Source: Promethearchaeota archaeon
Lineage (GTDB): Archaea; Asgardarchaeota; Lokiarchaeia; Sigyniarchaeales; SOKP01
DNA length: 64,000 nucleotides
Assembly: GCA_030606485.1 (NCBI GenBank)
Contig: JAUWGH010000003.1
Span: 372,001-436,000, forward strand
Direction of reading: 5' to 3'
Shown: piece after piece, positions 1 through 64,000 of the stretch
How the letters are laid out: every line of letters begins with the position of its first letter
How positions within the stretch are numbered: the first letter of the stretch is position 1
Translations under genes and position numbers: made by a program
Notes under the pieces: model-generated
Told to the model about the DNA's origin: nothing
Database searches by the model: none
What the model saw: the letters and a program-made list of their open reading frames with translations, nothing else

Positions 1-617
1 TCCTTATTGAAATTCATTTGTTTTATAAATGCATTTAGTCTTTCAACATTATCGATAAAAAAAATAGATTCTGCACCGACTCCATCTTCTGGTTTTAGAA
101 TAATTGGTTTTCTTAGTTTTTCAAAAATGTTCTTTAAAACTTTAATATTTAAACCACTGTTATTAGATGGAATTAAATATGTTTTGGGAGTGTTTAGGTT
201 CATCAATTGAAAAAATTCATATGTTTGATATTTTGAAGTGAATTGTTGAATAAAGTTTGAGCCGACACTTAAGAGATTTTTATCATTGTCTTCGGCCAAC
301 TTCGTAAGATTATACAAAATATTTTGAAATTCTGGCGCAATTATAAATGCATAATCATTATTCAAGAGAATTTTTTTAAATATTTTAATAAAATCATCAT
401 TTTCTTTTACAATTGAAATAGTATCTGCCACAAGAATTTCATTTAATTTTGAGATTCGATCATCTAGAAGGGTTTCAATTTCAAAATCGATTGACATAAA
501 ATCTTCTATACATGCTCGAAGCATAGCAAATCCTTCACAAAATAAAGAAATTGGCAGAGTTTCCTTATTAAAACCACCTCCCGAAATAAACTCAAAAATG
601 AAAATCTTATTAGACAT
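1..617 (-). CDS. ATP-grasp ligase, MfnD-like (partial, C-terminus outside window)
   Basis: Reading the minus strand from an ATG at 617 gives an uninterrupted frame of 205 codons that runs off the left edge. The protein begins MSNKIFIFEFISGGGF, the N-terminal signature of COG1821/COG2232-type ATP-grasp proteins such as tyramine-glutamate ligase MfnD. Near the edge the segment KPIILKPEDGVGAESIFF is the ATP-grasp lysine and glycine-rich loop. The family ligates a carboxylate to an amine using ATP; in methanogens MfnD builds methanofuran. The substrate here cannot be read from half a protein. It is divergent from the gene at 750. Confidence 0.7.
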   Translation of the reverse strand, partial: MSNKIFIFEFISGGGFNKETLPISLFCEGFAMLRACIEDFMSIDFEIETLLDDRISKLNEILVADTISIVKENDDFIKIFKKILLNNDYAFIIAPEFQNILYNLTKLAEDNDKNLLSVGSNFIQQFTSKYQTYEFFQLMNLNTPKTYLIPSNNSGLNIKVLKNIFEKLRKPIILKPEDGVGAESIFFIDNVERLNAFIKQMNFNK

Positions 618-749
618 TATTGATTAATGAAAAGCTCACATATTAAAATAAAATGAAAAGGATTATTTTATAAATAATAAGAGGATATAAAAATCTATAA
701 AAAAATCTAACAAAAAAAATCTAACAAAAAACTAAGGATATTGATTGAA

Positions 750-1967
750 ATGCCTTTTTTTGAACAAGAAGAAGTGCAGAAAATAAGATTTCTGCATTTT
801 ACTATTAAAAAATTAGAGGAGAAGTTGAAAAATGACGAAGATTTTACAATCGATGAATTAAACAATATTTTAAGTTATACTATGATACTAAACAAGAATT
901 ACGGAAATATAAATCACTTAAGAATCTTAAATGAAATGGATATTACGAAAGAATATATTGATCCATTAGAAAATAAGCCAATCCAAATAAGAGACCTATA
1001 TTTTGAATGTGCCCGTGTATTAGAGGTATTGGGGCAAGGGTATGAGAAATTATCACAAAAAAGAGAAGAGGAAGATTTTCCCGAAGATGCGATAATTGCA
1101 ATGTTAGAGAGTAGTAAAATTTATAAGGCATCTGCATACTTTTCAGCTGCATCTATGCATCAAAATTACAAGGGAATATCATTACTTCCATTAAATTTAG
1201 AGATAGAATCTGAAGAAGCACGCTTATTTGCGCAAAGTATTTCTGCTCTAAATGAAGAAATGAAGGGAAATTTAATATTTGCTTCCAAATTATATGCTGG
1301 ATTAAGTACTTTATCAAAAAGAATTTTTTATTTGAAAGAACATGATGATATTAAGAAGCACCAATTAAGAGCACAAATGCATTTTGATATGGGAAAAGCT
1401 TGTATATTAGTTATTGAAGTTGCATCAGATTACAATATAGATAAGCATCGAGTAGATAGCCTCAAACAAAAAGCACACTTCTATTTTAATAAAGCAACGG
1501 AGATTTGGGAAGAAATGATTAACACAATACCAAATTTAAAAGTAGAAGAGATACATAGTATTAAAGATAATATTACCGTATCGAACGATATTTTAGAAGA
1601 AATAAAAATCGAAGATCTTCCTTATGAGAAAATTAAAAAGATCCAAGATCCAGAACCTATTATTATTATCCCGGAAAATCTTGCACCATTTGTGCCTAAA
1701 GCGACCATTTATTTATCTAAAATAGTCCCTAAAGATTTAAATATTACAAGGTTCAAAAAATTCAAAAATAAGAAAATCGAGAAAAAAACATCATATTCAG
1801 AACTCGAGAAATTAGAAAGCGAAAAATTTGGAATTTCCAGAACGATATTAGAACTAAAAAAAATGAAGAAAGAAGGAGAGATTAGTTTAGAAGATTATAC
1901 TGAGCAACATGAAAAATATAAAAAGAAACTTAATGAAATTGAAACGAAGATAAAAAATTTGAAATAA
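750..1967 (+). CDS. Uncharacterised helical protein with C-terminal short coiled-coil (SHOCT-like) end
   Basis: About 405 residues, almost wholly alpha-helical by composition, with no signal peptide or membrane segment. I start it at ATG 750 because an AAGGA at 734-738 sits 11 bases upstream; a TTG at 741 is in frame but too close. Residues about 90-260 have repeated aromatic/alanine helices of TPR-like or BRO1-like character. The last 55 residues (FGISRTILELKKMKKEGEIS onward) resemble a SHOCT-type oligomerisation tail followed by a lysine-rich coil. I do not recognise the family. It stands alone, divergent from the ATP-grasp gene. Confidence 0.7.
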   Translation: MPFFEQEEVQKIRFLHFTIKKLEEKLKNDEDFTIDELNNILSYTMILNKNYGNINHLRILNEMDITKEYIDPLENKPIQIRDLYFECARVLEVLGQGYEKLSQKREEEDFPEDAIIAMLESSKIYKASAYFSAASMHQNYKGISLLPLNLEIESEEARLFAQSISALNEEMKGNLIFASKLYAGLSTLSKRIFYLKEHDDIKKHQLRAQMHFDMGKACILVIEVASDYNIDKHRVDSLKQKAHFYFNKATEIWEEMINTIPNLKVEEIHSIKDNITVSNDILEEIKIEDLPYEKIKKIQDPEPIIIIPENLAPFVPKATIYLSKIVPKDLNITRFKKFKNKKIEKKTSYSELEKLESEKFGISRTILELKKMKKEGEISLEDYTEQHEKYKKKLNEIETKIKNLK

Positions 1968-1982
1968 AAAATTATAAAAATC

Positions 1983-2123
1983 TTATTCAATTTTACCTAA
2001 TTTTTTAATGCCAAAGAATAGTAAGGGAATAGCAGTCCCACCTCCTATAAGGAATAAAGGAAATGATAAAATGAATTTTATTAATTCAAAGGGTGGATCT
2101 ATTATTTCAAATATAGTTATAAT
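1983..2123 (-). CDS. Possible 46-residue single-pass membrane peptide, non-standard start
   Basis: Directly after the stop of the tandem-HTH gene, an open minus-strand frame ends at TAA 1983-1985 and encodes a convincing hydrophobic helix (FILSFPLFLIGGGTAIPLLF) followed by a basic tail GIKKLGKIE. No ATG, GTG or TTG lies in frame; an ATT overlaps the last base of the upstream stop, and several ATA codons follow. It is either a tiny translationally coupled membrane protein started at ATT/ATA, or a membrane tail reached by a frameshift near the HTH stop. The parallel with the neighbouring membrane-plus-HTH protein makes it worth recording, but expression is unproven. Confidence 0.3.
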   Translation of the reverse strand: MITIFEIIDPPFELIKFILSFPLFLIGGGTAIPLLFFGIKKLGKIE

Positions 2124-2533
2124 TATTTTTTATCAAATTCGATAAGATCTTCGAATTTACACTTTAATTGTTTTGCAATTTTTTCTATAAATTCTGGTGG
2201 CTTATCTTGATCTTTAAATTCTTCATTTTCTATTTTCTTTATTTGTTCTACTTTTACTCCAATTAAAGTTGCTAGCTGTTCTTGGGTAAGATTAAACTCT
2301 TCTCGTTTTATTTTCATTACTGACTCATATTCAAATATATCATCAATTGATTTTCCAAAATGCTTCGCAATATCATGAGCAATTTTCAATGATGGGTTAT
2401 AATCACCCTTTTCTAAATATGAGATGGTCTGTCGAGAAACTCCTATGGCATCCGCTAAATCTTGTTGAGTCATAAAATTATTTGCTGCTCTCAATTCCTT
2501 TATTTTGGATACCAGTTTTTTCGCTAATCTCAA
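2123..2533 (-). CDS. Cro/C1-type regulator with two tandem HTH domains
   Basis: A 136-residue soluble protein made of two Xre/Cro-C1 helix-turn-helix units. The first, residues about 8-65, has the classic QQDLADAIGVSRQTISYLEKG recognition region followed by NPSLKIAHDIAKHF. The second, about 72-132, is more diverged (TQEQLATLIGVKVEQIKKIE). Two HTH units in one chain may let a monomer read two adjacent half-sites. Its helix after the recognition helix resembles the C-terminal HTH of the next gene upstream (PSLSLAYKIAKEF), so the two regulators are probably related by duplication. Same strand, 54 bases downstream of that gene; target unknown. Confidence 0.85.
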   Translation of the reverse strand: MRLAKKLVSKIKELRAANNFMTQQDLADAIGVSRQTISYLEKGDYNPSLKIAHDIAKHFGKSIDDIFEYESVMKIKREEFNLTQEQLATLIGVKVEQIKKIENEEFKDQDKPPEFIEKIAKQLKCKFEDLIEFDKK

Positions 2534-2587
2534 AGAATCACCTTACTATAAGCATATTAAATTAAATTTAAAAAAAAAAGATAATTA

Positions 2588-3436
2588 TTAAAATTTAAAT
2601 AAATCCTCGATTCTTACCTTAAACTCCTTCGCAATTTTATAAGCTAATGATAATGAGGGCGTATATCTACCTGATTCTAACTGTCCTATAGTTTCTTTTT
2701 TAACACCGACTTTCTCTGCTAAATCTAACATAGATAGATTTTGATTTTCTCTCAATTCTTTAATACTATTCTTTAGTAAATCATCTTTATCTCTCAATTT
2801 CGTTAAAATATATGATATAAAGTTATCAAACGCCAATTCTTGTGGCTTAAAGATTTTATCTTCTAGTCCAGATGGCAAGACGTTATATTTATCCAACATT
2901 TGTTTTAACTCTTTCTCAAATGTGAAGGGATCTTTTATACCTGGTATGTATCCCTCAGGTCTTCCATAACCTTTTGCTGCTTGGGTATAAGCGCTTCCTC
3001 CTGCAGTTTCAATTTTTACCGTATAAAGACCAAAAATTCTATCGAAAAGACCATTTACAATATTAATATTTTGAATCCGAGAAAAAGGTATTGTTGCCCT
3101 GTGCTTAGTCCAAATTCCATGTTTAATCTCCAAATGAGAACTCATCATTCTATACGAAAAATTTTTGAGATAATATTGTATATATATATCATTCAACACC
3201 AAGATAACAACGGTCGGAATTATTACGATATAGAATAATAGTTGTAGATTTAAAGATTGTAGAAAGGCTGGAGACACATATCCAATATCAGGGTCTAATT
3301 GCACTAACCACAATATCAATATTACACATAGCCATGAAAAGCTAAATATCACAGTGCAACCAAATATCGCCTTTATATCTACTTTTTTCCTTAAGGAATT
3401 ATCGATTCTTCTCTCTTCGGCTTCTTTTATTTCCAT
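2588..3436 (-). CDS. Membrane PH-like (bPH2) domain protein fused to C-terminal HTH
   Basis: I start at ATG 3436 (MEIKEAEERR), with an AGGAG 14 bases upstream; an upstream in-frame extension to 3583 is very AT-rich and looks non-coding. Residues about 20-85 hold two transmembrane helices. They are followed by a bPH2/DUF304-type domain with the characteristic LEIKHGIWTKHRATIPFSRI and FGLYTVKIETAGG. The last 65 residues are a Cro/C1 HTH (SMLDLAEKVGVKKETIGQLE, then SLAYKIAKEF). DUF304 proteins are membrane proteins of poorly known function. Here the fusion suggests a membrane-tethered DNA-binding protein that reports on the envelope (inference). Divergent from the SDR gene. Confidence 0.8.
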   Translation of the reverse strand: MEIKEAEERRIDNSLRKKVDIKAIFGCTVIFSFSWLCVILILWLVQLDPDIGYVSPAFLQSLNLQLLFYIVIIPTVVILVLNDIYIQYYLKNFSYRMMSSHLEIKHGIWTKHRATIPFSRIQNINIVNGLFDRIFGLYTVKIETAGGSAYTQAAKGYGRPEGYIPGIKDPFTFEKELKQMLDKYNVLPSGLEDKIFKPQELAFDNFISYILTKLRDKDDLLKNSIKELRENQNLSMLDLAEKVGVKKETIGQLESGRYTPSLSLAYKIAKEFKVRIEDLFKF

Positions 3437-3622
3437 TTTTTTATTTTTCAACTCCTTTTTATTTTTATTTTTTTTTATGTAAATATTTTTGGAATGCAAA
3501 TATATTTGACATTTCCTATAGTTAATTATAATAATACTTACATATTTAAAGGTTTTGATTAAAATTTTAAATTGTATATTCAATAAAATTTTAGAAAAAA
3601 GTAAAAGATTTAATTTAAATTA

Positions 3623-4462
3623 ATGAAATTAATTATTATGAAGTCTAATTTACTGAAAGATAAAATTGCAATTGTAACGGGCGCTTCAGGTGGAATTGGT
3701 CGAGAGATTGTTAAACTATTGGATCGTACCGGAATTCGCTTAGTTATTACGGATATTTATGAAAAAAAACTTAATGAAATTGGAAAAGAACTTTCTCAGG
3801 AACCTTTAACAATTCAATGTGATATAACAAAACTTGATCAAGTTAAGAATTTAATATCTCATACATTAGAAAAGTATGAAACAATAGATATTCTTGTAAA
3901 TACAGTAGGGATCATAGTACCTGCACTTTTTGAAGATGCTACTTATAAGGACATAGAAAAACAGATCAATGTTAATTTAATGGGTATAATACGATGTATT
4001 AAAGAAGTAATTCCGGTAATGAAAAAAGCTGAAAAGGGAAATATTGTAACGATTTCATCTCTCGCTGGTATTGTCCCCGAAACTTATAGTTCTATTTATA
4101 CTGCAACAAAGTTTGCTCTTAGGGGGTTAGGCTTTACTTTAAACCTTGAGCTTAAAAAACACAATATAGTTGTTTCTACTATTTTTCCAGATTCAGTTGA
4201 TACTCCTATGCTTGAATTCGAAGCAAAACATGGAGGATCTCCTCTAACTTTTCGAGTCAAGCCAGTAAAACCTGAAAAGGTTGCGAAATTAGTATTAAAA
4301 GCTATCATTAAAAAAAAGGTTGAGCTGTATATTCCCAGATTTGATGCATTTTTCTCTAAATTTATTATGTGCTTTCCTAAGGTAATTCAAAAACTCTGGC
4401 CGAGATTTGAAAAGAAGGGAGAGAAGAAAAAAGAGGAATTTTTAAGAAATTTAGAAAAATAA
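3623..4462 (+). CDS. Short-chain dehydrogenase/reductase
   Basis: A 279-residue classical SDR. The Rossmann cofactor motif is TGASGGIG at residues 19-26. The structural NNAG motif is changed to VNTVG. The catalytic serine lies in VTISSLAG and the Y-x3-K pair is Y159/K163 in SSIYTATKFAL. An aspartate at the end of the second strand (ITDIYEKK) suggests NAD(H) rather than NADP(H) preference. A basic C-terminal tail of about 35 residues extends past the core. ATGs at codons 1 and 6 are both possible starts. Substrate unknown. Divergent from the PH-HTH gene and convergent with gpmA. Confidence 0.85.
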   Translation: MKLIIMKSNLLKDKIAIVTGASGGIGREIVKLLDRTGIRLVITDIYEKKLNEIGKELSQEPLTIQCDITKLDQVKNLISHTLEKYETIDILVNTVGIIVPALFEDATYKDIEKQINVNLMGIIRCIKEVIPVMKKAEKGNIVTISSLAGIVPETYSSIYTATKFALRGLGFTLNLELKKHNIVVSTIFPDSVDTPMLEFEAKHGGSPLTFRVKPVKPEKVAKLVLKAIIKKKVELYIPRFDAFFSKFIMCFPKVIQKLWPRFEKKGEKKKEEFLRNLEK

Positions 4463-4480
4463 TTCAATAAAAGCTTAAAT

Positions 4481-5233
4481 TTATGGCATTTTTTTGCTTT
4501 GATCTTTTACTGCCTTAATGGCTTTCTCAATTTCCTTTGGATCGCCAAGATAATAATGTTTGAGAGGTTTTAGATCTTTATCTAATTCATAAATCAATGG
4601 TATGCCCGTTGGAATATCCAACTTTGGGATTTCTTCATCTGAAATATTATCTAGATCCTTAACTAAACCTCGTAAGCTGTTACCATGGGCAGAGATCAAA
4701 ACTCTTTTCCCTGATTTGATTGTTGGCGAAATTACTTCTCTCCAATATGGAAGAACTCGTGCTATAGTATCTTTAAGACACTCGGTTAAGGGAATATCTT
4801 CCTCTTTTAGATTTTTATATTTTGAATCATACCCAGGATATCGTGAATCTGATTTATCCAACGCTGGAGGAGGAATATCAAAACTTCGACGCCAAATATA
4901 AACTTGTTCTTCACCCTTTTCTATGGCGGTTTCAGCTTTATCCAACCCTTGTAGACTTCCGTAATGGCGTTCATTTAGCCTCCAAGAGCGAAATACCGGG
5001 ATCCACATTAAATCCATCTCTTCAAGAACGATCCATAACGTTCGAATGCCTCTTTTCAAAACTGAAGTATATGCAATATCAAAAGTATAACCTCCATTTT
5101 TTAGGAGAAGTGCTGCTTTCTTAGATTCCTCAATACCTTTTTGAGATAAATCAACATCTGTCCAACCAGTAAATTTGGATGGAATTTTATTCCACACACT
5201 TTCACCATGTCGCAATAAAACGAGTTTAAACAT
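4481..5233 (-). CDS. gpmA: 2,3-bisphosphoglycerate-dependent phosphoglycerate mutase
   Basis: A 250-residue protein of the histidine phosphatase superfamily and the usual length for dPGM. It interconverts 3- and 2-phosphoglycerate in glycolysis and gluconeogenesis. It has the phospho-acceptor motif LRHGESVWN with His9, the substrate-binding [10 protein letters not shown], the catalytic glutamate stretch [13 protein letters not shown], and the second histidine in [13 protein letters not shown]. Most archaea use the unrelated cofactor-independent enzyme, so a dPGM is more often seen as a gene with bacterial relatives (established generally; origin not tested here). Convergent with the SDR gene, 18 bases apart. 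Confidence 0.93.
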
Positions 5234-5395
5234 AATTTATAATCGACACCCTCGAAATTTTAATTTTGATAGATCAATAATCTTCAATTAATGTGAAATA
5301 CTTTATGATTCTTTTAAGATTATAACAATAGTATACAGAAAAAAATTATTATATATTAAAATACCTAAAATTATCCTATAATTAGTGATTCAAAT

Positions 5396-6445
5396 ATGAA
5401 TACTTTAGAAAAATTAGAAGAACTCAGGAAAAAGTTAGAATTTAGACCAAAGATTGATGAAGCAAGTTTCTCTAAGATTAGAATAAAAGATTTTACTATC
5501 CCTGAGGTAGATTATGATTCAATTGATTTATCAACAGAATTTCTCGGAAAAAAATTAAAAATACCTCTTGTAATTCTAGGATGGACAGGTGGTTCCGAAT
5601 ATGTAAAACAGATTAATGAAATTTTAGCTAGAGCAGCAGAAGAAATGGGAATTGGTATTGGATGTGGTTCTCAATATGCTGCAATAGAAAATCCGGGAAT
5701 TGAAAGTAGTTTTACAGTAATTAAAGATTTGGCTCCAAATGCACTAAAAATTGCCAATGTATCTGCTACACATCTGAAAAAAGAGAATTTCGGTGCAGAA
5801 GAATTAAATAAATGTATTGATATAATTGATGCAGATGCAATTGCCCTATATTTTGATACATTACAAGAGGTTCTCAAACCAGAAGGGGAAAAAAACTTTA
5901 AAGGGTTACTCGAGAAAATAAAAGAATCAATTCCAAATGTTAAAAAGCCGATTATTGTGAAAGGATATGGAGATGGAATAACCAGAATGGATGCTATAGC
6001 TTTACATGATATTGGGATTAAATATATTGATATTAGTGGATATGCGGGACCAAATAAATATGTAATCGAAGAATATAATTTATACAAAGATTCATATGAT
6101 TTTTCCAGAAATATAGCAAAGGTTTTTCAGAAATGGGGGACTTCTACCGTTCGTTCAATCTTAAATGTTAGTGGAATATATGACAATTCTCAGATGAAAA
6201 TTATTGCATCTGGGGGTATCAGAACTGGAATAAATATTGCAAAATGTATCTGCTTAGGTGCAAATATAGCTGGTGTTGCATCACCATTTTTAAAAACTGC
6301 TGAAAAGGATGTAGAAAATGGTAAAGGTCCTCTACAATCAATAAGATTGATTAAAACATTTTTGGAAGAATTAAAAATAGCTATGTTTGTATCTGGCTCT
6401 GAGAAAATTTCAGATCTGACCGTAGATAAAATTGAATCTTTTTAG
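5396..6445 (+). CDS. FMN-dependent type-2 isopentenyl-diphosphate isomerase-like protein
   Basis: 349 residues, the length of IDI-2 (Fni), which interconverts IPP and DMAPP for archaeal lipid synthesis. Family landmarks are GWTGGSEYVKQIN, GIGIGCGSQYAAIENP, PIIVKGYGDGIT, the phosphate loop IIASGGIRTGINIAKCICLG and the C-terminal helix ELKIAMFVSGS. Several usual active-site elements differ: the N-terminal RKxxH substrate motif is absent, the His-x-Asn before the conserved Gln-Glu is Tyr-x-Asp (YFDTLQE), and the GGTS loop reads GYAGPNK. It may be a divergent true isomerase or a paralogue on another substrate. Monocistronic, short AT-rich leader. Confidence 0.7.
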   Translation: MNTLEKLEELRKKLEFRPKIDEASFSKIRIKDFTIPEVDYDSIDLSTEFLGKKLKIPLVILGWTGGSEYVKQINEILARAAEEMGIGIGCGSQYAAIENPGIESSFTVIKDLAPNALKIANVSATHLKKENFGAEELNKCIDIIDADAIALYFDTLQEVLKPEGEKNFKGLLEKIKESIPNVKKPIIVKGYGDGITRMDAIALHDIGIKYIDISGYAGPNKYVIEEYNLYKDSYDFSRNIAKVFQKWGTSTVRSILNVSGIYDNSQMKIIASGGIRTGINIAKCICLGANIAGVASPFLKTAEKDVENGKGPLQSIRLIKTFLEELKIAMFVSGSEKISDLTVDKIESF

Positions 6446-6507
6446 TTAGTATCTAATTTCCAAATTTTTTATTATTATACTATTTTTTGGTAAAAATCAA
6501 AAAACCG

Positions 6508-8544
6508 ATGAATCTAAAATTAAATAGTTTCCAGAAAAAGGCAGGAATATTCTATACTCCAGAGTACATTACTGAATTCATGGTAAAAAACGCAATTTTT
6601 GAATATATATTAACATTCTTTGAAAAAAGATATCAGACTATTGATGAATTAATTTTATCAGACAATCTGGATGACTTAAAAAAATTAAACAACATTATTA
6701 TACATTTGAAAATCTTAGACCCAGCATGTGGAGCTGGCATATTTTTATTAAAATCAGGACAAATCTTATTGGAATTAACAAATAAAATTGCAAAAAGATT
6801 AAATCTTAGACAAATGATTTTCAAAAAACGAGTTGATATAATAGAAAAAAATCTTTACGGTGTTGATATATTTGAAGAATCTATTCAAGAATGCAAATCG
6901 CAATTGAAAAAATGGTTGATTTCAAACAATCAACTTAATTTAAATAATTATGGAAATAAAAATATAAATTTTAATCTAAAGGTTGGAAATAGTTTAATTG
7001 GCAGGTTAAACGAAGAAATAAATGGAGAAGATGTATTCAACAAAAATCTTTCAATAGAATGGAAGCCATTCCATTGGAGTAAAGAATTCCCTGAGATAAT
7101 TAAAAACGGAGGATTTGATATCATTTTAGAAAATCCACCCTATATTTTTACCCGTGGTGGAAATTTTTCTACTTTACAGAAAACCTACTTTAGAAATTTC
7201 ATTTCTAAATTAGGATTAATTCAATCACAAAAAGGAAAGCAATTCCAATCGAATAAATTAAATACATATTCTCTATTTATCCTAAGGTCTTTAGAATTAT
7301 TAAAAAAAGGTGCCAAATTAGCGGTATTAATTCCAAATAATTTTCTGCGCAACACAAATCTCGATATTTATAGAGATTACATCCTTAGAAATTATTGCAT
7401 CAATCAAATTGTTGATTTATCTAATAGTGTTTTTCGAAATGTAGTTGCATCTATTATCTGCTTATTTATTGATAAAAAAAAGCCAGATGGGGAATTTAAG
7501 ACGCAAATCATATCTAATATTGAGGATCTTAATGAAAACATTTATACAGAAAATAAAATAGCACAATCCAGCTTTCTGAAAAATAAAAGTTATGTAATTA
7601 ATATACATCTTGATGAAACATCACGTAAAATTTGTAAATATATTGTAAAAAATTCAATAAATTTAGGAGAAATCACTGAATATATTATTGAAGGAATCAT
7701 TTGCTCAAAGAAGAGAGATATCTATGAAACTCGGCTGAAGTCCATAGATATGCCCTTTTTAGAAGGAAAGAACATTGATAGTTATATTACTAAATGGTCT
7801 GGCAAATTTATTAGATATGATAGAGAAAATTTACATAGGGCAAGGTCTAATGAAGTATTTACTAGCAATAAATTAATAATACAAAGAATTAGTGGAGGAA
7901 CTAAGCCTTTAAAAGCAAATTATGACCCCGGGGTCTTTTATACATTTTCATCGATAAATAATATAATTATAAATGAAGAATATCGAAAGAAGATTCCTTT
8001 AAAACTTGTTTTATTAATTTTAAACTCCAATCTAATGAACTGGTATTATGCAATTAATTTCACAAACAAATCAGAACTTACAGTAAATATTTCAAAAACT
8101 TTTTTGGAAGAGATACCCGTTGTTAAACCGAAAAACAAATCTCTTTTTGAAAATATCGCCGATTATTTGATGTTTCTATTTCAGTATTATAATATTAAAA
8201 ATGAAAAGTTAATTTTCACTGATGATATAATCCAATTCTTTTACGTATTAAGCAATGGAATAATCTATGAATTATATCTAAAAGAAAAAATTAAATCAAA
8301 TTTAATAATCGATTTAGAAAACAAATTAACGCCAATTAGATTTGAAGATTGGATTCAAATGAAGTTTAATAATATTATTTTTAACAAAAAATTTCCAGAT
8401 TTTGAAAAAATTGAAAAGGAGAATCTTGAAAAAATAAAAAATGTATATCATAAATTGGTTAAAGATAACACAATTCAGATTAATTTAAAAAAGATTTATA
8501 AAAATAAATGGATAAAGTTTATTGAGAGAGGTGTTAGAAAGTGA
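6508..8544 (+). CDS. Orphan N6-adenine DNA methyltransferase (Eco57I/TaqI-like)
   Basis: About 678 residues from ATG 6508 (a TTG at 6487 is in frame; neither has a clear ribosome site). The N-terminal AGIFYTPEYITEFMV is the SAM-loop entry typical of these enzymes. Motif I is LDPACGAGIFLL, and the catalytic motif IV is NPPY in DIILENPPYIFTRGG. The second half has the TaqI-like specificity region (FLEGKNIDSYITKWSGKFIRYD; ILNSNLMNWYYA). No PD-(D/E)xK nuclease motif is visible and no restriction gene sits nearby, so it is an orphan methyltransferase or a type IIG relic. It precedes the SMC operon by 229 bases. Confidence 0.85.
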   Translation: MNLKLNSFQKKAGIFYTPEYITEFMVKNAIFEYILTFFEKRYQTIDELILSDNLDDLKKLNNIIIHLKILDPACGAGIFLLKSGQILLELTNKIAKRLNLRQMIFKKRVDIIEKNLYGVDIFEESIQECKSQLKKWLISNNQLNLNNYGNKNINFNLKVGNSLIGRLNEEINGEDVFNKNLSIEWKPFHWSKEFPEIIKNGGFDIILENPPYIFTRGGNFSTLQKTYFRNFISKLGLIQSQKGKQFQSNKLNTYSLFILRSLELLKKGAKLAVLIPNNFLRNTNLDIYRDYILRNYCINQIVDLSNSVFRNVVASIICLFIDKKKPDGEFKTQIISNIEDLNENIYTENKIAQSSFLKNKSYVINIHLDETSRKICKYIVKNSINLGEITEYIIEGIICSKKRDIYETRLKSIDMPFLEGKNIDSYITKWSGKFIRYDRENLHRARSNEVFTSNKLIIQRISGGTKPLKANYDPGVFYTFSSINNIIINEEYRKKIPLKLVLLILNSNLMNWYYAINFTNKSELTVNISKTFLEEIPVVKPKNKSLFENIADYLMFLFQYYNIKNEKLIFTDDIIQFFYVLSNGIIYELYLKEKIKSNLIIDLENKLTPIRFEDWIQMKFNNIIFNKKFPDFEKIEKENLEKIKNVYHKLVKDNTIQINLKKIYKNKWIKFIERGVRK

Positions 8545-8773
8545 ATGATATAATAATAGTCAAATTTTACTTTTTTAATCTCTTTTTAATAAATAGTATG
8601 ACTACTACTATTTTTGATTTTTAAATATAATAGAGATATAAATTTCTAAGTTTTAGTAATTTTGTCGGAAATACTTCTCTCGAAAATGATATTGGAGTTA
8701 AGGTTATTAATTCACAAAATATTAAATATTAGAATATATTCTTAATAAAATTAAATATTAAAGATCACAATAA

Positions 8774-10090
8774 TTGTGGGGAATTATCATAAAAAATTTA
8801 AATATAAATCTGAATAATAAACTGGAATATTTAATAATAAAAAACCCATTGGACTTGCAAATAGAAAGAAAAGATATATTTTATCGCGAATCTTATTCCG
8901 AAATTATTGATTATATAAAATTTTTATTGAGTTATGAGGCTGTATCATCAGAAACTAAAATAAAGAAGATCAAAGGTTCAATTTTAATTGATGCTCCATA
9001 TGGCTCTGATATATTAGGATATATTAAATTGATTGCAAAGACATTCACCTTAAAATTTGTAAAGTTAAATTTTCCCGAGATTAGAAAATCACCTAATGAT
9101 TTTATATTAAATTTTCCTAATATTTTTGATAATTTGGCTAAAATTTATAGAGAAGCTAAAAAAGTAGAGCAAGAAGTTAAAGAAAAAGATAAAACTATAG
9201 AAAGAGCTTTAAAATTTATATTTATTGTTGAAAATCAACAAGAATTATTTCAGAGAACTCAGAAAGATATTCATTTTGATCTATTCGAACACTTATATTA
9301 TGAGTTAAAAAATAAGATGGAAAATATTAATTTTATCGAGAATGGGATTATTTTCATAGGAATTAATCATCAAGAGAATACTTTATGCCAAGCAAGTTTT
9401 AAATTATTTGATTTTTATTTAAAAATTCCAACGATTACTGAAAATGAAAGAATAATTATTTTAGAAAAAATTAGTGAAGAGATATCTGCAAATCAGACTT
9501 TTAATGTGGGTAGAATTGCTTCCTTAACTGAAGGTTGGGAAGTGAGTGATATAAGGGAATTGATTAAAATCGCATACTTACGGAATGTGGCTAAATTAGA
9601 TGATTCTGTCAGCGATATTACAGAATTAACAGAAAAAATAATTGACAGAGGGGAATTTATTCCTTCATATTTGATTTCACTAAATTTTATTCAAAACAAA
9701 TTAGGGACATTTCAAACTTCTATAAATTCCTCAATACATCAATCGATAAATCAAAATAGAAAGTTTAATAGAGAAGTTTCAAAAGAAGAACATATTAAAA
9801 TTCCAGAACTTGAATCTCAATTAAGAACTGAAATAGAAAAGATTAGATCACAAAGAATATCAAATTTCATGGTACAACAATTATATGAGGATGCAGCCTC
9901 AGAAAATTATACAGAGCTTTTAGTTATATTAGATAAGATGAAAAAGAAAGAACCTCTTGAAGAATATGATCGAAAATTATTAGCAGAATATTCTTTTATT
10001 TTAAATGACCCTCCAAATATCGCCTTAATACTGTTAGAAAAGGCAAAAAAACGAATTGATAATATTAAAAAAGCATTTGGGAAGGAATAG
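8774..10090 (+). CDS. Degenerate AAA+ ATPase-like protein of the SMC operon
   Basis: 438 residues starting at TTG 8774, the only usable start before the conserved part. The order of elements follows an AAA+ fold. A P-loop position reads GSILIDAPYGSDILGYIK and lacks the Walker A lysine. A Walker B-like strand reads KFIFIVENQQE, a sensor-1-like strand GIIFIGINHQ, and a sensor-2-like helix SLTEGWEVSDIRELIKIAYL. The C-terminal 130 residues are a charged helical extension. Loss of Walker residues suggests a structural role rather than ATP hydrolysis (inference). Its TAG stop is in the same frame as, and three bases before, the SMC start, so the two are surely co-expressed. Confidence 0.6.
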   Translation: MWGIIIKNLNINLNNKLEYLIIKNPLDLQIERKDIFYRESYSEIIDYIKFLLSYEAVSSETKIKKIKGSILIDAPYGSDILGYIKLIAKTFTLKFVKLNFPEIRKSPNDFILNFPNIFDNLAKIYREAKKVEQEVKEKDKTIERALKFIFIVENQQELFQRTQKDIHFDLFEHLYYELKNKMENINFIENGIIFIGINHQENTLCQASFKLFDFYLKIPTITENERIIILEKISEEISANQTFNVGRIASLTEGWEVSDIRELIKIAYLRNVAKLDDSVSDITELTEKIIDRGEFIPSYLISLNFIQNKLGTFQTSINSSIHQSINQNRKFNREVSKEEHIKIPELESQLRTEIEKIRSQRISNFMVQQLYEDAASENYTELLVILDKMKKKEPLEEYDRKLLAEYSFILNDPPNIALILLEKAKKRIDNIKKAFGKE

Positions 10091-10096
10091 AAAATT
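10080..10096 (+). promoter_or_regulatory. Ribosome binding site deciding an ATT start for the SMC gene
   Basis: GGAAGGA at 10080-10086 lies inside the last codons of the upstream gene and is followed, after seven bases, by ATT at 10094-10096. This is optimal Shine-Dalgarno spacing, and the next codons give S-T-K-T, a normal N-terminus. No ATG, GTG or TTG exists in the frame between the stop at 10088-10090 and position 10391, which is already inside the conserved ATPase head. Confidence 0.55.
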
Positions 10097-13000
10097 TCGA
10101 CAAAAACAATTAGGTCTAGATCATCATCGGACAAATTAAACCAAGAGGTTTACATTAAAGAGATTATATTAGAAAATTTTTTAGCTTTTTCTAGAGATAA
10201 AGCCGAATTTTCCAAAGGATTTACAATTGTAGTTGGTCCTAATTGGTCAGGTAAATCCACAATTTACCAAGGGATAAAGTTTGCTTTAGGTAGCAATGAA
10301 AGGGACGAAAGATATACAAAATGGTCCGATTTTATAAGAACCGGACAAAACCATGCTCTAATCGAACTTTATATTCAGACACCTGAGAATTTGATTGGAA
10401 TACGAAGGACTGTACTTAGAGGAAAAGCTCCTTTTTTTGAAATTAAGCAAAATAATGAAAAAGAATTCGAAAAAATTAATTCCCTTGAAATAAGAGAGCT
10501 TGTAAAATCATTAAATTATAATCCGGATAATCAATTTTCTTTTGTCAGTCAAGGCAAAATTGATGCGCTTAAAGATATGAAACCTGAAGAATTATGCATT
10601 TTCTTAGAGGAAGGAGTGGGCTTAAAAGGGTTAAGACATGAAATTTTAGAGCAAAAAACTCAAGTATTCAATTTACAAGAAAAATTAAAAGCATTAAAAA
10701 CAGAGCAAAATAGTTGGAATTTTGAATTAAAATTATTGGAACCTAAGTTAAAAAGATTAGAAGATAAGCGAATTTTGCTTAAAGACAAAAAAAGCCTAAT
10801 AGATGAGTTATTATGGGCAAATCGAGAAAAAATAGAAAAAGAGATTTATATTCTTGAAGAAAATATTAAGAAAATTGCTATTATAATTAATGATTTACAA
10901 AAGCAATTAGAAGATTTTACAACGCAAATAAATGAAATTACTGAAAAAATTGAAAAAATTGAAAAAAATTCAGAAAAACTTTCTGAGAATATAGGAAAAA
11001 TAAAGGGTAGAATTTCAGAATTAGAGAAAATTATTCAACAGTGGAAGATTAAACAACAAAGGATAAAGGTACGCTTAGAAGAATTAGAACAAAATAAAAA
11101 CAAATTAAAAGGTAAATTAGACAACCATAAGGCTAAAGGAAATAAGATCTCAGAAGAATTAAAACTCACACGCAAAAATATTAAAATACTAGATTCTGCA
11201 ATCTCTAATATTTTAAAAGAACAAAATGAATTATTGGACAAGGTATCTATTCACAAAGATTTTCTTGAGAGATTTAAGAAGACAAAAGCAGAATTAAGTA
11301 AAAAACAAGATGAGCTTATTCAGAATACCCAAAAAATAACAGAAATTAATGATGAAATTGATATAATTTTCGCTGAATTAAGAGATGTAAAGCATCATTT
11401 TGAGCAAAATAAATGGTTTCTTAAAAATAAGGATGAGAATTTACAAGAAAAGTTAATAAATCAGCGTAATGATTTAGATAATGAAATTCATGATTTAAAG
11501 GAACAACTAAGAGAAATAAGAAAGGATCAGGTTAAAAGAGTTAATGCTTATAAAAGATTAAATTATTCCATTAGAGAAAAAAGAGTATTCTTACCTCAAA
11601 ATGTCATAACTTTAAAAGAAGAGATTTACAATAGAAATCTAAATGCAAAAGGTCCAATAATTGAATTATTACAATATAATGATAAATTGGGGTTTGCAAT
11701 TGAATCAGTTTTAGGAAAAAAAGTGTTATTTAGTTTTATTGCAGGCGATTGGAACACATTTATTCTACTAAAAAAATTGAAAGATAGTTATAATGTTTAT
11801 TGCAATATATATATACCAAAGGAAGAAAATATTCGTCAATTTTCAAAATATGAGAAAATTGATGGAGTATTAGGTTATCTCGCAGAATTAATTAAAATTA
11901 AGGGCAATGATGAACATGTAAGGAAATTAATTTATTCTAAAGTGAAAAATTGTCTTGTAGTAGAAGATTTTACTACAGGAACACTTATGCATAAAAATTA
12001 CAAATTTAGAGGTAAATGTGTAACATTAAAAGGCGAGCAAATCATATCCTATGATTATGTGGTTGAAACACCATACTTAAAGAAATTAGAAGGATTATTA
12101 AGTCCTACTAAACAAATGGATCAATTATATCTGTTAGAAATGGAAATAAGTAAATTGAATGATGAAAGAAAGAATTTAGAATCCCTAAAAACTAAAATAG
12201 ATCAAAAATATCGAGAAGTTTCCAAGAAAATTGATGCTTTACCTACTCTTGAATTATTATTCCGGCAAGAACAAAAACTTTTAAGCAAAAAAGATAATCT
12301 CTTTGAAACAAGAAAAAATAAGAACGAATTGAATGATAATATTGAAATGCAAATCGATGATGTGGTAAAAGAAGTGGAAACTTTAAAAAAAGAACAAAAA
12401 CCAGAATTTTTTGAATGGCAGAAGAGTTTAGAAAATATTCCAGACGAATTTGATTTAAAAAACAATGAAAAGAAACATTGGTCAAAAATTAATGATGAAA
12501 AACAGAAATCCTTATCTGAAATTCAAGAAATTATAAATGAAGAAACAGCTGAATTTACAAAAATAAACATTAGTTATAAAACAACCAAAAAAGAGTTTCA
12601 AAGTAGAGATCAAAAGGCATTTGAAGTATTTCAGGAACTAACTGGACTTGAAAATCAAATTAAGGATTTAAAAATTCAGAAAGAAAAGTATGAGTTAGAT
12701 AAAAAGGCTCTTAAGGAAGAAGAAAATAAAATTAGACAAGAAAATCTTGAGTTTAATTTAAATTATGAAAGAAAACAAGACCAATTGAGTTCGCAGCAAA
12801 ATGATCTCCAATCCAAAATTTTAGATTTAGAAAAAGTAAATAAAGAGATTGGTCCAAAAATATTAAGTGAAGAAATAAAAATACGTCCAATTGAAGAAAT
12901 TGAAAAGAGTCTTCTCGAAGTGAATAAAGAATTAATGAAATACGCAGATATTGATGATACTTTAGAAGTAGAAAAAGAGAGAATTATTAAAATACTTAAA

Positions 13001-13549
13001 AAAATTGCTCAAAATCAAGCGCAAATTCAGAGAGACCTTATTGAAGCAGAAGAAACCGAAAAGAATTTAGAAAATACATATTACAAAAAGTTCAATAAAA
13101 TTATCAAAAAACTAGAAGATTTAATTAATAAAAAATTTGAAATATCTGAAATTAAAGCTCAGTGTTCAATTGATTTATCGGGGAAATTTGAAAATTTAGG
13201 CATAAAAATTAAAGCATCTTTATTAAAAGAACAACTACGAGATATAACCGCATTAAGTGGGGGGCAACGCTCTATTATTGCAATTTGTTTAATACTTTCT
13301 TTACAAGAATTTAAATCAAGTAGGATAATTGTATTAGACGAAGCTGAATTATACTTGGATGAAAATAATGCTGAAATCGCCTATAAATTGATAAAGGGCG
13401 CAATTCAGATGAATAAAACACAAATAATAATATTTGTGCCAAAAGCATCTAAATATATTTATTCAATGGCAGATAAACTCATTGGAGTTGCAAGAAATGG
13501 AGCAATAGGACCATCAACGATACTCCAACCTAAGATAATAAAGACTTAA
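10094..13549 (+). CDS. smc: SMC-family chromosome condensation ATPase (probable ATT start)
   Basis: 1151 residues from ATT 10094, the usual SMC length. The N-terminal head has YIKEIILENFLAFSR and Walker A GPNWSGKS (residues 48-55, K54). A first long coiled coil leads to a hinge at about 505-660 (GPIIELLQYNDKLGFAIESV; VTLKGEQIISYDYVVE), without the usual TGG end. The returning coil leads to the C-terminal head with signature LSGGQ (1054-1058) and Walker B IIVLDEAE (D1082, E1083). LSGGQR and DEAELYLD differ from canonical SMC LSGGE and DEVDAALD. Starting at the first ordinary start, TTG 10391, would delete Walker A. Followed after 17 bases by a kleisin-like gene. Confidence 0.88.
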   Translation: MSTKTIRSRSSSDKLNQEVYIKEIILENFLAFSRDKAEFSKGFTIVVGPNWSGKSTIYQGIKFALGSNERDERYTKWSDFIRTGQNHALIELYIQTPENLIGIRRTVLRGKAPFFEIKQNNEKEFEKINSLEIRELVKSLNYNPDNQFSFVSQGKIDALKDMKPEELCIFLEEGVGLKGLRHEILEQKTQVFNLQEKLKALKTEQNSWNFELKLLEPKLKRLEDKRILLKDKKSLIDELLWANREKIEKEIYILEENIKKIAIIINDLQKQLEDFTTQINEITEKIEKIEKNSEKLSENIGKIKGRISELEKIIQQWKIKQQRIKVRLEELEQNKNKLKGKLDNHKAKGNKISEELKLTRKNIKILDSAISNILKEQNELLDKVSIHKDFLERFKKTKAELSKKQDELIQNTQKITEINDEIDIIFAELRDVKHHFEQNKWFLKNKDENLQEKLINQRNDLDNEIHDLKEQLREIRKDQVKRVNAYKRLNYSIREKRVFLPQNVITLKEEIYNRNLNAKGPIIELLQYNDKLGFAIESVLGKKVLFSFIAGDWNTFILLKKLKDSYNVYCNIYIPKEENIRQFSKYEKIDGVLGYLAELIKIKGNDEHVRKLIYSKVKNCLVVEDFTTGTLMHKNYKFRGKCVTLKGEQIISYDYVVETPYLKKLEGLLSPTKQMDQLYLLEMEISKLNDERKNLESLKTKIDQKYREVSKKIDALPTLELLFRQEQKLLSKKDNLFETRKNKNELNDNIEMQIDDVVKEVETLKKEQKPEFFEWQKSLENIPDEFDLKNNEKKHWSKINDEKQKSLSEIQEIINEETAEFTKINISYKTTKKEFQSRDQKAFEVFQELTGLENQIKDLKIQKEKYELDKKALKEEENKIRQENLEFNLNYERKQDQLSSQQNDLQSKILDLEKVNKEIGPKILSEEIKIRPIEEIEKSLLEVNKELMKYADIDDTLEVEKERIIKILKKIAQNQAQIQRDLIEAEETEKNLENTYYKKFNKIIKKLEDLINKKFEISEIKAQCSIDLSGKFENLGIKIKASLLKEQLRDITALSGGQRSIIAICLILSLQEFKSSRIIVLDEAELYLDENNAEIAYKLIKGAIQMNKTQIIIFVPKASKYIYSMADKLIGVARNGAIGPSTILQPKIIKT

Positions 13550-13566
13550 AAGAAATTTGAATTATT

Positions 13567-14238
13567 ATGGAAAAAAATAACTCCTCTACCCCGTCTATTA
13601 TTGAAGAAATTCAAAAAATTTTTGAAACAGTTCGTAGTGGGTCTCTAGATGCTCTAAGTGTAGATTTAAATCCCATTTTTCAAAAATTTAAACGAGCTAT
13701 AAATGCACAAAATCTGAATGAATCATCTTCCGCATTTAGCAAGTTATGTGATATTATTGAAACAAAATTTAACGAATTACAGATGTATTTGGCCCTATTT
13801 GGTCAAGAAAAGAAGTTCTTAACATTTTTAGAATCAAATCCTTCTGATATTGAAGTATTCAGTCTTTTTAAAGGATGTTGGTATAAACCCTATAATTTAA
13901 ATGCATTATCTCTTGATTTTTTAGAGGAGTCTAAAAATTCCCTGGAAAGTAGAATAAGAGAAGGTTATATAATTGAAAATCTTGAAATCCCACTAAAAGA
14001 TGAGAATTTTATATTAGAAATACCTTCAAGTTCATTTCAAAAAACAATTGAAAACTATTTTAATAAAATATATAAAAAATTGCCATGTAATATGGACGAT
14101 CTCTTCGAAGAACTCGAGAGTCAGGAAGAGATATATGAAAAATTTATTATTATTTTACATTTACTTCAAAATGGAAAAATAATGTATCAAAAACAGACAA
14201 ATTTTATTTATATACCAAAAGGTGGAAAAGATGAATGA
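13567..14238 (+). CDS. scpA: ScpA-like kleisin subunit
   Basis: 223 residues with the layout expected of a kleisin: a helical N-terminal part (FQKFKRAINAQNLNESSSAF), a variable acidic middle, and a C-terminal small winged-helix (EEIYEKFIIILHLLQNGKIM, then YIPK). The last part matches the end of ScpA, where FLALLELVK-type helices contact the SMC head. Sequence similarity is weak; the assignment rests on this C-terminus and on position, 17 bases after an SMC gene and overlapping a ScpB-like gene. ScpA bridges the two SMC heads to close the ring (family knowledge). The N-terminal helix that binds the SMC neck is not clearly recognisable. Confidence 0.6.
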   Translation: MEKNNSSTPSIIEEIQKIFETVRSGSLDALSVDLNPIFQKFKRAINAQNLNESSSAFSKLCDIIETKFNELQMYLALFGQEKKFLTFLESNPSDIEVFSLFKGCWYKPYNLNALSLDFLEESKNSLESRIREGYIIENLEIPLKDENFILEIPSSSFQKTIENYFNKIYKKLPCNMDDLFEELESQEEIYEKFIIILHLLQNGKIMYQKQTNFIYIPKGGKDE

Positions 14239-14746
14239 AATATCCTTATTGATGTATTTATTAAGTAAGAAAGACCAATTAGATGAGATGGGCTCAACTA
14301 AAGAAGAAGTCTTAGAAAAATTGCAAATTTCTGGGCGAAATAAAGGATTTATGTTTAAAAAACTAATTATTGAACTTTCTAAATATATTTCTCCCTTAGG
14401 ACTCGAAATTCAATATAATCCGTTAAATACCCATTGGTTCTTAACTTTTAAATCAAGTATGAATGATCTGATTTTAGCAAACCCATTTCAAGATAAACCA
14501 CGATTGGCTGCAACTTTATTTTGTGCAATAATTTTATGCTTAAAAAGTAATGGTATTGCAAAAATAGTTGAATTAAAGAAATTAAGAAATAAAAAAGAAA
14601 TCCGGGACGACCTAAAAGATTTAGAAAATCTAGGTTATATTAAAATTATTAAAAATTATAATGAAATTAATTTAACCCCACTTATTGGATACCAGCTAAA
14701 CCTCGAAAAATTATTTATGAAATTATCATTAAAATTAAATGTTTGA
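14231..14746 (+). CDS. scpB: ScpB-like winged-helix condensin subunit
   Basis: 171 residues from ATG 14231, chosen because AAAGGTGG ends a few bases upstream; a GTG at 14222 is also in frame. It overlaps the kleisin stop by eight bases, a sign of coupled translation. Two winged-helix units are visible. The first is residues about 1-75 (STKEEVLEKLQISGRNKGFM). The second starts near 85 with RLAATLFCAIILCLKSNGIA, followed by KKEIRDDLKDLENLGYIKII, matching the second ScpB wing (AALETLAIIAY..., ...LRTLLERGLI). ScpB dimers bind the ScpA middle and regulate SMC ATP turnover. Identity is inferred from fold pattern plus gene order. Confidence 0.65.
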   Translation: MNEISLLMYLLSKKDQLDEMGSTKEEVLEKLQISGRNKGFMFKKLIIELSKYISPLGLEIQYNPLNTHWFLTFKSSMNDLILANPFQDKPRLAATLFCAIILCLKSNGIAKIVELKKLRNKKEIRDDLKDLENLGYIKIIKNYNEINLTPLIGYQLNLEKLFMKLSLKLNV

Positions 14747-14847
14747 TCAAGATTGAATCTAATATTTGATTTTTGAGTAAATTTTAATGAAGAGATCCAT
14801 TAAATACAGTAATTTTTAAAAACTGTGAATTTTTTTAGTAGATAATA

Positions 14848-16278
14848 ATGCCTTCCTTAACATCTCAAAAAGAAGGTCGACCAACTAAATTTTTGGTTCT
14901 TTTTAAAAAGTTCTGGCCAAATTTCGTCGTATATAATTCATGGGCACTAACTATTTCATCCTTGTATATAAATATAATAATCGTTTCAAATATAATTTGG
15001 GCTGGAGAAGAGATTCATGTTGGAGAACTAGGAATTCTGTTTGGATTCGGAACATGGATGATGGGAATTTCAGGTTTGTTTTTTGGTTATTTAGCAGATA
15101 GGATTAATCGCATAAAACTTATGACATTAACTATGATAATGTTTGGAGTTGGTATGTTAATAAATGGATTTAGTCCAGAAGGGCAAGGATCCTTAACTTT
15201 TAACTTCTTTTTAGGATGCCTTTTATTCAGAAATTTTTTTTGTGGTGGGTTTTGGCCTATTATTCTCTCATATACAAACGATGCTGTAGAAGAATTTGAA
15301 CGTTCTCGGTTTTTTGGTGCTATAAATGCCACTTTTCAAGTTTTTCAGATAAGTGGGATGTTAATTTCCACCTTGTTATTTCAAAATCAATTTTGGCGTG
15401 AATTTATGTGGGGTATGGGATTGTTATATTTCATTGGAAGTATTATGATCTATCTAAAAGGTATTGAACCTAAGAGAGGAGGTACCCAAAATCAATTAAA
15501 AACAGTTTTATTCGAATCAAGGATCAAATATCAGTATAAATTAACAAAAAAAACATTTAGAACTACTATTTTAAAGCCTACTATTTGTATTTTATTTGTT
15601 GAGGGTATTTTTATTTCAATGTGTTTCTCATTGGTTGACTTTCTATTTATAACCTATTTACAATCACCACCTCATAACATTTCTCCCTTTATAACTACTG
15701 TATATCTGACTATATTTGGAATTTCTGGTGGCATTTTAGGATCTATCGGTTTTTCCAAGCTTTCTGATAGATTGGCAAATAAAAACTTCAAAAATCGTAT
15801 TTACTTAATTGTTTTTTCAATAGTAATAGTATTTTCGACATATATCTTTTTATTTTTTATTCCAATACAGAGTATGACTCCCGTTCAAGGAAATGATTTA
15901 GTATTTATAATAACTACTCCCGCATTTTGGTTACTTGGTATTGGCGCATTTATTTTTCGTTCCATTATAAGTATATATAGTATTAATCAACCACCACTTA
16001 TACAAAAAATTAATTTACCAGAAAGTCAAGGAATAATCAGTTCTTCTAGTCAATTTTTAGATTTTATAGGTCTCGGAACAGGACCAATAATAGCTGGTGT
16101 GATTTTGGAGTTATATAATAGAAATTATCAAATTACAGTGCTAATTTCAATGATTATTGGAATTGCAGGTGTACTCTTTTGGTTAATAGCAATAAAATGG
16201 ATTGATAAAGATATAGAAACAATTAAATCAATACTCAATCAACGAGCTGAAGAGATGGCTAGAATTAATGGGAAGTGA
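14848..16278 (+). CDS. MFS transporter
   Basis: 476 residues with about 12 hydrophobic helices and a central basic loop. The MFS motif A after helix 2 reads GYLADRINRIKLM, and the second-half copy is GFSKLSDRLANKNFK. The N-terminus (MPSLTSQKEG) is cytosolic and the C-terminus is charged (IKSILNQRAEEMARINGK). Substrate cannot be assigned. It starts 101 bases after the ScpB-like gene and its 3' end overlaps the convergent GTPase gene by 14 bases. Confidence 0.85.
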   Translation: MPSLTSQKEGRPTKFLVLFKKFWPNFVVYNSWALTISSLYINIIIVSNIIWAGEEIHVGELGILFGFGTWMMGISGLFFGYLADRINRIKLMTLTMIMFGVGMLINGFSPEGQGSLTFNFFLGCLLFRNFFCGGFWPIILSYTNDAVEEFERSRFFGAINATFQVFQISGMLISTLLFQNQFWREFMWGMGLLYFIGSIMIYLKGIEPKRGGTQNQLKTVLFESRIKYQYKLTKKTFRTTILKPTICILFVEGIFISMCFSLVDFLFITYLQSPPHNISPFITTVYLTIFGISGGILGSIGFSKLSDRLANKNFKNRIYLIVFSIVIVFSTYIFLFFIPIQSMTPVQGNDLVFIITTPAFWLLGIGAFIFRSIISIYSINQPPLIQKINLPESQGIISSSSQFLDFIGLGTGPIIAGVILELYNRNYQITVLISMIIGIAGVLFWLIAIKWIDKDIETIKSILNQRAEEMARINGK

Positions 16279-16888
16279 TAATTTTTAATATCATGGCCGC
16301 CAAGTTGTCATTATAATCTTCCATACCTTCTAAATGTTCTCCTACAGTGTTGAAGAAATCCACAATTTCTATTTTTCTTTTTTCAAAGAAAGCCTGAATT
16401 TTTTCTCTTGCTTCTTGAAGCTTCTTATCTCTTTGAGCTTTACTCCCCTTCACCAAATCAACCTTATTAATACACACATAGATTTTTTTAGGAAAGAAAC
16501 GGACATCATTGAAAAATTCAAATTGTTTTTCAATAGGGCGATCCAAAGCAAATACAGCAATAATCTGTGAAGCGATCCGGCTAATTGTAATGATCCCCAT
16601 TCTAACAACTGCCCGGGCTTTATCTCCCCCAGGTGCGAATATCGTATGTGCTTTTTTTTCAGTTTCATCTCTAAAAATAACGCGATTGGGATGTATGGTT
16701 TTAGTTTCCTTTTTCTCTGTAGCTTCTCGAGGTAAAGTTGCCTCTCCAGAAAAGTCGGTCTTTACAATTACACATTTTCTTCCACCTTCCAGTGTTTCGA
16801 GTTTTTGTTTATTAATATAACTTACAAATAATCTTAAGAGGGTTGTTTTTCCTACAGAAATATCACCTAATAACCCTAGATTCACCAT
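16265..16888 (-). CDS. Ras-like small GTPase with altered G3 motif
   Basis: 207 residues. G1 P-loop is GDISVGKTT (residues 8-16) and G4 is NKVD (141-144). The G3 position, normally DxxG, reads FAPGGDKAR (84-92), so the aspartate is missing and an extra glycine follows. The fold order resembles COG2229-type archaeal/bacterial small GTPases, where this strand is usually GTPGQERF. Loss of the Mg-coordinating aspartate may slow hydrolysis (inference). No lipid-modification cysteine at the C-terminus. One base downstream of the unknown gene at 16890, so the two form an operon. Convergent with the MFS gene, overlapping by 14 bases. Confidence 0.8.
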   Translation of the reverse strand: MVNLGLLGDISVGKTTLLRLFVSYINKQKLETLEGGRKCVIVKTDFSGEATLPREATEKKETKTIHPNRVIFRDETEKKAHTIFAPGGDKARAVVRMGIITISRIASQIIAVFALDRPIEKQFEFFNDVRFFPKKIYVCINKVDLVKGSKAQRDKKLQEAREKIQAFFEKRKIEIVDFFNTVGEHLEGMEDYNDNLAAMILKIITSH

Positions 16889-16889
16889 C

Positions 16890-17705
16890 TTAATCTTCCT
16901 CCTCCTTTAATAATTTATTTAATAGAGTTTCATAATCAGGTATGAGATATTGTTCGAGTAGTGCACTATTATGGGCATTAATTAATCCTACAAAAACTTC
17001 CTTTAAATTCTTTGAATTTTTAAGATATTTTATTATCGTTTCAGATTCTACTCCAGCTCTTAGTGGTTTTGGTTCAGTATCAAATCCGAAATTTTCACTC
17101 GGAGGTAAAGAATTAAAAAATCCGAATGCAGTGTAGCCTTCATAAGCATAATAGCAAAAGAATCGAGATTTAATTGATTGAATAATCCTCGTCATATATA
17201 CACTTGGATATAACTCTCCAAGGGTCATACTTCCATCATAAGTTATGAGATAATAGGGGCTTATAGGAGATTTTCTTAAGCCAAACATTTCTTGAGGAGG
17301 TAAACAAACAAAAGGAATTTTTTCTTCGATAATGGCCCATAAATCCCATCGTTCTGCATCATTTAAAATTTGTTTAACTTCATCGAAAGCATAGTAAAAA
17401 TCTTGTTGAAAACTAAGTAGAGAACTTAGATAGACAGATAGAGATGCAAAAGTTGCTTCTAATACCGGCTGCTTTTTACTATCTTCGCTAGGTTTTATTG
17501 CACCACGCCAACTTCTTACTGCTGAATATGCAAATCCTTGAACATCAAAAAAATTCCCAGAAAGTATTATAAATTGTGGTATTTCCCCTTCTTCATCCGT
17601 GAGTAATTCTCTGGTTTTATTTAACAAAGCTACTTCAAGATTTATCTCTTTGTAGCCAGAATGCAATTGTGGCATTATCAGCCATTTATATTTCTTTTTT
17701 ACCAT
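16890..17705 (-). CDS. Uncharacterised protein paired with the small GTPase
   Basis: 271 residues, no signal peptide and no clear membrane helix, rich in aromatic residues (FFCYYAYEGYTAFGFF near residue 190). I do not recognise a family. The alternation of hydrophobic strands and helices in the first 170 residues suggests a globular alpha/beta fold. It ends one base before the GTPase start on the same strand, so it is probably translated with it and could be its regulator or effector (inference from spacing only). Confidence 0.7.
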   Translation of the reverse strand: MVKKKYKWLIMPQLHSGYKEINLEVALLNKTRELLTDEEGEIPQFIILSGNFFDVQGFAYSAVRSWRGAIKPSEDSKKQPVLEATFASLSVYLSSLLSFQQDFYYAFDEVKQILNDAERWDLWAIIEEKIPFVCLPPQEMFGLRKSPISPYYLITYDGSMTLGELYPSVYMTRIIQSIKSRFFCYYAYEGYTAFGFFNSLPPSENFGFDTEPKPLRAGVESETIIKYLKNSKNLKEVFVGLINAHNSALLEQYLIPDYETLLNKLLKEEED

Positions 17706-17809
17706 AGATCAAAGCCCCTTCATTAATAATACTATTAAAATTTTTGAACTCTTAAAAATAATACACAAGAATTGACTAATAAATTTTCTTTTTTTAATAT
17801 TTATTGAAT

Positions 17810-18376
17810 CTAAAATTTCGAATTTAAAACTTTCCTGATTCCAAATTCAATAAGGTCAAAATATTCTAATTTACTTACATTATTTATTTCAATTCTTTGA
17901 ATAGAATCGAGATTTTTGCATTTATCTATTTTCATTTCGAGGCGAGGTTCATTTTCTTTAATTTTAATTAGAATTTGTTGAATAAAATCATTAATAAAGA
18001 TTTCAGATTTTTCTCTCACGTCAATCTTCTCTGGTTCGACAAACAGAATTTCCACTTTTTTAAAATCAAAAAACTTTAAAATGCAGAGAAGGTCGTTATT
18101 TTTTGAGAATAATTTTCTTTTTATTAAAGTCCCTCTACCTTTATTTCCTATACTTTCTTTAAATAAATCTTCAGCACTCAATAAATTACTAGCAGTAGTA
18201 AAACTCTTTCCCGAGATTACTTTATTCAGTTGATTTATTACCAACTTGAGTTCATTGACTTCCTCAGTAAGTTTTTGGATTAGTTCTTTTTTATCAAGAT
18301 ATTGTTTATTAAGTGTTCTGTGAATATTTACTAATTTTTCAATTTCGTTTTTACCATCTTCTTCCTTGAAATTCAT
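17810..18376 (-). CDS. Uncharacterised coiled-coil protein
   Basis: 188 residues. The first 55 form a charged heptad-rich coil (KKELIQKLTEEVNELKLVIN). The remainder looks like a small alpha/beta domain with strands such as LLCILKFFDFKKVEILFV and a final helix YFDLIEFGIRKVL. No known motif, signal peptide or membrane segment. It lies 104 bases downstream of the GTPase-partner start on the same strand and is divergent from the RimK-like gene. Confidence 0.6.
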   Translation of the reverse strand: MNFKEEDGKNEIEKLVNIHRTLNKQYLDKKELIQKLTEEVNELKLVINQLNKVISGKSFTTASNLLSAEDLFKESIGNKGRGTLIKRKLFSKNNDLLCILKFFDFKKVEILFVEPEKIDVREKSEIFINDFIQQILIKIKENEPRLEMKIDKCKNLDSIQRIEINNVSKLEYFDLIEFGIRKVLNSKF

Positions 18377-18449
18377 ATATTTAATTTAAAGTGTTTCTAC
18401 TATATTAAATTATTATACTGATTAAATTAAGTGATAAAAGGTAATTAGA

Positions 18450-19343
18450 ATGAAGACTGCGATTATAACTCCAAATCCATCTGATATGGAGGTTAAAATT
18501 ATTACCAAGGAATTTCAAAAGAAAGGATTCGATGTTAAAACAATAATTCCCGGGGAAATAAATGTTTCTGTTGGTTTAAATGTTGAGAATGAACCAAATT
18601 CAGAAAAATTTCTATGCAATATTTTTGAAGATATAGAACCAAGAGGAGCCTTAGTAAGAGGTTTTGGGATGAATGTTACACAGAAAATATTTTTCCGATT
18701 AGATGTTTTAAGAATTCTAGAAAATATGGATATAAAATTAATAAATTCCCGAGAATCTTTAGAACTTGCCACAGATAAACTATTAACCTCCTTTTTATTT
18801 GAAAAGGCAAATATTCCAACGTTAAAAACAATAATATGTGAAAATCCCAATGATGCATTAGAAGCTTTTGAAATATTAGGAGAAGATATTGTTTTGAAAC
18901 CTATTTTTGGCTCGAAGGGTATTGGACTCACTAGAATAAATGATAGAGGTTTTGCAGAGAATGTCATTTATAAATTATCACGATTAAATGAGATTTTTTA
19001 TCTCCAAGAATATGTTCGACACAATAACCGAGATATTAGAATTCTAGTTTTAGGGGATGATGCAGTTGCAGGAATGTATCGTATTAGCGATAGTTGGAAA
19101 ACAAATATATATACTGGAGCAAAACCAAAATCAATAGAATTAAATAACGAATTGAAAGAATTAGCAGTTAAGGCAGCTCAAGCAACTAAAACTGAGATCG
19201 CAGGGATTGATATCTTAGAGACAGATAAAGGATTAAAAGTGATAGAGGTAAATTCGATACCAGGATTCACTGCACTTCAAAAAGTTACAGAAATAAATTT
19301 AGCTGAAAAAATAGTTGAATACTATCTAAATCAGATAAAATGA
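18450..19343 (+). CDS. RimK-family ATP-grasp ligase (MptN/CofF/LysX-like)
   Basis: 297 residues, the size of archaeal RimK-like ligases that add glutamate to tetrahydromethanopterin (MptN), coenzyme F420 (CofF) or the LysW carrier. Motifs: LINSRESLELATDKLLTSFL (ATP-grasp entry), DIVLKPIFGSKGIGLTRI (lysine and glycine loop), FYLQEYVRHNNRDIRILVLG (hinge and Mg ligand), and the C-terminal Mg-binding GLKVIEVNSIPGFTAL with Glu and Asn. The enzyme couples ATP to peptide-like bond formation on an acyl phosphate. Substrate cannot be settled from motifs alone; MptN or CofF is a reasonable guess. Monocistronic with a short leader. Confidence 0.85.
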   Translation: MKTAIITPNPSDMEVKIITKEFQKKGFDVKTIIPGEINVSVGLNVENEPNSEKFLCNIFEDIEPRGALVRGFGMNVTQKIFFRLDVLRILENMDIKLINSRESLELATDKLLTSFLFEKANIPTLKTIICENPNDALEAFEILGEDIVLKPIFGSKGIGLTRINDRGFAENVIYKLSRLNEIFYLQEYVRHNNRDIRILVLGDDAVAGMYRISDSWKTNIYTGAKPKSIELNNELKELAVKAAQATKTEIAGIDILETDKGLKVIEVNSIPGFTALQKVTEINLAEKIVEYYLNQIK

Positions 19344-19371
19344 GAAAAAAAGAAAAAAAATCTTTATTAAT

Positions 19372-19698
19372 TTATAAGACATCAATAAGTGCAACAAGCC
19401 CACCGATAATAACAATAATACCAGCCACTAAACCCCCTGTTAAACTTGGTAAACCCGCAAAGATGGCTATTAATATGCCAAATATAATAAATAGCAGCCA
19501 GTGATAAGGGATCGGATCATCCGGTTTTAAGACTTGAATTAATACAACTACTGAAAATACTAGTCCAAGAAAACCATATAATATACTTTCAAGGTCAAGA
19601 TTAACTATTTTCAATATTGCAAAGACTACTCCAACAAGAGCCCCAATTACGCAAATAAAGCTTATCAGTTTTGAATTTTTATAATCTTTTTTAGCCAT
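19372..19698 (-). CDS. Small four-helix membrane protein
   Basis: 108 residues with four hydrophobic helices of about 20 residues each (for example LISFICVIGALVGVVFAILK and the glycine-rich GGLVAGIIVIIGGLVALIDV). A basic N-terminus (MAKKDYKNSK) would stay in the cytosol. No family recognised. Convergent with the ATP-grasp gene, 28 bases apart, and downstream of the Maf gene on the same strand. Confidence 0.7.
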   Translation of the reverse strand: MAKKDYKNSKLISFICVIGALVGVVFAILKIVNLDLESILYGFLGLVFSVVVLIQVLKPDDPIPYHWLLFIIFGILIAIFAGLPSLTGGLVAGIIVIIGGLVALIDVL

Positions 19699-19782
19699 AT
19701 AAATCCATTTTATTCAATTTTTTATTGCATGTATTTTATAAAAAGAAAAAACTTTTTCTAATAAAGTTTAAGAAAATGAAAT

Positions 19783-20397
19783 TCAAATTTTTTTGGATAA
19801 TAAATTATAATTAAATTCATTTTTTAAGATTAAAAACAATTTATGCATAGGAATTCCTATTACATTAGAGGGGGAACCTTCTATTTTATCAATAAATAAC
19901 GATGCCTTATTTCGTATAGAATATGCTCCAGCTCTTTCCTTCCATTCACCGGTTTTAATATATGCTTTAATCTCATCTATAGATAAATCTAAAAATCTAA
20001 CAATTGTAATATCGCAATCTGAAATTATTTTATCATTAAATGTTCTTGTTATAGCAATTGCTGAGATGAGTTTATGGGAATTATTTTTTAATTTTTTAAG
20101 AATTTTTAGTGCGTGGTTTTCATCTACAGCTTTACCGATTATATTCCCTTCAAATTCTACAAGCGTATCAGCAGCGATTATTATTGCATCAATTTCATTT
20201 AATTCCATTTTTTTCTTAACATCTAATGCTTTCCCTTTAGCCAATTCTTTTGCTAATTCAATTGGGGTCAATTCTTTACTTTTTAATTCATCTTCGCTGA
20301 AATCGCTTATGATGATTTCAAAATCAAGTTGAGCTCTCTCAAAACTTTTTGCTCTATCTCTCGAACCAGAGGCAAGAATTATTTTTAGATTTTCCAT
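19783..20397 (-). CDS. maf: Maf-family nucleoside triphosphate pyrophosphatase
   Basis: 204 residues, standard for Maf. Signature elements are ILASGSRDRAKSF at the N-terminus (phosphate-binding ASxSxxR), IIIAADTLVEFEG with the metal-binding aspartate, the substrate loop TGEWKERAGAYSIRNKASLF and GSPSNVIGIPMHKL. Maf proteins hydrolyse non-canonical or ordinary NTPs to NMP and pyrophosphate and are linked to cell-division control and nucleotide pool cleaning. ATG at 20397. Same strand as, and 85 bases upstream of, the small membrane protein. Confidence 0.9.
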   Translation of the reverse strand: MENLKIILASGSRDRAKSFERAQLDFEIIISDFSEDELKSKELTPIELAKELAKGKALDVKKKMELNEIDAIIIAADTLVEFEGNIIGKAVDENHALKILKKLKNNSHKLISAIAITRTFNDKIISDCDITIVRFLDLSIDEIKAYIKTGEWKERAGAYSIRNKASLFIDKIEGSPSNVIGIPMHKLFLILKNEFNYNLLSKKI

Positions 20398-20483
20398 TTT
20401 AAATCATTTTCTTATTAATTCCTATTACTTGCATTGAAAAAAATATGCTAGAACGAGGATAATTCTTAAGATTACGATCAAAT

Positions 20484-21521
20484 CTAGATCAAAACAAAAA
20501 TTATCCACATGCCTAATCCTATCAAAATTGGATTAAGAATATTATCACTTATATATTTTGAAAAAATATCGATTATTAAAAATAAAAATGCTGCCACAGT
20601 AGCCATAATAAGAATCGTTCCTAAACTTACAGGCATAAAAGAGTGATAAATAATAGTTATTAAAACCACAATCAAAAAAGTTGAGGTAAATCCTGCAATA
20701 TATCCTTCAATAGTTTTATTAGATTGCTCGAAAATCTTATGTTTGCCGTATTTTTTTCCAATTAATGAAGCAGTAGCATCTGATACAGTAGTTATTAGTG
20801 CAACACTTGCAAAAATTGGAAAGGGTGCAAATATAAATGGCACAAAGCAGAGAACTAACGGTGTTGATGATACATATGTTTCCAATTCATCAGCTATCAT
20901 AGATTTCCTATACCACCGTACTGCCCAATTAGGCAATAAATAAGTTTTATTTAATTTTAAAATGTCAGCGATGGCAACCATCAAAACAAAACCAAATCCA
21001 ATTGTAACAATAATCCAATAGCAAAATGAATAAACATCAATATTCCATTGAGTTAATACCCCAAATATATCAATAATGTTCCCAATTGTCCAAATCATAA
21101 ATATGACTCCAATAGGTATTATATGAATTATTTTTCTTTCAATGTCTTTTCGAAAATCATAATTCCAATTTTGGGTAAAAAATTTTTTAAAATTCTCATA
21201 ATCTCTTTCAATTTTTAAAGAAGGATTTTTCTTGCATACCAAAAATTCATGAGAAATAACTAAAGTCCATACAATTTCTTCTATTAAAATGAAAATTGAA
21301 GAGGTTAACCATAGAAAGTTCAGTATATTTGGATCTAAAGTCGGGTTGTGAGATTGGTACATAAAAGGAAAAAGAAGCCCAGCTACAAAAAATAATGTTG
21401 CAACAATTAATTCATTTGTAAAAATTTTCTTTTTTCTTTTCTGTTTATGATTTTTGAGAGTATATATCAATAATACGATAGCGTGCCCAATAAATATTAA
21501 AGTAATAGGCAAATAAAACAT
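20484..21521 (-). CDS. Dolichol/polyprenol kinase-like CTP-dependent membrane protein (copy 1)
   Basis: 345 residues with about nine transmembrane helices. The cytosolic RKIIHIIP before helix 4 and the motifs DATASLIGKKYGKHKI and NKTIEGYIAGF near residues 250-290 are the CTP-binding signature of the dolichol kinase / phytol kinase (SEC59/VTE5) family. Such enzymes phosphorylate isoprenoid alcohols with CTP, supplying carrier lipids for glycosylation or recycling geranylgeraniol. Both signature aspartate and K-T-x-E-G elements are intact. A related gene lies 104 bases upstream on the same strand. Confidence 0.75.
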   Translation of the reverse strand: MFYLPITLIFIGHAIVLLIYTLKNHKQKRKKKIFTNELIVATLFFVAGLLFPFMYQSHNPTLDPNILNFLWLTSSIFILIEEIVWTLVISHEFLVCKKNPSLKIERDYENFKKFFTQNWNYDFRKDIERKIIHIIPIGVIFMIWTIGNIIDIFGVLTQWNIDVYSFCYWIIVTIGFGFVLMVAIADILKLNKTYLLPNWAVRWYRKSMIADELETYVSSTPLVLCFVPFIFAPFPIFASVALITTVSDATASLIGKKYGKHKIFEQSNKTIEGYIAGFTSTFLIVVLITIIYHSFMPVSLGTILIMATVAAFLFLIIDIFSKYISDNILNPILIGLGMWIIFVLI

Positions 21522-21625
21522 AATTTTATATTATTTTCTTATCTTAAAAAGATGATTTGAAAGATATCTTTATAGAAAAATGAAAAAATTGAATTTTAAA
21601 TGGAAATAATTACGTTTGGATTATT

Positions 21626-22735
21626 TTAATATAGAAATTGATAATAAATCAAACCAGAAAATCTTAGAAATAAAAATAATAGAGTTGAACAAATGGGAAT
21701 TAAGAGATTGTCAGAAGCATTCAGTGGTTTTTTTATAACAATATCAATTATTAAAAATAAAATGGCAAATAAAAATGCCCAAATAAAGCCAAGAAAAAAG
21801 TAACTCAAGAAGAAACTAACTATTGTTGAACTAATAGTGCCTTCCCAACATTTATTCTTATTCCATTTAATTGGGTAATGTTTTGTTCTCATTCCAACTT
21901 GACTTGCAACTAAATCTCCAATTGAACTCATAGAAATAATTGCAAAAAATGGTAAGGGGGGCAAAAATGTTGCCGCGAATAAATGTCCAATAAAAAAATA
22001 TAAAAAAGTTCCATAGGATTCCTTCTCTTCTTCTTTTAATAAACGCACGGAAATAAAATTAAGTGGAAATGAGAAATTTTTAGACTTTCTGGTAAACTCC
22101 ATAAATAGAGTAATTAGTGCAAAACAATAGAGAACCATAATTAAGAAAAAATAAAACCAACCTAAAGTATACAAATAGAAATGGATATTATTTACATCAG
22201 AATAAATAGACGAGAAGAGAAATAATAGATCAGATTCCATGGGAAACATTCCATACAAATTTCCGGTATGTGAGTAGACTACTGAGCAGCCAATACTCCA
22301 AATTATAAAAAACGAGATAAATACAATAATATGTGGCAATTTCCGAATTATATCTCTATTCACAGGTTTCCATTCCTTAATATTTAATTTTCTTCTTTTT
22401 TTTCTAATTACATTTTCTTTTTTAATATTCCTTCTAGGTTTTTTCTTTAAAATGTAATAAATTTTAATGATAATTGAGAATACAATAACCACGCTTAATA
22501 TGATTGGAAGTGGTGTAAAAAATAGTGAAGGCAGAAAAAATCGCTCCCAAAATGCACCATTATACATTAAAATCATTAAAATTGAGTAATGAAAAAAGAG
22601 AATAAACAAAATTGAGAAACCTAAAAAGGTATCTAACGGATATTTTTTACTTGAATGATGTAGATACAAAAAAAGAATTAATAAATAACATATAATGGTT
22701 AATATATAAATTAAAAAAAAGTCAGTATCTAGCAT
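21626..22735 (-). CDS. Dolichol/polyprenol kinase-like membrane protein (copy 2, diverged)
   Basis: 369 residues, the same family and layout as its downstream neighbour: RKLPHIIVFISFFIIWSIG, then SSIGDLVASQVGMRTKHYPI and KCWEGTISSTIVSF. The D-x-x-A-S-x-x-G and W-E-G-T elements are kept, but the segment between them is lengthened and the K-T is replaced by K-C-W. It has a lysine/arginine-rich cytosolic loop (RRNIKKENVIRKKRRKLN). Tandem duplication followed by divergence is likely; the copies may use different isoprenoid alcohols (inference). Confidence 0.7.
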   Translation of the reverse strand: MLDTDFFLIYILTIICYLLILFLYLHHSSKKYPLDTFLGFSILFILFFHYSILMILMYNGAFWERFFLPSLFFTPLPIILSVVIVFSIIIKIYYILKKKPRRNIKKENVIRKKRRKLNIKEWKPVNRDIIRKLPHIIVFISFFIIWSIGCSVVYSHTGNLYGMFPMESDLLFLFSSIYSDVNNIHFYLYTLGWFYFFLIMVLYCFALITLFMEFTRKSKNFSFPLNFISVRLLKEEEKESYGTFLYFFIGHLFAATFLPPLPFFAIISMSSIGDLVASQVGMRTKHYPIKWNKNKCWEGTISSTIVSFFLSYFFLGFIWAFLFAILFLIIDIVIKKPLNASDNLLIPICSTLLFLFLRFSGLIYYQFLY

Positions 22736-22800
22736 TTTTTAAAAATTGGGTATTTCTTACTTTTAACTTAATCTATAATATACTCTAATGACAAAAGAAT

Positions 22801-23850
22801 TTAAGGAATTACGATAATTTTTAAACCTTTCTTTTCTTTCATAATTTTCATTCCTTCTGAGAGTAAATTTTCCAGAGGAATTTTGTGAGAAATGAGTTTA
22901 TCAGTATCGATTGTATTATTACTAATTAAACTTATAGCATCTAAGTAATCCACACCGCTAGATATATATGAACCGAGAATTGATCTCTGCCAGCGAACAA
23001 TATCATTAGGTTTAATTGTCCCCACCGCTCTTGAATCTTGCCCAAATAAAATTAACCTTCCTCTACTAGCCCATATCTTTTGAGCGATTTTAAAAGTCGA
23101 GGATTTACCTACAGCATCAATAACTACATCTGCCCCATGGTTATTTGTTAATTTTTTTATTTCTTTCTCGACATCATCGGTCTCTGGATTGATTACATAA
23201 TTTGCACCTAATTCAAGAGCTTTTTTTCTTCTAAATTCCATTGGCTCAACAACAAATAATTGATTTATTGGATGTTTTCGAATTACTGACTCAATAATTA
23301 AGCCCATAGGTCCTGCTCCAAGAATTACAATATTATCACATTCTTTCACATCCGCTATATTATGACAATGTACAGCACAAGAAAGAGGTTCTATTAGTGC
23401 TGCTTTTGTTAAATCTATATCTATTGGGAGTTGATAAAGTGCTCTACGTGGAACAACACAATATTTTGTAAATCCTCCATTTTGAAAAATCCCAAATGTT
23501 TGACCAGTTGCGAGAAATTCACACTGATTATCATACCCTCGCCTACAAGCCGGGCAAATCCCGCATTTTAAATTTGGATCAATAACAACTTTATCGCCTT
23601 TTCTTAAATCTTTAACATCTTCCCCTATATTCTCTACAATCCCACAAAATTCATGTCCCAAAATAACATTGTCATTGGCCGGATGGGCTCCTTCCATGAT
23701 TTTTAAATCAGTTCCGCAAATCCCACAAGCTTTTATTTCAATTAAAACATCATCACTTTGTTTTATTTCTGGAATATCTACTTGCTCTAAGATGATTTCT
23801 CCTCCATTTTCACCTTTTTTATGAAAGACTGCAGCTAACATTTTACCCAT
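22801..23850 (-). CDS. Zinc-dependent medium-chain dehydrogenase (threonine/sorbitol dehydrogenase type)
   Basis: 349 residues from ATG 23850. The catalytic zinc site is in ACGICGTDLKIME and GHEFCGIVENIGE; the structural zinc site is CGICPACRRGYDNQC. The NAD(P) fold has VILGAGPMGLI. Enzymes of this group oxidise secondary alcohols of sugars, polyols or threonine. It is divergent, 100 bases away, from a likely scyllo-inosose 3-dehydrogenase and may belong to the same polyol pathway, for instance as a first-step dehydrogenase (inference). Confidence 0.85.
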   Translation of the reverse strand: MGKMLAAVFHKKGENGGEIILEQVDIPEIKQSDDVLIEIKACGICGTDLKIMEGAHPANDNVILGHEFCGIVENIGEDVKDLRKGDKVVIDPNLKCGICPACRRGYDNQCEFLATGQTFGIFQNGGFTKYCVVPRRALYQLPIDIDLTKAALIEPLSCAVHCHNIADVKECDNIVILGAGPMGLIIESVIRKHPINQLFVVEPMEFRRKKALELGANYVINPETDDVEKEIKKLTNNHGADVVIDAVGKSSTFKIAQKIWASRGRLILFGQDSRAVGTIKPNDIVRWQRSILGSYISSGVDYLDAISLISNNTIDTDKLISHKIPLENLLSEGMKIMKEKKGLKIIVIP

Positions 23851-23950
23851 ATAAATCAACTTTAAATTATTTTAATAAATATTATTCAATTTGATGAATT
23901 CTAAATAATTAATCAAAAATAGTTATTACAGTAAGAAATATATTTTTATT

Positions 23951-25144
23951 ATGGTTAAAATGAAAACAGTTACATTATTTGCAAGATGGGATCCCAAGGA
24001 AGAATTTAAATTGGGATCAAAAGATATTGATGGTAAATTAACTTATTTAGGTTCTCAAGTCTGGCGGAATCCTGAAGTGAAAGTTATCGATAAAGAAAAA
24101 CCGAAAATTAAACCAAATGAAGTCCTGATAAAAGTTAAACGATGTGGTATATGTGGTTCTGATGTTCATATGGCTCAAAAAGATGAAGATGGATATATTT
24201 ATTATCCCGGATTAACAGCTTTTCCATGTACGTTGGGTCATGAATTTTCAGGAGAAATAGTCGAGATTGGAGAGCAAGCAATATCTAAAAGAACTGGAAA
24301 AAAATTTGCTGTTGGAGAACCTGTTACTGTAGAGGAGATGGTATGGTGTGGTGAGTGTAAGCCGTGTTGTGATGGTTATCCAAATCACTGTGAAAGATTG
24401 CAGGAAATTGGATTTTCTATTGATGGAGCATATGCAGAATATATTGCCGTGCCCGCTAAGCTATGTTGGAGTTTGAAAAAATTAGAAGGCAAATATGATG
24501 ATATTTATAAACTAGGTAGTTTGACCGAGCCTACATCGGTTGCTTATAATGCCGTTATAGAAAGAGGAGGGGGAATTCGACCTGGAGAAAACGTGGTTAT
24601 TTTAGGAGCGGGGCCAATTGGAATTGCTGCTGCAAAAATCTTAAAAACTGCGGGAGCAGCAGGTTGTATTGTCTCAGAACCTGAAGAAAGTAGAGCAAAG
24701 TTAGCAAAAAGGATGGGTGCAGACTATATTATTAATCCTTCGAAAGAAAACTTTGTAGAGCGCGTAAAAGAATTAACAGATGGAGAGGGAGCCAAATTAT
24801 ATCTCGAAGCTACAGGTCTTCCACATATTGTAACAGATGATATTCAAAACGCTATTTGGGAATGCAAGGGGGTTAATAGCACGGTTGTAATTGTTGCACG
24901 AGCTGAACAAAGAATGCCTGTTCGTGGAGAATATTTTCAAGTTAAAAGAGCAAGAATAATTGGAAGTCAAGGACACAGTGGGCATAGTACATTTCCAAAT
25001 GTAATAAATTTAATGGCTTCTGGACTATGCGATATGTCTCCAATGATAACCAAAGAAATCTCTCTTAATCAAGTACCAGAAAATTTGAAATTATTGCAAA
25101 CTGATAAAGAGAATTGTAAAATATCAGTAAATATAGACAATTGA
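23951..25144 (+). CDS. iolM: Scyllo-inosose 3-dehydrogenase-like zinc MDR enzyme
   Basis: 397 residues. It has MDR zinc sites (CGICGSDVHMAQ; GHEFSGEIVEIG; CGECKPCCDGYPNHC) plus family-specific stretches I recognise from Thermotoga IolM (TM0412): LGSQVWRNPEV, DGYIYYPGLTAFP, GSLTEPTSVAYNAVI, LEATGLPHIV and GSQGHSGHSTFPNVINLMAS. In Thermotoga the enzyme oxidises scyllo-inosose at C3 with NAD in inositol degradation (established knowledge). ATG 23951 is used; another ATG lies three codons on. The IolN- and IolO-like genes of the same pathway are at 25597 and 31677. Convergent with a small regulator gene, four bases between stops. Confidence 0.8.
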   Translation: MVKMKTVTLFARWDPKEEFKLGSKDIDGKLTYLGSQVWRNPEVKVIDKEKPKIKPNEVLIKVKRCGICGSDVHMAQKDEDGYIYYPGLTAFPCTLGHEFSGEIVEIGEQAISKRTGKKFAVGEPVTVEEMVWCGECKPCCDGYPNHCERLQEIGFSIDGAYAEYIAVPAKLCWSLKKLEGKYDDIYKLGSLTEPTSVAYNAVIERGGGIRPGENVVILGAGPIGIAAAKILKTAGAAGCIVSEPEESRAKLAKRMGADYIINPSKENFVERVKELTDGEGAKLYLEATGLPHIVTDDIQNAIWECKGVNSTVVIVARAEQRMPVRGEYFQVKRARIIGSQGHSGHSTFPNVINLMASGLCDMSPMITKEISLNQVPENLKLLQTDKENCKISVNIDN

Positions 25145-25148
25145 TTTA

Positions 25149-25484
25149 TTAAATATTTCTTATTTTATCAATTAATTCCTTACTTTTACTACCAAAAACA
25201 CGTATATAAGTATCTTTTTCTTGTTCCACATCAAATTTAGAAGTAATACCTCTTTTTTTTATTTCTTCAAGAAGATCCCATAGTGAGGCACCCGAAATAT
25301 TTGCTGCTCGCTCTAATGTATCTCCTTTTTGATATAAATTAATAGCAACTTCTATTTTTTGCTGCTCAATCCCAGTATTAATTATTTTTCTAACAATTGT
25401 CGCTCTATCTACCCCGAGTAAATCAGCTAAATGATCGAGTTCATCAATTATCTCCTTCTTCATTCTTACTGAAAGATTAATCAT
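25149..25484 (-). CDS. UPF0175-like ribbon-helix-helix/HTH antitoxin-type regulator
   Basis: 111 residues. The N-terminus (MINLSVRMKKEIIDELDHLA) is a ribbon-helix-helix strand and helix, and the middle, NLYQKGDTLERAANISGASL followed by WDLLEEIKKRGI, is the UPF0175 helix-turn-helix. Such proteins pair with VapC-like toxins or act as small regulators, but no toxin gene is adjacent. It sits between the IolM-like and IolN-like genes and could regulate them (inference). Residues 80-111 form a short alpha/beta tail. Confidence 0.75.
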   Translation of the reverse strand: MINLSVRMKKEIIDELDHLADLLGVDRATIVRKIINTGIEQQKIEVAINLYQKGDTLERAANISGASLWDLLEEIKKRGITSKFDVEQEKDTYIRVFGSKSKELIDKIRNI

Positions 25485-25596
25485 TTTCTATTTTAACATA
25501 TCTTTTATTTTCTTAATAAAATAATTTTATTTTCTTTAATTAATTTAATTATAAAAATTCTTAACTGAAAGAAAAAAAAAGAATAATATAATTAAA

Positions 25597-26562
25597 TTAA
25601 GGTGGATATCGTAGTTCATAGATACTCTTTCCGCCGTTTAATGGTCCTTTTATGTATTCCATTACTTCTTTAGGATCTCTTTGTGTTATACCTTCTATTG
25701 GAGGTAATTTTCCAGGAGGAAAAGTTTTCAATATATCATTTACTAATTTCTCAAGGTAATCTAAAAGCGCTTCAATTCCTGGTTTTCCTTTCTCAAATGT
25801 TCCTTTACTGGGCCAACCAACATTTCCCTCGGGATAAGCAGACACCTCAATTGGACCAAAACCAACCTGACCATACCATTTTATCGGTTTCTGATAAATA
25901 TTACCTGCTTTATCAACATGTCCTTCAGGCATCCATCCAACCGGTTTATTATCAGTTGCATTTTCTAATTTTATCATCTCAGGAAATAAAACCATGGAAA
26001 ATGATGTTTCAGCCTCATCTGCATGAATAAAAGGTGTATCAAATGGTCCGCCGTGTTCTTTATCCATACAATGCTCTGGAATTGCGTGATACCAATTTAC
26101 ATTACAAATAACTGCTGGCAATTGATAATTTTTTGCCCATTCATGAATCGCAGAAGGAATTACATATTCTTGCCCATGTCCATTTAACAAAATCTGTTTT
26201 CTAAAACCCAAGTTCCATAATCCAGCGATTACTGCTCGAATCATCCCCTTAAAATGTACTTCTGGCACAATGATACTACCAGGCATTCCTACATGATGAT
26301 AAGGATGGCTTCCATACCATATTGGTTCAGCTACCGTGCATCCAGTTTTTTCCGCAATCAATTCCGCCATTCGGGTCACAAGAAATGTATCTTCACCAAT
26401 ACATGCAGCGCCTCCATGATTTTCTGTTGATCCAAGAGGTACGATTATAACATCGTTGTTCTTTAATCGTTTCTGAATCTCAGTTATACTCATCGTTTGT
26501 AAATAGATTCCATCGGGTTTATCCATTAAACCTCCTTTTGGAGGTAAATCCCATTTGCTCAT
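25597..26562 (-). CDS. iolN: 3-dehydro-scyllo-inosose hydrolase-like creatininase-family protein
   Basis: 321 residues from ATG 26562 (an in-frame TTG lies at 26577). Creatininase-family metal and catalytic motifs are VPLGSTENHGGAACIGEDTF, GSHPYHHVGMPGSI, ILLNGHGQEYVIPSAIHEWA and the glutamate in HADEAETSFSMVLFP. The N-terminal WDLPPKGGLMDKPDGIYLQ and the proline-rich end (FPPGKLPPIEG) resemble Thermotoga IolN (TM0411), a diketo-inositol hydrolase that opens the ring to 5-keto-L-gluconate. Creatinine hydrolysis is an unlikely role here. Strong context support from the IolM-like gene 450 bases away. Confidence 0.78.
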   Translation of the reverse strand: MSKWDLPPKGGLMDKPDGIYLQTMSITEIQKRLKNNDVIIVPLGSTENHGGAACIGEDTFLVTRMAELIAEKTGCTVAEPIWYGSHPYHHVGMPGSIIVPEVHFKGMIRAVIAGLWNLGFRKQILLNGHGQEYVIPSAIHEWAKNYQLPAVICNVNWYHAIPEHCMDKEHGGPFDTPFIHADEAETSFSMVLFPEMIKLENATDNKPVGWMPEGHVDKAGNIYQKPIKWYGQVGFGPIEVSAYPEGNVGWPSKGTFEKGKPGIEALLDYLEKLVNDILKTFPPGKLPPIEGITQRDPKEVMEYIKGPLNGGKSIYELRYPP

Positions 26563-26840
26563 ATATTTCACATCCAAAATATAATTTTGTTTGATTATAA
26601 AAATGTTTTATAAATGATAAATTTTGTTAGGAAGTTAAAGTAAAGAAATCTCATTTTTTATATCTTACTGTAAGCAATAAGAACAAAAAAGTAAATTTAA
26701 TACAAATAGGATTATATTGTTTGAAAAATCTTATCCTATAGAATAGTAAAAAATTATAAATAGAAATAATCAATTATTAATCATTCTTAAAAGTTAATAT
26801 AAGAATTTCAAGGGAGAAAATTAAAAATTATTGATGGTGT

Positions 26841-29800
26841 ATGCTTCAAGGAGAAACCAAAGAGGTTTTATTAGAAAAAGCAAGGTTTGAAGAGAAAAGT
26901 TATAATTGGACGGAAGTTGCTAGGCTTTACGAACAGGTAGTGCAGGTTTATTTAGATAAAAAAGTTGTTGAGAAGGCTGCAGAGTGTTACAAAAAGATTG
27001 GATATGCTTATTCACGTGCTGCTAATAAATCCGATTCGGCAGAAGAATATTTGAAATTAAATAAAAATGCTGTTAAATCTTATAAAAAGGCTGCCGATAT
27101 CTATAAAGAGATCGATAAAAGTGTTGAAGTGTTAGAATGTGAAGCAGAAGCTTTATACTTCAATGGAATTATGGAGGATTCTCTTATAGGAGCATATAAT
27201 TCTCTCAGAAAATCTTATGAACTTTTTATTAAGGCAAGCGAGATTTATTCCAAGAAAAGTGATCAAGAAAGTTTTGCGAGAACTCTGAGCCGAGCAATTA
27301 CGTCTTTGAGTCTATTTTCATCTACTTTTTATGAACATGGTTATTTTAAGCAATTATTTCAAGAAGGAAAGGATTTATCAATTAAATCCTGGAATGCTTC
27401 AATGCAAATTAAAAATACTCAATACATAGCCGAAACTTTACGAGCTAATTTTCTTTTTTTAGGGAATTTAACATTTGTTATAGATTTTAAGTGGGATGAA
27501 AAGTTCAAGGAATGGTGTAATGAAGCTCTTTTAAGATGTGATAAAAGTTTAATGCTTATAGAGGAAAGTGATGATTATGGATTTCTTGGAATAATTTACT
27601 CTACTGTTGGTAGTTTCTATGGGTTCTATGGAGTTCAACTTATTGAAAATGAAATTAAGCAAAGGCAAAATATTAATAAAGGATTAAAATTGCTTGAAAA
27701 GGGTTTGGAATACGCAAGAAAAGCTGAAGACAAGCAAATAATACTTTGGTCAGTATTTTGGTTAGATTGGTGGGCTTGGCTTGGTGGTAGAGTTGATTAT
27801 CTTCAGAAGAGAATATTTGATGACCTTCAAATATATGAGAAAATATCTAAAATATATAAAAATTTATGCAATCCTTTTAATTGGATGGCTACTATTTTTC
27901 CTGCAATCTATTATACAAATTTTGCTCAGAGAAGCTTTTTTACTTCAGCTCAGAGGAAAAGATATGCTGAAAAAGGAATTAAATATGCTAATACATGCAT
28001 AAAAATTTCACCTCTTTCACCTTGGTCTGCATTAGCATATCAGATGTTGACTTGGATATATTCACAATTAACTACTCTTGCTAAAGAAAAGGATGAAAGG
28101 GATAAAAACGCTCAAAAGATGTTAGAATATGCTAAAAAAGCTGAAGAAATTGCTGAAAATTACGAAGGAGGATTAGCTAGATCTGCTCAATATTCATCTA
28201 TGTTCAGAGCCTATAAAACTCTTGCAGATAACGCCGAGAATAAGGAAGATAGAATTAAGATGTTATCGGTTGCTATAGAAGCCTCTAAGAAGTATATAGA
28301 ACATGCCATGGAGTCTCGGACTGGTATTATAACAGCCCAAATGCGGTTAGGTCTTCTCTATGAAGAACTTGGCATCCTAACTGTGGAAACAGACCCATTA
28401 ATGCAGGCAAGGGAGAGCTTCCTAAATGTAATTAAAGAAAGTCTTGAAAAGGGATACTATTCTTATGCAGCAGTTACTCACGAATATATTGCACATATAG
28501 AGGATCGACTAGGAAATCACTCAGCTTCTGCAAAACATTATGAGAAAGCCCAAGAAAGTCATACAAAATCGTTAAAAAACATCGAGTACGAACCATTAAA
28601 AGACAGAGTTAAGGACCAGATAAACTATACTCGTGCTTGGAATTTAATTGAACAAGCTAAAACACATCATAAAAGGGAAAACCACTTAAAAGCGAAGGAA
28701 TGTTACGAAAATTCATGTGAGATTCTAAAAGAACTACCTAGTTACAATTATGAAGCACTCTATTATACTGCATGGATTACTCAAGAGGAAGCAGAGCAAC
28801 TCAGCAAGCAAGAAAAGCACAAAGAAGCAATAGAGAGTTACGAAAAGACTAAAAATATCTTTAATGACGCTATGAAGATGCTGATAAAATCTGCCGACCA
28901 ATCTAAAGATAAAAATGAAAGAGGAAGAATCAAGAAACTCGAGAAAGTGGCTGAAATAAGAATGAATCATTGTTCCGCCAGAGCAGACCTTGAGAAAGCA
29001 AGAATTTTAGGAAAACAGGGAGAACATCTCGCAGCTGCAGAAAAATTTTCATCCGCAGCTTCCCAATTCAGAGATATTTGCACATTCTTCAAAATTAAGC
29101 GAGAACGAGAGGAATTAGAAGCTGTTTATTATCTTTGTAAAGCTTGGGAAAGCATGGAACTTGCGGAGAAATATGAGGACCCTGATAGGTTCGCAGAAGC
29201 GGCAAATCTATTTTCAAAAGCCAGTAAACTCTTTACCGAAAGCAAACTAAAGTTGCTGGCTTCGGGAAATTCCACCTTCTGTCAAGCAATGGAGCATGGT
29301 TGCAAGTTCGACGAGTCAATAGAAATGCAAATTAAAGCGCAATTATATCCAAAGATTAAATTGATACTTAGAAAAGCAGCAATATTATATGGAAAGGGTG
29401 GTTTTGAAAGTGGGGCTGATTGGGCTCTGGCAACATCAGCTTATTTTGATGCAGCGTGGCACTTAATTAGGGCAGACGAGGAATTAGAGCTTGACAAAAG
29501 GAGGGAACTACTAGGGATTGGATCTAAGTATTTGAGATCAGCCGCAGAACTTTTTAATAAAACTGGTTATAAAGATAAGGAAAAGGAAGTTCAAGAGCGT
29601 TTAGAAAGATTGGAGAAAGAAGAGAAGATTTTATTCTCAGCTTTAAGCACTATAAGAGAACCCTCTATCTCAAGAAGTACATTAGGCATCGTTGCCCCTG
29701 CTTGCCCAATAGAAACCAGCCAATCTCCAAGAATAAGCGAAGCACGACAGATCAACGAAGAATCAAGGAGAGTCATGGAAGAAATGGTGGCAAAAAAGAA

Positions 29801-30674
29801 ATACAACCTTATCTATAGAGATTTACTCAAAGAGTATCCTAAAATTCAAAGAAGAGAATGCAGAGTAGGCATCGCCCAAATTGGTTTATCTAATACAGGT
29901 GATATATTAAGTGAATTCTATGAAGAGAACACTTTAGGTCTCTTAGGTTTACGAGAGGATAAAGTTGAAAATGTTAGAAATTTGGTTAAAAACATGATTG
30001 AAATGGCTAATACAAAAGGAGTTAATATCCTACTTTTCCCAGAAATGACCATCGACCTCAATTACGGTGAATTCCTCGAAGATATTTCAAACCTTGCTAG
30101 AGTCTATGAGATGTATATAATTCCAGGATCATATCACGACCAAGAAACAAAGCGAAACCTCAGTGTGGTAATAGGACCAGACGGAATTCTCTGGGAACAA
30201 GAGAAGCATATCCCAGCCATTATACATCTTGAGGGGAAAAGATTCAAGGAAGGAATAGACGTGGGAGACATTCCTCGAAAAACCATCATCTGCAACACGG
30301 AGTTTGGAAGAATCGCAATCGTTATATGCCGAGACTTCCTTGATATGGATCTTAGGGTGGAATTAAAAAACTTTGAGCCACCAGTGGATATAATTCTCAA
30401 CCCAGCCTTCACGCCTGTCACAGCTGACTTCAAAGCAGCCCACTTTGATGCCCGTAGATCTATCTATGCTTACTGTTATTTCGCTAACGTTGCCGAATTT
30501 GGTGACTCTCTCATATACACGCCAGAAAAGGAACGCATTGAAAGAACAATACAACCAAAGAAAGTGGATTTAATCTATAAGGATATAGACCTCTTCAAAC
30601 TGCGTTCAGAACGCAAAAAATGGGAAAAAGAAAAAAGTAAAGAAAGAAGATTTATCCAAAGCACAAGAGAATAG
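26841..30674 (+). CDS. Large TPR-repeat protein with C-terminal nitrilase domain
   Basis: 1277 residues. Residues 1 to about 960 are tandem helical TPR-like repeats (for example NWTEVARLYEQVVQVYLDKK; HLAAAEKFSSAASQFRDI; RFAEAANLFSKASKLF). A carbon-nitrogen hydrolase domain spans about 1007-1250, with the full catalytic triad: Glu1068 in LLFPEMTI, Lys1122 in EQEKHIPA and Cys1163 in IVICRDFLD. Nitrilase-superfamily enzymes hydrolyse amides, nitriles or transfer amide nitrogen. Fusion to a long TPR array suggests the enzyme is scaffolded to partners (inference). ATG 26841 follows a weak AAGGGAG 28 bases upstream. Monocistronic; no signal peptide. Confidence 0.85.
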   Translation: MLQGETKEVLLEKARFEEKSYNWTEVARLYEQVVQVYLDKKVVEKAAECYKKIGYAYSRAANKSDSAEEYLKLNKNAVKSYKKAADIYKEIDKSVEVLECEAEALYFNGIMEDSLIGAYNSLRKSYELFIKASEIYSKKSDQESFARTLSRAITSLSLFSSTFYEHGYFKQLFQEGKDLSIKSWNASMQIKNTQYIAETLRANFLFLGNLTFVIDFKWDEKFKEWCNEALLRCDKSLMLIEESDDYGFLGIIYSTVGSFYGFYGVQLIENEIKQRQNINKGLKLLEKGLEYARKAEDKQIILWSVFWLDWWAWLGGRVDYLQKRIFDDLQIYEKISKIYKNLCNPFNWMATIFPAIYYTNFAQRSFFTSAQRKRYAEKGIKYANTCIKISPLSPWSALAYQMLTWIYSQLTTLAKEKDERDKNAQKMLEYAKKAEEIAENYEGGLARSAQYSSMFRAYKTLADNAENKEDRIKMLSVAIEASKKYIEHAMESRTGIITAQMRLGLLYEELGILTVETDPLMQARESFLNVIKESLEKGYYSYAAVTHEYIAHIEDRLGNHSASAKHYEKAQESHTKSLKNIEYEPLKDRVKDQINYTRAWNLIEQAKTHHKRENHLKAKECYENSCEILKELPSYNYEALYYTAWITQEEAEQLSKQEKHKEAIESYEKTKNIFNDAMKMLIKSADQSKDKNERGRIKKLEKVAEIRMNHCSARADLEKARILGKQGEHLAAAEKFSSAASQFRDICTFFKIKREREELEAVYYLCKAWESMELAEKYEDPDRFAEAANLFSKASKLFTESKLKLLASGNSTFCQAMEHGCKFDESIEMQIKAQLYPKIKLILRKAAILYGKGGFESGADWALATSAYFDAAWHLIRADEELELDKRRELLGIGSKYLRSAAELFNKTGYKDKEKEVQERLERLEKEEKILFSALSTIREPSISRSTLGIVAPACPIETSQSPRISEARQINEESRRVMEEMVAKKKYNLIYRDLLKEYPKIQRRECRVGIAQIGLSNTGDILSEFYEENTLGLLGLREDKVENVRNLVKNMIEMANTKGVNILLFPEMTIDLNYGEFLEDISNLARVYEMYIIPGSYHDQETKRNLSVVIGPDGILWEQEKHIPAIIHLEGKRFKEGIDVGDIPRKTIICNTEFGRIAIVICRDFLDMDLRVELKNFEPPVDIILNPAFTPVTADFKAAHFDARRSIYAYCYFANVAEFGDSLIYTPEKERIERTIQPKKVDLIYKDIDLFKLRSERKKWEKEKSKERRFIQSTRE

Positions 30675-30745
30675 AATTCTTGAACACCTTATTCTAAAAA
30701 ATTATAAAAAATAGATAGAAAAAATAAGGGAAATTTAATTATTAT

Positions 30746-31579
30746 TTATTTTCCTTTCCATTTGGGTTTGGTTTTTTGGAGTTTTGCTAAAGCACCTATC
30801 GTAGCATCTTTTGTTTGGAGTAATTGGGAACTTACCAGAGTTTCTAATTCCAATCCAAAAGCCACATCCTTACCATAACAGTCATCAATTAATTTTTTTG
30901 CTAAACCCACTGCTAAAGGAGCGCTATCAATTAATTCATCTGTATATTGTTTAATTATTGAATCTAATTCTTCTGGAGTTTTTGCTACTCGATTTACGAC
31001 TCCTAAGCGATAAGCTTCATTTCCATCAAATTGTCTCCCTGTAAGAACAATATCTTTGGTATTTGGGATACCTATCAGCCGTGTGAGACGAATACTACCC
31101 CCTACATCAGGATTCATTCCAATCTTAGTTTCTAACATGCTAAATATCGCCGAGTCCATAGCAAATCGAAAATCACAGGCAAGAGCTAATTCAAAAGCCA
31201 TTCCAAAACAATATCCATTAATTTTTGCTATTGTGGGCTTTTCCATCTTTTCAATTTTCGTAAATAGTGGTTGAATCCAAGTATTTGCAAAATATCTGAA
31301 ATTTGCAGGTATTCTTAAGTTTGGAATAATTCCTTCTGGATCTGTTTCTTGACCAGTTAAAAATTTCAAATCAATTCCAGCGCTAAAAATATCTTCACCG
31401 CCAGTAATAATGACAACTCTAGTTTTAGAACGTTCAATTTTATCGATTGCTTTTTGAAGTTCTACCATTAAATCAAAATTCATTGCATTTTTTTTCGCTA
31501 AACGGTTCATTTTAATTGTAGTTATTGTTCCATCTTCATTTTCCTCTATTAATATAACATTTTCACTCACTTTTTTCAC
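30746..31579 (-). CDS. Enoyl-CoA hydratase/isomerase family protein
   Basis: 277 residues, a crotonase. The oxyanion-hole stretches are FSAGIDLKFLTG and INGYCFGMAFELALACDFRF. The active region KIGMNPDVGGSIRLTRLIG carries aspartate at one of the two usual acid positions. The C-terminal trimer helix (LAKKLIDDCYGKDVAFGLEL) is intact. It acts on acyl-CoA thioesters; hydration versus isomerisation cannot be decided. Convergent with the nitrilase-fusion gene and divergent from the IolO-like gene, 97 bases apart. Confidence 0.88.
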   Translation of the reverse strand: MKKVSENVILIEENEDGTITTIKMNRLAKKNAMNFDLMVELQKAIDKIERSKTRVVIITGGEDIFSAGIDLKFLTGQETDPEGIIPNLRIPANFRYFANTWIQPLFTKIEKMEKPTIAKINGYCFGMAFELALACDFRFAMDSAIFSMLETKIGMNPDVGGSIRLTRLIGIPNTKDIVLTGRQFDGNEAYRLGVVNRVAKTPEELDSIIKQYTDELIDSAPLAVGLAKKLIDDCYGKDVAFGLELETLVSSQLLQTKDATIGALAKLQKTKPKWKGK

Positions 31580-31637
31580 CTTTAGATTTTAATTTATCAT
31601 AACATTATTTCTAATAATCAACGATTTATTTTGAATG

Positions 31638-31645
31638 TTATAAAT
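31638..31645 (+). promoter_or_regulatory. Probable archaeal TATA element of the IolO-like gene
   Basis: TTATAAAT lies 32 bases upstream of the ATG at 31677, in an otherwise A/T-rich spacer shared with the divergent crotonase gene. The distance would give a very short leader. In such AT-rich DNA the match is weak evidence on its own. Confidence 0.3.
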
Positions 31646-31676
31646 TATTTAATAAAAAAAAATTTAAAATAATATC

Positions 31677-32495
31677 ATGAAGTTTAGTATTGTTTCCGGA
31701 TTAAATGAGTTAAATAGTTCTGAAAAACAAATTCTCGATCAATATTCCAAATTATGTGAATTGTTAAGTCCTTTAGGTTTTAAAGGAATTGAGTTAGCTA
31801 TTCTAAAGCCAGAAAAAATACCTGTAAAAGAAATAAAGGATATTTCAGATTCATACGAAATGGAGATTCCTGCTTTAGGTACGGGTTCTACTTTTTTAAG
31901 ATTTAGATACTCATTTGGCGATTTGGACTCTAATATTAGAGTTAAAGCTATAGACCGAATTAAAAAATATATTGAATTTTCTACGATTAGCAATTCTAAA
32001 GTGATAATTGGATTAATTAGAGGGCGATTTACATATAAAAATAACCCTGAAACCGAAAAAAGAAATATAATAGATTCACTCAAGAAGTGCTGTAGATTAG
32101 CTGAAGATAGCAATGTCGAATTGATCTTTGAGCCAATAAATCGTTTTGAAATTGATTCTTATAATACAATTAAGGATACATTGGAAATGATCGAAGAAAT
32201 TGGTTCAAAGAACCTCAAACTTATGGTTGATTCGTTTCATACCCATTTAGAAGAAGATCCTATAGCGATTTGGGATTATTTAGATTCTATTGCGAAAAAG
32301 GTTTCCCATCTTCATTTATCAGATGATACTCGCCGAGCTCCGGGCACAGGTCACTTCAATTTTAGGAGATTTCTAAATGTTTTTGAAAAAAATAATTATA
32401 AAGGTTTTGCCTCAGTGGAAACAATAATGAAACCGTCATTTGAAGATGTTGCCAAACAAACTATGACTTATATGAAATCTATCAATATATTATAA
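31677..32495 (+). CDS. iolO: IolO-like 5-keto-L-gluconate epimerase (TIM-barrel)
   Basis: 272 residues, AP endonuclease-2-like sugar isomerase/epimerase barrel. Family stretches matching Thermotoga IolO (TM0416) as I recall it are IPALGTGSTFL, VIIGLIRGRFTYKNNPETE, ELIFEPINRFEIDSYNTI, LKLMVDSFHTHLEED and RRAPGTGHFNFRRFLN. Metal ligands are the glutamate of FEPINR, Asp in VDSFHTH, the histidine in HLHLSDD and the last glutamate in SVETIM. In Thermotoga the enzyme converts 5-keto-L-gluconate to D-tagaturonate. With the IolM- and IolN-like genes it completes three consecutive steps. Confidence 0.78.
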   Translation: MKFSIVSGLNELNSSEKQILDQYSKLCELLSPLGFKGIELAILKPEKIPVKEIKDISDSYEMEIPALGTGSTFLRFRYSFGDLDSNIRVKAIDRIKKYIEFSTISNSKVIIGLIRGRFTYKNNPETEKRNIIDSLKKCCRLAEDSNVELIFEPINRFEIDSYNTIKDTLEMIEEIGSKNLKLMVDSFHTHLEEDPIAIWDYLDSIAKKVSHLHLSDDTRRAPGTGHFNFRRFLNVFEKNNYKGFASVETIMKPSFEDVAKQTMTYMKSINIL

Positions 32496-32545
32496 ATATC
32501 AAATAATATTATCCTAATTTTATAAAAATCAATAGGTTATTTAAT

Positions 32546-33331
32546 ATGAGTAGTGAAAACAAACTTTTATATGAAGTTAAGCAAAATGTTGCGACAATCT
32601 CAATAAATCGACCAGAAAAGGCACATGCGTTTAATTTAGAACTTACGAAGGCGTTATATAATAAACTTGAAGAAGCAGATAAAGATGAATCAGTTAAATG
32701 TATATTAATAAAAAGTATAGGAAATGAAAAAATTTTCAGCGCTGGATATGATTTATCAATTATAGAAGATGAAAACAAAAAAGCAAAATTAATCGAATTT
32801 GGCAGAAAAGTGAATCAAAAGATGCTTCTTATGAAAAAACCAATAGTTACTCAAGTTCATGGAACTGCAGTGGGATTTGGATTTCTGTTAATTATGGGAT
32901 CAGATTTAAGGATATTTGCAGATAAACCAATTGAGAAAATGTTTTTTAGGTTGCCAGAAATTGCAATATCTGCCTATGCACAAACTGGAGCGACTCTCTT
33001 ACCTCTATTGGCGTTCGGATTGAGTTATGCGAAAAACCTTCTTTTCACTTCAGACAGAATTGGATTAGAAGACTTAAAAAATATCAATTTTCCAACTCGA
33101 ATTTTCCCCCCAGATAAATTAGAACTTGAAACAAGAAAATTTCTTAAAATTTTAACCAAGCATTTAACAACTTTTTTGTTCTTAATAAAATCTTCAATTA
33201 CATTAATGAATAAACAATTAATAGAAAAATGGTTTGATTTAGAAGATGCTTGCGGAAAAATTGCTTATGAGAAAAAGACACATGCCGAATTAGAAGCCTA
33301 CATTAGAGATTTATATAAAAAATATTCATAA
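32546..33331 (+). CDS. Enoyl-CoA hydratase/isomerase family protein (diverged)
   Basis: 261 residues, crotonase fold. Oxyanion-hole stretches are FSAGYDLSIIED and VHGTAVGFGFLLIMGSDLRI. The usual acid-base glutamates are not obvious: the region reads PEIAISAYAQTGATLLPLLA, with one glutamate kept in LPEIA. The C-terminal helix ends CGKIAYEKKTHAELEAYIRD. Such proteins can be isomerases or hydrolases of acyl-CoA rather than hydratases. It follows the IolO-like gene by 50 bases on the same strand, so they may be co-transcribed. Confidence 0.82.
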   Translation: MSSENKLLYEVKQNVATISINRPEKAHAFNLELTKALYNKLEEADKDESVKCILIKSIGNEKIFSAGYDLSIIEDENKKAKLIEFGRKVNQKMLLMKKPIVTQVHGTAVGFGFLLIMGSDLRIFADKPIEKMFFRLPEIAISAYAQTGATLLPLLAFGLSYAKNLLFTSDRIGLEDLKNINFPTRIFPPDKLELETRKFLKILTKHLTTFLFLIKSSITLMNKQLIEKWFDLEDACGKIAYEKKTHAELEAYIRDLYKKYS

Positions 33332-33346
33332 TTTTTTCTTTTTTTG
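33331..33346 (+). terminator. Pyrimidine-tract terminator-like element
   Basis: A run of T with one C directly follows the crotonase stop, followed by ATGAAAAAT. Almost the same 24-base arrangement recurs at about 36697-36720, after the DtxR-family gene. Archaeal polymerases stop at such U-rich tracts without needing a hairpin. Confidence 0.4.
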
Positions 33347-33436
33347 ATGAAAAATTATTTTATATTGTATGAATGATTTTCCATCGTTAGATGCCTAAAT
33401 TAATATTTTTGGAGAAATGATTAAATTATTTTAGAC

Positions 33437-34366
33437 TTAAAGTAATTTCCAAAAAATTTTATGATCATATAATATTTTTTTTATCTTTTTCTTCGACTCT
33501 AGATTTTCTAATCGTAATAAAATTTCATCTTTATTAAAATTATTAGAAGAAAATGTGTCAAGAATTTGTTCTTGTCTCATAGGATGTCGCTCAATTATAG
33601 ATAATACTTCCTTTTCGAAATCTGAAGAGTAAAAACCGAATTTTCCGATTTCCGGAAAATTAATGTCGTAATATACCCCAAAAATTTCATTTAATAGTGA
33701 AATAATATTTTTGCCAGGAATTTTAACCCATTCTTCAACAGGAGGTCTTATTGGAACATTTATATCGATTCTGTCTGGCTTTATTAAATCAATTTTCTCT
33801 TTAATTTTTAATAATTCTTCTTTAGAATCATTAATTCCCTTCATTATCATTATTTCTATCCAAAACTTACCTTTGAAGTTTTTTTGAAAATCTATGAACC
33901 CTTGAATCATAGCATCAAATTTAATTGATGGGTGTGGTCGATTTATTCTAATAAACGATTTCTCATCTCCTGCATCTAAGCTAGGTAAAACAACATCGGC
34001 ATGCATAAGAATATTTCTAATCTCTAAGTCATATAATAAAGCACCGTTAGTGATTACGCAGACTGGCTTCTTAGAAAACTCTTTTACCTTTAAAATTAGT
34101 ACTCCCAAATCTCTATATAAAGTAGGTTCACCGCTTCCTACAAATGTAATGTAATCTATATTGTTTTCATTTTGTTTAATAGCAGTTTTCATTTCTGCAA
34201 TGATTTCATTTTTTGGAACGTAATTCTTTCGTTCATTGGTAAAATTAGTGGTTCTTCCTAATTGACAATAAATACATTGATAGTTGCAAGTTTTTGAAGG
34301 GAGGGGATCAATTCCCAATGAACTTCCTAATCTCCTGCTGGGAACAGGTCCATATACATACTTCAT
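33437..34366 (-). CDS. Radical SAM protein (COG0731 type) with C-terminal winged helix
   Basis: 309 residues. The start KYVYGPVPSRRLGSSLGID is diagnostic of this archaeal/anaerobe family, and the iron-sulfur motif is CNYQCIYC (C-x3-C-x2-C). SAM-binding parts include ITFVGSGEPTLY and CVITNGALLY. After about residue 230 the barrel gives way to a small winged-helix (IIERHPMRQEQILDTFSSNN). The reaction of this group is not established; TYW1 is a distant relative. It lies upstream of IscU- and Mrp-like genes in the order of the chromosome but is transcribed towards the crotonase gene. Confidence 0.85.
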   Translation of the reverse strand: MKYVYGPVPSRRLGSSLGIDPLPSKTCNYQCIYCQLGRTTNFTNERKNYVPKNEIIAEMKTAIKQNENNIDYITFVGSGEPTLYRDLGVLILKVKEFSKKPVCVITNGALLYDLEIRNILMHADVVLPSLDAGDEKSFIRINRPHPSIKFDAMIQGFIDFQKNFKGKFWIEIMIMKGINDSKEELLKIKEKIDLIKPDRIDINVPIRPPVEEWVKIPGKNIISLLNEIFGVYYDINFPEIGKFGFYSSDFEKEVLSIIERHPMRQEQILDTFSSNNFNKDEILLRLENLESKKKIKKILYDHKIFWKLL

Positions 34367-34496
34367 TGATATAATCTTTAAAATATATTCTTTAAAATAA
34401 ATTTACGATCATTACAAAATATATTTAAATATGTTTTCTTTACTTGAAAAATGATGCTTTTCTCTTTTTGGCAATTCCATTACATTCACTTTTCTT

Positions 34497-34985
34497 TTAA
34501 TCCTCATTCTTTTTATATTTATGAATTGCACGTTTTAGAGTTCTTACTGCCAATTCTGTGCAATGCTTATGATCTACTGGTAATCCTTTCAAAGCTTTAT
34601 CAATATCTTCAGGACTTAGCTTTTCTGTATAATCTATAGGTTTTCCCTCAATAAGAAGCATTGTTTGGCTTGCTGTTGCAATACAAGCTTTGCATCCATC
34701 TGAAATAAAATTTGCTTTCTCGATTATATTATCTTTAATTTTTAAAAAGAATTGCATTGTATCTCCGCATGGACCTGTATAAGATTGCGAAACTGATATT
34801 TTTTTATCTGGAAGCTTGCCCCAATTTCTTGGGTTTTGAGATAAATCAACAATATACTCATTATATACTTCTATTTCTTTTTTTATAATTTCTTTTTGAA
34901 GCTTATCTATATGTTTATCAAAACTATCTTTAGCCATTTTCTTTTTACTAATTCTTAAATTTAATTTTTTATCTTCATTTTTCAA
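34497..34985 (-). CDS. iscU: IscU/NifU-like Fe-S cluster scaffold protein
   Basis: 162 residues. The three scaffold cysteines are present in GPCGDTMQFF (with the neighbouring aspartate), SDGCKACIATASQTM and DHKHCTELAVRTLKRAI. IscU assembles [2Fe-2S] and [4Fe-4S] clusters for transfer to apoproteins. Start may be TTG 34985, overlapping the upstream Mrp-like gene by 11 bases, or ATG 34937; the N-terminal 35 residues before EYIVDLSQNPRNWG are extra to the family. No cysteine desulfurase is adjacent. Operon with the Mrp-like carrier. Confidence 0.88.
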   Translation of the reverse strand: MKNEDKKLNLRISKKKMAKDSFDKHIDKLQKEIIKKEIEVYNEYIVDLSQNPRNWGKLPDKKISVSQSYTGPCGDTMQFFLKIKDNIIEKANFISDGCKACIATASQTMLLIEGKPIDYTEKLSPEDIDKALKGLPVDHKHCTELAVRTLKRAIHKYKKNED

Positions 34986-35781
34986 TAATTTTTCGAATTT
35001 TATTTACAGTAGCTTTAAAAGCTTTTCCACTTTCAGAATTAGGATATTTTAAAGTAAAAGGTAATCCTTGATCGCCTTGCTGACCTATTTCTGTTTCGAA
35101 AGGAATTTTACCTAGCAATCTGATCCCAAAATCTTTTACAGCTTTTTCTGCGCCTCCACTTCCAAAAATTTCTATAAACTCACCGCATTTTGGACACTTA
35201 AATCCTGACATATTTTCGATAATTCCAAGAACGTTTCTTTTCATTATTTGAGTCATTTTAATCGTTTTTCGAGCATCCATTAACGCCACCTCTTGCGGAG
35301 TTGTTACCACAATTACATTCTCATCTGGAATCAATTGTAAAATATCTAAAATTTCGTCAGAAGTTCCCGGCGGCAAATCACAAACTAAATAATCGAGTTC
35401 ACCCCATATAGCATCTCCTAAAAATTGTCTTAGTGCAATCATTTTCATAGGTCCCCTCCAAATAACTGGTTCATCTGGATTCTGAGTTAGAAAAGCCATA
35501 CTTAAAACTTTTAAGTTTAAAGGTCCATCAATGGGATAAAATTTATTAGATCCTGGATCGATTCTTGGTTTTAATTCTGGATTTATACCTAACATCTTTG
35601 CCACATTAGGACCAGTAATGTCGACATCTAATATTCCTACTCTTAACCCTACGCTAGCTAAACTGATCGCAAGATTAACAGCAACTGTGGTTTTTCCTAC
35701 ACCTCCCTTTCCAGAAATGATGACGATCTTATACTTTATCATTTCCATATTTTCTTTAATATTTATTAATCTCTCATCCAT
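34975..35781 (-). CDS. apbC: Mrp/NBP35-family Fe-S carrier ATPase
   Basis: 268 residues. It has the deviant Walker A IISGKGGVGKTTVAVN, switch regions GVLDVDITGPNVAKM-like (ILDVDITGPNVAKMLG) and DYLVCDLPPGTSDE, and the cluster-binding CxxC in MSGFKCPKCGEF. These dimeric P-loop ATPases carry [4Fe-4S] clusters to target enzymes. It is first in a two-gene operon with the IscU-like scaffold. Its long upstream region contains two copies of a perfect palindrome shared with the divergent DtxR-type regulator, suggesting metal control (inference). Confidence 0.9.
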   Translation of the reverse strand: MDERLINIKENMEMIKYKIVIISGKGGVGKTTVAVNLAISLASVGLRVGILDVDITGPNVAKMLGINPELKPRIDPGSNKFYPIDGPLNLKVLSMAFLTQNPDEPVIWRGPMKMIALRQFLGDAIWGELDYLVCDLPPGTSDEILDILQLIPDENVIVVTTPQEVALMDARKTIKMTQIMKRNVLGIIENMSGFKCPKCGEFIEIFGSGGAEKAVKDFGIRLLGKIPFETEIGQQGDQGLPFTLKYPNSESGKAFKATVNKIRKIIEK

Positions 35782-35869
35782 TGCCTTTCTTTTTTGGTCA
35801 ATTTGTTCTTGTGTAATCTCCTCTCATCTTTTTATGATTTTATTAATTTTTTTTATAGGCTTTAAGTTG

Positions 35870-35883
35870 TGAATAATTATTCA
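35870..35883. promoter_or_regulatory. Palindromic operator candidate, copy 1
   Basis: TGAATAATTATTCA is a perfect 14-base palindrome located 89 bases upstream of the Mrp-like start. The same core recurs at 36049-36062. DtxR-family dimers bind palindromes of this length class, and the divergent gene encodes such a regulator, so autoregulation and control of Fe-S assembly is a natural hypothesis. Confidence 0.5.
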
Positions 35884-36045
35884 TTTCTTTTAATGATATC
35901 CCTTTCATTTTATAAATATGTTGTGAATCATTTTAAATGCCTATTGAATTGAAATATGAACAGAGACTAATTTAAGGTTAAAAACTTATCTAAAATTCTT
36001 AGTTTTTCAAAAAAGTTATAAAATATAATAAATAGATCAAATATT

Positions 36046-36065
36046 TTTTGAATAATTATTCAAAA
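36046..36065. promoter_or_regulatory. Palindromic operator candidate, copy 2
   Basis: TTTTGAATAATTATTCAAAA is a perfect 20-base palindrome whose centre is identical to the copy at 35870. It lies 156 bases upstream of the DtxR-family ATG. Two identical cores in one divergent region are unlikely to be chance even at this base composition, though AT-rich DNA lowers the surprise. Confidence 0.5.
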
Positions 36066-36221
36066 GCTTTTTATAAAAATTTTTCCTTATTATATACTAG
36101 AAAATTAATAAAATAATAAAAAAGTGTTTAATACCTATTAAGACGGTTATGCTATTGTGCTAATTATTTAATTCTTATGTATGCATAAAGTTTGAAAAGG
36201 GTATAAGGTTGAAGAATAAGT

Positions 36222-36605
36222 ATGGATAAAATAACTGAAAGTTTTGAAAATTATTTAAAAGCTATTTATTTAATTTCGAAAAAAAATAGGGGTGGCTGGG
36301 TTTCCAATTCGGAAATATCCGATTTTTTAGGGGTTAAACCACCATCAGTAACCAGTATACTGCATAAATTAAAACAGAAAGATTTTGTTAATTGGAAGCC
36401 TAGAAAATCGTTAAGATTAACCTCAAAAGGAAAAATAGTTGCTCAAAATATTATTGATAAATATAATCATTTAAAACATTTTTTTAAGGATGTTTTGAAA
36501 TTAAAGGATGCATTATTATTAGAAAATTTGTGCTGTGGGATTGAGCATCACATTACTCCAGAGGTTTCTAAAGCGTTAGAGAATCTTTATATTGATCAAA
36601 TATAA
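36222..36605 (+). CDS. DtxR/MntR-family metal-dependent regulator
   Basis: 127 residues. The N-terminal winged helix is ESFENYLKAIYLIS and VSNSEISDFLGVKPPSVTSI, with KLKQKDFVNWKPRKSLRLTS as wing. The dimerisation and metal part is shortened but has HLKHFFKDVL and the ligand-like cluster CCGIEHHITPEV. It lacks the SH3-like FeoA domain of larger DtxR members, as MntR does. Such regulators respond to Fe or Mn. It is divergent from Fe-S assembly genes and preceded by two palindromes. Confidence 0.88.
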   Translation: MDKITESFENYLKAIYLISKKNRGGWVSNSEISDFLGVKPPSVTSILHKLKQKDFVNWKPRKSLRLTSKGKIVAQNIIDKYNHLKHFFKDVLKLKDALLLENLCCGIEHHITPEVSKALENLYIDQI

Positions 36606-36782
36606 TTTATTATTTTTTAACTATTTTTAAGAGCTTAAAAAACGTCAAAAAATTCTGTATCTTTTATCAATCGATATGCATTAAAAAAGATCCTTAATTT
36701 TTTCTTTTTTTAATGAAAAATCACTTTGTATTAAAACTCTAATAATAAAAATAAAATAATTGAGGTTTTTTATTTAATCATT

Positions 36783-37796
36783 ATGGCAAAAGTAATCTAT
36801 ATTTCAGAACAGAGCATTGGAGAAGCATGGCTTTCCGTCTTAACTGAAGTTTTATGTGAGGGGGATGATATCAAGACTGAATATGATAAACCAGACACAC
36901 CACCTTCTAAAGATGCAACAGTATTAATTGAAGTAAAAAAACCATTAAGTAAACCGATAAAAAGAAAAGATAAAATAATTAAAATCAAGTCAAAATTTGG
37001 AAATTCTTATGAAGTATATGGTGTCATGGCTGATACTTTTCTCATAGGCTCTGTACAAAGTGGATATATTGAAGAAATAATGGAAGGTGTTCATGATCAT
37101 TACCTATGGAACTCATCTAAAAGCTTTCCATATTCATATCATGACCGAATTTATAATTATGCTGCGTTTTCTTTAGAAGATTCTGAAAAGAAGGATTATA
37201 TCGTTAATTTGATTGATAAAAACAAGGTAAAAACTCATGAAAAACTAAAATTCGCTAAAAAAGTAATCACATCTGGAGAAACTGAAATCTGGAAGTTGCC
37301 AAATGGGCTTGAATTAGATCTTGGTAAAGAGATAAGCGAACAGATAGGAATAAATAACATTATTCTAAGTGTATTGGATTTACCAAGGATTAATCAGATA
37401 GATTATATAATAAATAAATTAAAAGATAAACCTTATACCCGGAGAGCGCAAGCAACAACCTGGAGACCCTATATTGATCCTTATTCCGAAGATCCGCCTT
37501 GTCTTCAGAGATTATTTTTTCGCGTAAAGGATGATGAGTTAATATTGCAGACTTGTTGGAGAAGTCGAGATTTATTTAGAGCATGGGAAGCAAACGTGAA
37601 TGGGATGGTTAGAATTCAAAAATATATTGCTGATGAATTAAATGTTGGAATGGGGCATTATTTAGATTTTAGTAATTCATTGCATATCTACGGAGATACA
37701 GTAAAAGACCTGATAGATATATTTAAAATAATGGAAAATCGTAATGAATTACAGCCAAAGATTATCAAAAAGCTTAAAGAGTTTAACTATTTGTAG
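36783..37796 (+). CDS. thyA: Thymidylate synthase, archaeal ThyA type
   Basis: 337 residues. The catalytic cysteine is Cys240 in DPPCLQRLFFRV; around it are the phosphate-binding arginines of YTRRAQATTWRPY and CWRSRDLFRAW. The nucleotide-binding asparagine lies in EANVNGMVRIQKYIA and the last motif is DFSNSLHIYG. ThyA methylates dUMP using methylene-folate (or methylene-methanopterin-type carriers in archaea). An N-terminal region of about 100 residues is archaeal-type. Hydroxymethylase activity on dCMP is a less likely alternative. Monocistronic. Confidence 0.85.
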   Translation: MAKVIYISEQSIGEAWLSVLTEVLCEGDDIKTEYDKPDTPPSKDATVLIEVKKPLSKPIKRKDKIIKIKSKFGNSYEVYGVMADTFLIGSVQSGYIEEIMEGVHDHYLWNSSKSFPYSYHDRIYNYAAFSLEDSEKKDYIVNLIDKNKVKTHEKLKFAKKVITSGETEIWKLPNGLELDLGKEISEQIGINNIILSVLDLPRINQIDYIINKLKDKPYTRRAQATTWRPYIDPYSEDPPCLQRLFFRVKDDELILQTCWRSRDLFRAWEANVNGMVRIQKYIADELNVGMGHYLDFSNSLHIYGDTVKDLIDIFKIMENRNELQPKIIKKLKEFNYL

Positions 37797-37826
37797 GAAA
37801 AAAAAACTGCTTTTTTCCTCACAATT

Positions 37827-39443
37827 TTATTTTTTTTTATAGACTGTCTTTCCTCGAATAATAGTTTCCATTACTTTGATTTCTTTTATTTGGTCTTTCG
37901 AAACTTCAAGAGGGTTTTTATCTAAAATCACAAAGTCAGCTAATTTTCCCGGTTCGATAGTTCCTTTTATATTTTCCTCAAAAGCCGCGTATGCACCATT
38001 AATCGTATAGGCTTTAAGTGCTTCTCTCATAGATAAACATTCTTCGGGGATAAAACCATTTCGAGTTACTATCGCATGAAGTCCTAGAATAACATCTGGA
38101 TCCTCAACGGGACAATCAGACCCGGCACAAAAAACAACACCAGAATTAACTACAGATCTCAATGGATAAGTATATTTACAACGCTCTTTACCTAATCTTT
38201 TCTCCAACCAAGTATATTCAGAGTTTATGAAAGGAGGTTGACTAGAACAAATTAAATTCAATTCTTTCATATCTTTTATGACATCAGAAGTTAACATTGA
38301 AGCATGTTCAATTCTATGTCGATGATCTTTCCGTGGAAATTCTTTTAGAAGTCTTTTATATAAATCTACAACAATTTTATTTCCCTTATCACCAATTGCA
38401 TGTATTGCAATTTGGAAACCGAGGTTATGAGCAATTTTCATTCGATTGTAAAGCTCTTCTTCGTCAATAACTAAAAAACCAATCTTATCAGGTTGATCTG
38501 AAAATGGTTCGAACATACAGGCTGTAGCAGCACCAAAGGTACCATCTGCAAATAGTTTAAGGCAATTTATTTTGAATTTTCCATCTTCCTTTCCTTCATC
38601 TAGCGGTGGCTTTTTAATTCTTTTTATTTTTTTAGGGTTAATAGCGGAAATCATAAGGTACCAATTCTGTAGAACTTTATCAATAATAGTTTTTAGAATT
38701 GGTATTTCTACACCTCCTAAATTGCCTAATTCACCACCTTTTTCCATTTGAACAATTCCATGGACGCTAGTAATACCTTTACTTGCTAAAACTTTAAAAA
38801 CTTTCGAAGATGTAGCCTTAATTTCATCAGGATTAGGAAAAGATATTTTAGAGAATATTAAAGGTAAAGTCGTCTCAGATAAAACGCCTGTAAGATCTCC
38901 ATTTTCATTTTTACGAATTTCACCACCTTCGGGAGGGACAGTATCAATGTTAATATTTGCAAATTCTAATGCCATACTATTAGCTATTCCTATATGCCCA
39001 TCATATCTCAATAGAAAAACAGGGTTATCAGGAGAAACCAGATCCAAATCCCATCGAGTTGGTAATTTGGGAATATCAAAATTTTCTTCTTTCAAACTCA
39101 ATCCAAATATCCATTCCCTTGGTTTTTTATTTTCAACTGCTTCTTTTAATAGATCTTGAAGTTCTTTTAAATTTCGGATTTTAGATAGATCAAGATTTAA
39201 GAAGTAAAATAAAAACAAAATTGGATGAATATGTGAATCAATAAATCCTGGAAGTAATGTTTTTCCATTTAAATTAATCAATTCATAATTTTCTCCTACA
39301 TTTTTCTTAACTTCTTCAAGGTCTCCGACTGTGGTGATTTTCTCGTAATTGATTCCAACCGCTTCTGCAATTGGTTGGAAGTCATTCATAGTAATAATAT
39401 TATTTCCGAAAAAGATCTTTTTATTCAAATTCTGATTTACCAT
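37827..39443 (-). CDS. Amidohydrolase family 3 protein (YtcJ-like)
   Basis: 538 residues. Metal motif GFIDSHIHPIL after the N-terminal beta sandwich, then LFADGTFGAATACMFEPF, IAIHAIGDKGNKIVVDLYKR, the histidine of HRHRIEHASMLT and the aspartate of FCAGSDCPVEDP. The C-terminal sandwich ends with GTIEPGKLADFVILDKNPL. This matches the YtcJ/LAF3 group of amidohydrolases, whose substrates are mostly unknown amides or esters. No signal peptide. Convergent with thyA, 30 bases between stops. Confidence 0.88.
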   Translation of the reverse strand: MVNQNLNKKIFFGNNIITMNDFQPIAEAVGINYEKITTVGDLEEVKKNVGENYELINLNGKTLLPGFIDSHIHPILFLFYFLNLDLSKIRNLKELQDLLKEAVENKKPREWIFGLSLKEENFDIPKLPTRWDLDLVSPDNPVFLLRYDGHIGIANSMALEFANINIDTVPPEGGEIRKNENGDLTGVLSETTLPLIFSKISFPNPDEIKATSSKVFKVLASKGITSVHGIVQMEKGGELGNLGGVEIPILKTIIDKVLQNWYLMISAINPKKIKRIKKPPLDEGKEDGKFKINCLKLFADGTFGAATACMFEPFSDQPDKIGFLVIDEEELYNRMKIAHNLGFQIAIHAIGDKGNKIVVDLYKRLLKEFPRKDHRHRIEHASMLTSDVIKDMKELNLICSSQPPFINSEYTWLEKRLGKERCKYTYPLRSVVNSGVVFCAGSDCPVEDPDVILGLHAIVTRNGFIPEECLSMREALKAYTINGAYAAFEENIKGTIEPGKLADFVILDKNPLEVSKDQIKEIKVMETIIRGKTVYKKK

Positions 39444-39710
39444 AATAAATTTTATAACTTTTTCCTTTTAAAAATGAATATGAATACTTATTATGAAATA
39501 TTATTTGTATTTTTGTAATTTATAACATATATTTAGAAAGTAGGATATCAAAAAGATCAAAATAATGCAGAATTACAATAAATAAAGCCAGATTCTTAAA
39601 TACTTCACACTCTTAATAATATTATTAGTATTTAAACTTTTATAAATAACGCTGCTGAAAATAGTAATCATAATTTTGATTAATTATTCATAATTAAGGT
39701 GAAAAAATTA

Positions 39711-41195
39711 ATGGTTGAAATAGAAAAAACTGTTGGCGAAGAGGGTAAAGAACTAGTGATTCACAAAAAGATACCAAATCATGGGGCTGTATTAAAAGAA
39801 TTGATTGATATAGTTGGTGAAGATTATGTAATGGATGGGTCTGCAAGTCTATTTGTCTATTCGGGGGATATGACCGAAAATGTCGCTCATATGCCTGAGT
39901 TTGTAGTGGCACCCATAACCGCTGATGAAGTTCAAAAGATCATTTTACTGGCTAACAGAGAAAAAATACCTGTAGTTCCATTCGTATCAGGTAGCAACTT
40001 AGGAGGTCTTGCAATTCCGCTTGAGGGAGGTATTATTGTTGATCTGAAGAGAATGAATAAAATATTAGAGGTAAATGAGCGGGATCTGTATGCAATTATA
40101 GAAGCAGGTGTTACTTTCGCAGATATAAAAGATTATCTTGATAAGAATCATCCAAATTTAGTTTATACTTATACTTATGCTACACCAGCTGCAGGAGTTG
40201 TTCCTAACGCACTTTTGGAAGGACTTGTTACATTATCTGCAAAATATGGAGCAACTGTTGCATTTATTAATGGTCTTGAGGCAGTACTTCCAACGGGTGA
40301 AATTGTAAAGGTAGGATCTTGTGCCACAAGCAAATATTGGTTTAGTCGCAATCCTCTGCCTGATCTAGTCGGACTTTTTACTTCTTGGCAAGGTATGACT
40401 GGCATTGTTACAAAGCTTGCGATTCAACTCGATCCTAAACCAGCTTACACAGGCATTAAAATGATAATGTCAGATGAGGTACACGAATCTTTTCAATTAA
40501 TGGAAGAATTGGGTAGAGCACAAATTTTAGATAATCTCATCATGTTTAATTGGGGATTGGTTTTGGCGGTAATTCAAATGCCTAGAGAAGTTGCTGGAAG
40601 TGAGAAAGATGAGGCTTCACCAACTATATATTTGGAAATGGATTACTCAGCAATAAATACAATAAAAGAACTTGAAGCAAAAGAAGAAATAATAGAGACA
40701 CTTGCTAAGAAATATGAATGTGGTCTCTGGGATTATAAAGATGTAGGAGATGGGATAACTAAGGTTCTTGATGTCCCGATGACTTTTGCAGGATTATTTA
40801 CTCACGGACCTGGTGGTTTAACTTGGATTGGTGCTTATGGTCCTTGCAGTCAGTATGAAACTGCCTATAATGTTGCAAATGAAGTATTCTCTAGACATCC
40901 AAGATTTACTCCATGGCTTTATGCAAAAACCTTTAAACACGGACACTTTGGAGCGATGAGAACCCTCATTGGCTTTGATAGATCAAATGCAGAAGAAGTG
41001 AGAGAGACCAGAGAACTTATGAGAGAAATGGCAAAAGGGTTAATGGATATTGGATATATACCTTATAAAACACCAGTAGAGATTTCTGAAATGGTACTAA
41101 AGAGGAGTGACCCGAATTTCGCATTATTCATGAAAAAAATCAAGAATGCATTAGACCCTAATCGAATAATGAATCCAGGAAGGTGGGGATTATAA
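39711..41195 (+). CDS. FAD-linked oxidase (GlcD/D-lactate dehydrogenase type)
   Basis: 494 residues from ATG 39711, with AAGGTG nine bases upstream (GTG 39699 also in frame). The FAD-binding PCMH domain shows PEFVVAPITADEVQKIILLA, the pyrophosphate loop VPFVSGSNLGGLAIPLEGG and LYAIIEAGVTFADIKDYL. The cap domain ends with the family motif DPNRIMNPGRWG. Such flavoproteins oxidise 2-hydroxy acids and pass electrons to an Fe-S partner, here encoded by the overlapping next gene. First gene of a block transcribed in one direction to 50.1 kb. Confidence 0.88.
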   Translation: MVEIEKTVGEEGKELVIHKKIPNHGAVLKELIDIVGEDYVMDGSASLFVYSGDMTENVAHMPEFVVAPITADEVQKIILLANREKIPVVPFVSGSNLGGLAIPLEGGIIVDLKRMNKILEVNERDLYAIIEAGVTFADIKDYLDKNHPNLVYTYTYATPAAGVVPNALLEGLVTLSAKYGATVAFINGLEAVLPTGEIVKVGSCATSKYWFSRNPLPDLVGLFTSWQGMTGIVTKLAIQLDPKPAYTGIKMIMSDEVHESFQLMEELGRAQILDNLIMFNWGLVLAVIQMPREVAGSEKDEASPTIYLEMDYSAINTIKELEAKEEIIETLAKKYECGLWDYKDVGDGITKVLDVPMTFAGLFTHGPGGLTWIGAYGPCSQYETAYNVANEVFSRHPRFTPWLYAKTFKHGHFGAMRTLIGFDRSNAEEVRETRELMREMAKGLMDIGYIPYKTPVEISEMVLKRSDPNFALFMKKIKNALDPNRIMNPGRWGL

Positions 41196-42376
41196 CTGAA
41201 ATAGAAAATTGGACACATATGTGTACCAGATGTGGAACTTGCCATAATGTATACAAACTTAAATTATGGGAAAAAAGCATTCCTGATTGGTTAACAATTT
41301 GTCCTGCAGGTGAAAAATATGGGTTTGAACCTTACTTTCCTAGTGGTAAAATGTGGATTGCCAGAGGAATAACTGAAGGAAAGTTGGAATTGGATGATCC
41401 TGAACTTTTAAAGATAATCTATAGTTGTACTTTATGTGGAAACTGCGAAACGCAATGTCAAACAGATATACTTAAGGATCATATAACAGAGATAATTGAA
41501 ACATTAAGAGAGAGGATTGTAGAAGCTGGATTAGGACCTATGCCGAAACAAAAGGAATTTGGAGAATGGACTAAAAAAGAACACAACCCTTATTTGGAAC
41601 CTCACGAAGATAGACTGAATTGGCTCCCATTCGATAAATCCGAATTACCTGAGCAAGCAGATATAATATATTTTGTAGGTTGTACGTCTTCTTATAGACA
41701 GAAGAACATAGCATCAGCCACCGCAAATATTTTAAAAAAATTGGGTGTCAACTTTACAATTTCAAAGGATGAATGGTGTTGTGGCTCCCCACTACAGAGA
41801 ACTGGACAAGTCAAAATTGCAAAGGAGTGCGCAGAGCACAATATTGAGATACTGAAAAAAACCGGTGCCAAACGAGTTGTAACATCATGCGCTGGATGTT
41901 ATAGAATGTTGGTCAAAGATTACAAAGAGAGATACGAGTTGGATTACGATTTTGAAATTATTCATTTCCCTGATTTCCTTTTGGATTTATTAAATAAAGG
42001 AGAATTAAAACTCGAAAAGAGTATCAACAGAACGATAACATACCATGACCCATGCCACATCGGACGACATATGGGAATATATGATTCGCCCCGAGAGATG
42101 TTAGAGAAAATTCCTGGTATTAAGCTGGTTGAAATGGAGCGAATCAAGGAAAACGCTTGGTGCTGTGGATCTGGAGGAGGAGTAAAATCAGGTTTCAGTG
42201 ATTTGGCGATGTTTGCTGCGAAGGAAAGATGTGATGAGGCTATGAAAACAGGTGCTCAAGCTTTAGTATCTACTTGCCCTTTCTGCTGGCGGAATTTAAA
42301 TGACGCAATTGAGGTGAATAACCTTAACCTAAAAATGTACGACCTTGTTGAACTCATTTGGGAAATAATTAAATAA
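41183..42376 (+). CDS. CCG-domain Fe-S oxidoreductase (GlcF/HdrD-like)
   Basis: 397 residues from GTG 41183, which sits inside the 3' end of the FAD oxidase (13-base overlap) behind AGGAAG. The N-terminal cluster sites are CTRCGTCHN followed by CPAG and, near residue 77, CTLCGNCETQCQTD. Two CCG domains follow: WCCGSPLQRTG with CAGCYRML, and CHIGRHMGIY with WCCGSGGG and CPFC. Heterodisulfide-reductase-type CCG domains bind special [4Fe-4S] clusters. With the FAD oxidase it forms a two-subunit dehydrogenase as in glycolate or lactate oxidation complexes. Confidence 0.88.
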   Translation: MGIITEIENWTHMCTRCGTCHNVYKLKLWEKSIPDWLTICPAGEKYGFEPYFPSGKMWIARGITEGKLELDDPELLKIIYSCTLCGNCETQCQTDILKDHITEIIETLRERIVEAGLGPMPKQKEFGEWTKKEHNPYLEPHEDRLNWLPFDKSELPEQADIIYFVGCTSSYRQKNIASATANILKKLGVNFTISKDEWCCGSPLQRTGQVKIAKECAEHNIEILKKTGAKRVVTSCAGCYRMLVKDYKERYELDYDFEIIHFPDFLLDLLNKGELKLEKSINRTITYHDPCHIGRHMGIYDSPREMLEKIPGIKLVEMERIKENAWCCGSGGGVKSGFSDLAMFAAKERCDEAMKTGAQALVSTCPFCWRNLNDAIEVNNLNLKMYDLVELIWEIIK

Positions 42377-42488
42377 AAAGAGTGGATTAAAAAATAAAAA
42401 GGAAATGAGTCATTAAATAAATAATAATAAAAAAATCAATAAATAGTAGTATAAAAAAAATAAATAAATACATAAAAAGGGAAGATAA

Positions 42489-43373
42489 ATGTGTAGAATC
42501 TGTGTACAATATGGAGATGGGAAAAAGTGGTATTTAAACCCAAAGAACTACAGTGATGAAGTAATCTACGGTGAAATGACAAAACTAAAAGTGGATGATA
42601 CAATGGTGGGTCAACTTCTTGACCTAAAGGGCACAATACAGGAAATTTTTAGCACTGCGAAACGCTTCAAATATGACATAGGTTTTGGCGAAAAGGTAGA
42701 TCTTATTTTTCAAGATTTGGATGATGATATAGCGCAAACAATGCGGGAAGGCCTTCCAGATCTCATGGATCAAGCAGTCGGCGGGCAGGTGGTTCCACTC
42801 GAGGATGTCGAGAAAATAATTGATCTAAATGAAGGAGACATTTATATGCATCCATGCATATGCCGGAAATATTACGGTGGAATAGAAAAAGCGTGCTGTA
42901 TGTCACTAAGACCATTGGCTAAAGACTTACAGAAAAATGTTGGATCCTGGGATACTCCAAACAAAATGGTTTCTAAGGAAGAGGCAAAAGAGAAGTTAAG
43001 GGAATTTGACAAGGAAGGCTTGGTTCATGGAATCTTTTGGGCTCCGATCCCAGTTCCTGCTGAAATTTGTAATTGCGAATATCCGTACTGCATAGCACTT
43101 AGAGGAAGGCTCCACTATAATGTAGTGGATGCATATAGAAAAGGAGAATATGTTTCTCTCGTGGATCCCGATAAATGTAATGGGTGTGGTGGCACACCTC
43201 GTTGTCAATCTAAATGCACATTCGGTGCCTTGAAATACTCACCGACTAATGGCAAAGTAAGTGTAAATCAGATGCAGTGCTGGGGTTGCGGTGTATGTAG
43301 AACGGCATGTCCAAACAATGCTATAACACTTGTACCTCGTGAAGAATTTCCCCAATTAAAAAATGTATGGTGA
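42489..43373 (+). CDS. Multi-cluster Fe-S protein (ferredoxin-type C-terminus)
   Basis: 294 residues. The C-terminal third is a two-cluster ferredoxin (CNGCGGTPRCQSKCTFGALK; CWGCGVCRTACPNNAIT). The middle has extra cysteine sites HPCICRKYYGGIEKACC and EICNCEYPYC. The layout (CICR, then EEAKEKL..GLVHG, then C-x-C, then ferredoxin) is shared with the protein at 54665, so both are one family. It probably ferries electrons for the neighbouring oxidoreductases. Preceded by an A-rich leader with AAAGGGAAG before ATG 42489; the next gene follows after nine bases. Confidence 0.85.
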   Translation: MCRICVQYGDGKKWYLNPKNYSDEVIYGEMTKLKVDDTMVGQLLDLKGTIQEIFSTAKRFKYDIGFGEKVDLIFQDLDDDIAQTMREGLPDLMDQAVGGQVVPLEDVEKIIDLNEGDIYMHPCICRKYYGGIEKACCMSLRPLAKDLQKNVGSWDTPNKMVSKEEAKEKLREFDKEGLVHGIFWAPIPVPAEICNCEYPYCIALRGRLHYNVVDAYRKGEYVSLVDPDKCNGCGGTPRCQSKCTFGALKYSPTNGKVSVNQMQCWGCGVCRTACPNNAITLVPREEFPQLKNVW

Positions 43374-43382
43374 TATTAAAAA

Positions 43383-43637
43383 ATGGTAACAATAAGACCT
43401 GTAATAAACTACGACAAGGAGAAATGCGGAGATCCGAGTGCTTGTCTGAAGTGTATAAGGATCTGCCCCTATTGTGTACTAGCTTATATACCATTAGAGA
43501 CTCCGGAACCAGGTAAGCCACCTGAAGACTGGGTCGTTGTTTCAACATGCCGCGTTATGTGTACTTATCCTACATGCAAATTATGTGTTGAGGTCTGTCC
43601 AAATGACGCTCTTAATATCACTATTCCCAGCTGGTAA
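43383..43637 (+). CDS. Small ferredoxin-like protein
   Basis: 84 residues with two cysteine groups, CGDPSACLKCIRICPYCVL and CRVMCTYPTCKLCVEVCPND, consistent with two [4Fe-4S] clusters, though the first group is stretched relative to a classical ferredoxin. It begins nine bases after the preceding Fe-S gene, clearly co-transcribed. Likely electron carrier for the FAD/Fe-S or tungsten enzymes of the block. Confidence 0.85.
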   Translation: MVTIRPVINYDKEKCGDPSACLKCIRICPYCVLAYIPLETPEPGKPPEDWVVVSTCRVMCTYPTCKLCVEVCPNDALNITIPSW

Positions 43638-43726
43638 GTTTTTATGAATTTATTATCAAAATATTCTTTTTTTTATTTAAAAGTCATTAAAATAATAAGC
43701 GAATTTTCTTGATCAGTTTAATAAGC

Positions 43727-44377
43727 ATGAAAGGCCTTTGTGCTGCTACAGCAGCCTATTTTTCTTCACAAGGCTATTTTACAAGACGGAACTTTGAGAC
43801 ACAAGGATTAAAATCTGTGGATATGGTTTGTATCATGCCTAGACTTTCTGACCTGAAGAAGAGGATTAAAAGTAAATATTTTGTTCCTTCAGGTGTTCTA
43901 TATACCCTAATAGGTCAGGGGTGGAAGACCAGCGAGGAGATAGCAGTGGAAATAGGTTCGGATACTCTATTTGTTAGCTCCATATTGGATGAGATATATA
44001 AGGATGGATGGGTGGAAAAGAAAAATGAGACAGACAAAGTTCACTGGACACTTAAAGATTACAGGATTCCTTCTAAAGATTGTGTAATGGCGCATTGTAG
44101 GTATAAAAAATTCATGGAGTTCTATGAAAAGCTCAGCGACTTTGATGGATGTTATAATAAGATGTATTTTATTTTTCCTTACCCAATAGACGAGGAGTTT
44201 ATGGATTTATGCCATGAAAAAGGAATAGGAATTCTGATTTTCTATGAAAGAGTAGGATTGTTTAAAGAACTACTTCCGCCAGAGTTAAAAACGGTCACTA
44301 ACTTAAAAGTATATGCAAACCTCTGCGAGGTTATCATCAAGGAGAATCTTCTATACAGATCAATAGATAGCATTTAA
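43727..44377 (+). CDS. Uncharacterised winged-helix domain protein
   Basis: 216 residues from ATG 43727 (a TTG at 43709 is in frame). A winged helix lies at about 55-115: VLYTLIGQGWKTSEEIAVEI, SSILDEIYKDGWVEKK. The C-terminal half is an alpha/beta domain with CHEKGIGILIFYE and ANLCEVIIKEN, reminiscent of restriction-like or ligand-sensing folds but not recognised. Four cysteines (CVMAHC; C in DGCY; C in LCHEK) could bind metal. It is 23 bases before the CooC-like gene and may be the local regulator (inference). Confidence 0.6.
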   Translation: MKGLCAATAAYFSSQGYFTRRNFETQGLKSVDMVCIMPRLSDLKKRIKSKYFVPSGVLYTLIGQGWKTSEEIAVEIGSDTLFVSSILDEIYKDGWVEKKNETDKVHWTLKDYRIPSKDCVMAHCRYKKFMEFYEKLSDFDGCYNKMYFIFPYPIDEEFMDLCHEKGIGILIFYERVGLFKELLPPELKTVTNLKVYANLCEVIIKENLLYRSIDSI

Positions 44378-44400
44378 GGAGATGTAAAGAGGGTATCATC

Positions 44401-45174
44401 ATGGCTTTGAGGAAAGCATTAACATTATCAGTCTCTGGTAAAGGGGGTGCGGGAAAGACAACAATAACTGCATTATTACTGAAAATATTATTGGAATCTG
44501 GTAAACAGGATATCCTTGTGATAGATGCAGACCCCGCTATGAATTTGCCGAATGTTCTTGGGATTGAATTGAAGGGAAAGACCACTTTAGGGATGATTCT
44601 AGATAAGAAGAAAGATGAATTAGAGTTAGGAACGCACTTCTACGGAAAACTTTTAGAGGGGGAAATCTGGGAGAGTATTATCAACCAGAATGGTTTTGAT
44701 ATGCTCATTATGGGACGAACAAAAGGTGAGGGTTGTTATTGCTCCCTTGATAGTTTTGCCGCTATAATAATTGAATCTCTAACCAAGATGTATGATTTTA
44801 TTCTTATTGATTTCTATGCAGGATTTGAACATCTTAGCCGAAGAACCGACAGATTTGCTGATATCCTTTTAATTGTAACAGATCCGTCTAAAATGGGATT
44901 TGGGACATCTCGCCGCATTAAAGAACTAATTGAAGAAGTTAATATATCGTTTAAAGATGTTTTTTTGGTGGGAAATAGATTTAATATAAAATTAGAACGA
45001 CAACTTTCCAATTTTTCTAAAGAGATCGGAGTTAAATATGCAGGAATAATTCCATACGACCAGAATGTTGCAGAATTCAATATGAAAGGTAAATCACTAA
45101 TGCATATACCTAAAGATTCATTGGCATTTATTTTTGCAAAAAGATTTTATGAAATAATATTCAAAAAGTTCTAA
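44401..45174 (+). CDS. CooC-like metal-insertion ATPase
   Basis: 257 residues, MinD/SIMIBI-class P-loop ATPase. Deviant Walker A is SGKGGAGKTT, switch I-like VIDADPAMNLPNVLG, and the diagnostic MGRTKGEGCYCSLDS contains Cys112 and Cys114, the same spacing and position as the metal-binding CxC of CooC1. The following DFYAGFEHLSRRTDR matches the CooC DNEAGLEHLSRR stretch, with changes. CooC loads nickel into CO dehydrogenase. No CODH gene is in the window, so its client may be elsewhere or be a neighbour. Good ribosome site (GGAGATGTAAAGAGG) before ATG 44401. Confidence 0.85.
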   Translation: MALRKALTLSVSGKGGAGKTTITALLLKILLESGKQDILVIDADPAMNLPNVLGIELKGKTTLGMILDKKKDELELGTHFYGKLLEGEIWESIINQNGFDMLIMGRTKGEGCYCSLDSFAAIIIESLTKMYDFILIDFYAGFEHLSRRTDRFADILLIVTDPSKMGFGTSRRIKELIEEVNISFKDVFLVGNRFNIKLERQLSNFSKEIGVKYAGIIPYDQNVAEFNMKGKSLMHIPKDSLAFIFAKRFYEIIFKKF

Positions 45175-45403
45175 ATTCTACACGATTATTAAATAACTCG
45201 GAGAATTAATCAATAATTTACTGTTAATTTTTACCATATGAGCTTATTTTACCAACTCATAAAGATATAATGCTTTTTAAAAAAAAATCAATATAAATTT
45301 ATATATAAAAGATGAAATTATTAAATAATTTTAGAATAAAAAAAATAACTATAAAAAAAACTAAAATAAAATAAATAAAGACTTTATTAATGGAGAATTG
45401 AAA

Positions 45404-47269
45404 ATGTATGGATATATGGGAAAGATTTTAAGAATAGATTTATCGAATGGAAAAATAACTGAAGAATTTCCTGATGAAAATACTTTAAAAATGTATTTAG
45501 GTGGGTCTGGACTAGCAACTAAATATCTCTTTGATGAAGTTAAAAAAGGAATAGATCCATTAGGTCCAGAAAACAAGTTAATATTCATGACTGGCCCCTT
45601 GACAGGAACTACATCTCCAAGCACCGGAAGATACAGTGTAGTCGCCAAGTCTCCACTTACTGGTATATGGGGACAGGCAAATTCAGCTGGTTTTTGGGGG
45701 AGAGATTTTAAGAGATCAGGTTTTGATGGAGTTATATTCGAAAATATCTCGCCAAAACCAGTCTATCTTGTTACAGACGAGGGAAAAGCAGAGCTAAGGG
45801 ATGCCAAACATCTTTGGGGTAAAAATACTTCAGAAACCACAAGATTAATTAAAGAGGATCTCGGAAAGAAATTCAATATATCATGTATAGGTATTGCTGG
45901 AGAAAATCAAGTTAAATATGCAGCAGTCATGAATGATTGTGATGAACCAAACTATGGTCGAGCTGCTGGAAGATGTGGTATGGGAGCTGTAATGGGTTCA
46001 AAGAATTTGAAAGCCATTGCTTCAAGAGGGACAATAAAGATCGAAGTGGCTAATCCAGAACAATATAGGGAAGAAGCCAAACAAAGGTATGAGTGGGTTA
46101 ATCAGAGTTTATTGAAAATGACTATTGAAGTATATGGAACAGCTGCTGTGGTTGATATAACGAATAATTTAGGTGGGTTCCCCACAAAAAATTGGCAAAC
46201 TGGTGTCTTTAAAGGTGCAGACAAAATAAATGGAACTACAATTAATGAAACAATTCTTGTCGAGCGAAAACCTTGTTTTGCATGTCCAATCGCCTGTGGA
46301 CGTATTTGTGAAGTTAAAGAAGGACCTTATAAAAGTAAAGGAGAGGGACCTGAATATGAATCATTAGGAGCTTTAGGTAGTATGTGTGAAGTTGATAATT
46401 TAGAGGCGATTACTTTGGCACATTTTCTATGTAATGAGTATGGTCTCGACACGATTTCTACCGGAAATACAATCGGTTTTGCCATGGAGTGTTATGATAA
46501 AGGAATTTTGACCAAAGAAGACACGAGCGGATTAGAATTAAATTGGGGTAATGCAGATCTCATTATTGATCTTGTTCATAAAATAGGTAAAAGGGAAGGT
46601 ATTGGAAATATGTTGGCTGAAGGAACAAAAAGGATGGCAGAAAAACTGGGTAAAAATTCTATAAAATTTGCTATGCAAGTAAAAGGTTTAGAACTTCCAG
46701 CCTACGATAGCAGAGCTGCTAAGATAACTGGGTTAGCATTTGCAACTGCAAATAGAGGTGGAGACCATATTACAGCTTACATAGAAGGTCCGGCTTTCTT
46801 AGCAATGCCCTTTCTAATCGTTGATGAGGCTGATATTGGGGATCCACTCCAAGAGATTCCGGAGACAACTAAAGTTGTCAAAGAATTTGAAGATGCATTT
46901 GGTATTTTTGATGCTATCGGTGGATGTAAATTTATGGGAATGGTTTTAACTGGAGAAGATTGGGCATCATTAATATCGAAACTTATGGGCTATGAATTCA
47001 CTGTAAAAGACTTTAGAAAAACAGGTGAAAGAATCTATAATCTTGCAAGAATTTTTAATATTAGAGAAGGAATAACTCGAGCTGATGATACACTTCCAGC
47101 TCGTTTATTAGAGGAACCAATGCCCGAAGGCCCTGCTGAAGGACATGTAGTAAATTTAGACCCACTCTTAGACGCTTATTACGAATATCGAGGATGGGAC
47201 AAGAATGGTAAACCAACTCCTGAGAAATTAAAAGAACTCGGATTAGATTGGGTTATTAATCAAATTTAA
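45404..47269 (+). CDS. aor: Aldehyde:ferredoxin oxidoreductase family tungsten enzyme
   Basis: 621 residues from ATG 45404, with GGAG eight bases upstream. It oxidises aldehydes to carboxylic acids using a tungsten bis-pterin and one [4Fe-4S] cluster, with ferredoxin as acceptor. N-terminal YMGKILRIDLSNGKI and GGSGLATKYLFDE, pterin-binding GRAAGRCGMGAVMGSKNLK, and cluster cysteines C291, C294 and C298 (CFACPIAC) with the distal C508 (GGCKFMG) are all present. Other family members (for example BamB of benzoyl-CoA reductase) share these features, so the aldehyde role is not certain. Preceded by a 229-base A/T-rich leader. Confidence 0.9.
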   Translation: MYGYMGKILRIDLSNGKITEEFPDENTLKMYLGGSGLATKYLFDEVKKGIDPLGPENKLIFMTGPLTGTTSPSTGRYSVVAKSPLTGIWGQANSAGFWGRDFKRSGFDGVIFENISPKPVYLVTDEGKAELRDAKHLWGKNTSETTRLIKEDLGKKFNISCIGIAGENQVKYAAVMNDCDEPNYGRAAGRCGMGAVMGSKNLKAIASRGTIKIEVANPEQYREEAKQRYEWVNQSLLKMTIEVYGTAAVVDITNNLGGFPTKNWQTGVFKGADKINGTTINETILVERKPCFACPIACGRICEVKEGPYKSKGEGPEYESLGALGSMCEVDNLEAITLAHFLCNEYGLDTISTGNTIGFAMECYDKGILTKEDTSGLELNWGNADLIIDLVHKIGKREGIGNMLAEGTKRMAEKLGKNSIKFAMQVKGLELPAYDSRAAKITGLAFATANRGGDHITAYIEGPAFLAMPFLIVDEADIGDPLQEIPETTKVVKEFEDAFGIFDAIGGCKFMGMVLTGEDWASLISKLMGYEFTVKDFRKTGERIYNLARIFNIREGITRADDTLPARLLEEPMPEGPAEGHVVNLDPLLDAYYEYRGWDKNGKPTPEKLKELGLDWVINQI

Positions 47270-47303
47270 TAGAGATAAAACTTAAGCATCTAATATAAAA
47301 TAG

Positions 47304-49019
47304 GTGAAACGTTTGGTTGAAGAAAAAAAAATAACATACGCGGATAAACCTTGGTTTAAAAGTTATTTCGTGGGGCCATCCAAACTTCCAAAAACCATGG
47401 AGCCATATCCTAAAATATCTGTTTACCAGTTCCTCGAAGACGCTGCAACTAACTATCCTAGCAATGTTGTATGCGTCTATTTAGATAATGAAATGACTTA
47501 TGAGGATTTAAAGCTCCAAGTAGATAAGTTAGCAACCGCATTTGCGGATTTAGGTGTGAAGAAAGGTGATAGAGTTGCAACAATTCTTCCAAATTGTCCC
47601 CAGTTCATCATATGTGATTATGCAATAATGAGATTAGGGGCAGTGCATGTTCCACTTAGTATATTACACAAAGCTCCCGATGTGTTGTACGAACTAGATG
47701 AATCTGGAACTGAAACAATAATCTGCTCTTATAGGCGTCTCAAGCTGGTTAATGAAATAAAAGATAAAACAAAACTTAAGACAATAATTTATACGCCGAC
47801 AAAATTATTTCCAGATTATTCTTTGCCTGAAATGAAAGAAGTAACTGATGCTTATCTACTAGAAGACTTAATAGAAAAATATGAGCCTAAACCTCCAAAA
47901 GTTGATATAAATCCCATAGAAGATTTGGCACTATTGCCATTTACTGGAGGCACAACTGGAGTCCCTAAAGGCACCATGCAAACTCATTACAACATAACCA
48001 CAAATGTGATTCAGACATTACAGTGGATGATGCATCCTTTAAAATCAGCAGTTATTGGAAAAGCTTCTTTAGTAATATGTGTTCCTATTTTCCATCAATA
48101 TGGACATTGGGCTGTACATGCCTCCATTTCTTGGGGTATTCGCATATTTTTAATGGATCCAAGAGATATTGATAAAATGATTGAAATAATAAAAAAAAAT
48201 CGTCCTTTTATGATCATTGGCGTTCCGACCCATTTTATGTTATTTCTTACTAAAGATATTCAGAGATTGCCAGTTTTTTTCTTTTCTGCTGCTGCTGCTC
48301 TTCCTGAAGAGGTTGCTAAAAAGTTTGAGAAGAAAATTGGAGTTCCAATGGGTGAAGGCTATGGTGCGACAGAAACAACGGGGGGTACTCACTTAAATCT
48401 TACAGCACTTTCAAAAGTTACAGGATTTGTTTCAAAAGTTAAAAGATCTATTGGAATACCAGTTCCTGATACGGAAGTTAAAATTGTAAACCTTGAGACT
48501 GGTGAGGAAGTCCCAATTGGGGAAACCGGTGAAATATGGATTCGTGGTCCGCAAGTAATGAAAGGTTATTGGCCAACGCCAGGTAAAGGTTTAACCGAAG
48601 ATGGGTGGCTTGCTATGGGTGATATTGGAAAAATGGATGAAGATGGCTTTTTCTACATCGTTGACCGTATCAAAGATATGATTAATGTATCAGGGATGAA
48701 AGTTTATTCGAGGGTAGTGGACGATGTTTTATATGAATATCCAGGTGTCAGTGAGGTAGGTGTTATTGGAATTCCAGATCCAGACCGCCCAGGAAGTGAA
48801 AGGGTAAAAGCTTTCATAACATTAAAACCAGAGTTCGAAGGTAAAGTTACTTCTGAAGAAATAATTGAATACTGTAAAGAGAAGCTTCCACCATACGCTA
48901 TACCGAAGTCTGTTGAGTTTAAGAGAGATCTGCCTAAGACCCTTGCTATGAAAATCTTAAAGAGAAAACTAAGAGAAGAAGAAATCGATAAGATGAAAGC
49001 GAGAGGAGAAATTAAATAA
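47304..49019 (+). CDS. AMP-forming acyl-CoA synthetase
   Basis: 571 residues. The ANL-family motifs are PFTGGTTGVPKGTMQTHYNI (phosphate loop), GEGYGATETTGG, GDIGKMDEDGFFYIVDRIKD (hinge) and the C-terminal catalytic lysine in LAMKILKRKL. It activates a fatty or aromatic acid to the acyl-CoA via an acyl-AMP. GTG 47304 is the outer start; TTG 47313, six bases after AGGTG, is also plausible. Downstream of the tungsten enzyme by 34 bases, so the pair could convert an aldehyde via the acid to an acyl-CoA (inference). Confidence 0.9.
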   Translation: MKRLVEEKKITYADKPWFKSYFVGPSKLPKTMEPYPKISVYQFLEDAATNYPSNVVCVYLDNEMTYEDLKLQVDKLATAFADLGVKKGDRVATILPNCPQFIICDYAIMRLGAVHVPLSILHKAPDVLYELDESGTETIICSYRRLKLVNEIKDKTKLKTIIYTPTKLFPDYSLPEMKEVTDAYLLEDLIEKYEPKPPKVDINPIEDLALLPFTGGTTGVPKGTMQTHYNITTNVIQTLQWMMHPLKSAVIGKASLVICVPIFHQYGHWAVHASISWGIRIFLMDPRDIDKMIEIIKKNRPFMIIGVPTHFMLFLTKDIQRLPVFFFSAAAALPEEVAKKFEKKIGVPMGEGYGATETTGGTHLNLTALSKVTGFVSKVKRSIGIPVPDTEVKIVNLETGEEVPIGETGEIWIRGPQVMKGYWPTPGKGLTEDGWLAMGDIGKMDEDGFFYIVDRIKDMINVSGMKVYSRVVDDVLYEYPGVSEVGVIGIPDPDRPGSERVKAFITLKPEFEGKVTSEEIIEYCKEKLPPYAIPKSVEFKRDLPKTLAMKILKRKLREEEIDKMKARGEIK

Positions 49020-49164
49020 TAATCACGAATTAATTTTCCAATCGTAGTTATCAATTTAAAAATTTCCTTTATTTTTTTATATAATTTCTAGTAATGATAA
49101 AAATGATCATAATCTTCAATGTATATGAATCCTGCATCACTTTCAGTTGATGGAAATGAAATAA

Positions 49165-49458
49165 ATGACCGTATATAGGATCAAGGTAATAGTAAAATTC
49201 TTTCTCCAATTTAGAGACTTTTTAAAAAAAAGTAAAATAGAAATTGAACTTAAAGAAGGAGCAGATATTTTCCAGGTTTTGGAGTCCATTTGTAATTTAT
49301 ATAATTTACGAGAGAAAATATTTAACGAGAAAAACGAACTTAGACAATGGATTAGGATATTGAAAAATGGAAGACAAATCAAATTTTTAAATGGCATTAG
49401 AACTAAACTTAGGCATGGAGATGTAATAGCACTGTTCCCACCTACAACTGGTGGATAA
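49165..49458 (+). CDS. MoaD/ThiS-like small sulfur carrier
   Basis: 97 residues with a beta-grasp pattern (IKVIVKFFLQFRDFL; IEIELKEGADIFQVLESI) ending in the exposed RHGDVIALFPPTTGG, whose terminal di-glycine is thiocarboxylated in MoaD. MoaD supplies sulfur for molybdopterin/tungstopterin, the cofactor of the aldehyde oxidoreductase upstream, so a dedicated cofactor role fits. Some archaeal homologues act as SAMP protein tags instead. ATG 49165. Confidence 0.85.
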   Translation: MTVYRIKVIVKFFLQFRDFLKKSKIEIELKEGADIFQVLESICNLYNLREKIFNEKNELRQWIRILKNGRQIKFLNGIRTKLRHGDVIALFPPTTGG

Positions 49459-49628
49459 TATTACTTAGGTAGTTTTATAGATAATATTTTTTTTTATTTT
49501 TTATATAAAAACAAAATTATTTAATAGAATCAAATCTAAAATAAATTTAATAAAATCAAAAAGCTAAGAAATTTAAAGTAAATAAATATTCAAAACTTTT
49601 ACTAAAAAAAATAAAGAGAGTGAATGTT

Positions 49629-50096
49629 ATGGCAAAATTTGCTACAGATGAGTGGGCTGAACAATATGCTAAAGCCCTTAATGAAAACGAGGAATATAGG
49701 GCAGCGGCTGGGCCCAAAGGTTTTCCACCCGACGGGTGGGAAGGAGATTATATTTTTGTAATTGAGCCAAGCGGAAATTTAGATCATAAAATAGAAATGT
49801 GGATAGGACTATACCACGGCGATTGCACGGGAACTAAAATCTTAAAAAAGGAAGATAAATATCAACTTATAAAATCAGGAGAGAAGGCTCCAGAAGGTGT
49901 CATTGGAGTTGAATTTATCTATTCCGCAACCTATGATAACTGGGAAAAGATATTAAAGAAAGAATTGGATGCTGTTAAAGCGTTGTTGAAAGGACAAGCG
50001 AAACTCCAAGGCGATATGGCAAAAGTATTAAAAGCTACAAAAGCTGCAAAAGAGATGGTAAATACTTCAGCTAATATTGACACGCAATATTGGTAA
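49629..50096 (+). CDS. SCP2 sterol-carrier-like protein
   Basis: 155 residues from ATG 49629, nine bases after GAGAG (GTG 49620 is also in frame). The core FVIEPSGNLDHKIEMWIGLY, EGVIGVEFIYSATYDNWEKI and LLKGQAKLQGDMAKVLKATK follows the SCP2 fold, which forms a hydrophobic tunnel for acyl chains or acyl-CoA. Family members bind lipids non-specifically. Last gene of the aldehyde/acyl-CoA block. Confidence 0.78.
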   Translation: MAKFATDEWAEQYAKALNENEEYRAAAGPKGFPPDGWEGDYIFVIEPSGNLDHKIEMWIGLYHGDCTGTKILKKEDKYQLIKSGEKAPEGVIGVEFIYSATYDNWEKILKKELDAVKALLKGQAKLQGDMAKVLKATKAAKEMVNTSANIDTQYW

Positions 50097-50263
50097 ATTA
50101 TAAAAATTTTTTTTTATTTTATATTTTCTTAATTCTTGTTTTGTATATTATTTTTTAATAATAAATATTATTGCAGAATTAAGATTAGCCAAATTAAACC
50201 AAACTTTCTTTTTCTAAAATAAAAAAAAGTATTAAGAAATGAAAAAGTGAATGAAATTTTTTT

Positions 50264-50680
50264 TTACCTTATTTTATCTAAAACTAGAATTTTCGGAAGT
50301 TTTAATAATATCCCGAGATGACGCTTCCCATCACTTCCCTTTTCAAATCGTAATTTTCTATATCCAAACTCATTTTTTTTAGTCAACATATGTAAGGTTG
50401 AATTTTCGCCGCTAATAAAAGACAATATATCTTCTGGAGCTGCTTTTAATACCAAATCATAATCATCTAATTTATCTCTTGAGAAAGTAAAAATTCCATT
50501 TTCTGCAACCAAATTGGTCCAAAAGTAGTAATCCTTTTCAATTTGAAAGCCAATATTTATTCTCGCCTTAAATTTATTAAGTTTCTTTAAATTTTTAGGA
50601 TTTTTTCGTTTATCTTCTATTACACTATCAAATACATTTTTTAAAGTTGAAAATAAAGTTTCCTTTTGAGATTCTTCCAT
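50264..50680 (-). CDS. SCP2-like lipid-binding protein
   Basis: 138 residues with an SCP2-like pattern: INIGFQIEKDYYFWTNLVAE, DDYDLVLKAAPEDILSFISG, and a last helix region with STLHMLTKKNEFGYRKLRFE. The substitution of the common loading segment by a shorter strand makes it more diverged than the protein at 49629. No membrane segment. Convergent with the block upstream and isolated on its strand. Confidence 0.6.
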   Translation of the reverse strand: MEESQKETLFSTLKNVFDSVIEDKRKNPKNLKKLNKFKARINIGFQIEKDYYFWTNLVAENGIFTFSRDKLDDYDLVLKAAPEDILSFISGENSTLHMLTKKNEFGYRKLRFEKGSDGKRHLGILLKLPKILVLDKIR

Positions 50681-50846
50681 AATTATTTACCCAAATAAGA
50701 CATTTTTAAGTTGTTTTATTTTAATTTTCTTTTGAATAAAAATTTAAATTTACATCTATATAAAAATTGTTTTAATTTATCTCCGATTTTCCGAAATGAA
50801 TAATAAATTCTTTAATTGAATATCCTTGATTTACTTGAACTTGAAT

Positions 50847-50957
50847 TTATTTTTTTACTGTTGCCACTTCGGTTATGAATTCAACATTTTTCTTTACTTT
50901 ACGTTCCCAATATTGCGGCTTATAGGCAGTAAATTTCTGACTGGAATTAAAATTCAA
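50847..50957 (-). CDS. Possible 36-residue protein following TatD
   Basis: TTG at 50957-50955 overlaps the TGA of the TatD-like gene (TTGA), opening a frame that ends at TAA 50849-50847. The peptide (MNFNSSQKFTAYKPQYWERK followed by a basic amphipathic end with VEFITEVATV) has a normal amino acid mix and less A/T than its surroundings, unlike spurious frames nearby. No family recognised. It could be a tiny companion protein or the remains of a longer gene. Confidence 0.4.
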   Translation of the reverse strand: MNFNSSQKFTAYKPQYWERKVKKNVEFITEVATVKK

Positions 50958-51709
50958 AAAATTTTTGGAAAGATTTTTTTAGTATTTTCCAAAATCTGAG
51001 ATTTTAAGTCATTAACAGGAATTTTCTTAATTTTAGATATTTGATTTAACACACCTTGAATCATTGAGGGAGCTCCAGTTTGATTATGATATCTGACGGG
51101 TCCATCGCTTTCTAATAAAAGATTCGAAGAATCACAAAGTTCTACGGTTTTTTTAACAGGAGGTGAATATTCGATTGCTGGGGTTACTGAAAAAAAGTAA
51201 CCTCTATCCAAACCAGCTTTTACTAGATCTTGTGGTCCAGAATACCAATGAATGTTAATATTAGGTAGATTATAAGTGGGTAATATTTCGAATACTTCCT
51301 TTTCTGCTCCTTTCACATGCAAGTTCACTGGTAAATTAAACTTTTGAGCTAGTCCCAGCATAGTTTTAAATATTTTTTCCTGCAGAGGCCATAATGTATT
51401 ATCTTTAACAAAATAGTGATCTATTCCAATTTCTCCGATTGCACATAATTCATCGCTATTGATAGTGATAAAGTCTATAATCTCATCTAATTCCTCATCA
51501 ATATTTTTATTTTCTTGAACTTCTTGCGGATGAATTCCAAGAGCCGGGTAAACAGCCTTAAATCTCTCACTTAGATCCATAATCCTTTTTTGACTTACAG
51601 CGCTCATAGCGACGGCAATTATTTTCTCAACTCCGATCTGTTGGGCTTCTGAGATAATTTCTTCTGGAACTAAGTATAAGTTTAAATGACAATGGACATC
51701 AATTAACAT
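50954..51709 (-). CDS. TatD-family metal-dependent hydrolase
   Basis: 251 residues, the usual length. Metal-binding motifs are MLIDVHCHLNLY, YPALGIHPQEVQ, IGEIGIDHYF, NLHVKGAEKEVF, INIHWYSGP and LLLESDGPVR. TatD enzymes are DNases or D-aminoacyl-tRNA/RNA trimming hydrolases; several archaeal relatives have other substrates. The start codon overlaps the stop of the URO-D-like gene by one base, so the two are coupled, an unusual partner for a DNA-processing enzyme. Confidence 0.85.
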   Translation of the reverse strand: MLIDVHCHLNLYLVPEEIISEAQQIGVEKIIAVAMSAVSQKRIMDLSERFKAVYPALGIHPQEVQENKNIDEELDEIIDFITINSDELCAIGEIGIDHYFVKDNTLWPLQEKIFKTMLGLAQKFNLPVNLHVKGAEKEVFEILPTYNLPNINIHWYSGPQDLVKAGLDRGYFFSVTPAIEYSPPVKKTVELCDSSNLLLESDGPVRYHNQTGAPSMIQGVLNQISKIKKIPVNDLKSQILENTKKIFPKIF

Positions 51710-52878
51710 TAGTAATCTCTATACCTCCTTACTGCGTCAAACATTGCCACAATATTTTCTGGAGGGACTTCTGCAGTAATATTATGAATATTTGTGGCTA
51801 TATAGCCCCCACCGGGTTTAAAACATTCTATATTATATTTTACTTCTTCAGTTATTTCTTTTGGTGTTCCAAACGGAAGAGTTTTTTGAGTATTACAAAG
51901 ACCGCCCCAAAAAGTAATAATATCTCCGAATCTCTTTTTCAGACTACAAGGTTCCATATCATAGGCTGAGATTTGAACGGGGTTATAGATATCATAACCT
52001 ATATCTGCAAAATGGGGCAAAAATAAGGAAGTCGATCCGCAACAATGATAATTAATCTTCACATCAGCGAGTTCATGAATCTTCTCGGATAACCTTTTTT
52101 CTATTGGTTTGATAATAGTTTCATATATTTTTATATTCATTATTGGTCCTGCTTGTTCTCCTAAGTCACCATTTATACACACGACATCCAGAAATTCTCC
52201 GACTTCATTTAAATATGTTATATTATAATCAATCCAATGTTTTAACAAACCCTCCATCGCAGCAATTATTAATTCTGGCTTTGTTAGTAAATATCTTAAT
52301 GCTTTTATGAAACCAAACAAGAAAGTCGTATATTCATAAATACATCCAGTAACAGGAGTTACTAAAGCAAAGTTGGTTTCTTCATAAAGTTTTTTAGCGT
52401 ATTCCTTCAATCCCTTAAAAGGTGTTTTATCTTTACCATCAGGCCATTTGTAATTTTCTATCTCATGCACTGTTTTAAAATCTTCAAAAGGATGAATCAC
52501 CGGATCATAATATAAAATATCTTCAATATCTTTATCTGCATCATTCCCCCAAAAAACTCCGAATTGATCGTATATCCCAATATATTTTCCTTCTTGCTGG
52601 GGTTCAAAACTAACATCCAGTAGACTTCCTAAAGGGCGAATATATCGAGTATCAACTTCAAATCGTTCTAATAATTCCTCACATGGATATGCAATTTGTT
52701 GTATAAAATCAGAATATTGAATATTTTTGTCTTCAATTTCAAGGAAATCGATCAATCTTTTATATGCTTTAATGTGGATACTAGATTGATTTCCACCTAA
52801 ATCTATTGGAATTTTATCGGGTTCCCTATGATCGAGTGTCGTATTTAATCTTTCCCTAGAATTCATATGATTATTCAT
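51709..52878 (-). CDS. Uroporphyrinogen decarboxylase-family protein (methyltransferase-like)
   Basis: 389 residues. The N-terminus (SRERLNTTLDHREPDKIPID) is typical of the URO-D superfamily branch that includes MtaA/MtbA corrinoid methyltransferases. A candidate zinc site is KINYHCCGSTSLFLPHFADI with the later WGGLCNTQKTLPFGTP and GGGYIATNIHNITAEVPPEN. Heme-pathway decarboxylation is unlikely: the sequence lacks the N-terminal RQAGR motif. More likely it moves a methyl group between a corrinoid and a thiol, or cleaves an unknown methyl donor (inference). Coupled to TatD. Confidence 0.78.
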   Translation of the reverse strand: MNNHMNSRERLNTTLDHREPDKIPIDLGGNQSSIHIKAYKRLIDFLEIEDKNIQYSDFIQQIAYPCEELLERFEVDTRYIRPLGSLLDVSFEPQQEGKYIGIYDQFGVFWGNDADKDIEDILYYDPVIHPFEDFKTVHEIENYKWPDGKDKTPFKGLKEYAKKLYEETNFALVTPVTGCIYEYTTFLFGFIKALRYLLTKPELIIAAMEGLLKHWIDYNITYLNEVGEFLDVVCINGDLGEQAGPIMNIKIYETIIKPIEKRLSEKIHELADVKINYHCCGSTSLFLPHFADIGYDIYNPVQISAYDMEPCSLKKRFGDIITFWGGLCNTQKTLPFGTPKEITEEVKYNIECFKPGGGYIATNIHNITAEVPPENIVAMFDAVRRYRDY

Positions 52879-53033
52879 TATACTATTGTTTCTTATTAAT
52901 TTAATTAGTTCGCAAAAATTTATAATCTATTTTTAAAAAATATAGAATTGCTAAGATCTTCAATGTGATTTCAAATTAATATAAAAAAAATATAGTTTTA
53001 TTAACATTGTCCAACGAAAATTAAGTGATAAAA

Positions 53034-54596
53034 ATGGAAGGAAAATATATTTTAACTTATGATTTGGGAACGGCTAGTCTTAAAACTGCACTTTTTGACC
53101 TAAATTTAAATATAGTTTATCAAACAATTGAGAAATATCCGATGTATTATCCGAAACCAGGATGGGCAGAGCAAGAAGCAGAAGATTGGTGGAAATCTGT
53201 TATAAAAACAACTCAAACTATTATTCAAGGAAATAATATAGATCCAAATGAAGTGGCTGCGTTAAGCTTCGATTGTCAAGGGAATTGTACAGTTCCTATA
53301 GATCGAGAGGGTAATCCTTTAATGCGAGCGATTAATTGGCTCGATACTCGTGCGTCTATAATAACACATAAATTTACGAAAGGAATAATAAAAATATCCG
53401 GTTATGGTTTAAGAACACTTCTTATGTTTCTTAAAATTACGGGGGGTGCTCCAGGAATTAACGGGAAGGATCCAATTTCACATATTCTATGGATTAAGGA
53501 AAAAGAACCAGAGATTTATAGTAAGACTTATAAATTTCTAAGTTGTAAAGATTATGTTATTTATAAATGCACTAATAGAGCCATAATTTCCAGAGATTTA
53601 GCTAATACAGCCTGGCTCATGGATTCTAATCCGGATAAATTTATTTGGTCAGAAAAAATTTTAAGCAAATTTAAAATAGATAAGGAAAAATTACCTGAGA
53701 TAAAAAAATCAACGGAATTAGCCGGTGAATTAACTAAAATTGCTGCTGAAAAGCTTGGTCTGAAGCCAGGAATTCCTATTATTGTAGGATCATTTGATGG
53801 TACTGCTGCGGCAATAGGTTCAGGGGCGATATTAAATAATCAAATCCATATATGTCTGGGTACAGCGGATTGGATCGCTACTCACATTTCTGAAAGAAAA
53901 AAAGATCTTATGCATTACACCGGATCAATTTGTTCTGCAAAAGATAATTACTTATGTTTATCGAAACAAGAAACTGGTGGGACATGTTTAGACTGGATTA
54001 AAAATCAAATGTTTAAAGAAGAAGTAGATAAATTTAAAGAAAATCCTAAAGAGCTTTATAAATATCTGGATTCGATTGTAGAAAAAATTGAGCCTGGAGC
54101 GAAAAACCTTCTTTTTACACCCTGGATGTATGGAGAAAGAAGTCCAATAAATGATCCAAACGTTAGAGGAGGGTTCTATAATCTCAGTCTTGAGCATGAG
54201 AGAGCAGATTTACTTAGAGCTCTATATGAAGGAATTGCGTTTAACATTAAATGGGGTTTAAAATTCGTAGAAAAATTAGTGGGAACTACTGAAAGTATTA
54301 ATTTCATTGGGGGCGGTGCTAAGTCAGATATTTGGTGCCAGATATTAGCTGATATATTAGAAAGAAATATCAATCAAATGGATGAGCCTGATTTTGGAAG
54401 CGTAAGAGGAGCTGCAATAATTGCAATGGTGGGTTTAGGTATTTTCAAAGATTTCTCAGAAGCAATTAAATTAATTAAAGTTAAGAATTCCTATAAACCC
54501 AACATTGATAATAAAAAAATATATGATAAACTATTCAGTGAATACATTAAAATCTATAAAAGAAATAAAAAGATGTTTAAAAATTTAAATGTATAA
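53034..54596 (+). CDS. FGGY-family carbohydrate kinase (xylulokinase-like)
   Basis: 520 residues from ATG 53034 (GTG 53025 also in frame). Phosphate-1 motif YILTYDLGTASLKTALFD, sugar-side PGWAEQEAEDWWKS and INWLDTRAS, adenosine-binding VGSFDGTAAAIGSGA and INFIGGGAKSDIWCQILADI. The acidic WMYGERSPINDPNVRG loop is xylulokinase-like. It phosphorylates a ketose, polyol or similar. A partial ribulose-phosphate 3-epimerase and a GPH symporter lie 8-10 kb away, but no direct operon link exists. Confidence 0.85.
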   Translation: MEGKYILTYDLGTASLKTALFDLNLNIVYQTIEKYPMYYPKPGWAEQEAEDWWKSVIKTTQTIIQGNNIDPNEVAALSFDCQGNCTVPIDREGNPLMRAINWLDTRASIITHKFTKGIIKISGYGLRTLLMFLKITGGAPGINGKDPISHILWIKEKEPEIYSKTYKFLSCKDYVIYKCTNRAIISRDLANTAWLMDSNPDKFIWSEKILSKFKIDKEKLPEIKKSTELAGELTKIAAEKLGLKPGIPIIVGSFDGTAAAIGSGAILNNQIHICLGTADWIATHISERKKDLMHYTGSICSAKDNYLCLSKQETGGTCLDWIKNQMFKEEVDKFKENPKELYKYLDSIVEKIEPGAKNLLFTPWMYGERSPINDPNVRGGFYNLSLEHERADLLRALYEGIAFNIKWGLKFVEKLVGTTESINFIGGGAKSDIWCQILADILERNINQMDEPDFGSVRGAAIIAMVGLGIFKDFSEAIKLIKVKNSYKPNIDNKKIYDKLFSEYIKIYKRNKKMFKNLNV

Positions 54597-54664
54597 ATTC
54601 CCCCGCAAAATATAAAAGAATTCCCTTCAAATTACTATTAAATATTAATCGTGATGATGGAAAT

Positions 54665-55768
54665 ATGAGTGAAGAGAATTTAGATATATACCGTGAATTG
54701 CAAAGACACCTCGATAAAATGCCAATTGGGTTTCCTACGACGAGATCGGGAGTTGATATCCGCATATTAAAACATTTATTCACACCTGAAGAGGCAGAGA
54801 TTGCCAAGAAATTGAGTTTCATTCCAAAACCTTTGAAAAAAATTTATAGATACGTAAAGAAGTTTGGGGTGTCCATCGAAGAATTAGAGAAGATTTTAGA
54901 CGTCATGGTTAATAAGGGGTCCATAAATTATGATAAAAAAGAAGATGAGAAATACTATGGAAATGCCCCTTTCGTAATCGGGATGCATGAATACCAGGTA
55001 AGCCTACTCACAAAAGAGTATTATAAAGATGTTCAACAATATATTGAGGAGGCATTCTTAGATGAGTATGTAAAGATGGGACCCCAGATACGCACCATAC
55101 CAATGGAAGAAAGCATTACACCAGAACATCATATAGCAAGTTATAATGATCTAAAACAAATTATTGAAAATGAAGAGGGTCCATTCAGTGTGTTTAGCTG
55201 TATTTGTCGTAAGGGGAAGAGACTCATTGGACAATCATGCAATCAAACATCTCGGGATGAAACTTGCATGACATTTGGGGGTGGAGCTCAATTTTTTATA
55301 GATCAAGGATGGAGTCGAAAAATAAGTAAAGCAGAAGCCCTTGAAATCTTACGTAAAAATGAAGCTGATGGTTTGGTTCTTCAACCAGCAAATATTAGGA
55401 AACCTGGTTTTATTTGTTCTTGTTGTGGGTGTTGTTGTGATATTTTATTAAACGCTAAGAAGCTAGTCCGTCCAATAGAAGCATTTACGACCAATTATTA
55501 TGCAGAGGTTGATATTGAATTATGCACAGGATGTGAAACTTGTGTTGATCGTTGTCAAATGGATGCCTTGACTCTTATTGACGACATTTCTGTAGTAAAT
55601 CTAGATCGATGTATTGGTTGTGGTCTCTGTGTTCCAACATGCCCTTCAGGGGCTATGCAACTTAATAAAAAAAAAGAGGAGATCGTCCCCCCAAAAGATA
55701 AAACCGAATTATTCCTCGGTTTTGTGGATAGAAAAGCGGAACTGGCTCGGATTAAAAAGAACCAGTAA
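54665..55768 (+). CDS. Multi-cluster Fe-S protein with N-terminal winged-helix region
   Basis: 367 residues. The N-terminal 130 residues carry a helical, winged-helix-like segment (SIEELEKILDVMVNKGSINY). The middle has FSCICRKGKRLIGQSCNQTS and SRDETCMTFGGGAQFFIDQG, then ICSCCGCCCDILLNA. The C-terminus is a two-cluster ferredoxin (CTGCETCVDRCQMDALT; CIGCGLCVPTCPSGAM). The same layout is seen at 42489, here with a fuller cysteine set. It starts 68 bases after the kinase gene. Probably an electron carrier or redox-sensing protein. Confidence 0.85.
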   Translation: MSEENLDIYRELQRHLDKMPIGFPTTRSGVDIRILKHLFTPEEAEIAKKLSFIPKPLKKIYRYVKKFGVSIEELEKILDVMVNKGSINYDKKEDEKYYGNAPFVIGMHEYQVSLLTKEYYKDVQQYIEEAFLDEYVKMGPQIRTIPMEESITPEHHIASYNDLKQIIENEEGPFSVFSCICRKGKRLIGQSCNQTSRDETCMTFGGGAQFFIDQGWSRKISKAEALEILRKNEADGLVLQPANIRKPGFICSCCGCCCDILLNAKKLVRPIEAFTTNYYAEVDIELCTGCETCVDRCQMDALTLIDDISVVNLDRCIGCGLCVPTCPSGAMQLNKKKEEIVPPKDKTELFLGFVDRKAELARIKKNQ

Positions 55769-55947
55769 AAAACAAGTTCAGATTGAATTATATAATTTAA
55801 TTTTATTCAATCTTTTTTTAATATTATTCATTTTGCATTATGAGAGAATATTACTTATTATCATACATTTTATAATTTTTGGCAGTAAATTGAATTTAAG
55901 AATATTTGGGAATACAGAATAAAATAAAAAAATGTGCTAAATAATTG

Positions 55948-57441
55948 ATGAATATTGATATAATTGATGTATTTCTTCATCCTAGATCTGTTGCTGTCAT
56001 AGGTGCTTCAAAAAATCCTATGAAAGGCGGAAATCGCATTGTAAATAATCTTATACAAAATAATTTTAAGGGAAAGGTTTATCTTATAAATCCAAACTCA
56101 GAAGGTAAATTGCTCGGTTTAGAATTTAAGAAATCAGTTTTAGAAATTGAAGATGAAGTTGATCTTGCTATTTTTTATGTTCCAAATCGACTTATACCCG
56201 GTCTATTAAAAGATTGCATAAAAAAAGGTATTAAAGGGGCAATTATTGAGGCATCTGGATTTGAAGAGGTGGGTGAAAAGGGTCTTGAATTAAGTGATCA
56301 AATCCTTAAAATAACGGATAATTTCTCGAAAATAAGAATTGTTGGACCGAATTGTATGGGACTTACAACAATTGATGGTGATAGCGAAGGTGATGAAAAA
56401 GGGGGTTTTTTTTGCGGGTTTGGAGTTTTTACAAATTACAAAAGAGGAAATGTTGCAATAATTAGCCAATCGGGAATGTTGAATGGTGGATATCTCATGT
56501 ATCTAATGTCAAAATATCCGAATCTGGGTTTTCGATATTCATGTTCCATTGGAAATAAAATGGATTTAAGTGAATTGGAATTTTTAGAATATTTATTAGA
56601 AGATTCCACTGTCAATGTTATTGCTTTATATCTTGAATCATTTAAAGATCCTATTAAGTTCATTAAATTATGCAGAAAAGTTAAAAATATTCCAAATAAG
56701 ACGATTATCTTAGTAAAGGGTGGAGTAACTACTCAAGGTCAGAAAGCAACTTTAAGCCATACGGGAGCTCTTGCAGAGAATTCGCAATTGATTGATGCTG
56801 TAATTAAGCAAGCAGGTATAATACGAGCGTATAGCTTCCATGAATTATTTCAGTTTGCTAGAACTTTCTCAATGATGTATAACACAGGAAAAAAATTGCC
56901 TAAATGGGGTAATGTTTCAATGATTGCTGGTTCTGGAGGTGCAGGCACAATTTCAGCCGATCTCACCATAAAATATGGTCTAAATTTTCCTATTTTGGGA
57001 GATAAGGCATATAAAACATTAGAAGATGTGTTTCCAGAGTGGATGCCTCCAAATCGATTCGCACTTGTAGATATATGGCCAGCTATGGAAAAAGCTATAA
57101 TGAATAAGGTGGGACTTGATGCTGTAATGAATTCTGTTTACAAGGCAGTATTAAGTGAACCTGATATTGAAGGCCTTTTTAATATGATGTTTTGTTCGAA
57201 ACAATTTAGATTTTTAAGTAATGTCGATCAAATAATTGAAATTGCTAGTCGATCTCCAAAACCAATATTTTTTTGGTTGATTGGTGAAGATAAGGAGGTT
57301 CGTCGAAATTCAGAATTGTTAGCCAAAAATAATTTACCATCCTTTTCCAGTTTAGAAGATATGGTCAAAAACTTTTGGGTATTAGTTCAAGAATCAAATA
57401 ATAAAAATAAAATTTTAAACAAATTTATGACTCAGAACTAA
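55948..57441 (+). CDS. NDP-forming acyl-CoA synthetase, alpha-type chain
   Basis: 497 residues from ATG 55948. The CoA-binding Rossmann domain opens with HPRSVAVIGASKNPMKGGNR, followed by KGKVYLINPNS and the succinyl-CoA ligase-like VAIISQSGMLNGGY. The phosphorylated catalytic histidine is His271 in ATLSHTGALAENSQLID. The family makes acid plus ATP from acyl-CoA, ADP and phosphate, the main archaeal substrate-level phosphorylation. The ATP-grasp beta domain is absent from this chain and from nearby genes. The C-terminal 100 residues are diverged. Confidence 0.85.
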   Translation: MNIDIIDVFLHPRSVAVIGASKNPMKGGNRIVNNLIQNNFKGKVYLINPNSEGKLLGLEFKKSVLEIEDEVDLAIFYVPNRLIPGLLKDCIKKGIKGAIIEASGFEEVGEKGLELSDQILKITDNFSKIRIVGPNCMGLTTIDGDSEGDEKGGFFCGFGVFTNYKRGNVAIISQSGMLNGGYLMYLMSKYPNLGFRYSCSIGNKMDLSELEFLEYLLEDSTVNVIALYLESFKDPIKFIKLCRKVKNIPNKTIILVKGGVTTQGQKATLSHTGALAENSQLIDAVIKQAGIIRAYSFHELFQFARTFSMMYNTGKKLPKWGNVSMIAGSGGAGTISADLTIKYGLNFPILGDKAYKTLEDVFPEWMPPNRFALVDIWPAMEKAIMNKVGLDAVMNSVYKAVLSEPDIEGLFNMMFCSKQFRFLSNVDQIIEIASRSPKPIFFWLIGEDKEVRRNSELLAKNNLPSFSSLEDMVKNFWVLVQESNNKNKILNKFMTQN

Positions 57442-57472
57442 TAAATTATTTCCCAAATATCAAAAATAATTG

Positions 57473-57589
57473 TCATTCATTCTTTTTTGAGATTTCATGT
57501 TTAATTCTTTCAAATTCTTTAATAATATCGAATAAAAACAATTCATTAATTAAAGTAAAGGAGACCTTCAAACCCAATCTTGATAACAA
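57473..57589 (-). CDS. Doubtful 38-residue reading frame
   Basis: In an otherwise empty 290-base gap, a minus-strand frame from TTG 57589 to TGA 57475-57473 gives a plausible amphipathic peptide (LGLKVSFTLINELFLFDIIK, then EFERIKHEISKKNE). It may be a small protein or the C-terminal relic of a lost gene. No ribosome site was found and I recognise no family. Confidence 0.22.
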   Translation of the reverse strand: MLSRLGLKVSFTLINELFLFDIIKEFERIKHEISKKNE

Positions 57590-57731
57590 AAGGAATTAAG
57601 ATAAACTTTTCTTTGAATATGTTAAAAATTATAAAAAAGTAAAAATATAAATACAAAAAAGTTTAATAATTCTAATGTTTTAAATTCCAATTTTATTGAA
57701 TAAAAATTATAATGAGAGGTGAAAGTGATTT

Positions 57732-58034
57732 ATGACATTCTTTATGGTGACTGCTACATTTCCACCTGACAAAGCAACTGGAGTTGGAAAAGTATTTACT
57801 TCAGGAAAATTAACTGAACTACCATCTTTCGTAAAGCGTATAAGCATTTTTGTTGTGCCGGAAGGTAATATTAAGACTTATGCAATTTATGAGTGTGAAG
57901 ATGAGAAAGCACATGAAGGATATAAGGCAATAGCGAAGAGATACACTGGCTACTACGAACTTGAAGGATGGAAGCACAAAATAGAGCATCTTCTAACGCC
58001 AAATGAGGCGTTACCAATGATTGGACTAGGTTAA
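57732..58034 (+). CDS. 100-residue uncharacterised protein, tandem paralogue 1
   Basis: A compact alpha/beta protein: MTFFMVTATFPPDKATGVGK, SFVKRISIFVVPEGNIKTYA, KAIAKRYTGYYELEGWKHKI. I do not recognise a family; the pattern (strand-helix-strand-strand-helix-strand) suggests a ferredoxin-like or dimeric alpha/beta barrel fold. A second copy at 58356 matches it at about 45 of 100 positions without gaps by hand alignment. Both are preceded by the same leader, AGAGGTxAAAGTGAxTT directly before ATG, implying strong and similar translation. Confidence 0.8.
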   Translation: MTFFMVTATFPPDKATGVGKVFTSGKLTELPSFVKRISIFVVPEGNIKTYAIYECEDEKAHEGYKAIAKRYTGYYELEGWKHKIEHLLTPNEALPMIGLG

Positions 58035-58098
58035 CCTTTAATTAAAAATAATAGGTGTAGTATTGTAAGTAATAATTTTAAACCCTTTTTTTTCCTAT

Positions 58099-58160
58099 TT
58101 ACTCTAAATTAAACGGTTTTTTTTAACTTCGATATAAAATCTTTTTTTCCCATATCACAC
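58099..58160 (-). pseudogene. Decayed 3' end of a crotonase gene
   Basis: Minus-strand DNA here aligns to the end of the crotonase gene at 58718: twelve identical bases (TCTAAATTAAAC on the plus strand), then GATATAAA and TTTTCC blocks in the same order and spacing. Translated, it reads GKKDFISKLKK against GKESFISKFKK, followed after a two-base insertion by FNLE and a stop against FNLEEEE. An in-frame TAG precedes it. It lies between the two 100-residue paralogues, so a unit of [small gene plus crotonase] was probably duplicated and the first crotonase lost. Confidence 0.6.
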
Positions 58161-58355
58161 TATAGATTATACTAATTCTAAAAGAAATTGATGGAAGTGA
58201 ATAACTTTTAATCTTTTACAGCTACAATTCTTATTTCTTTTATGTTTTTTTGATAATATTGTAACAATTTTTATATAAACAAAAAGAAAAAGTAATTTGG
58301 ATCTTGAATCCATTTTTATAAAAAAAAAATACATTAAAAGAGGTAAAAGTGAGTT

Positions 58356-58658
58356 ATGGCATATATATTAATTACTTCTACATATCCTCCTCATAAAACG
58401 ATGGAATTAGCGAAATTATATACTTCAGGAAAACAACCAAAATATCCAGATTTTGTAAAACGTCTCCATCGATTCGTAGTGATGGATAATGATGTTAAGG
58501 GCTACGCCCTATATGAGGTTCCAGATGATAAGATCATTGATGGAGGGAAGGCAATAGCAAAACGACAAGCTGTTTATTCCACTATTGAAGGATATAAATA
58601 TAGAGCAGAACTTTTAATGACAGCGGAAGATGCGTTAGAAGTAGCAGGACTAGGTTAA
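58356..58658 (+). CDS. 100-residue uncharacterised protein, tandem paralogue 2
   Basis: Same length and pattern as the gene at 57732: MAYILITSTYPPHKTMELAK, DFVKRLHRFVVMDNDVKGYA, KAIAKRQAVYSTIEGYKYRA, ending ALEVAGLG. Invariant between the two are T-x-P-P-x-K, YTSGK/FTSGK, FVKR, FVV, KAIAKR and a final GLG. The perfectly conserved ribosome-site leader, AGAGGTAAAAGTGAGTT before ATG, suggests both copies remain expressed. Convergent with a crotonase gene, 59 bases apart; a role in acyl-CoA metabolism is only a context guess. Confidence 0.8.
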   Translation: MAYILITSTYPPHKTMELAKLYTSGKQPKYPDFVKRLHRFVVMDNDVKGYALYEVPDDKIIDGGKAIAKRQAVYSTIEGYKYRAELLMTAEDALEVAGLG

Positions 58659-58717
58659 CCTTCCAATAAAACTAATGGGACTAAAATTTAATATAAAAAT
58701 TTTAAATTCATTTTTTT

Positions 58718-59506
58718 TTATTCTTCTTCTTCTAAATTAAACTCTTTTTTAAATTTAGATATAAAGCTTTCTTTTCCAATTTCAAACCAGTTGCTGCAAT
58801 AATTCTCCATTTTATAGGCTTCATCATAAGGTTTTTCCCAGACATGATTTGCACAAAGTCTTATACCATTAATTACCGCCTGATTTCTTGAAGCAAGAAA
58901 TTTTGCCTTTTCCATAGCGACTGCCATTAATTCATCCATGGTATTCACAAGCTCATCTATTAATCCAAAATTTAAAGCTTGTTCTGGCGTAATCTTTTCA
59001 CCCCACATTAGTATCTTTTTTGTCAATAACGGACCTATCGTGCGAACCATCTGAGTTATACAGCCTGTTCCAGGAAAAACGTTTATAAGAATTTCTGGCA
59101 TTTGGTAATAACCTTCATTAAGTGCAACTCTATAATCGCAAAACAGAGGTATTTCAAGACCTCCACCTAATGCCCTACCATTAATTGCTGCAATAACTGG
59201 TTTCCCATTTAGAAGAATGCGAACAACTTCAGCCAATAATCTTTCAAGATTTTTTGCAACTGAAATATCCTTACCGCTTGCACTGGCGACGTCAATTCCA
59301 GTAGAAAAATTTTTTCCATTGGCTGTCAAAATAATTGCTCGAATACGCTTATTATTTTGGCAATAAAGGAGTACTTTCTTATAATTCTCTAATTGTTCTA
59401 CATCAAAAGCATTTGAACGCTCAATTTTATTTAATGTTATAATTCCAATGCGATTTTTTACTTTAAATTCAATAAAGCGACCAAAATTAATTTCATTATC
59501 TGCCAT
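58718..59506 (-). CDS. Enoyl-CoA hydratase/isomerase family protein
   Basis: 262 residues, crotonase. Oxyanion-hole stretches are FSTGIDVASASG and INGRALGGGLEIPLFCDYRV. The active region PEILINVFPGTGCITQMVRT keeps the first glutamate but not the second acid, so a simple hydratase mechanism is doubtful. The C-terminal helix is QAVINGIRLCANHVWEKPYD. A fragment of a duplicate of this gene survives at 58099. ATG 59506. Confidence 0.87.
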   Translation of the reverse strand: MADNEINFGRFIEFKVKNRIGIITLNKIERSNAFDVEQLENYKKVLLYCQNNKRIRAIILTANGKNFSTGIDVASASGKDISVAKNLERLLAEVVRILLNGKPVIAAINGRALGGGLEIPLFCDYRVALNEGYYQMPEILINVFPGTGCITQMVRTIGPLLTKKILMWGEKITPEQALNFGLIDELVNTMDELMAVAMEKAKFLASRNQAVINGIRLCANHVWEKPYDEAYKMENYCSNWFEIGKESFISKFKKEFNLEEEE

Positions 59507-59591
59507 TTTTCTAAAAAATATATTAATTTTAAATTGAAAATTGATATCTTTTAATATTTAATATTTATAGAATTTATCATTTTATTTGTTT

Positions 59592-60035
59592 TCAAAATTT
59601 TCCTTTTATCCAGCCTATTTTATCGGTTTCTCTATTATCAATAGATGGAATGAAAGGTTTTATATCTAAAACAGGGGTTCCATCAATTAAATCAAGATTC
59701 TCAACATAGATTAAATTCTTTTCAATTTTTTCCAATTTAAAAACCGAAAATCCTATTGGATTTGGCCTGTAGGGAGACCTTATTGCAAAGATCCCATGTT
59801 TAGTATTATCCCAATGGGTTCTCGATTGAAGGTGCACTGGGGGTTTTACCAAGTGAAAATAAGATAAACACATTATGTATTCAAAACCTTCCAAATCTTT
59901 CAGACCATCTTTAAATTCTTCAAAAACTTCTATCTTTCCCTTTGCTTTAGAAAATTTAGGTTGAACGGGAACATTTCCATATGATTTGAAGGGAGAATGA
60001 ATTTTTCCAATAGGTTTAAACTCTACTTCTACCAT
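59592..60035 (-). CDS. trmO: TrmO/TsaA-like tRNA methyltransferase (UPF0066)
   Basis: 147 residues. Family motifs are FKPIGKIHSPFKSYGNVPVQ, FEYIMCLSYFHL, and the SAM-binding GIFAIRSPYRPNPIGFSVFK followed by DLIDGTPVLDIKPFIPSIDN. TrmO methylates N6-threonylcarbamoyladenosine at position 37 of certain tRNAs. The archaeal members are short, lacking the C-terminal extension of the E. coli protein, as here. ATG 60035; the SCP2-like gene at 60060 ends just upstream on the same strand. Confidence 0.88.
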   Translation of the reverse strand: MVEVEFKPIGKIHSPFKSYGNVPVQPKFSKAKGKIEVFEEFKDGLKDLEGFEYIMCLSYFHLVKPPVHLQSRTHWDNTKHGIFAIRSPYRPNPIGFSVFKLEKIEKNLIYVENLDLIDGTPVLDIKPFIPSIDNRETDKIGWIKGKF

Positions 60036-60059
60036 AATAATCGATATTTATAAATCATA

Positions 60060-60449
60060 TTAGCCCTCTATAAGAGGTTTTAGATAATCCATAATATATT
60101 CTGCTAGAGAATTATATGTCATAGTCAATAGTAGATTCCCCTCAATTTGCAGTACTCCACTCATATAAGCAGAGGTTCCATCTAATTCTCCGGTAAAGAA
60201 ATCTTTAGCTACATCAAGATCCCTAATTGTCATCGTGACATCTGGATCTTCAATTTCTTTATCAATCACCCATGAATATTTTTCATCTTTAAAAACTTGG
60301 TACCCTGTAAAATTTCCAATTTTCCATTGTATTTTTGCTTCAAAACCTTTCATTTCCTCTTGAAGTTCCTCATCAACTTTAACAATTTCATCTAAACTTT
60401 TTAACATTAAATAAAATAGCATTTTAACCTGAAACTCTTTTTTATCCAT
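60060..60449 (-). CDS. SCP2-like lipid-binding protein
   Basis: 129 residues, SCP2 fold pattern: GFEAKIQWKIGNFTGYQVFK, PDVTMTIRDLDVAKDFFTGE and the final helical SAYMSGVLQIEGNLLLTMTY. The strand-helix order and the alternating ITIxD...AxxxLxG pattern are those of SCP2 proteins. It follows another SCP2-like gene after 11 bases and is probably a tandem duplicate. Likely binds acyl chains; substrate unknown. Confidence 0.75.
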   Translation of the reverse strand: MDKKEFQVKMLFYLMLKSLDEIVKVDEELQEEMKGFEAKIQWKIGNFTGYQVFKDEKYSWVIDKEIEDPDVTMTIRDLDVAKDFFTGELDGTSAYMSGVLQIEGNLLLTMTYNSLAEYIMDYLKPLIEG

Positions 60450-60460
60450 AAAAACACCTC

Positions 60461-60847
60461 TTATTTGGTTAAATCTCCAAGATATTCTTTTACCGTATCT
60501 AAAATAAAATTGAGTCCTTCAGCTTTTTTAATATCCCCAGAAATTTTAACTTTATCCCCCATTTTATTAAAATCTTGCTTTCCAGTTAGTATTTTTATTG
60601 CAACTTCAGCATCACTAATTTCAAAAGTTATAGTGGGATTTATTGGCGCTGTTCCTTCAGAACCATTAATATCTCCATCTTTTATTTCAGTATAAAATGA
60701 GATATCATCTCCAACTTTCCATGCAATTAATTCGTTCAGACCCTTTAATTTATCTTTGTAATCATCGTCAAATTTTGCAATCTCTTTCGCAGCGTAATTT
60801 ATCATATTCATTAATACTTTGACACATACTTTTTGTTCTTTTGACAT
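60461..60847 (-). CDS. SCP2-like lipid-binding protein
   Basis: 128 residues from ATG 60847, with GGAG nine bases upstream. SCP2 pattern: LNELIAWKVGDDISFYTEIK, NPTITFEISDAEVAIKILTG, and DKVKISGDIKKAEGLNFILD. First of two adjacent SCP2-like genes, 11 bases before the next. The two probably bind related ligands or pair as partners. Confidence 0.78.
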   Translation of the reverse strand: MSKEQKVCVKVLMNMINYAAKEIAKFDDDYKDKLKGLNELIAWKVGDDISFYTEIKDGDINGSEGTAPINPTITFEISDAEVAIKILTGKQDFNKMGDKVKISGDIKKAEGLNFILDTVKEYLGDLTK

Positions 60848-61014
60848 TTTTATAATCTCCAATCTATTTTTAATTAACTTAAATAATAATTTGAATTGTT
60901 ATTATAAAAAAATTATATCAATTTGAAAATTTAAAAATTAAATAATGCAGAAAAATCTAATGTAATAACTTTTTAGAAGATTATCCTTGGTAGTATTAAA
61001 CTAAATTATTTATT

Positions 61015-61692
61015 TCATAAAACGTTTTTCTCCAATAAATCTCTAATTTGTTCTAAAGCAAATTTTCTATATTCTTTAGCAGATATAATATAAGATTCCA
61101 ATTTTATTGGTTCTGTAATATTTTCACGTAATTTAAGATCAGCCTCTACTTTCGCCGCTCCAAGAAGCACCCCATATATATAAAATAAACGTTCAATAGC
61201 TTCAGTTTTAATTATTTTTTTAGCAATTACAGCTTTTTCCACAATAACTGAGATGTATTTCATTATTTGAAATGGTTTATAATTTTTCTCTAGAGGACCA
61301 ATTTTATTGGAAGGTGGAGCAGAAATTAAAAACATCATTGCAAATCGATTAAAATCAACGCTTGCAAATTCCAAGAAAAATTCTGCTATTTTAAAAAATA
61401 GGTCAGTATAGGAACCTTGATAATCGCCTATTAATCTATTTAGCCCATCTTGAAATTCTCCATAATATTTTTTCCTAATAGCAATCCAAAGTTCTCTTTT
61501 ACTCTGTACGTAATTATATACATTTGTTTGAGACATGTTTAAGAGTTTTGCTAAGGCTCGAAGACTAAATCCATGAGAGCCGTATTTAACAAATAAATCC
61601 TTTCCAGCTTCTAGAATTTTATTAAATTGCTCCGCCTTTTTCTCTGGCGCTCGTGCTCTTGGAATTATTTTTTTCTTTTTACTTTTTTCCAT
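61015..61692 (-). CDS. TetR-family transcriptional regulator
   Basis: 225 residues. The N-terminal HTH reads FNKILEAGKDLFVKYGSHGF, SLRALAKLLNMSQTNVYNYV, KRELWIAIRKKYY, the standard TetR layout, after a very basic tail (KKKKIIPRARAPEKK). The ligand-binding C-terminal helices (DLFFKIAEFFLEFASVDFNR) are diverged. It is divergent from the GPH symporter gene and a good inverted repeat lies between them, so it probably controls that transporter and itself. Confidence 0.87.
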   Translation of the reverse strand: MEKSKKKKIIPRARAPEKKAEQFNKILEAGKDLFVKYGSHGFSLRALAKLLNMSQTNVYNYVQSKRELWIAIRKKYYGEFQDGLNRLIGDYQGSYTDLFFKIAEFFLEFASVDFNRFAMMFLISAPPSNKIGPLEKNYKPFQIMKYISVIVEKAVIAKKIIKTEAIERLFYIYGVLLGAAKVEADLKLRENITEPIKLESYIISAKEYRKFALEQIRDLLEKNVL

Positions 61693-62026
61693 TATGTTTA
61701 TCTAATTTTTTAAATAATTTATAATTCAAAGTTTAAATTTCTGAATATTATGATTATTAGATCGATTAATTTTTATATTTATATATTTTGATGAATGAGC
61801 ATATTTCATTTAAATTTTTATTGAATTATCTTCCTATATTCATAATATCTCTTACTGGGAAAGTTTTTCCCAGTTAAGCTATTTGTTTGAAATTAAACAT
61901 TTAAATATAAGTTAGTATCGTTAATTAAATTAACTAACATAGATCATTTAATTAAATCTTTATAAAAAAAAAATATAGAAATTAATTTTTAAAAAGAAAT
62001 TGAAAACAATATGGAGTGAAAGGATT
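61693..62026. other. 334-base divergent regulatory region
   Basis: No gene on either strand. It holds the promoters for the TetR gene and the GPH symporter. It contains the 21-base inverted repeat at 61854 and a second, looser one at about 61912-61939 (GTTAGT ... ACTAAC arms around an AT-rich centre). Confidence 0.6.
61854..61874. promoter_or_regulatory. Inverted repeat, likely TetR operator
   Basis: ACTGGGAAA, GTT, TTTCCCAGT: nine-base arms that match perfectly around a three-base spacer, in a GC-rich spot of an A/T-rich spacer. Size and symmetry fit a TetR-family dimer site; it lies 153 bases upstream of the symporter ATG. A short transcribed hairpin is the alternative reading. Confidence 0.5.
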
Positions 62027-63469
62027 ATGACAGAATCTACAAAAATGAGGTATTCTGAAAAAATTACTAATAAGAAAATTATTTTATTTACATTAAGTGG
62101 ACCAATCAGCGGACTTTTGTTTGGAATGTGGGGGAATATTCAGTTTTTTGCGGCATCGGTGCTTTTAATACCACAAGCTGTAATTACTGTGATTTACCTT
62201 ATTTACTCAATAGTTGATAGCATCAATGATCCATTATTAGGTTATCTTAGTGATCGATCCAAAAGATTTACAGCAAAATTTGGAAAGCGTTTTCCATGGA
62301 TTATGATTGGGGCTATTATAAGTCCGATTTTACTCATTTTATGTTTCATTCAAGTCGCTCAAATTAATGTTGATGAATCCGGTCAAGTGCTAAATCCTGA
62401 AGCAGTTTTAATAGCCTCTATATGGTTATGCGTTATAATGGTTATTTACGAAACATTTCGCACATTACATGAAATAAGCCATACATCTTTGTTCCCGGAT
62501 TTATTCCGAGAAGAGAACCAACGAAGGAAAGTTAGTGGAATTGGAGGGATTGTAGGTGGAATAACCTCGATTTTATCTGCTATTTTGATTCCATTATTTA
62601 TAGCAAGTCTAGGAGGGGCAACTAGCCTAACTGCTTATTTGTTTACTACAATAATAATCATTATTGTTGTTTATTTATTGATTTTCCCCTATAATTTAGG
62701 TGTTCGTGAAACGGATAAGATGAAAGCATTTCGAGTAAAATTAGATGATTCAGGAAAAGGTACTTCTCCAGTGAAAGAAGTAGTGATTCGTATATTTAGA
62801 GATAAAAATTGGATGGCTATAGTAATTACGAATTTCTGCTGGGCTATAGCTGGAGCTTGCATGTTGTACGGTTTAAACTTTTTTATCTTACATAATTTAG
62901 GATTGGGCATAGAATCTACCATTTTACCAGGACTATTTCATATTATCGTAAGCATTATTTCAGCACCCATTTGGATGAAAGTAGCGAAAAAGATAGGTGT
63001 TAAAAAAACTTACTTAGTGAGTTTGATTTTAAATGTTATTGGTTTCCTTGCATTTTATTTTGTAACTGATATTATTGGAGTTATTATAGTGTTAGCTTAT
63101 GTAGGCGTACCTACTAGTGCAAATTATGGTGTGATTATTTTTCTTGCAAAGGCTGAGGGAATTGATAACGCTGCTGTAAATTCAGGAAAACGTGAAGAAG
63201 GGAGTTACAATGGTATATTGCGAGTTTTTTCTGCATTTTCATATGCTTCTCAAACTCTAATTTTTGCATTAGTAGCAGGTATCACAGGATATAATCCAGT
63301 TCTTGAAGCTAACCAAACTCCTTTTGCCAAATGGGGGTTAAATCTCCAAATGTCACTAATCCCAATGGTTATTATCCTTATTGGCACGATTATTTTTGCA
63401 CTAATGTATAAAATAAGAAAGGAAGATGCAGAAGCAAATAAAGAAAAATTGAAAGAATTAGGGCTCTAA
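62027..63469 (+). CDS. GPH-family symporter (MelB-like)
   Basis: 480 residues from ATG 62027, behind GGAGTGAAAGG; an in-frame TTG at 62000 is less likely. About 12 membrane helices. Diagnostic of the glycoside-pentoside-hexuronide family are NDPLLGYLSDRSKRFTAKFG near residue 75 and the N-terminal LSGPISGLLFGMWGNIQFF; further SGKREEGSYNGILRVFSAFS. Members import sugars or glycosides with Na+ or H+. The divergent TetR-type gene and an inverted repeat suggest inducible expression. Confidence 0.85.
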   Translation: MTESTKMRYSEKITNKKIILFTLSGPISGLLFGMWGNIQFFAASVLLIPQAVITVIYLIYSIVDSINDPLLGYLSDRSKRFTAKFGKRFPWIMIGAIISPILLILCFIQVAQINVDESGQVLNPEAVLIASIWLCVIMVIYETFRTLHEISHTSLFPDLFREENQRRKVSGIGGIVGGITSILSAILIPLFIASLGGATSLTAYLFTTIIIIIVVYLLIFPYNLGVRETDKMKAFRVKLDDSGKGTSPVKEVVIRIFRDKNWMAIVITNFCWAIAGACMLYGLNFFILHNLGLGIESTILPGLFHIIVSIISAPIWMKVAKKIGVKKTYLVSLILNVIGFLAFYFVTDIIGVIIVLAYVGVPTSANYGVIIFLAKAEGIDNAAVNSGKREEGSYNGILRVFSAFSYASQTLIFALVAGITGYNPVLEANQTPFAKWGLNLQMSLIPMVIILIGTIIFALMYKIRKEDAEANKEKLKELGL

Positions 63470-63493
63470 ACCATCCTAAACCAAGATTTTAAA

Positions 63494-63509
63494 TTTTTTT
63501 TTTTTTTTT
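63494..63509 (+). terminator. T16 tract between convergent genes
   Basis: A run of sixteen T lies 24 bases after the symporter stop and ahead of the convergent epimerase end. It fits an archaeal oligo-T terminator on the plus strand. Homopolymers of this length are also prone to assembly error. Confidence 0.45.
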
Positions 63510-63525
63510 CAATATATATAAAAAT

Positions 63526-64000
63526 TTACCTTTTCTTTAATTCCTTTATTACCTTATTAGGGTTTTTAGTATTAATTATTGCACTAGCAGAAATTAAAAT
63601 ATCAGCTTCTGATAATTTTTTTGAACTTTCTAAATTTATCCCCCCATCTACCCTTATTTCTATTTGGTATTTCTCCTTATATTTTGCAATCTTTTTTAAT
63701 CGATCTACGGTGGATTCTATAAATTTTTGGCCAGAAAACCCAGGACTTACTCCTAAAATCAAAATTGTATCAATTATCGGGAGATATTTTTCTAATTTGT
63801 GAATCTCTGTGTCGGGATTGATCACCAACCCCACCTTTTTATTATGACTCTTTACTTTCATAATTATCTCTTGAATATTTTCTTTAATTTCAATATGGAA
63901 CAAGAAAACATCGATATAATCAATTATTTTATCAATATATTCGAGTGGATTCTCAACCATTAGATGTGCTTCTATAGGCAAATCAAACTCAGATTTGATT
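63526..64000 (-). CDS. rpe: Ribulose-phosphate 3-epimerase (partial, N-terminus outside window)
   Basis: The reading frame continues without a start through the right edge (IKSEFDLPIEAHLMVENPLE at the border), so the start lies outside. Rpe interconverts ribulose 5-phosphate and xylulose 5-phosphate. Conserved parts are AHLMVENP with a metal-binding histidine, VGLVINPDTEI, ILILGVSPGFSGQKFI, IEIRVDGGINLESSKKLSEA and ILISASAI. The sequence has ILGVSPGF in place of the usual VMxVxPGFGGQ, a small change. About 158 of roughly 215 residues are present. Confidence 0.88.
   Translation of the reverse strand, partial: IKSEFDLPIEAHLMVENPLEYIDKIIDYIDVFLFHIEIKENIQEIIMKVKSHNKKVGLVINPDTEIHKLEKYLPIIDTILILGVSPGFSGQKFIESTVDRLKKIAKYKEKYQIEIRVDGGINLESSKKLSEADILISASAIINTKNPNKVIKELKKR

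Follow-up and report, generated by a model that had tools for sequence, protein, structure and literature searches.

Eukaryotic SMC5/6 consists of Smc5 and Smc6, the Nse4 kleisin, the Nse1/Nse3 kites, Nse2, and Nse5/6, and prokaryotic SMC-ScpAB consists of an SMC, a kleisin, and a kite whose genes lie in that order. In yeast, Nse5/6 holds the Smc5/6 ATPase in check until a suitable DNA is bound (PMC8327961). Archaeal SMC-ScpA has been reported without a kite (PMC7055376), and an archaeal "SMC5/6-related" SMC clade has been named (PMC9389158, after Yoshinaga and Inagaki 2021). The evidence for that clade consisted of SMC sequences only, and PMC9389158 mentions neither operon partners nor an AAA+ subunit.

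The archaeal operon described here resembles eukaryotic SMC5/6 in the side of a Rad50-rooted tree on which its SMC falls, in an SMC5/6-type H-loop, and in having kleisin-like and kite-like partners. However, it encodes one SMC and one kite, none of Nse2, Nse5, and Nse6 is encoded in it, and its AAA+-derived subunit has no counterpart in eukaryotic SMC5/6. It shares the gene set and order of prokaryotic SMC-ScpAB, including the kite missing from the reported archaeal SMC-ScpA, but differs in the clade of its SMC, in SMC scores far below the family cutoffs, and in an extra AAA+ gene. Its SMC and the archaeal "SMC5/6-related" clade are probably the same branch. The product of its first gene has the predicted fold, the same order of modules, and a GWEVSDI region resembling sensor 2 in common with classical AAA proteins (Cdc48/p97, Vps4, FtsH, and Msp1), whereas the Walker A lysine and Walker B acids have been lost, a C-terminal helical domain has been added, and the protein is encoded with an SMC. 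We found no description in the open-access literature searched of an AAA+ subunit with an SMC complex, or of an Asgard SMC5/condensin/kleisin system of such kind. We know of no described SMC complex with an AAA+ subunit; neither SMC complexes nor SMC5/6-related SMCs of archaea are new in themselves, and to our knowledge the AAA+ subunit is the new part. On balance, we favor the reading that the operon encodes a specialized SMC5/6-type complex with an AAA+-derived, noncatalytic regulatory subunit; the part of this explanation that concerns identity is held with high confidence.

A four-gene operon in a probable Asgard archaeon

The window, by which we mean the whole 64,000-nucleotide stretch of DNA that was analyzed (C8:372001-436000), comes from a 3.75-Mb genome with genes for close homologues of actin (E 2e-133), as fits an Asgard archaeon. 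The four tightly linked genes reported in an earlier note on this DNA were all confirmed as open reading frames in their places on the forward strand. They encode an AAA+-fold pseudo-ATPase (gene 1, 8774-10090, 438 amino acids [aa] from a TTG), an SMC assigned to the SMC5/6 branch (gene 2, 10094-13549 in an open frame that reaches upstream to 10091, 1151 aa from a likely ATT start), a kleisin-like protein (gene 3, 13567-14238, 223 aa), and a ScpB/kite-like protein with tandem winged helices (gene 4, 14222-14746, 174 aa). Genes 3 and 4 overlap by 17 bases.

The starts of the first two genes required attention. An alternative start of gene 1, the ATA at 8789, aligns with the ATG of relatives and may be the start used. 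The SMC gene of the earlier note is real, but the TTG at 10391 proposed as its start is too late and cuts the N-terminal head: the Walker A motif, GPNWSGKS, lies in frame upstream of it at 10235-10258. No ATG, GTG, or TTG precedes Walker A in this frame, and the likely start is the ATT at 10094 behind GGAAGGA. A standard start codon before Walker A is also absent from the SMC genes of four relatives (L041, L045, L047, and L057), which likely start at ATT or ATC behind a Shine-Dalgarno sequence. In the window's genus, gene 1 and the SMC gene lie in one frame, separated by a single TAG. An AAA-SMC fusion made by stop-codon read-through was considered and rejected because in most other genera the two genes are in different frames or overlap.

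Gene 1 is a predicted AAA+ protein without ATPase residues

Queried alone against Pfam, gene 1 barely detects AAA (E 0.24, single sequence). A 31-sequence profile of its family matches p97/Cdc48 with an E value of 1e-20, and its AF2 model (mean pLDDT 78.6) retrieved Msp1, FtsH, p97 D2, Vps4, and PAN in Foldseek at ~1e-8. Profile and model both indicate that the fold is AAA+, in agreement with the earlier note, which had described the first gene as AAA+-patterned without the Walker A lysine and had suggested structure prediction as a check.

The degenerate AAA+ module (8951-9643, approximately residues 60 to 290) carries APYGSDIL at the Walker A site instead of GPPGTGKT, the lysine being gone, and IFIVENQQ at Walker B, where the acids are gone; neither of the classical AAA motifs, Walker A GxxGxGK[ST] and Walker B DE, was found in it. 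The Walker A lysine is absent from every sampled relative of gene 1 in families f1 to f4, f8, f10, and f12. The most conserved part of the protein is the C-terminal helical domain (9839-10087, residues 356 to 438), which is the source of most of the recognizable similarity between gene 1 and distant members and is a candidate docking domain. Between congeners, dN/dS in the AAA module (0.20 to 0.25) is much like that in the SMC (0.17 to 0.20), and in the C-terminal helical domain it is 0.03 to 0.07. Gene 1 is not decaying: purifying selection acts on it, and most strongly on its C-terminal domain.

The AAA gene precedes the SMC gene in intact and degenerate versions of the operon

In each of the 52 fetched loci that hold both genes (34 + 18), the AAA gene lies immediately upstream of the SMC gene; these loci were chosen via AAA matches, so the count is not an unbiased rate. 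The earlier note would have been refuted by an operon that in all relatives is the ordinary single SMC locus and lacks the first gene, but relatives do carry this gene. The spacing between the two genes is mostly -30 to +60 bases, and downstream of the SMC gene there are usually kleisin-like and then ScpB/kite-like genes. Loci without these two are accounted for by contig ends, insertions (L129 and L126), and genes too divergent for recognition. Relatives of the kite, sought in an independent query, turned up in 111 of the phylum's 228 genomes and in most of family f1, a lack of match not being equivalent to absence, as the query missed L134 (family f18) despite its AAA-SMC-kite layout. The operon is single copy throughout almost all of f1 and much of the phylum.

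In some families, the AAA protein encoded at this place in the operon retains ATPase motifs: GRPGTGKT and FIDNFD in f22, Walker A sequences GPSGNGKT and GPEGNGKT in f5/f7, and a fully intact GPPGTGKT and FIDEFD in one f18 genome. Since intact Walker A motifs thus occur elsewhere in the phylum in the same operon, the pseudo-ATPase encoded in the window appears to be the derived form. The f18 operon (L134) is given little weight because it is present in 1 of 223 genomes and its SMC forms a long branch. The C-terminal domain is also found in the f22 AAA (iE 1e-4 to 1e-3 in five sequences; hhalign E 5e-6) and is undetectable in the AAAs of f5/f7 and f18. The SMCs of the f5/f7 operons (L120:2900-9323 and L121:4031-10443) group with canonical SMCs, yet have a TP-type H-loop, for which subunit replacement and tree error are possible readings. 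Because the C-terminal domain was not detected in these AAAs and the f5/f7 SMC lies on the canonical side, the f5/f7 and f18 operons may represent a system different from that of the window. In the AAA tree, a single branch separates all SMC-linked AAAs from the remaining AAAs sampled (72/82, not decisive). Loss of the lysine coincides with the window-type SMC clade, a pattern that fits a single loss.

Outside the phylum, the survey covered 10 loci from Nitrososphaerota related to the Thaumarchaeota genome that contains L136, and all 10 have a mini-SMC, a kleisin-like protein, and a kite without a codirectional AAA. The only AAA neighboring such an operon (L158) is on the opposite strand and groups with ordinary AAAs. 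This three-gene operon of the SMC5/6 branch in Nitrososphaerota relatives (L136 and L155 to L164) has matches in 59 of 121 genomes, and its mini-SMC, at ~590 to 700 aa, is too short for a normal hinge and long arms.

An alternative to a dedicated subunit is that gene 1 is a transient loader or remodeler that is no stable subunit, the inactive form working in mixed assemblies with an active AAA such as a Cdc48 homologue or an SMC-linked MoxR-type AAA. The relatives of gene 1 (p97, FtsH, Msp1, and Vps4) are remodelers, Walker A is kept in the f22, f5/f7, and f18 versions, and a MoxR-AAA and VWA pair lies beside the operons of f8, f10, and f12 as well as beside a canonical SMC locus (L040:1-3348; L068, L071, L122, and L124 to L132 for the operons and this locus together). 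The canonical locus is the SMC-ScpB locus at C10 in the genome from which the window comes, and it is flanked by homologues of the pair with 45 to 50% and 30 to 34% identity. However, the constant first position, the tight coupling to the SMC gene, and the near-invariant C-terminal domain fit a dedicated subunit better, and inside the operon there is no conserved gene for an active partner. The earlier note had proposed a loader or a structural adaptor, and either role is possible; we regard a transient loader or remodeler as unlikely, although it is the strongest of the alternatives.

A tree rooted on Rad50 places the SMC on the SMC5/6 side

Beyond Walker A, the SMC has a hinge region (11648-11980, residues 519 to 629) that matches Pfam SMC_hinge below the cutoff (E 0.0022) and, at 13253-13360, the signature LSGGQR and the Walker B sequence VLDEAELYLD, followed by an SMC5/6-type H-loop, FVPKAS. 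The H-loop proline is found in all members of the window's SMC family, as in SMC5/6; the corresponding motif is ITP or LTP in human and yeast SMC5 and SMC6 and SHR or THK in the canonical SMCs of the window's genome. Against TIGR02168 and TIGR02169, the protein scores 187 versus 729 bits and 164 versus 567 bits, respectively, far under both prokaryotic SMC cutoffs.

A profile of the head only, run against PDB, scored canonical SMCs highest and did not separate SMC5/6 from canonical SMCs, and trees were therefore built. These used the heads of human and yeast SMC5 and SMC6, human SMC3, Chaetomium SMC2, and Pyrococcus SMC, with Rad50s as the root; the reference head sequences were taken from or checked against PDB chains. 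In the tree without flagged long branches, rooted on three Rad50s, the window's family, eukaryotic SMC5/6, the f22 SMCs, and the Nitrososphaerota mini-SMCs group together with a support of 99/96, and within this group the window's family is sister to a subclade (100/99) that contains eukaryotic SMC5/6. With an earlier Rad50-rooted set, the window's SMC grouped with SMC5/6 at 94/89. The placement on the SMC5/6 side is thus well supported in the tree, if not beyond doubt. The term "condensin-like," used for the operon in the earlier note, finds no support in an SMC that is placed on this side and scores 187 bits against a cutoff of 729.

The competing interpretation is that the SMC is a divergent member of canonical SMC-ScpAB (condensin) drawn toward SMC5/6 by long-branch attraction. 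It could draw on the PDB scores of the head profile, on the canonical-side SMC of the f5/f7 operons, and on the later tree set, in which an AU test did not reject canonical placement (p 0.11); the same placement was rejected in the earlier set (p 0.008). Against it stand the 99/96 support in a tree with no flagged long branches, the SMC5/6-type H-loop of all members, the scores far under both prokaryotic cutoffs, and the two canonical SMC loci that the genome already has, which together make it improbable.

Those loci encode a 1476-aa SMC with ScpA-like and ScpB-like genes (C2) and a 1195-aa SMC with a ScpB-like gene (C10), each SMC passing at least one prokaryotic SMC cutoff. The earlier note had proposed a search of the genome for a second canonical SMC, and these two loci support its suggestion that the operon could mark a specialized SMC system rather than the housekeeping one. 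The genome holds one SMC5/6-type SMC, and with one such gene per operon, there is no heterodimer of two paralogs. A further 629-aa SMC-like protein (L007:1444-3330, near G000:C10:94301-96121) has a CPIC zinc-hook motif and resembles archaea-specific SMC-related proteins; the Pfam Rad50 zinc-hook model had no match in the window's genome.

Kleisin-like and kite-like partners

The match of gene 3 to the NCBIfam ScpA model is weak (E 0.004) and confined to the C-terminal winged helix (~14035-14211), and ScpA chains were matched at E values of 0.13 to 0.56. Its AF2 model has helices at the N terminus and a winged helix at the C terminus, and a Foldseek search with gene 3 gave no significant match. 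Alignment by hhalign to the single ScpA and ScpB sequences of the window's genome gave no informative match. Gene position and weak similarity suggest, if weakly, that gene 3 is kleisin-like. Gene 4 is a tandem winged-helix protein like ScpB/kite: two members of its family match Pfam SMC_ScpB (best, 1.2e-6), and the Nitrososphaerota kite aligns with an hhalign E value of 2e-7.

A proposed complex with a noncatalytic AAA+-derived subunit

We propose that the product of the operon is a specialized SMC5/6-branch complex of SMC, kleisin, and kite that is distinct from the two canonical SMC systems of the genome. The ring would be an SMC homodimer bridged by the kleisin and kite. Gene 1 would add a fourth subunit that descends from a classical-AAA (Cdc48/Vps4/FtsH-like) ATPase but lacks the residues for ATP binding and hydrolysis; it would serve as a noncatalytic platform whose C-terminal helical domain docks on the SMC heads or neck or on the kleisin. 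By analogy with Nse5/6, the AAA body might control the timing of head engagement with ATP and DNA, a head-gating mechanism that we put forward tentatively. We infer the physical association, stoichiometry, docking site, and head gating of this predicted complex, as well as its involvement in repairing DNA or clearing junctions.

Found in archaea that are close to eukaryotes, a conserved operon combining an AAA+ protein with an SMC5/6-branch SMC offers a testable candidate both for the ancestral SMC5/6 machine and for how accessory subunits gate SMC heads. The same place in the operon is held by AAA versions whose ATPase motifs are intact and by others that have lost them, which amounts to a natural experiment on the contribution of the AAA module. 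A bolder and rather doubtful extension is that SMC5/6-type complexes of the phylum have an AAA+ core subunit that looks active in certain lineages but is a pseudo-ATPase in others, and that some are wired to an island for ubiquitin-like conjugation with a SprT-like protease. In that case, SMC5/6 would have been partnered with ubiquitin-like ligases for DNA repair before there were eukaryotes.

Genes adjoining the operon

Upstream of the operon, 6487-8544 of the window matches type IIG methyltransferase models. Eukaryotic SMC5/6 itself restricts extrachromosomal DNA, and the window's SMC matches the PADLOC models mad3 (E 9.5e-23), LmuB, and JetC, but a Wadjet-, Lamassu-, or MADS-type antiviral or antiplasmid defense system that includes the methyltransferase is very improbable and was rejected on distribution and on missing Wadjet, Lamassu, and MADS partner proteins, since these matches span only parts of the SMC, genes 1, 3, and 4 match no PADLOC defense model, the operon is conserved in single copy in f1 and much of the phylum, unlike mobile defense, and the methyltransferase adjoins it only in the window's genus. 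Many f1 relatives have a small GTPase and two further genes downstream of the operon.

In one relative lineage, f22, the likeness to eukaryotic SMC5/6 extends to flanking RING and E1/E2 genes, which makes an archaeal link between SMC5/6 and ubiquitin-like conjugation possible. At L117:131-3049, L118:8833-12380, and L119:8802-12259, the f22 operon adjoins an M48/SprT-like peptidase-like gene bearing a RING-like zinc finger. In all three loci, an RWD-RING gene with similarity to FANCL_C and a ThiF-type E1 (E ~1e-60) follow, and L118 and L119 have a UQ_con E2 as well (E 1e-33 to 1e-34); L119 is possibly not an independent lineage because its genome is filed in another family and has 9% contamination. 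In an f7 locus (L121:2884-4024), two UFC1-like (E2-type) genes, recognized by weak matches (E 1e-4 and 0.03), lie directly upstream of the AAA gene.
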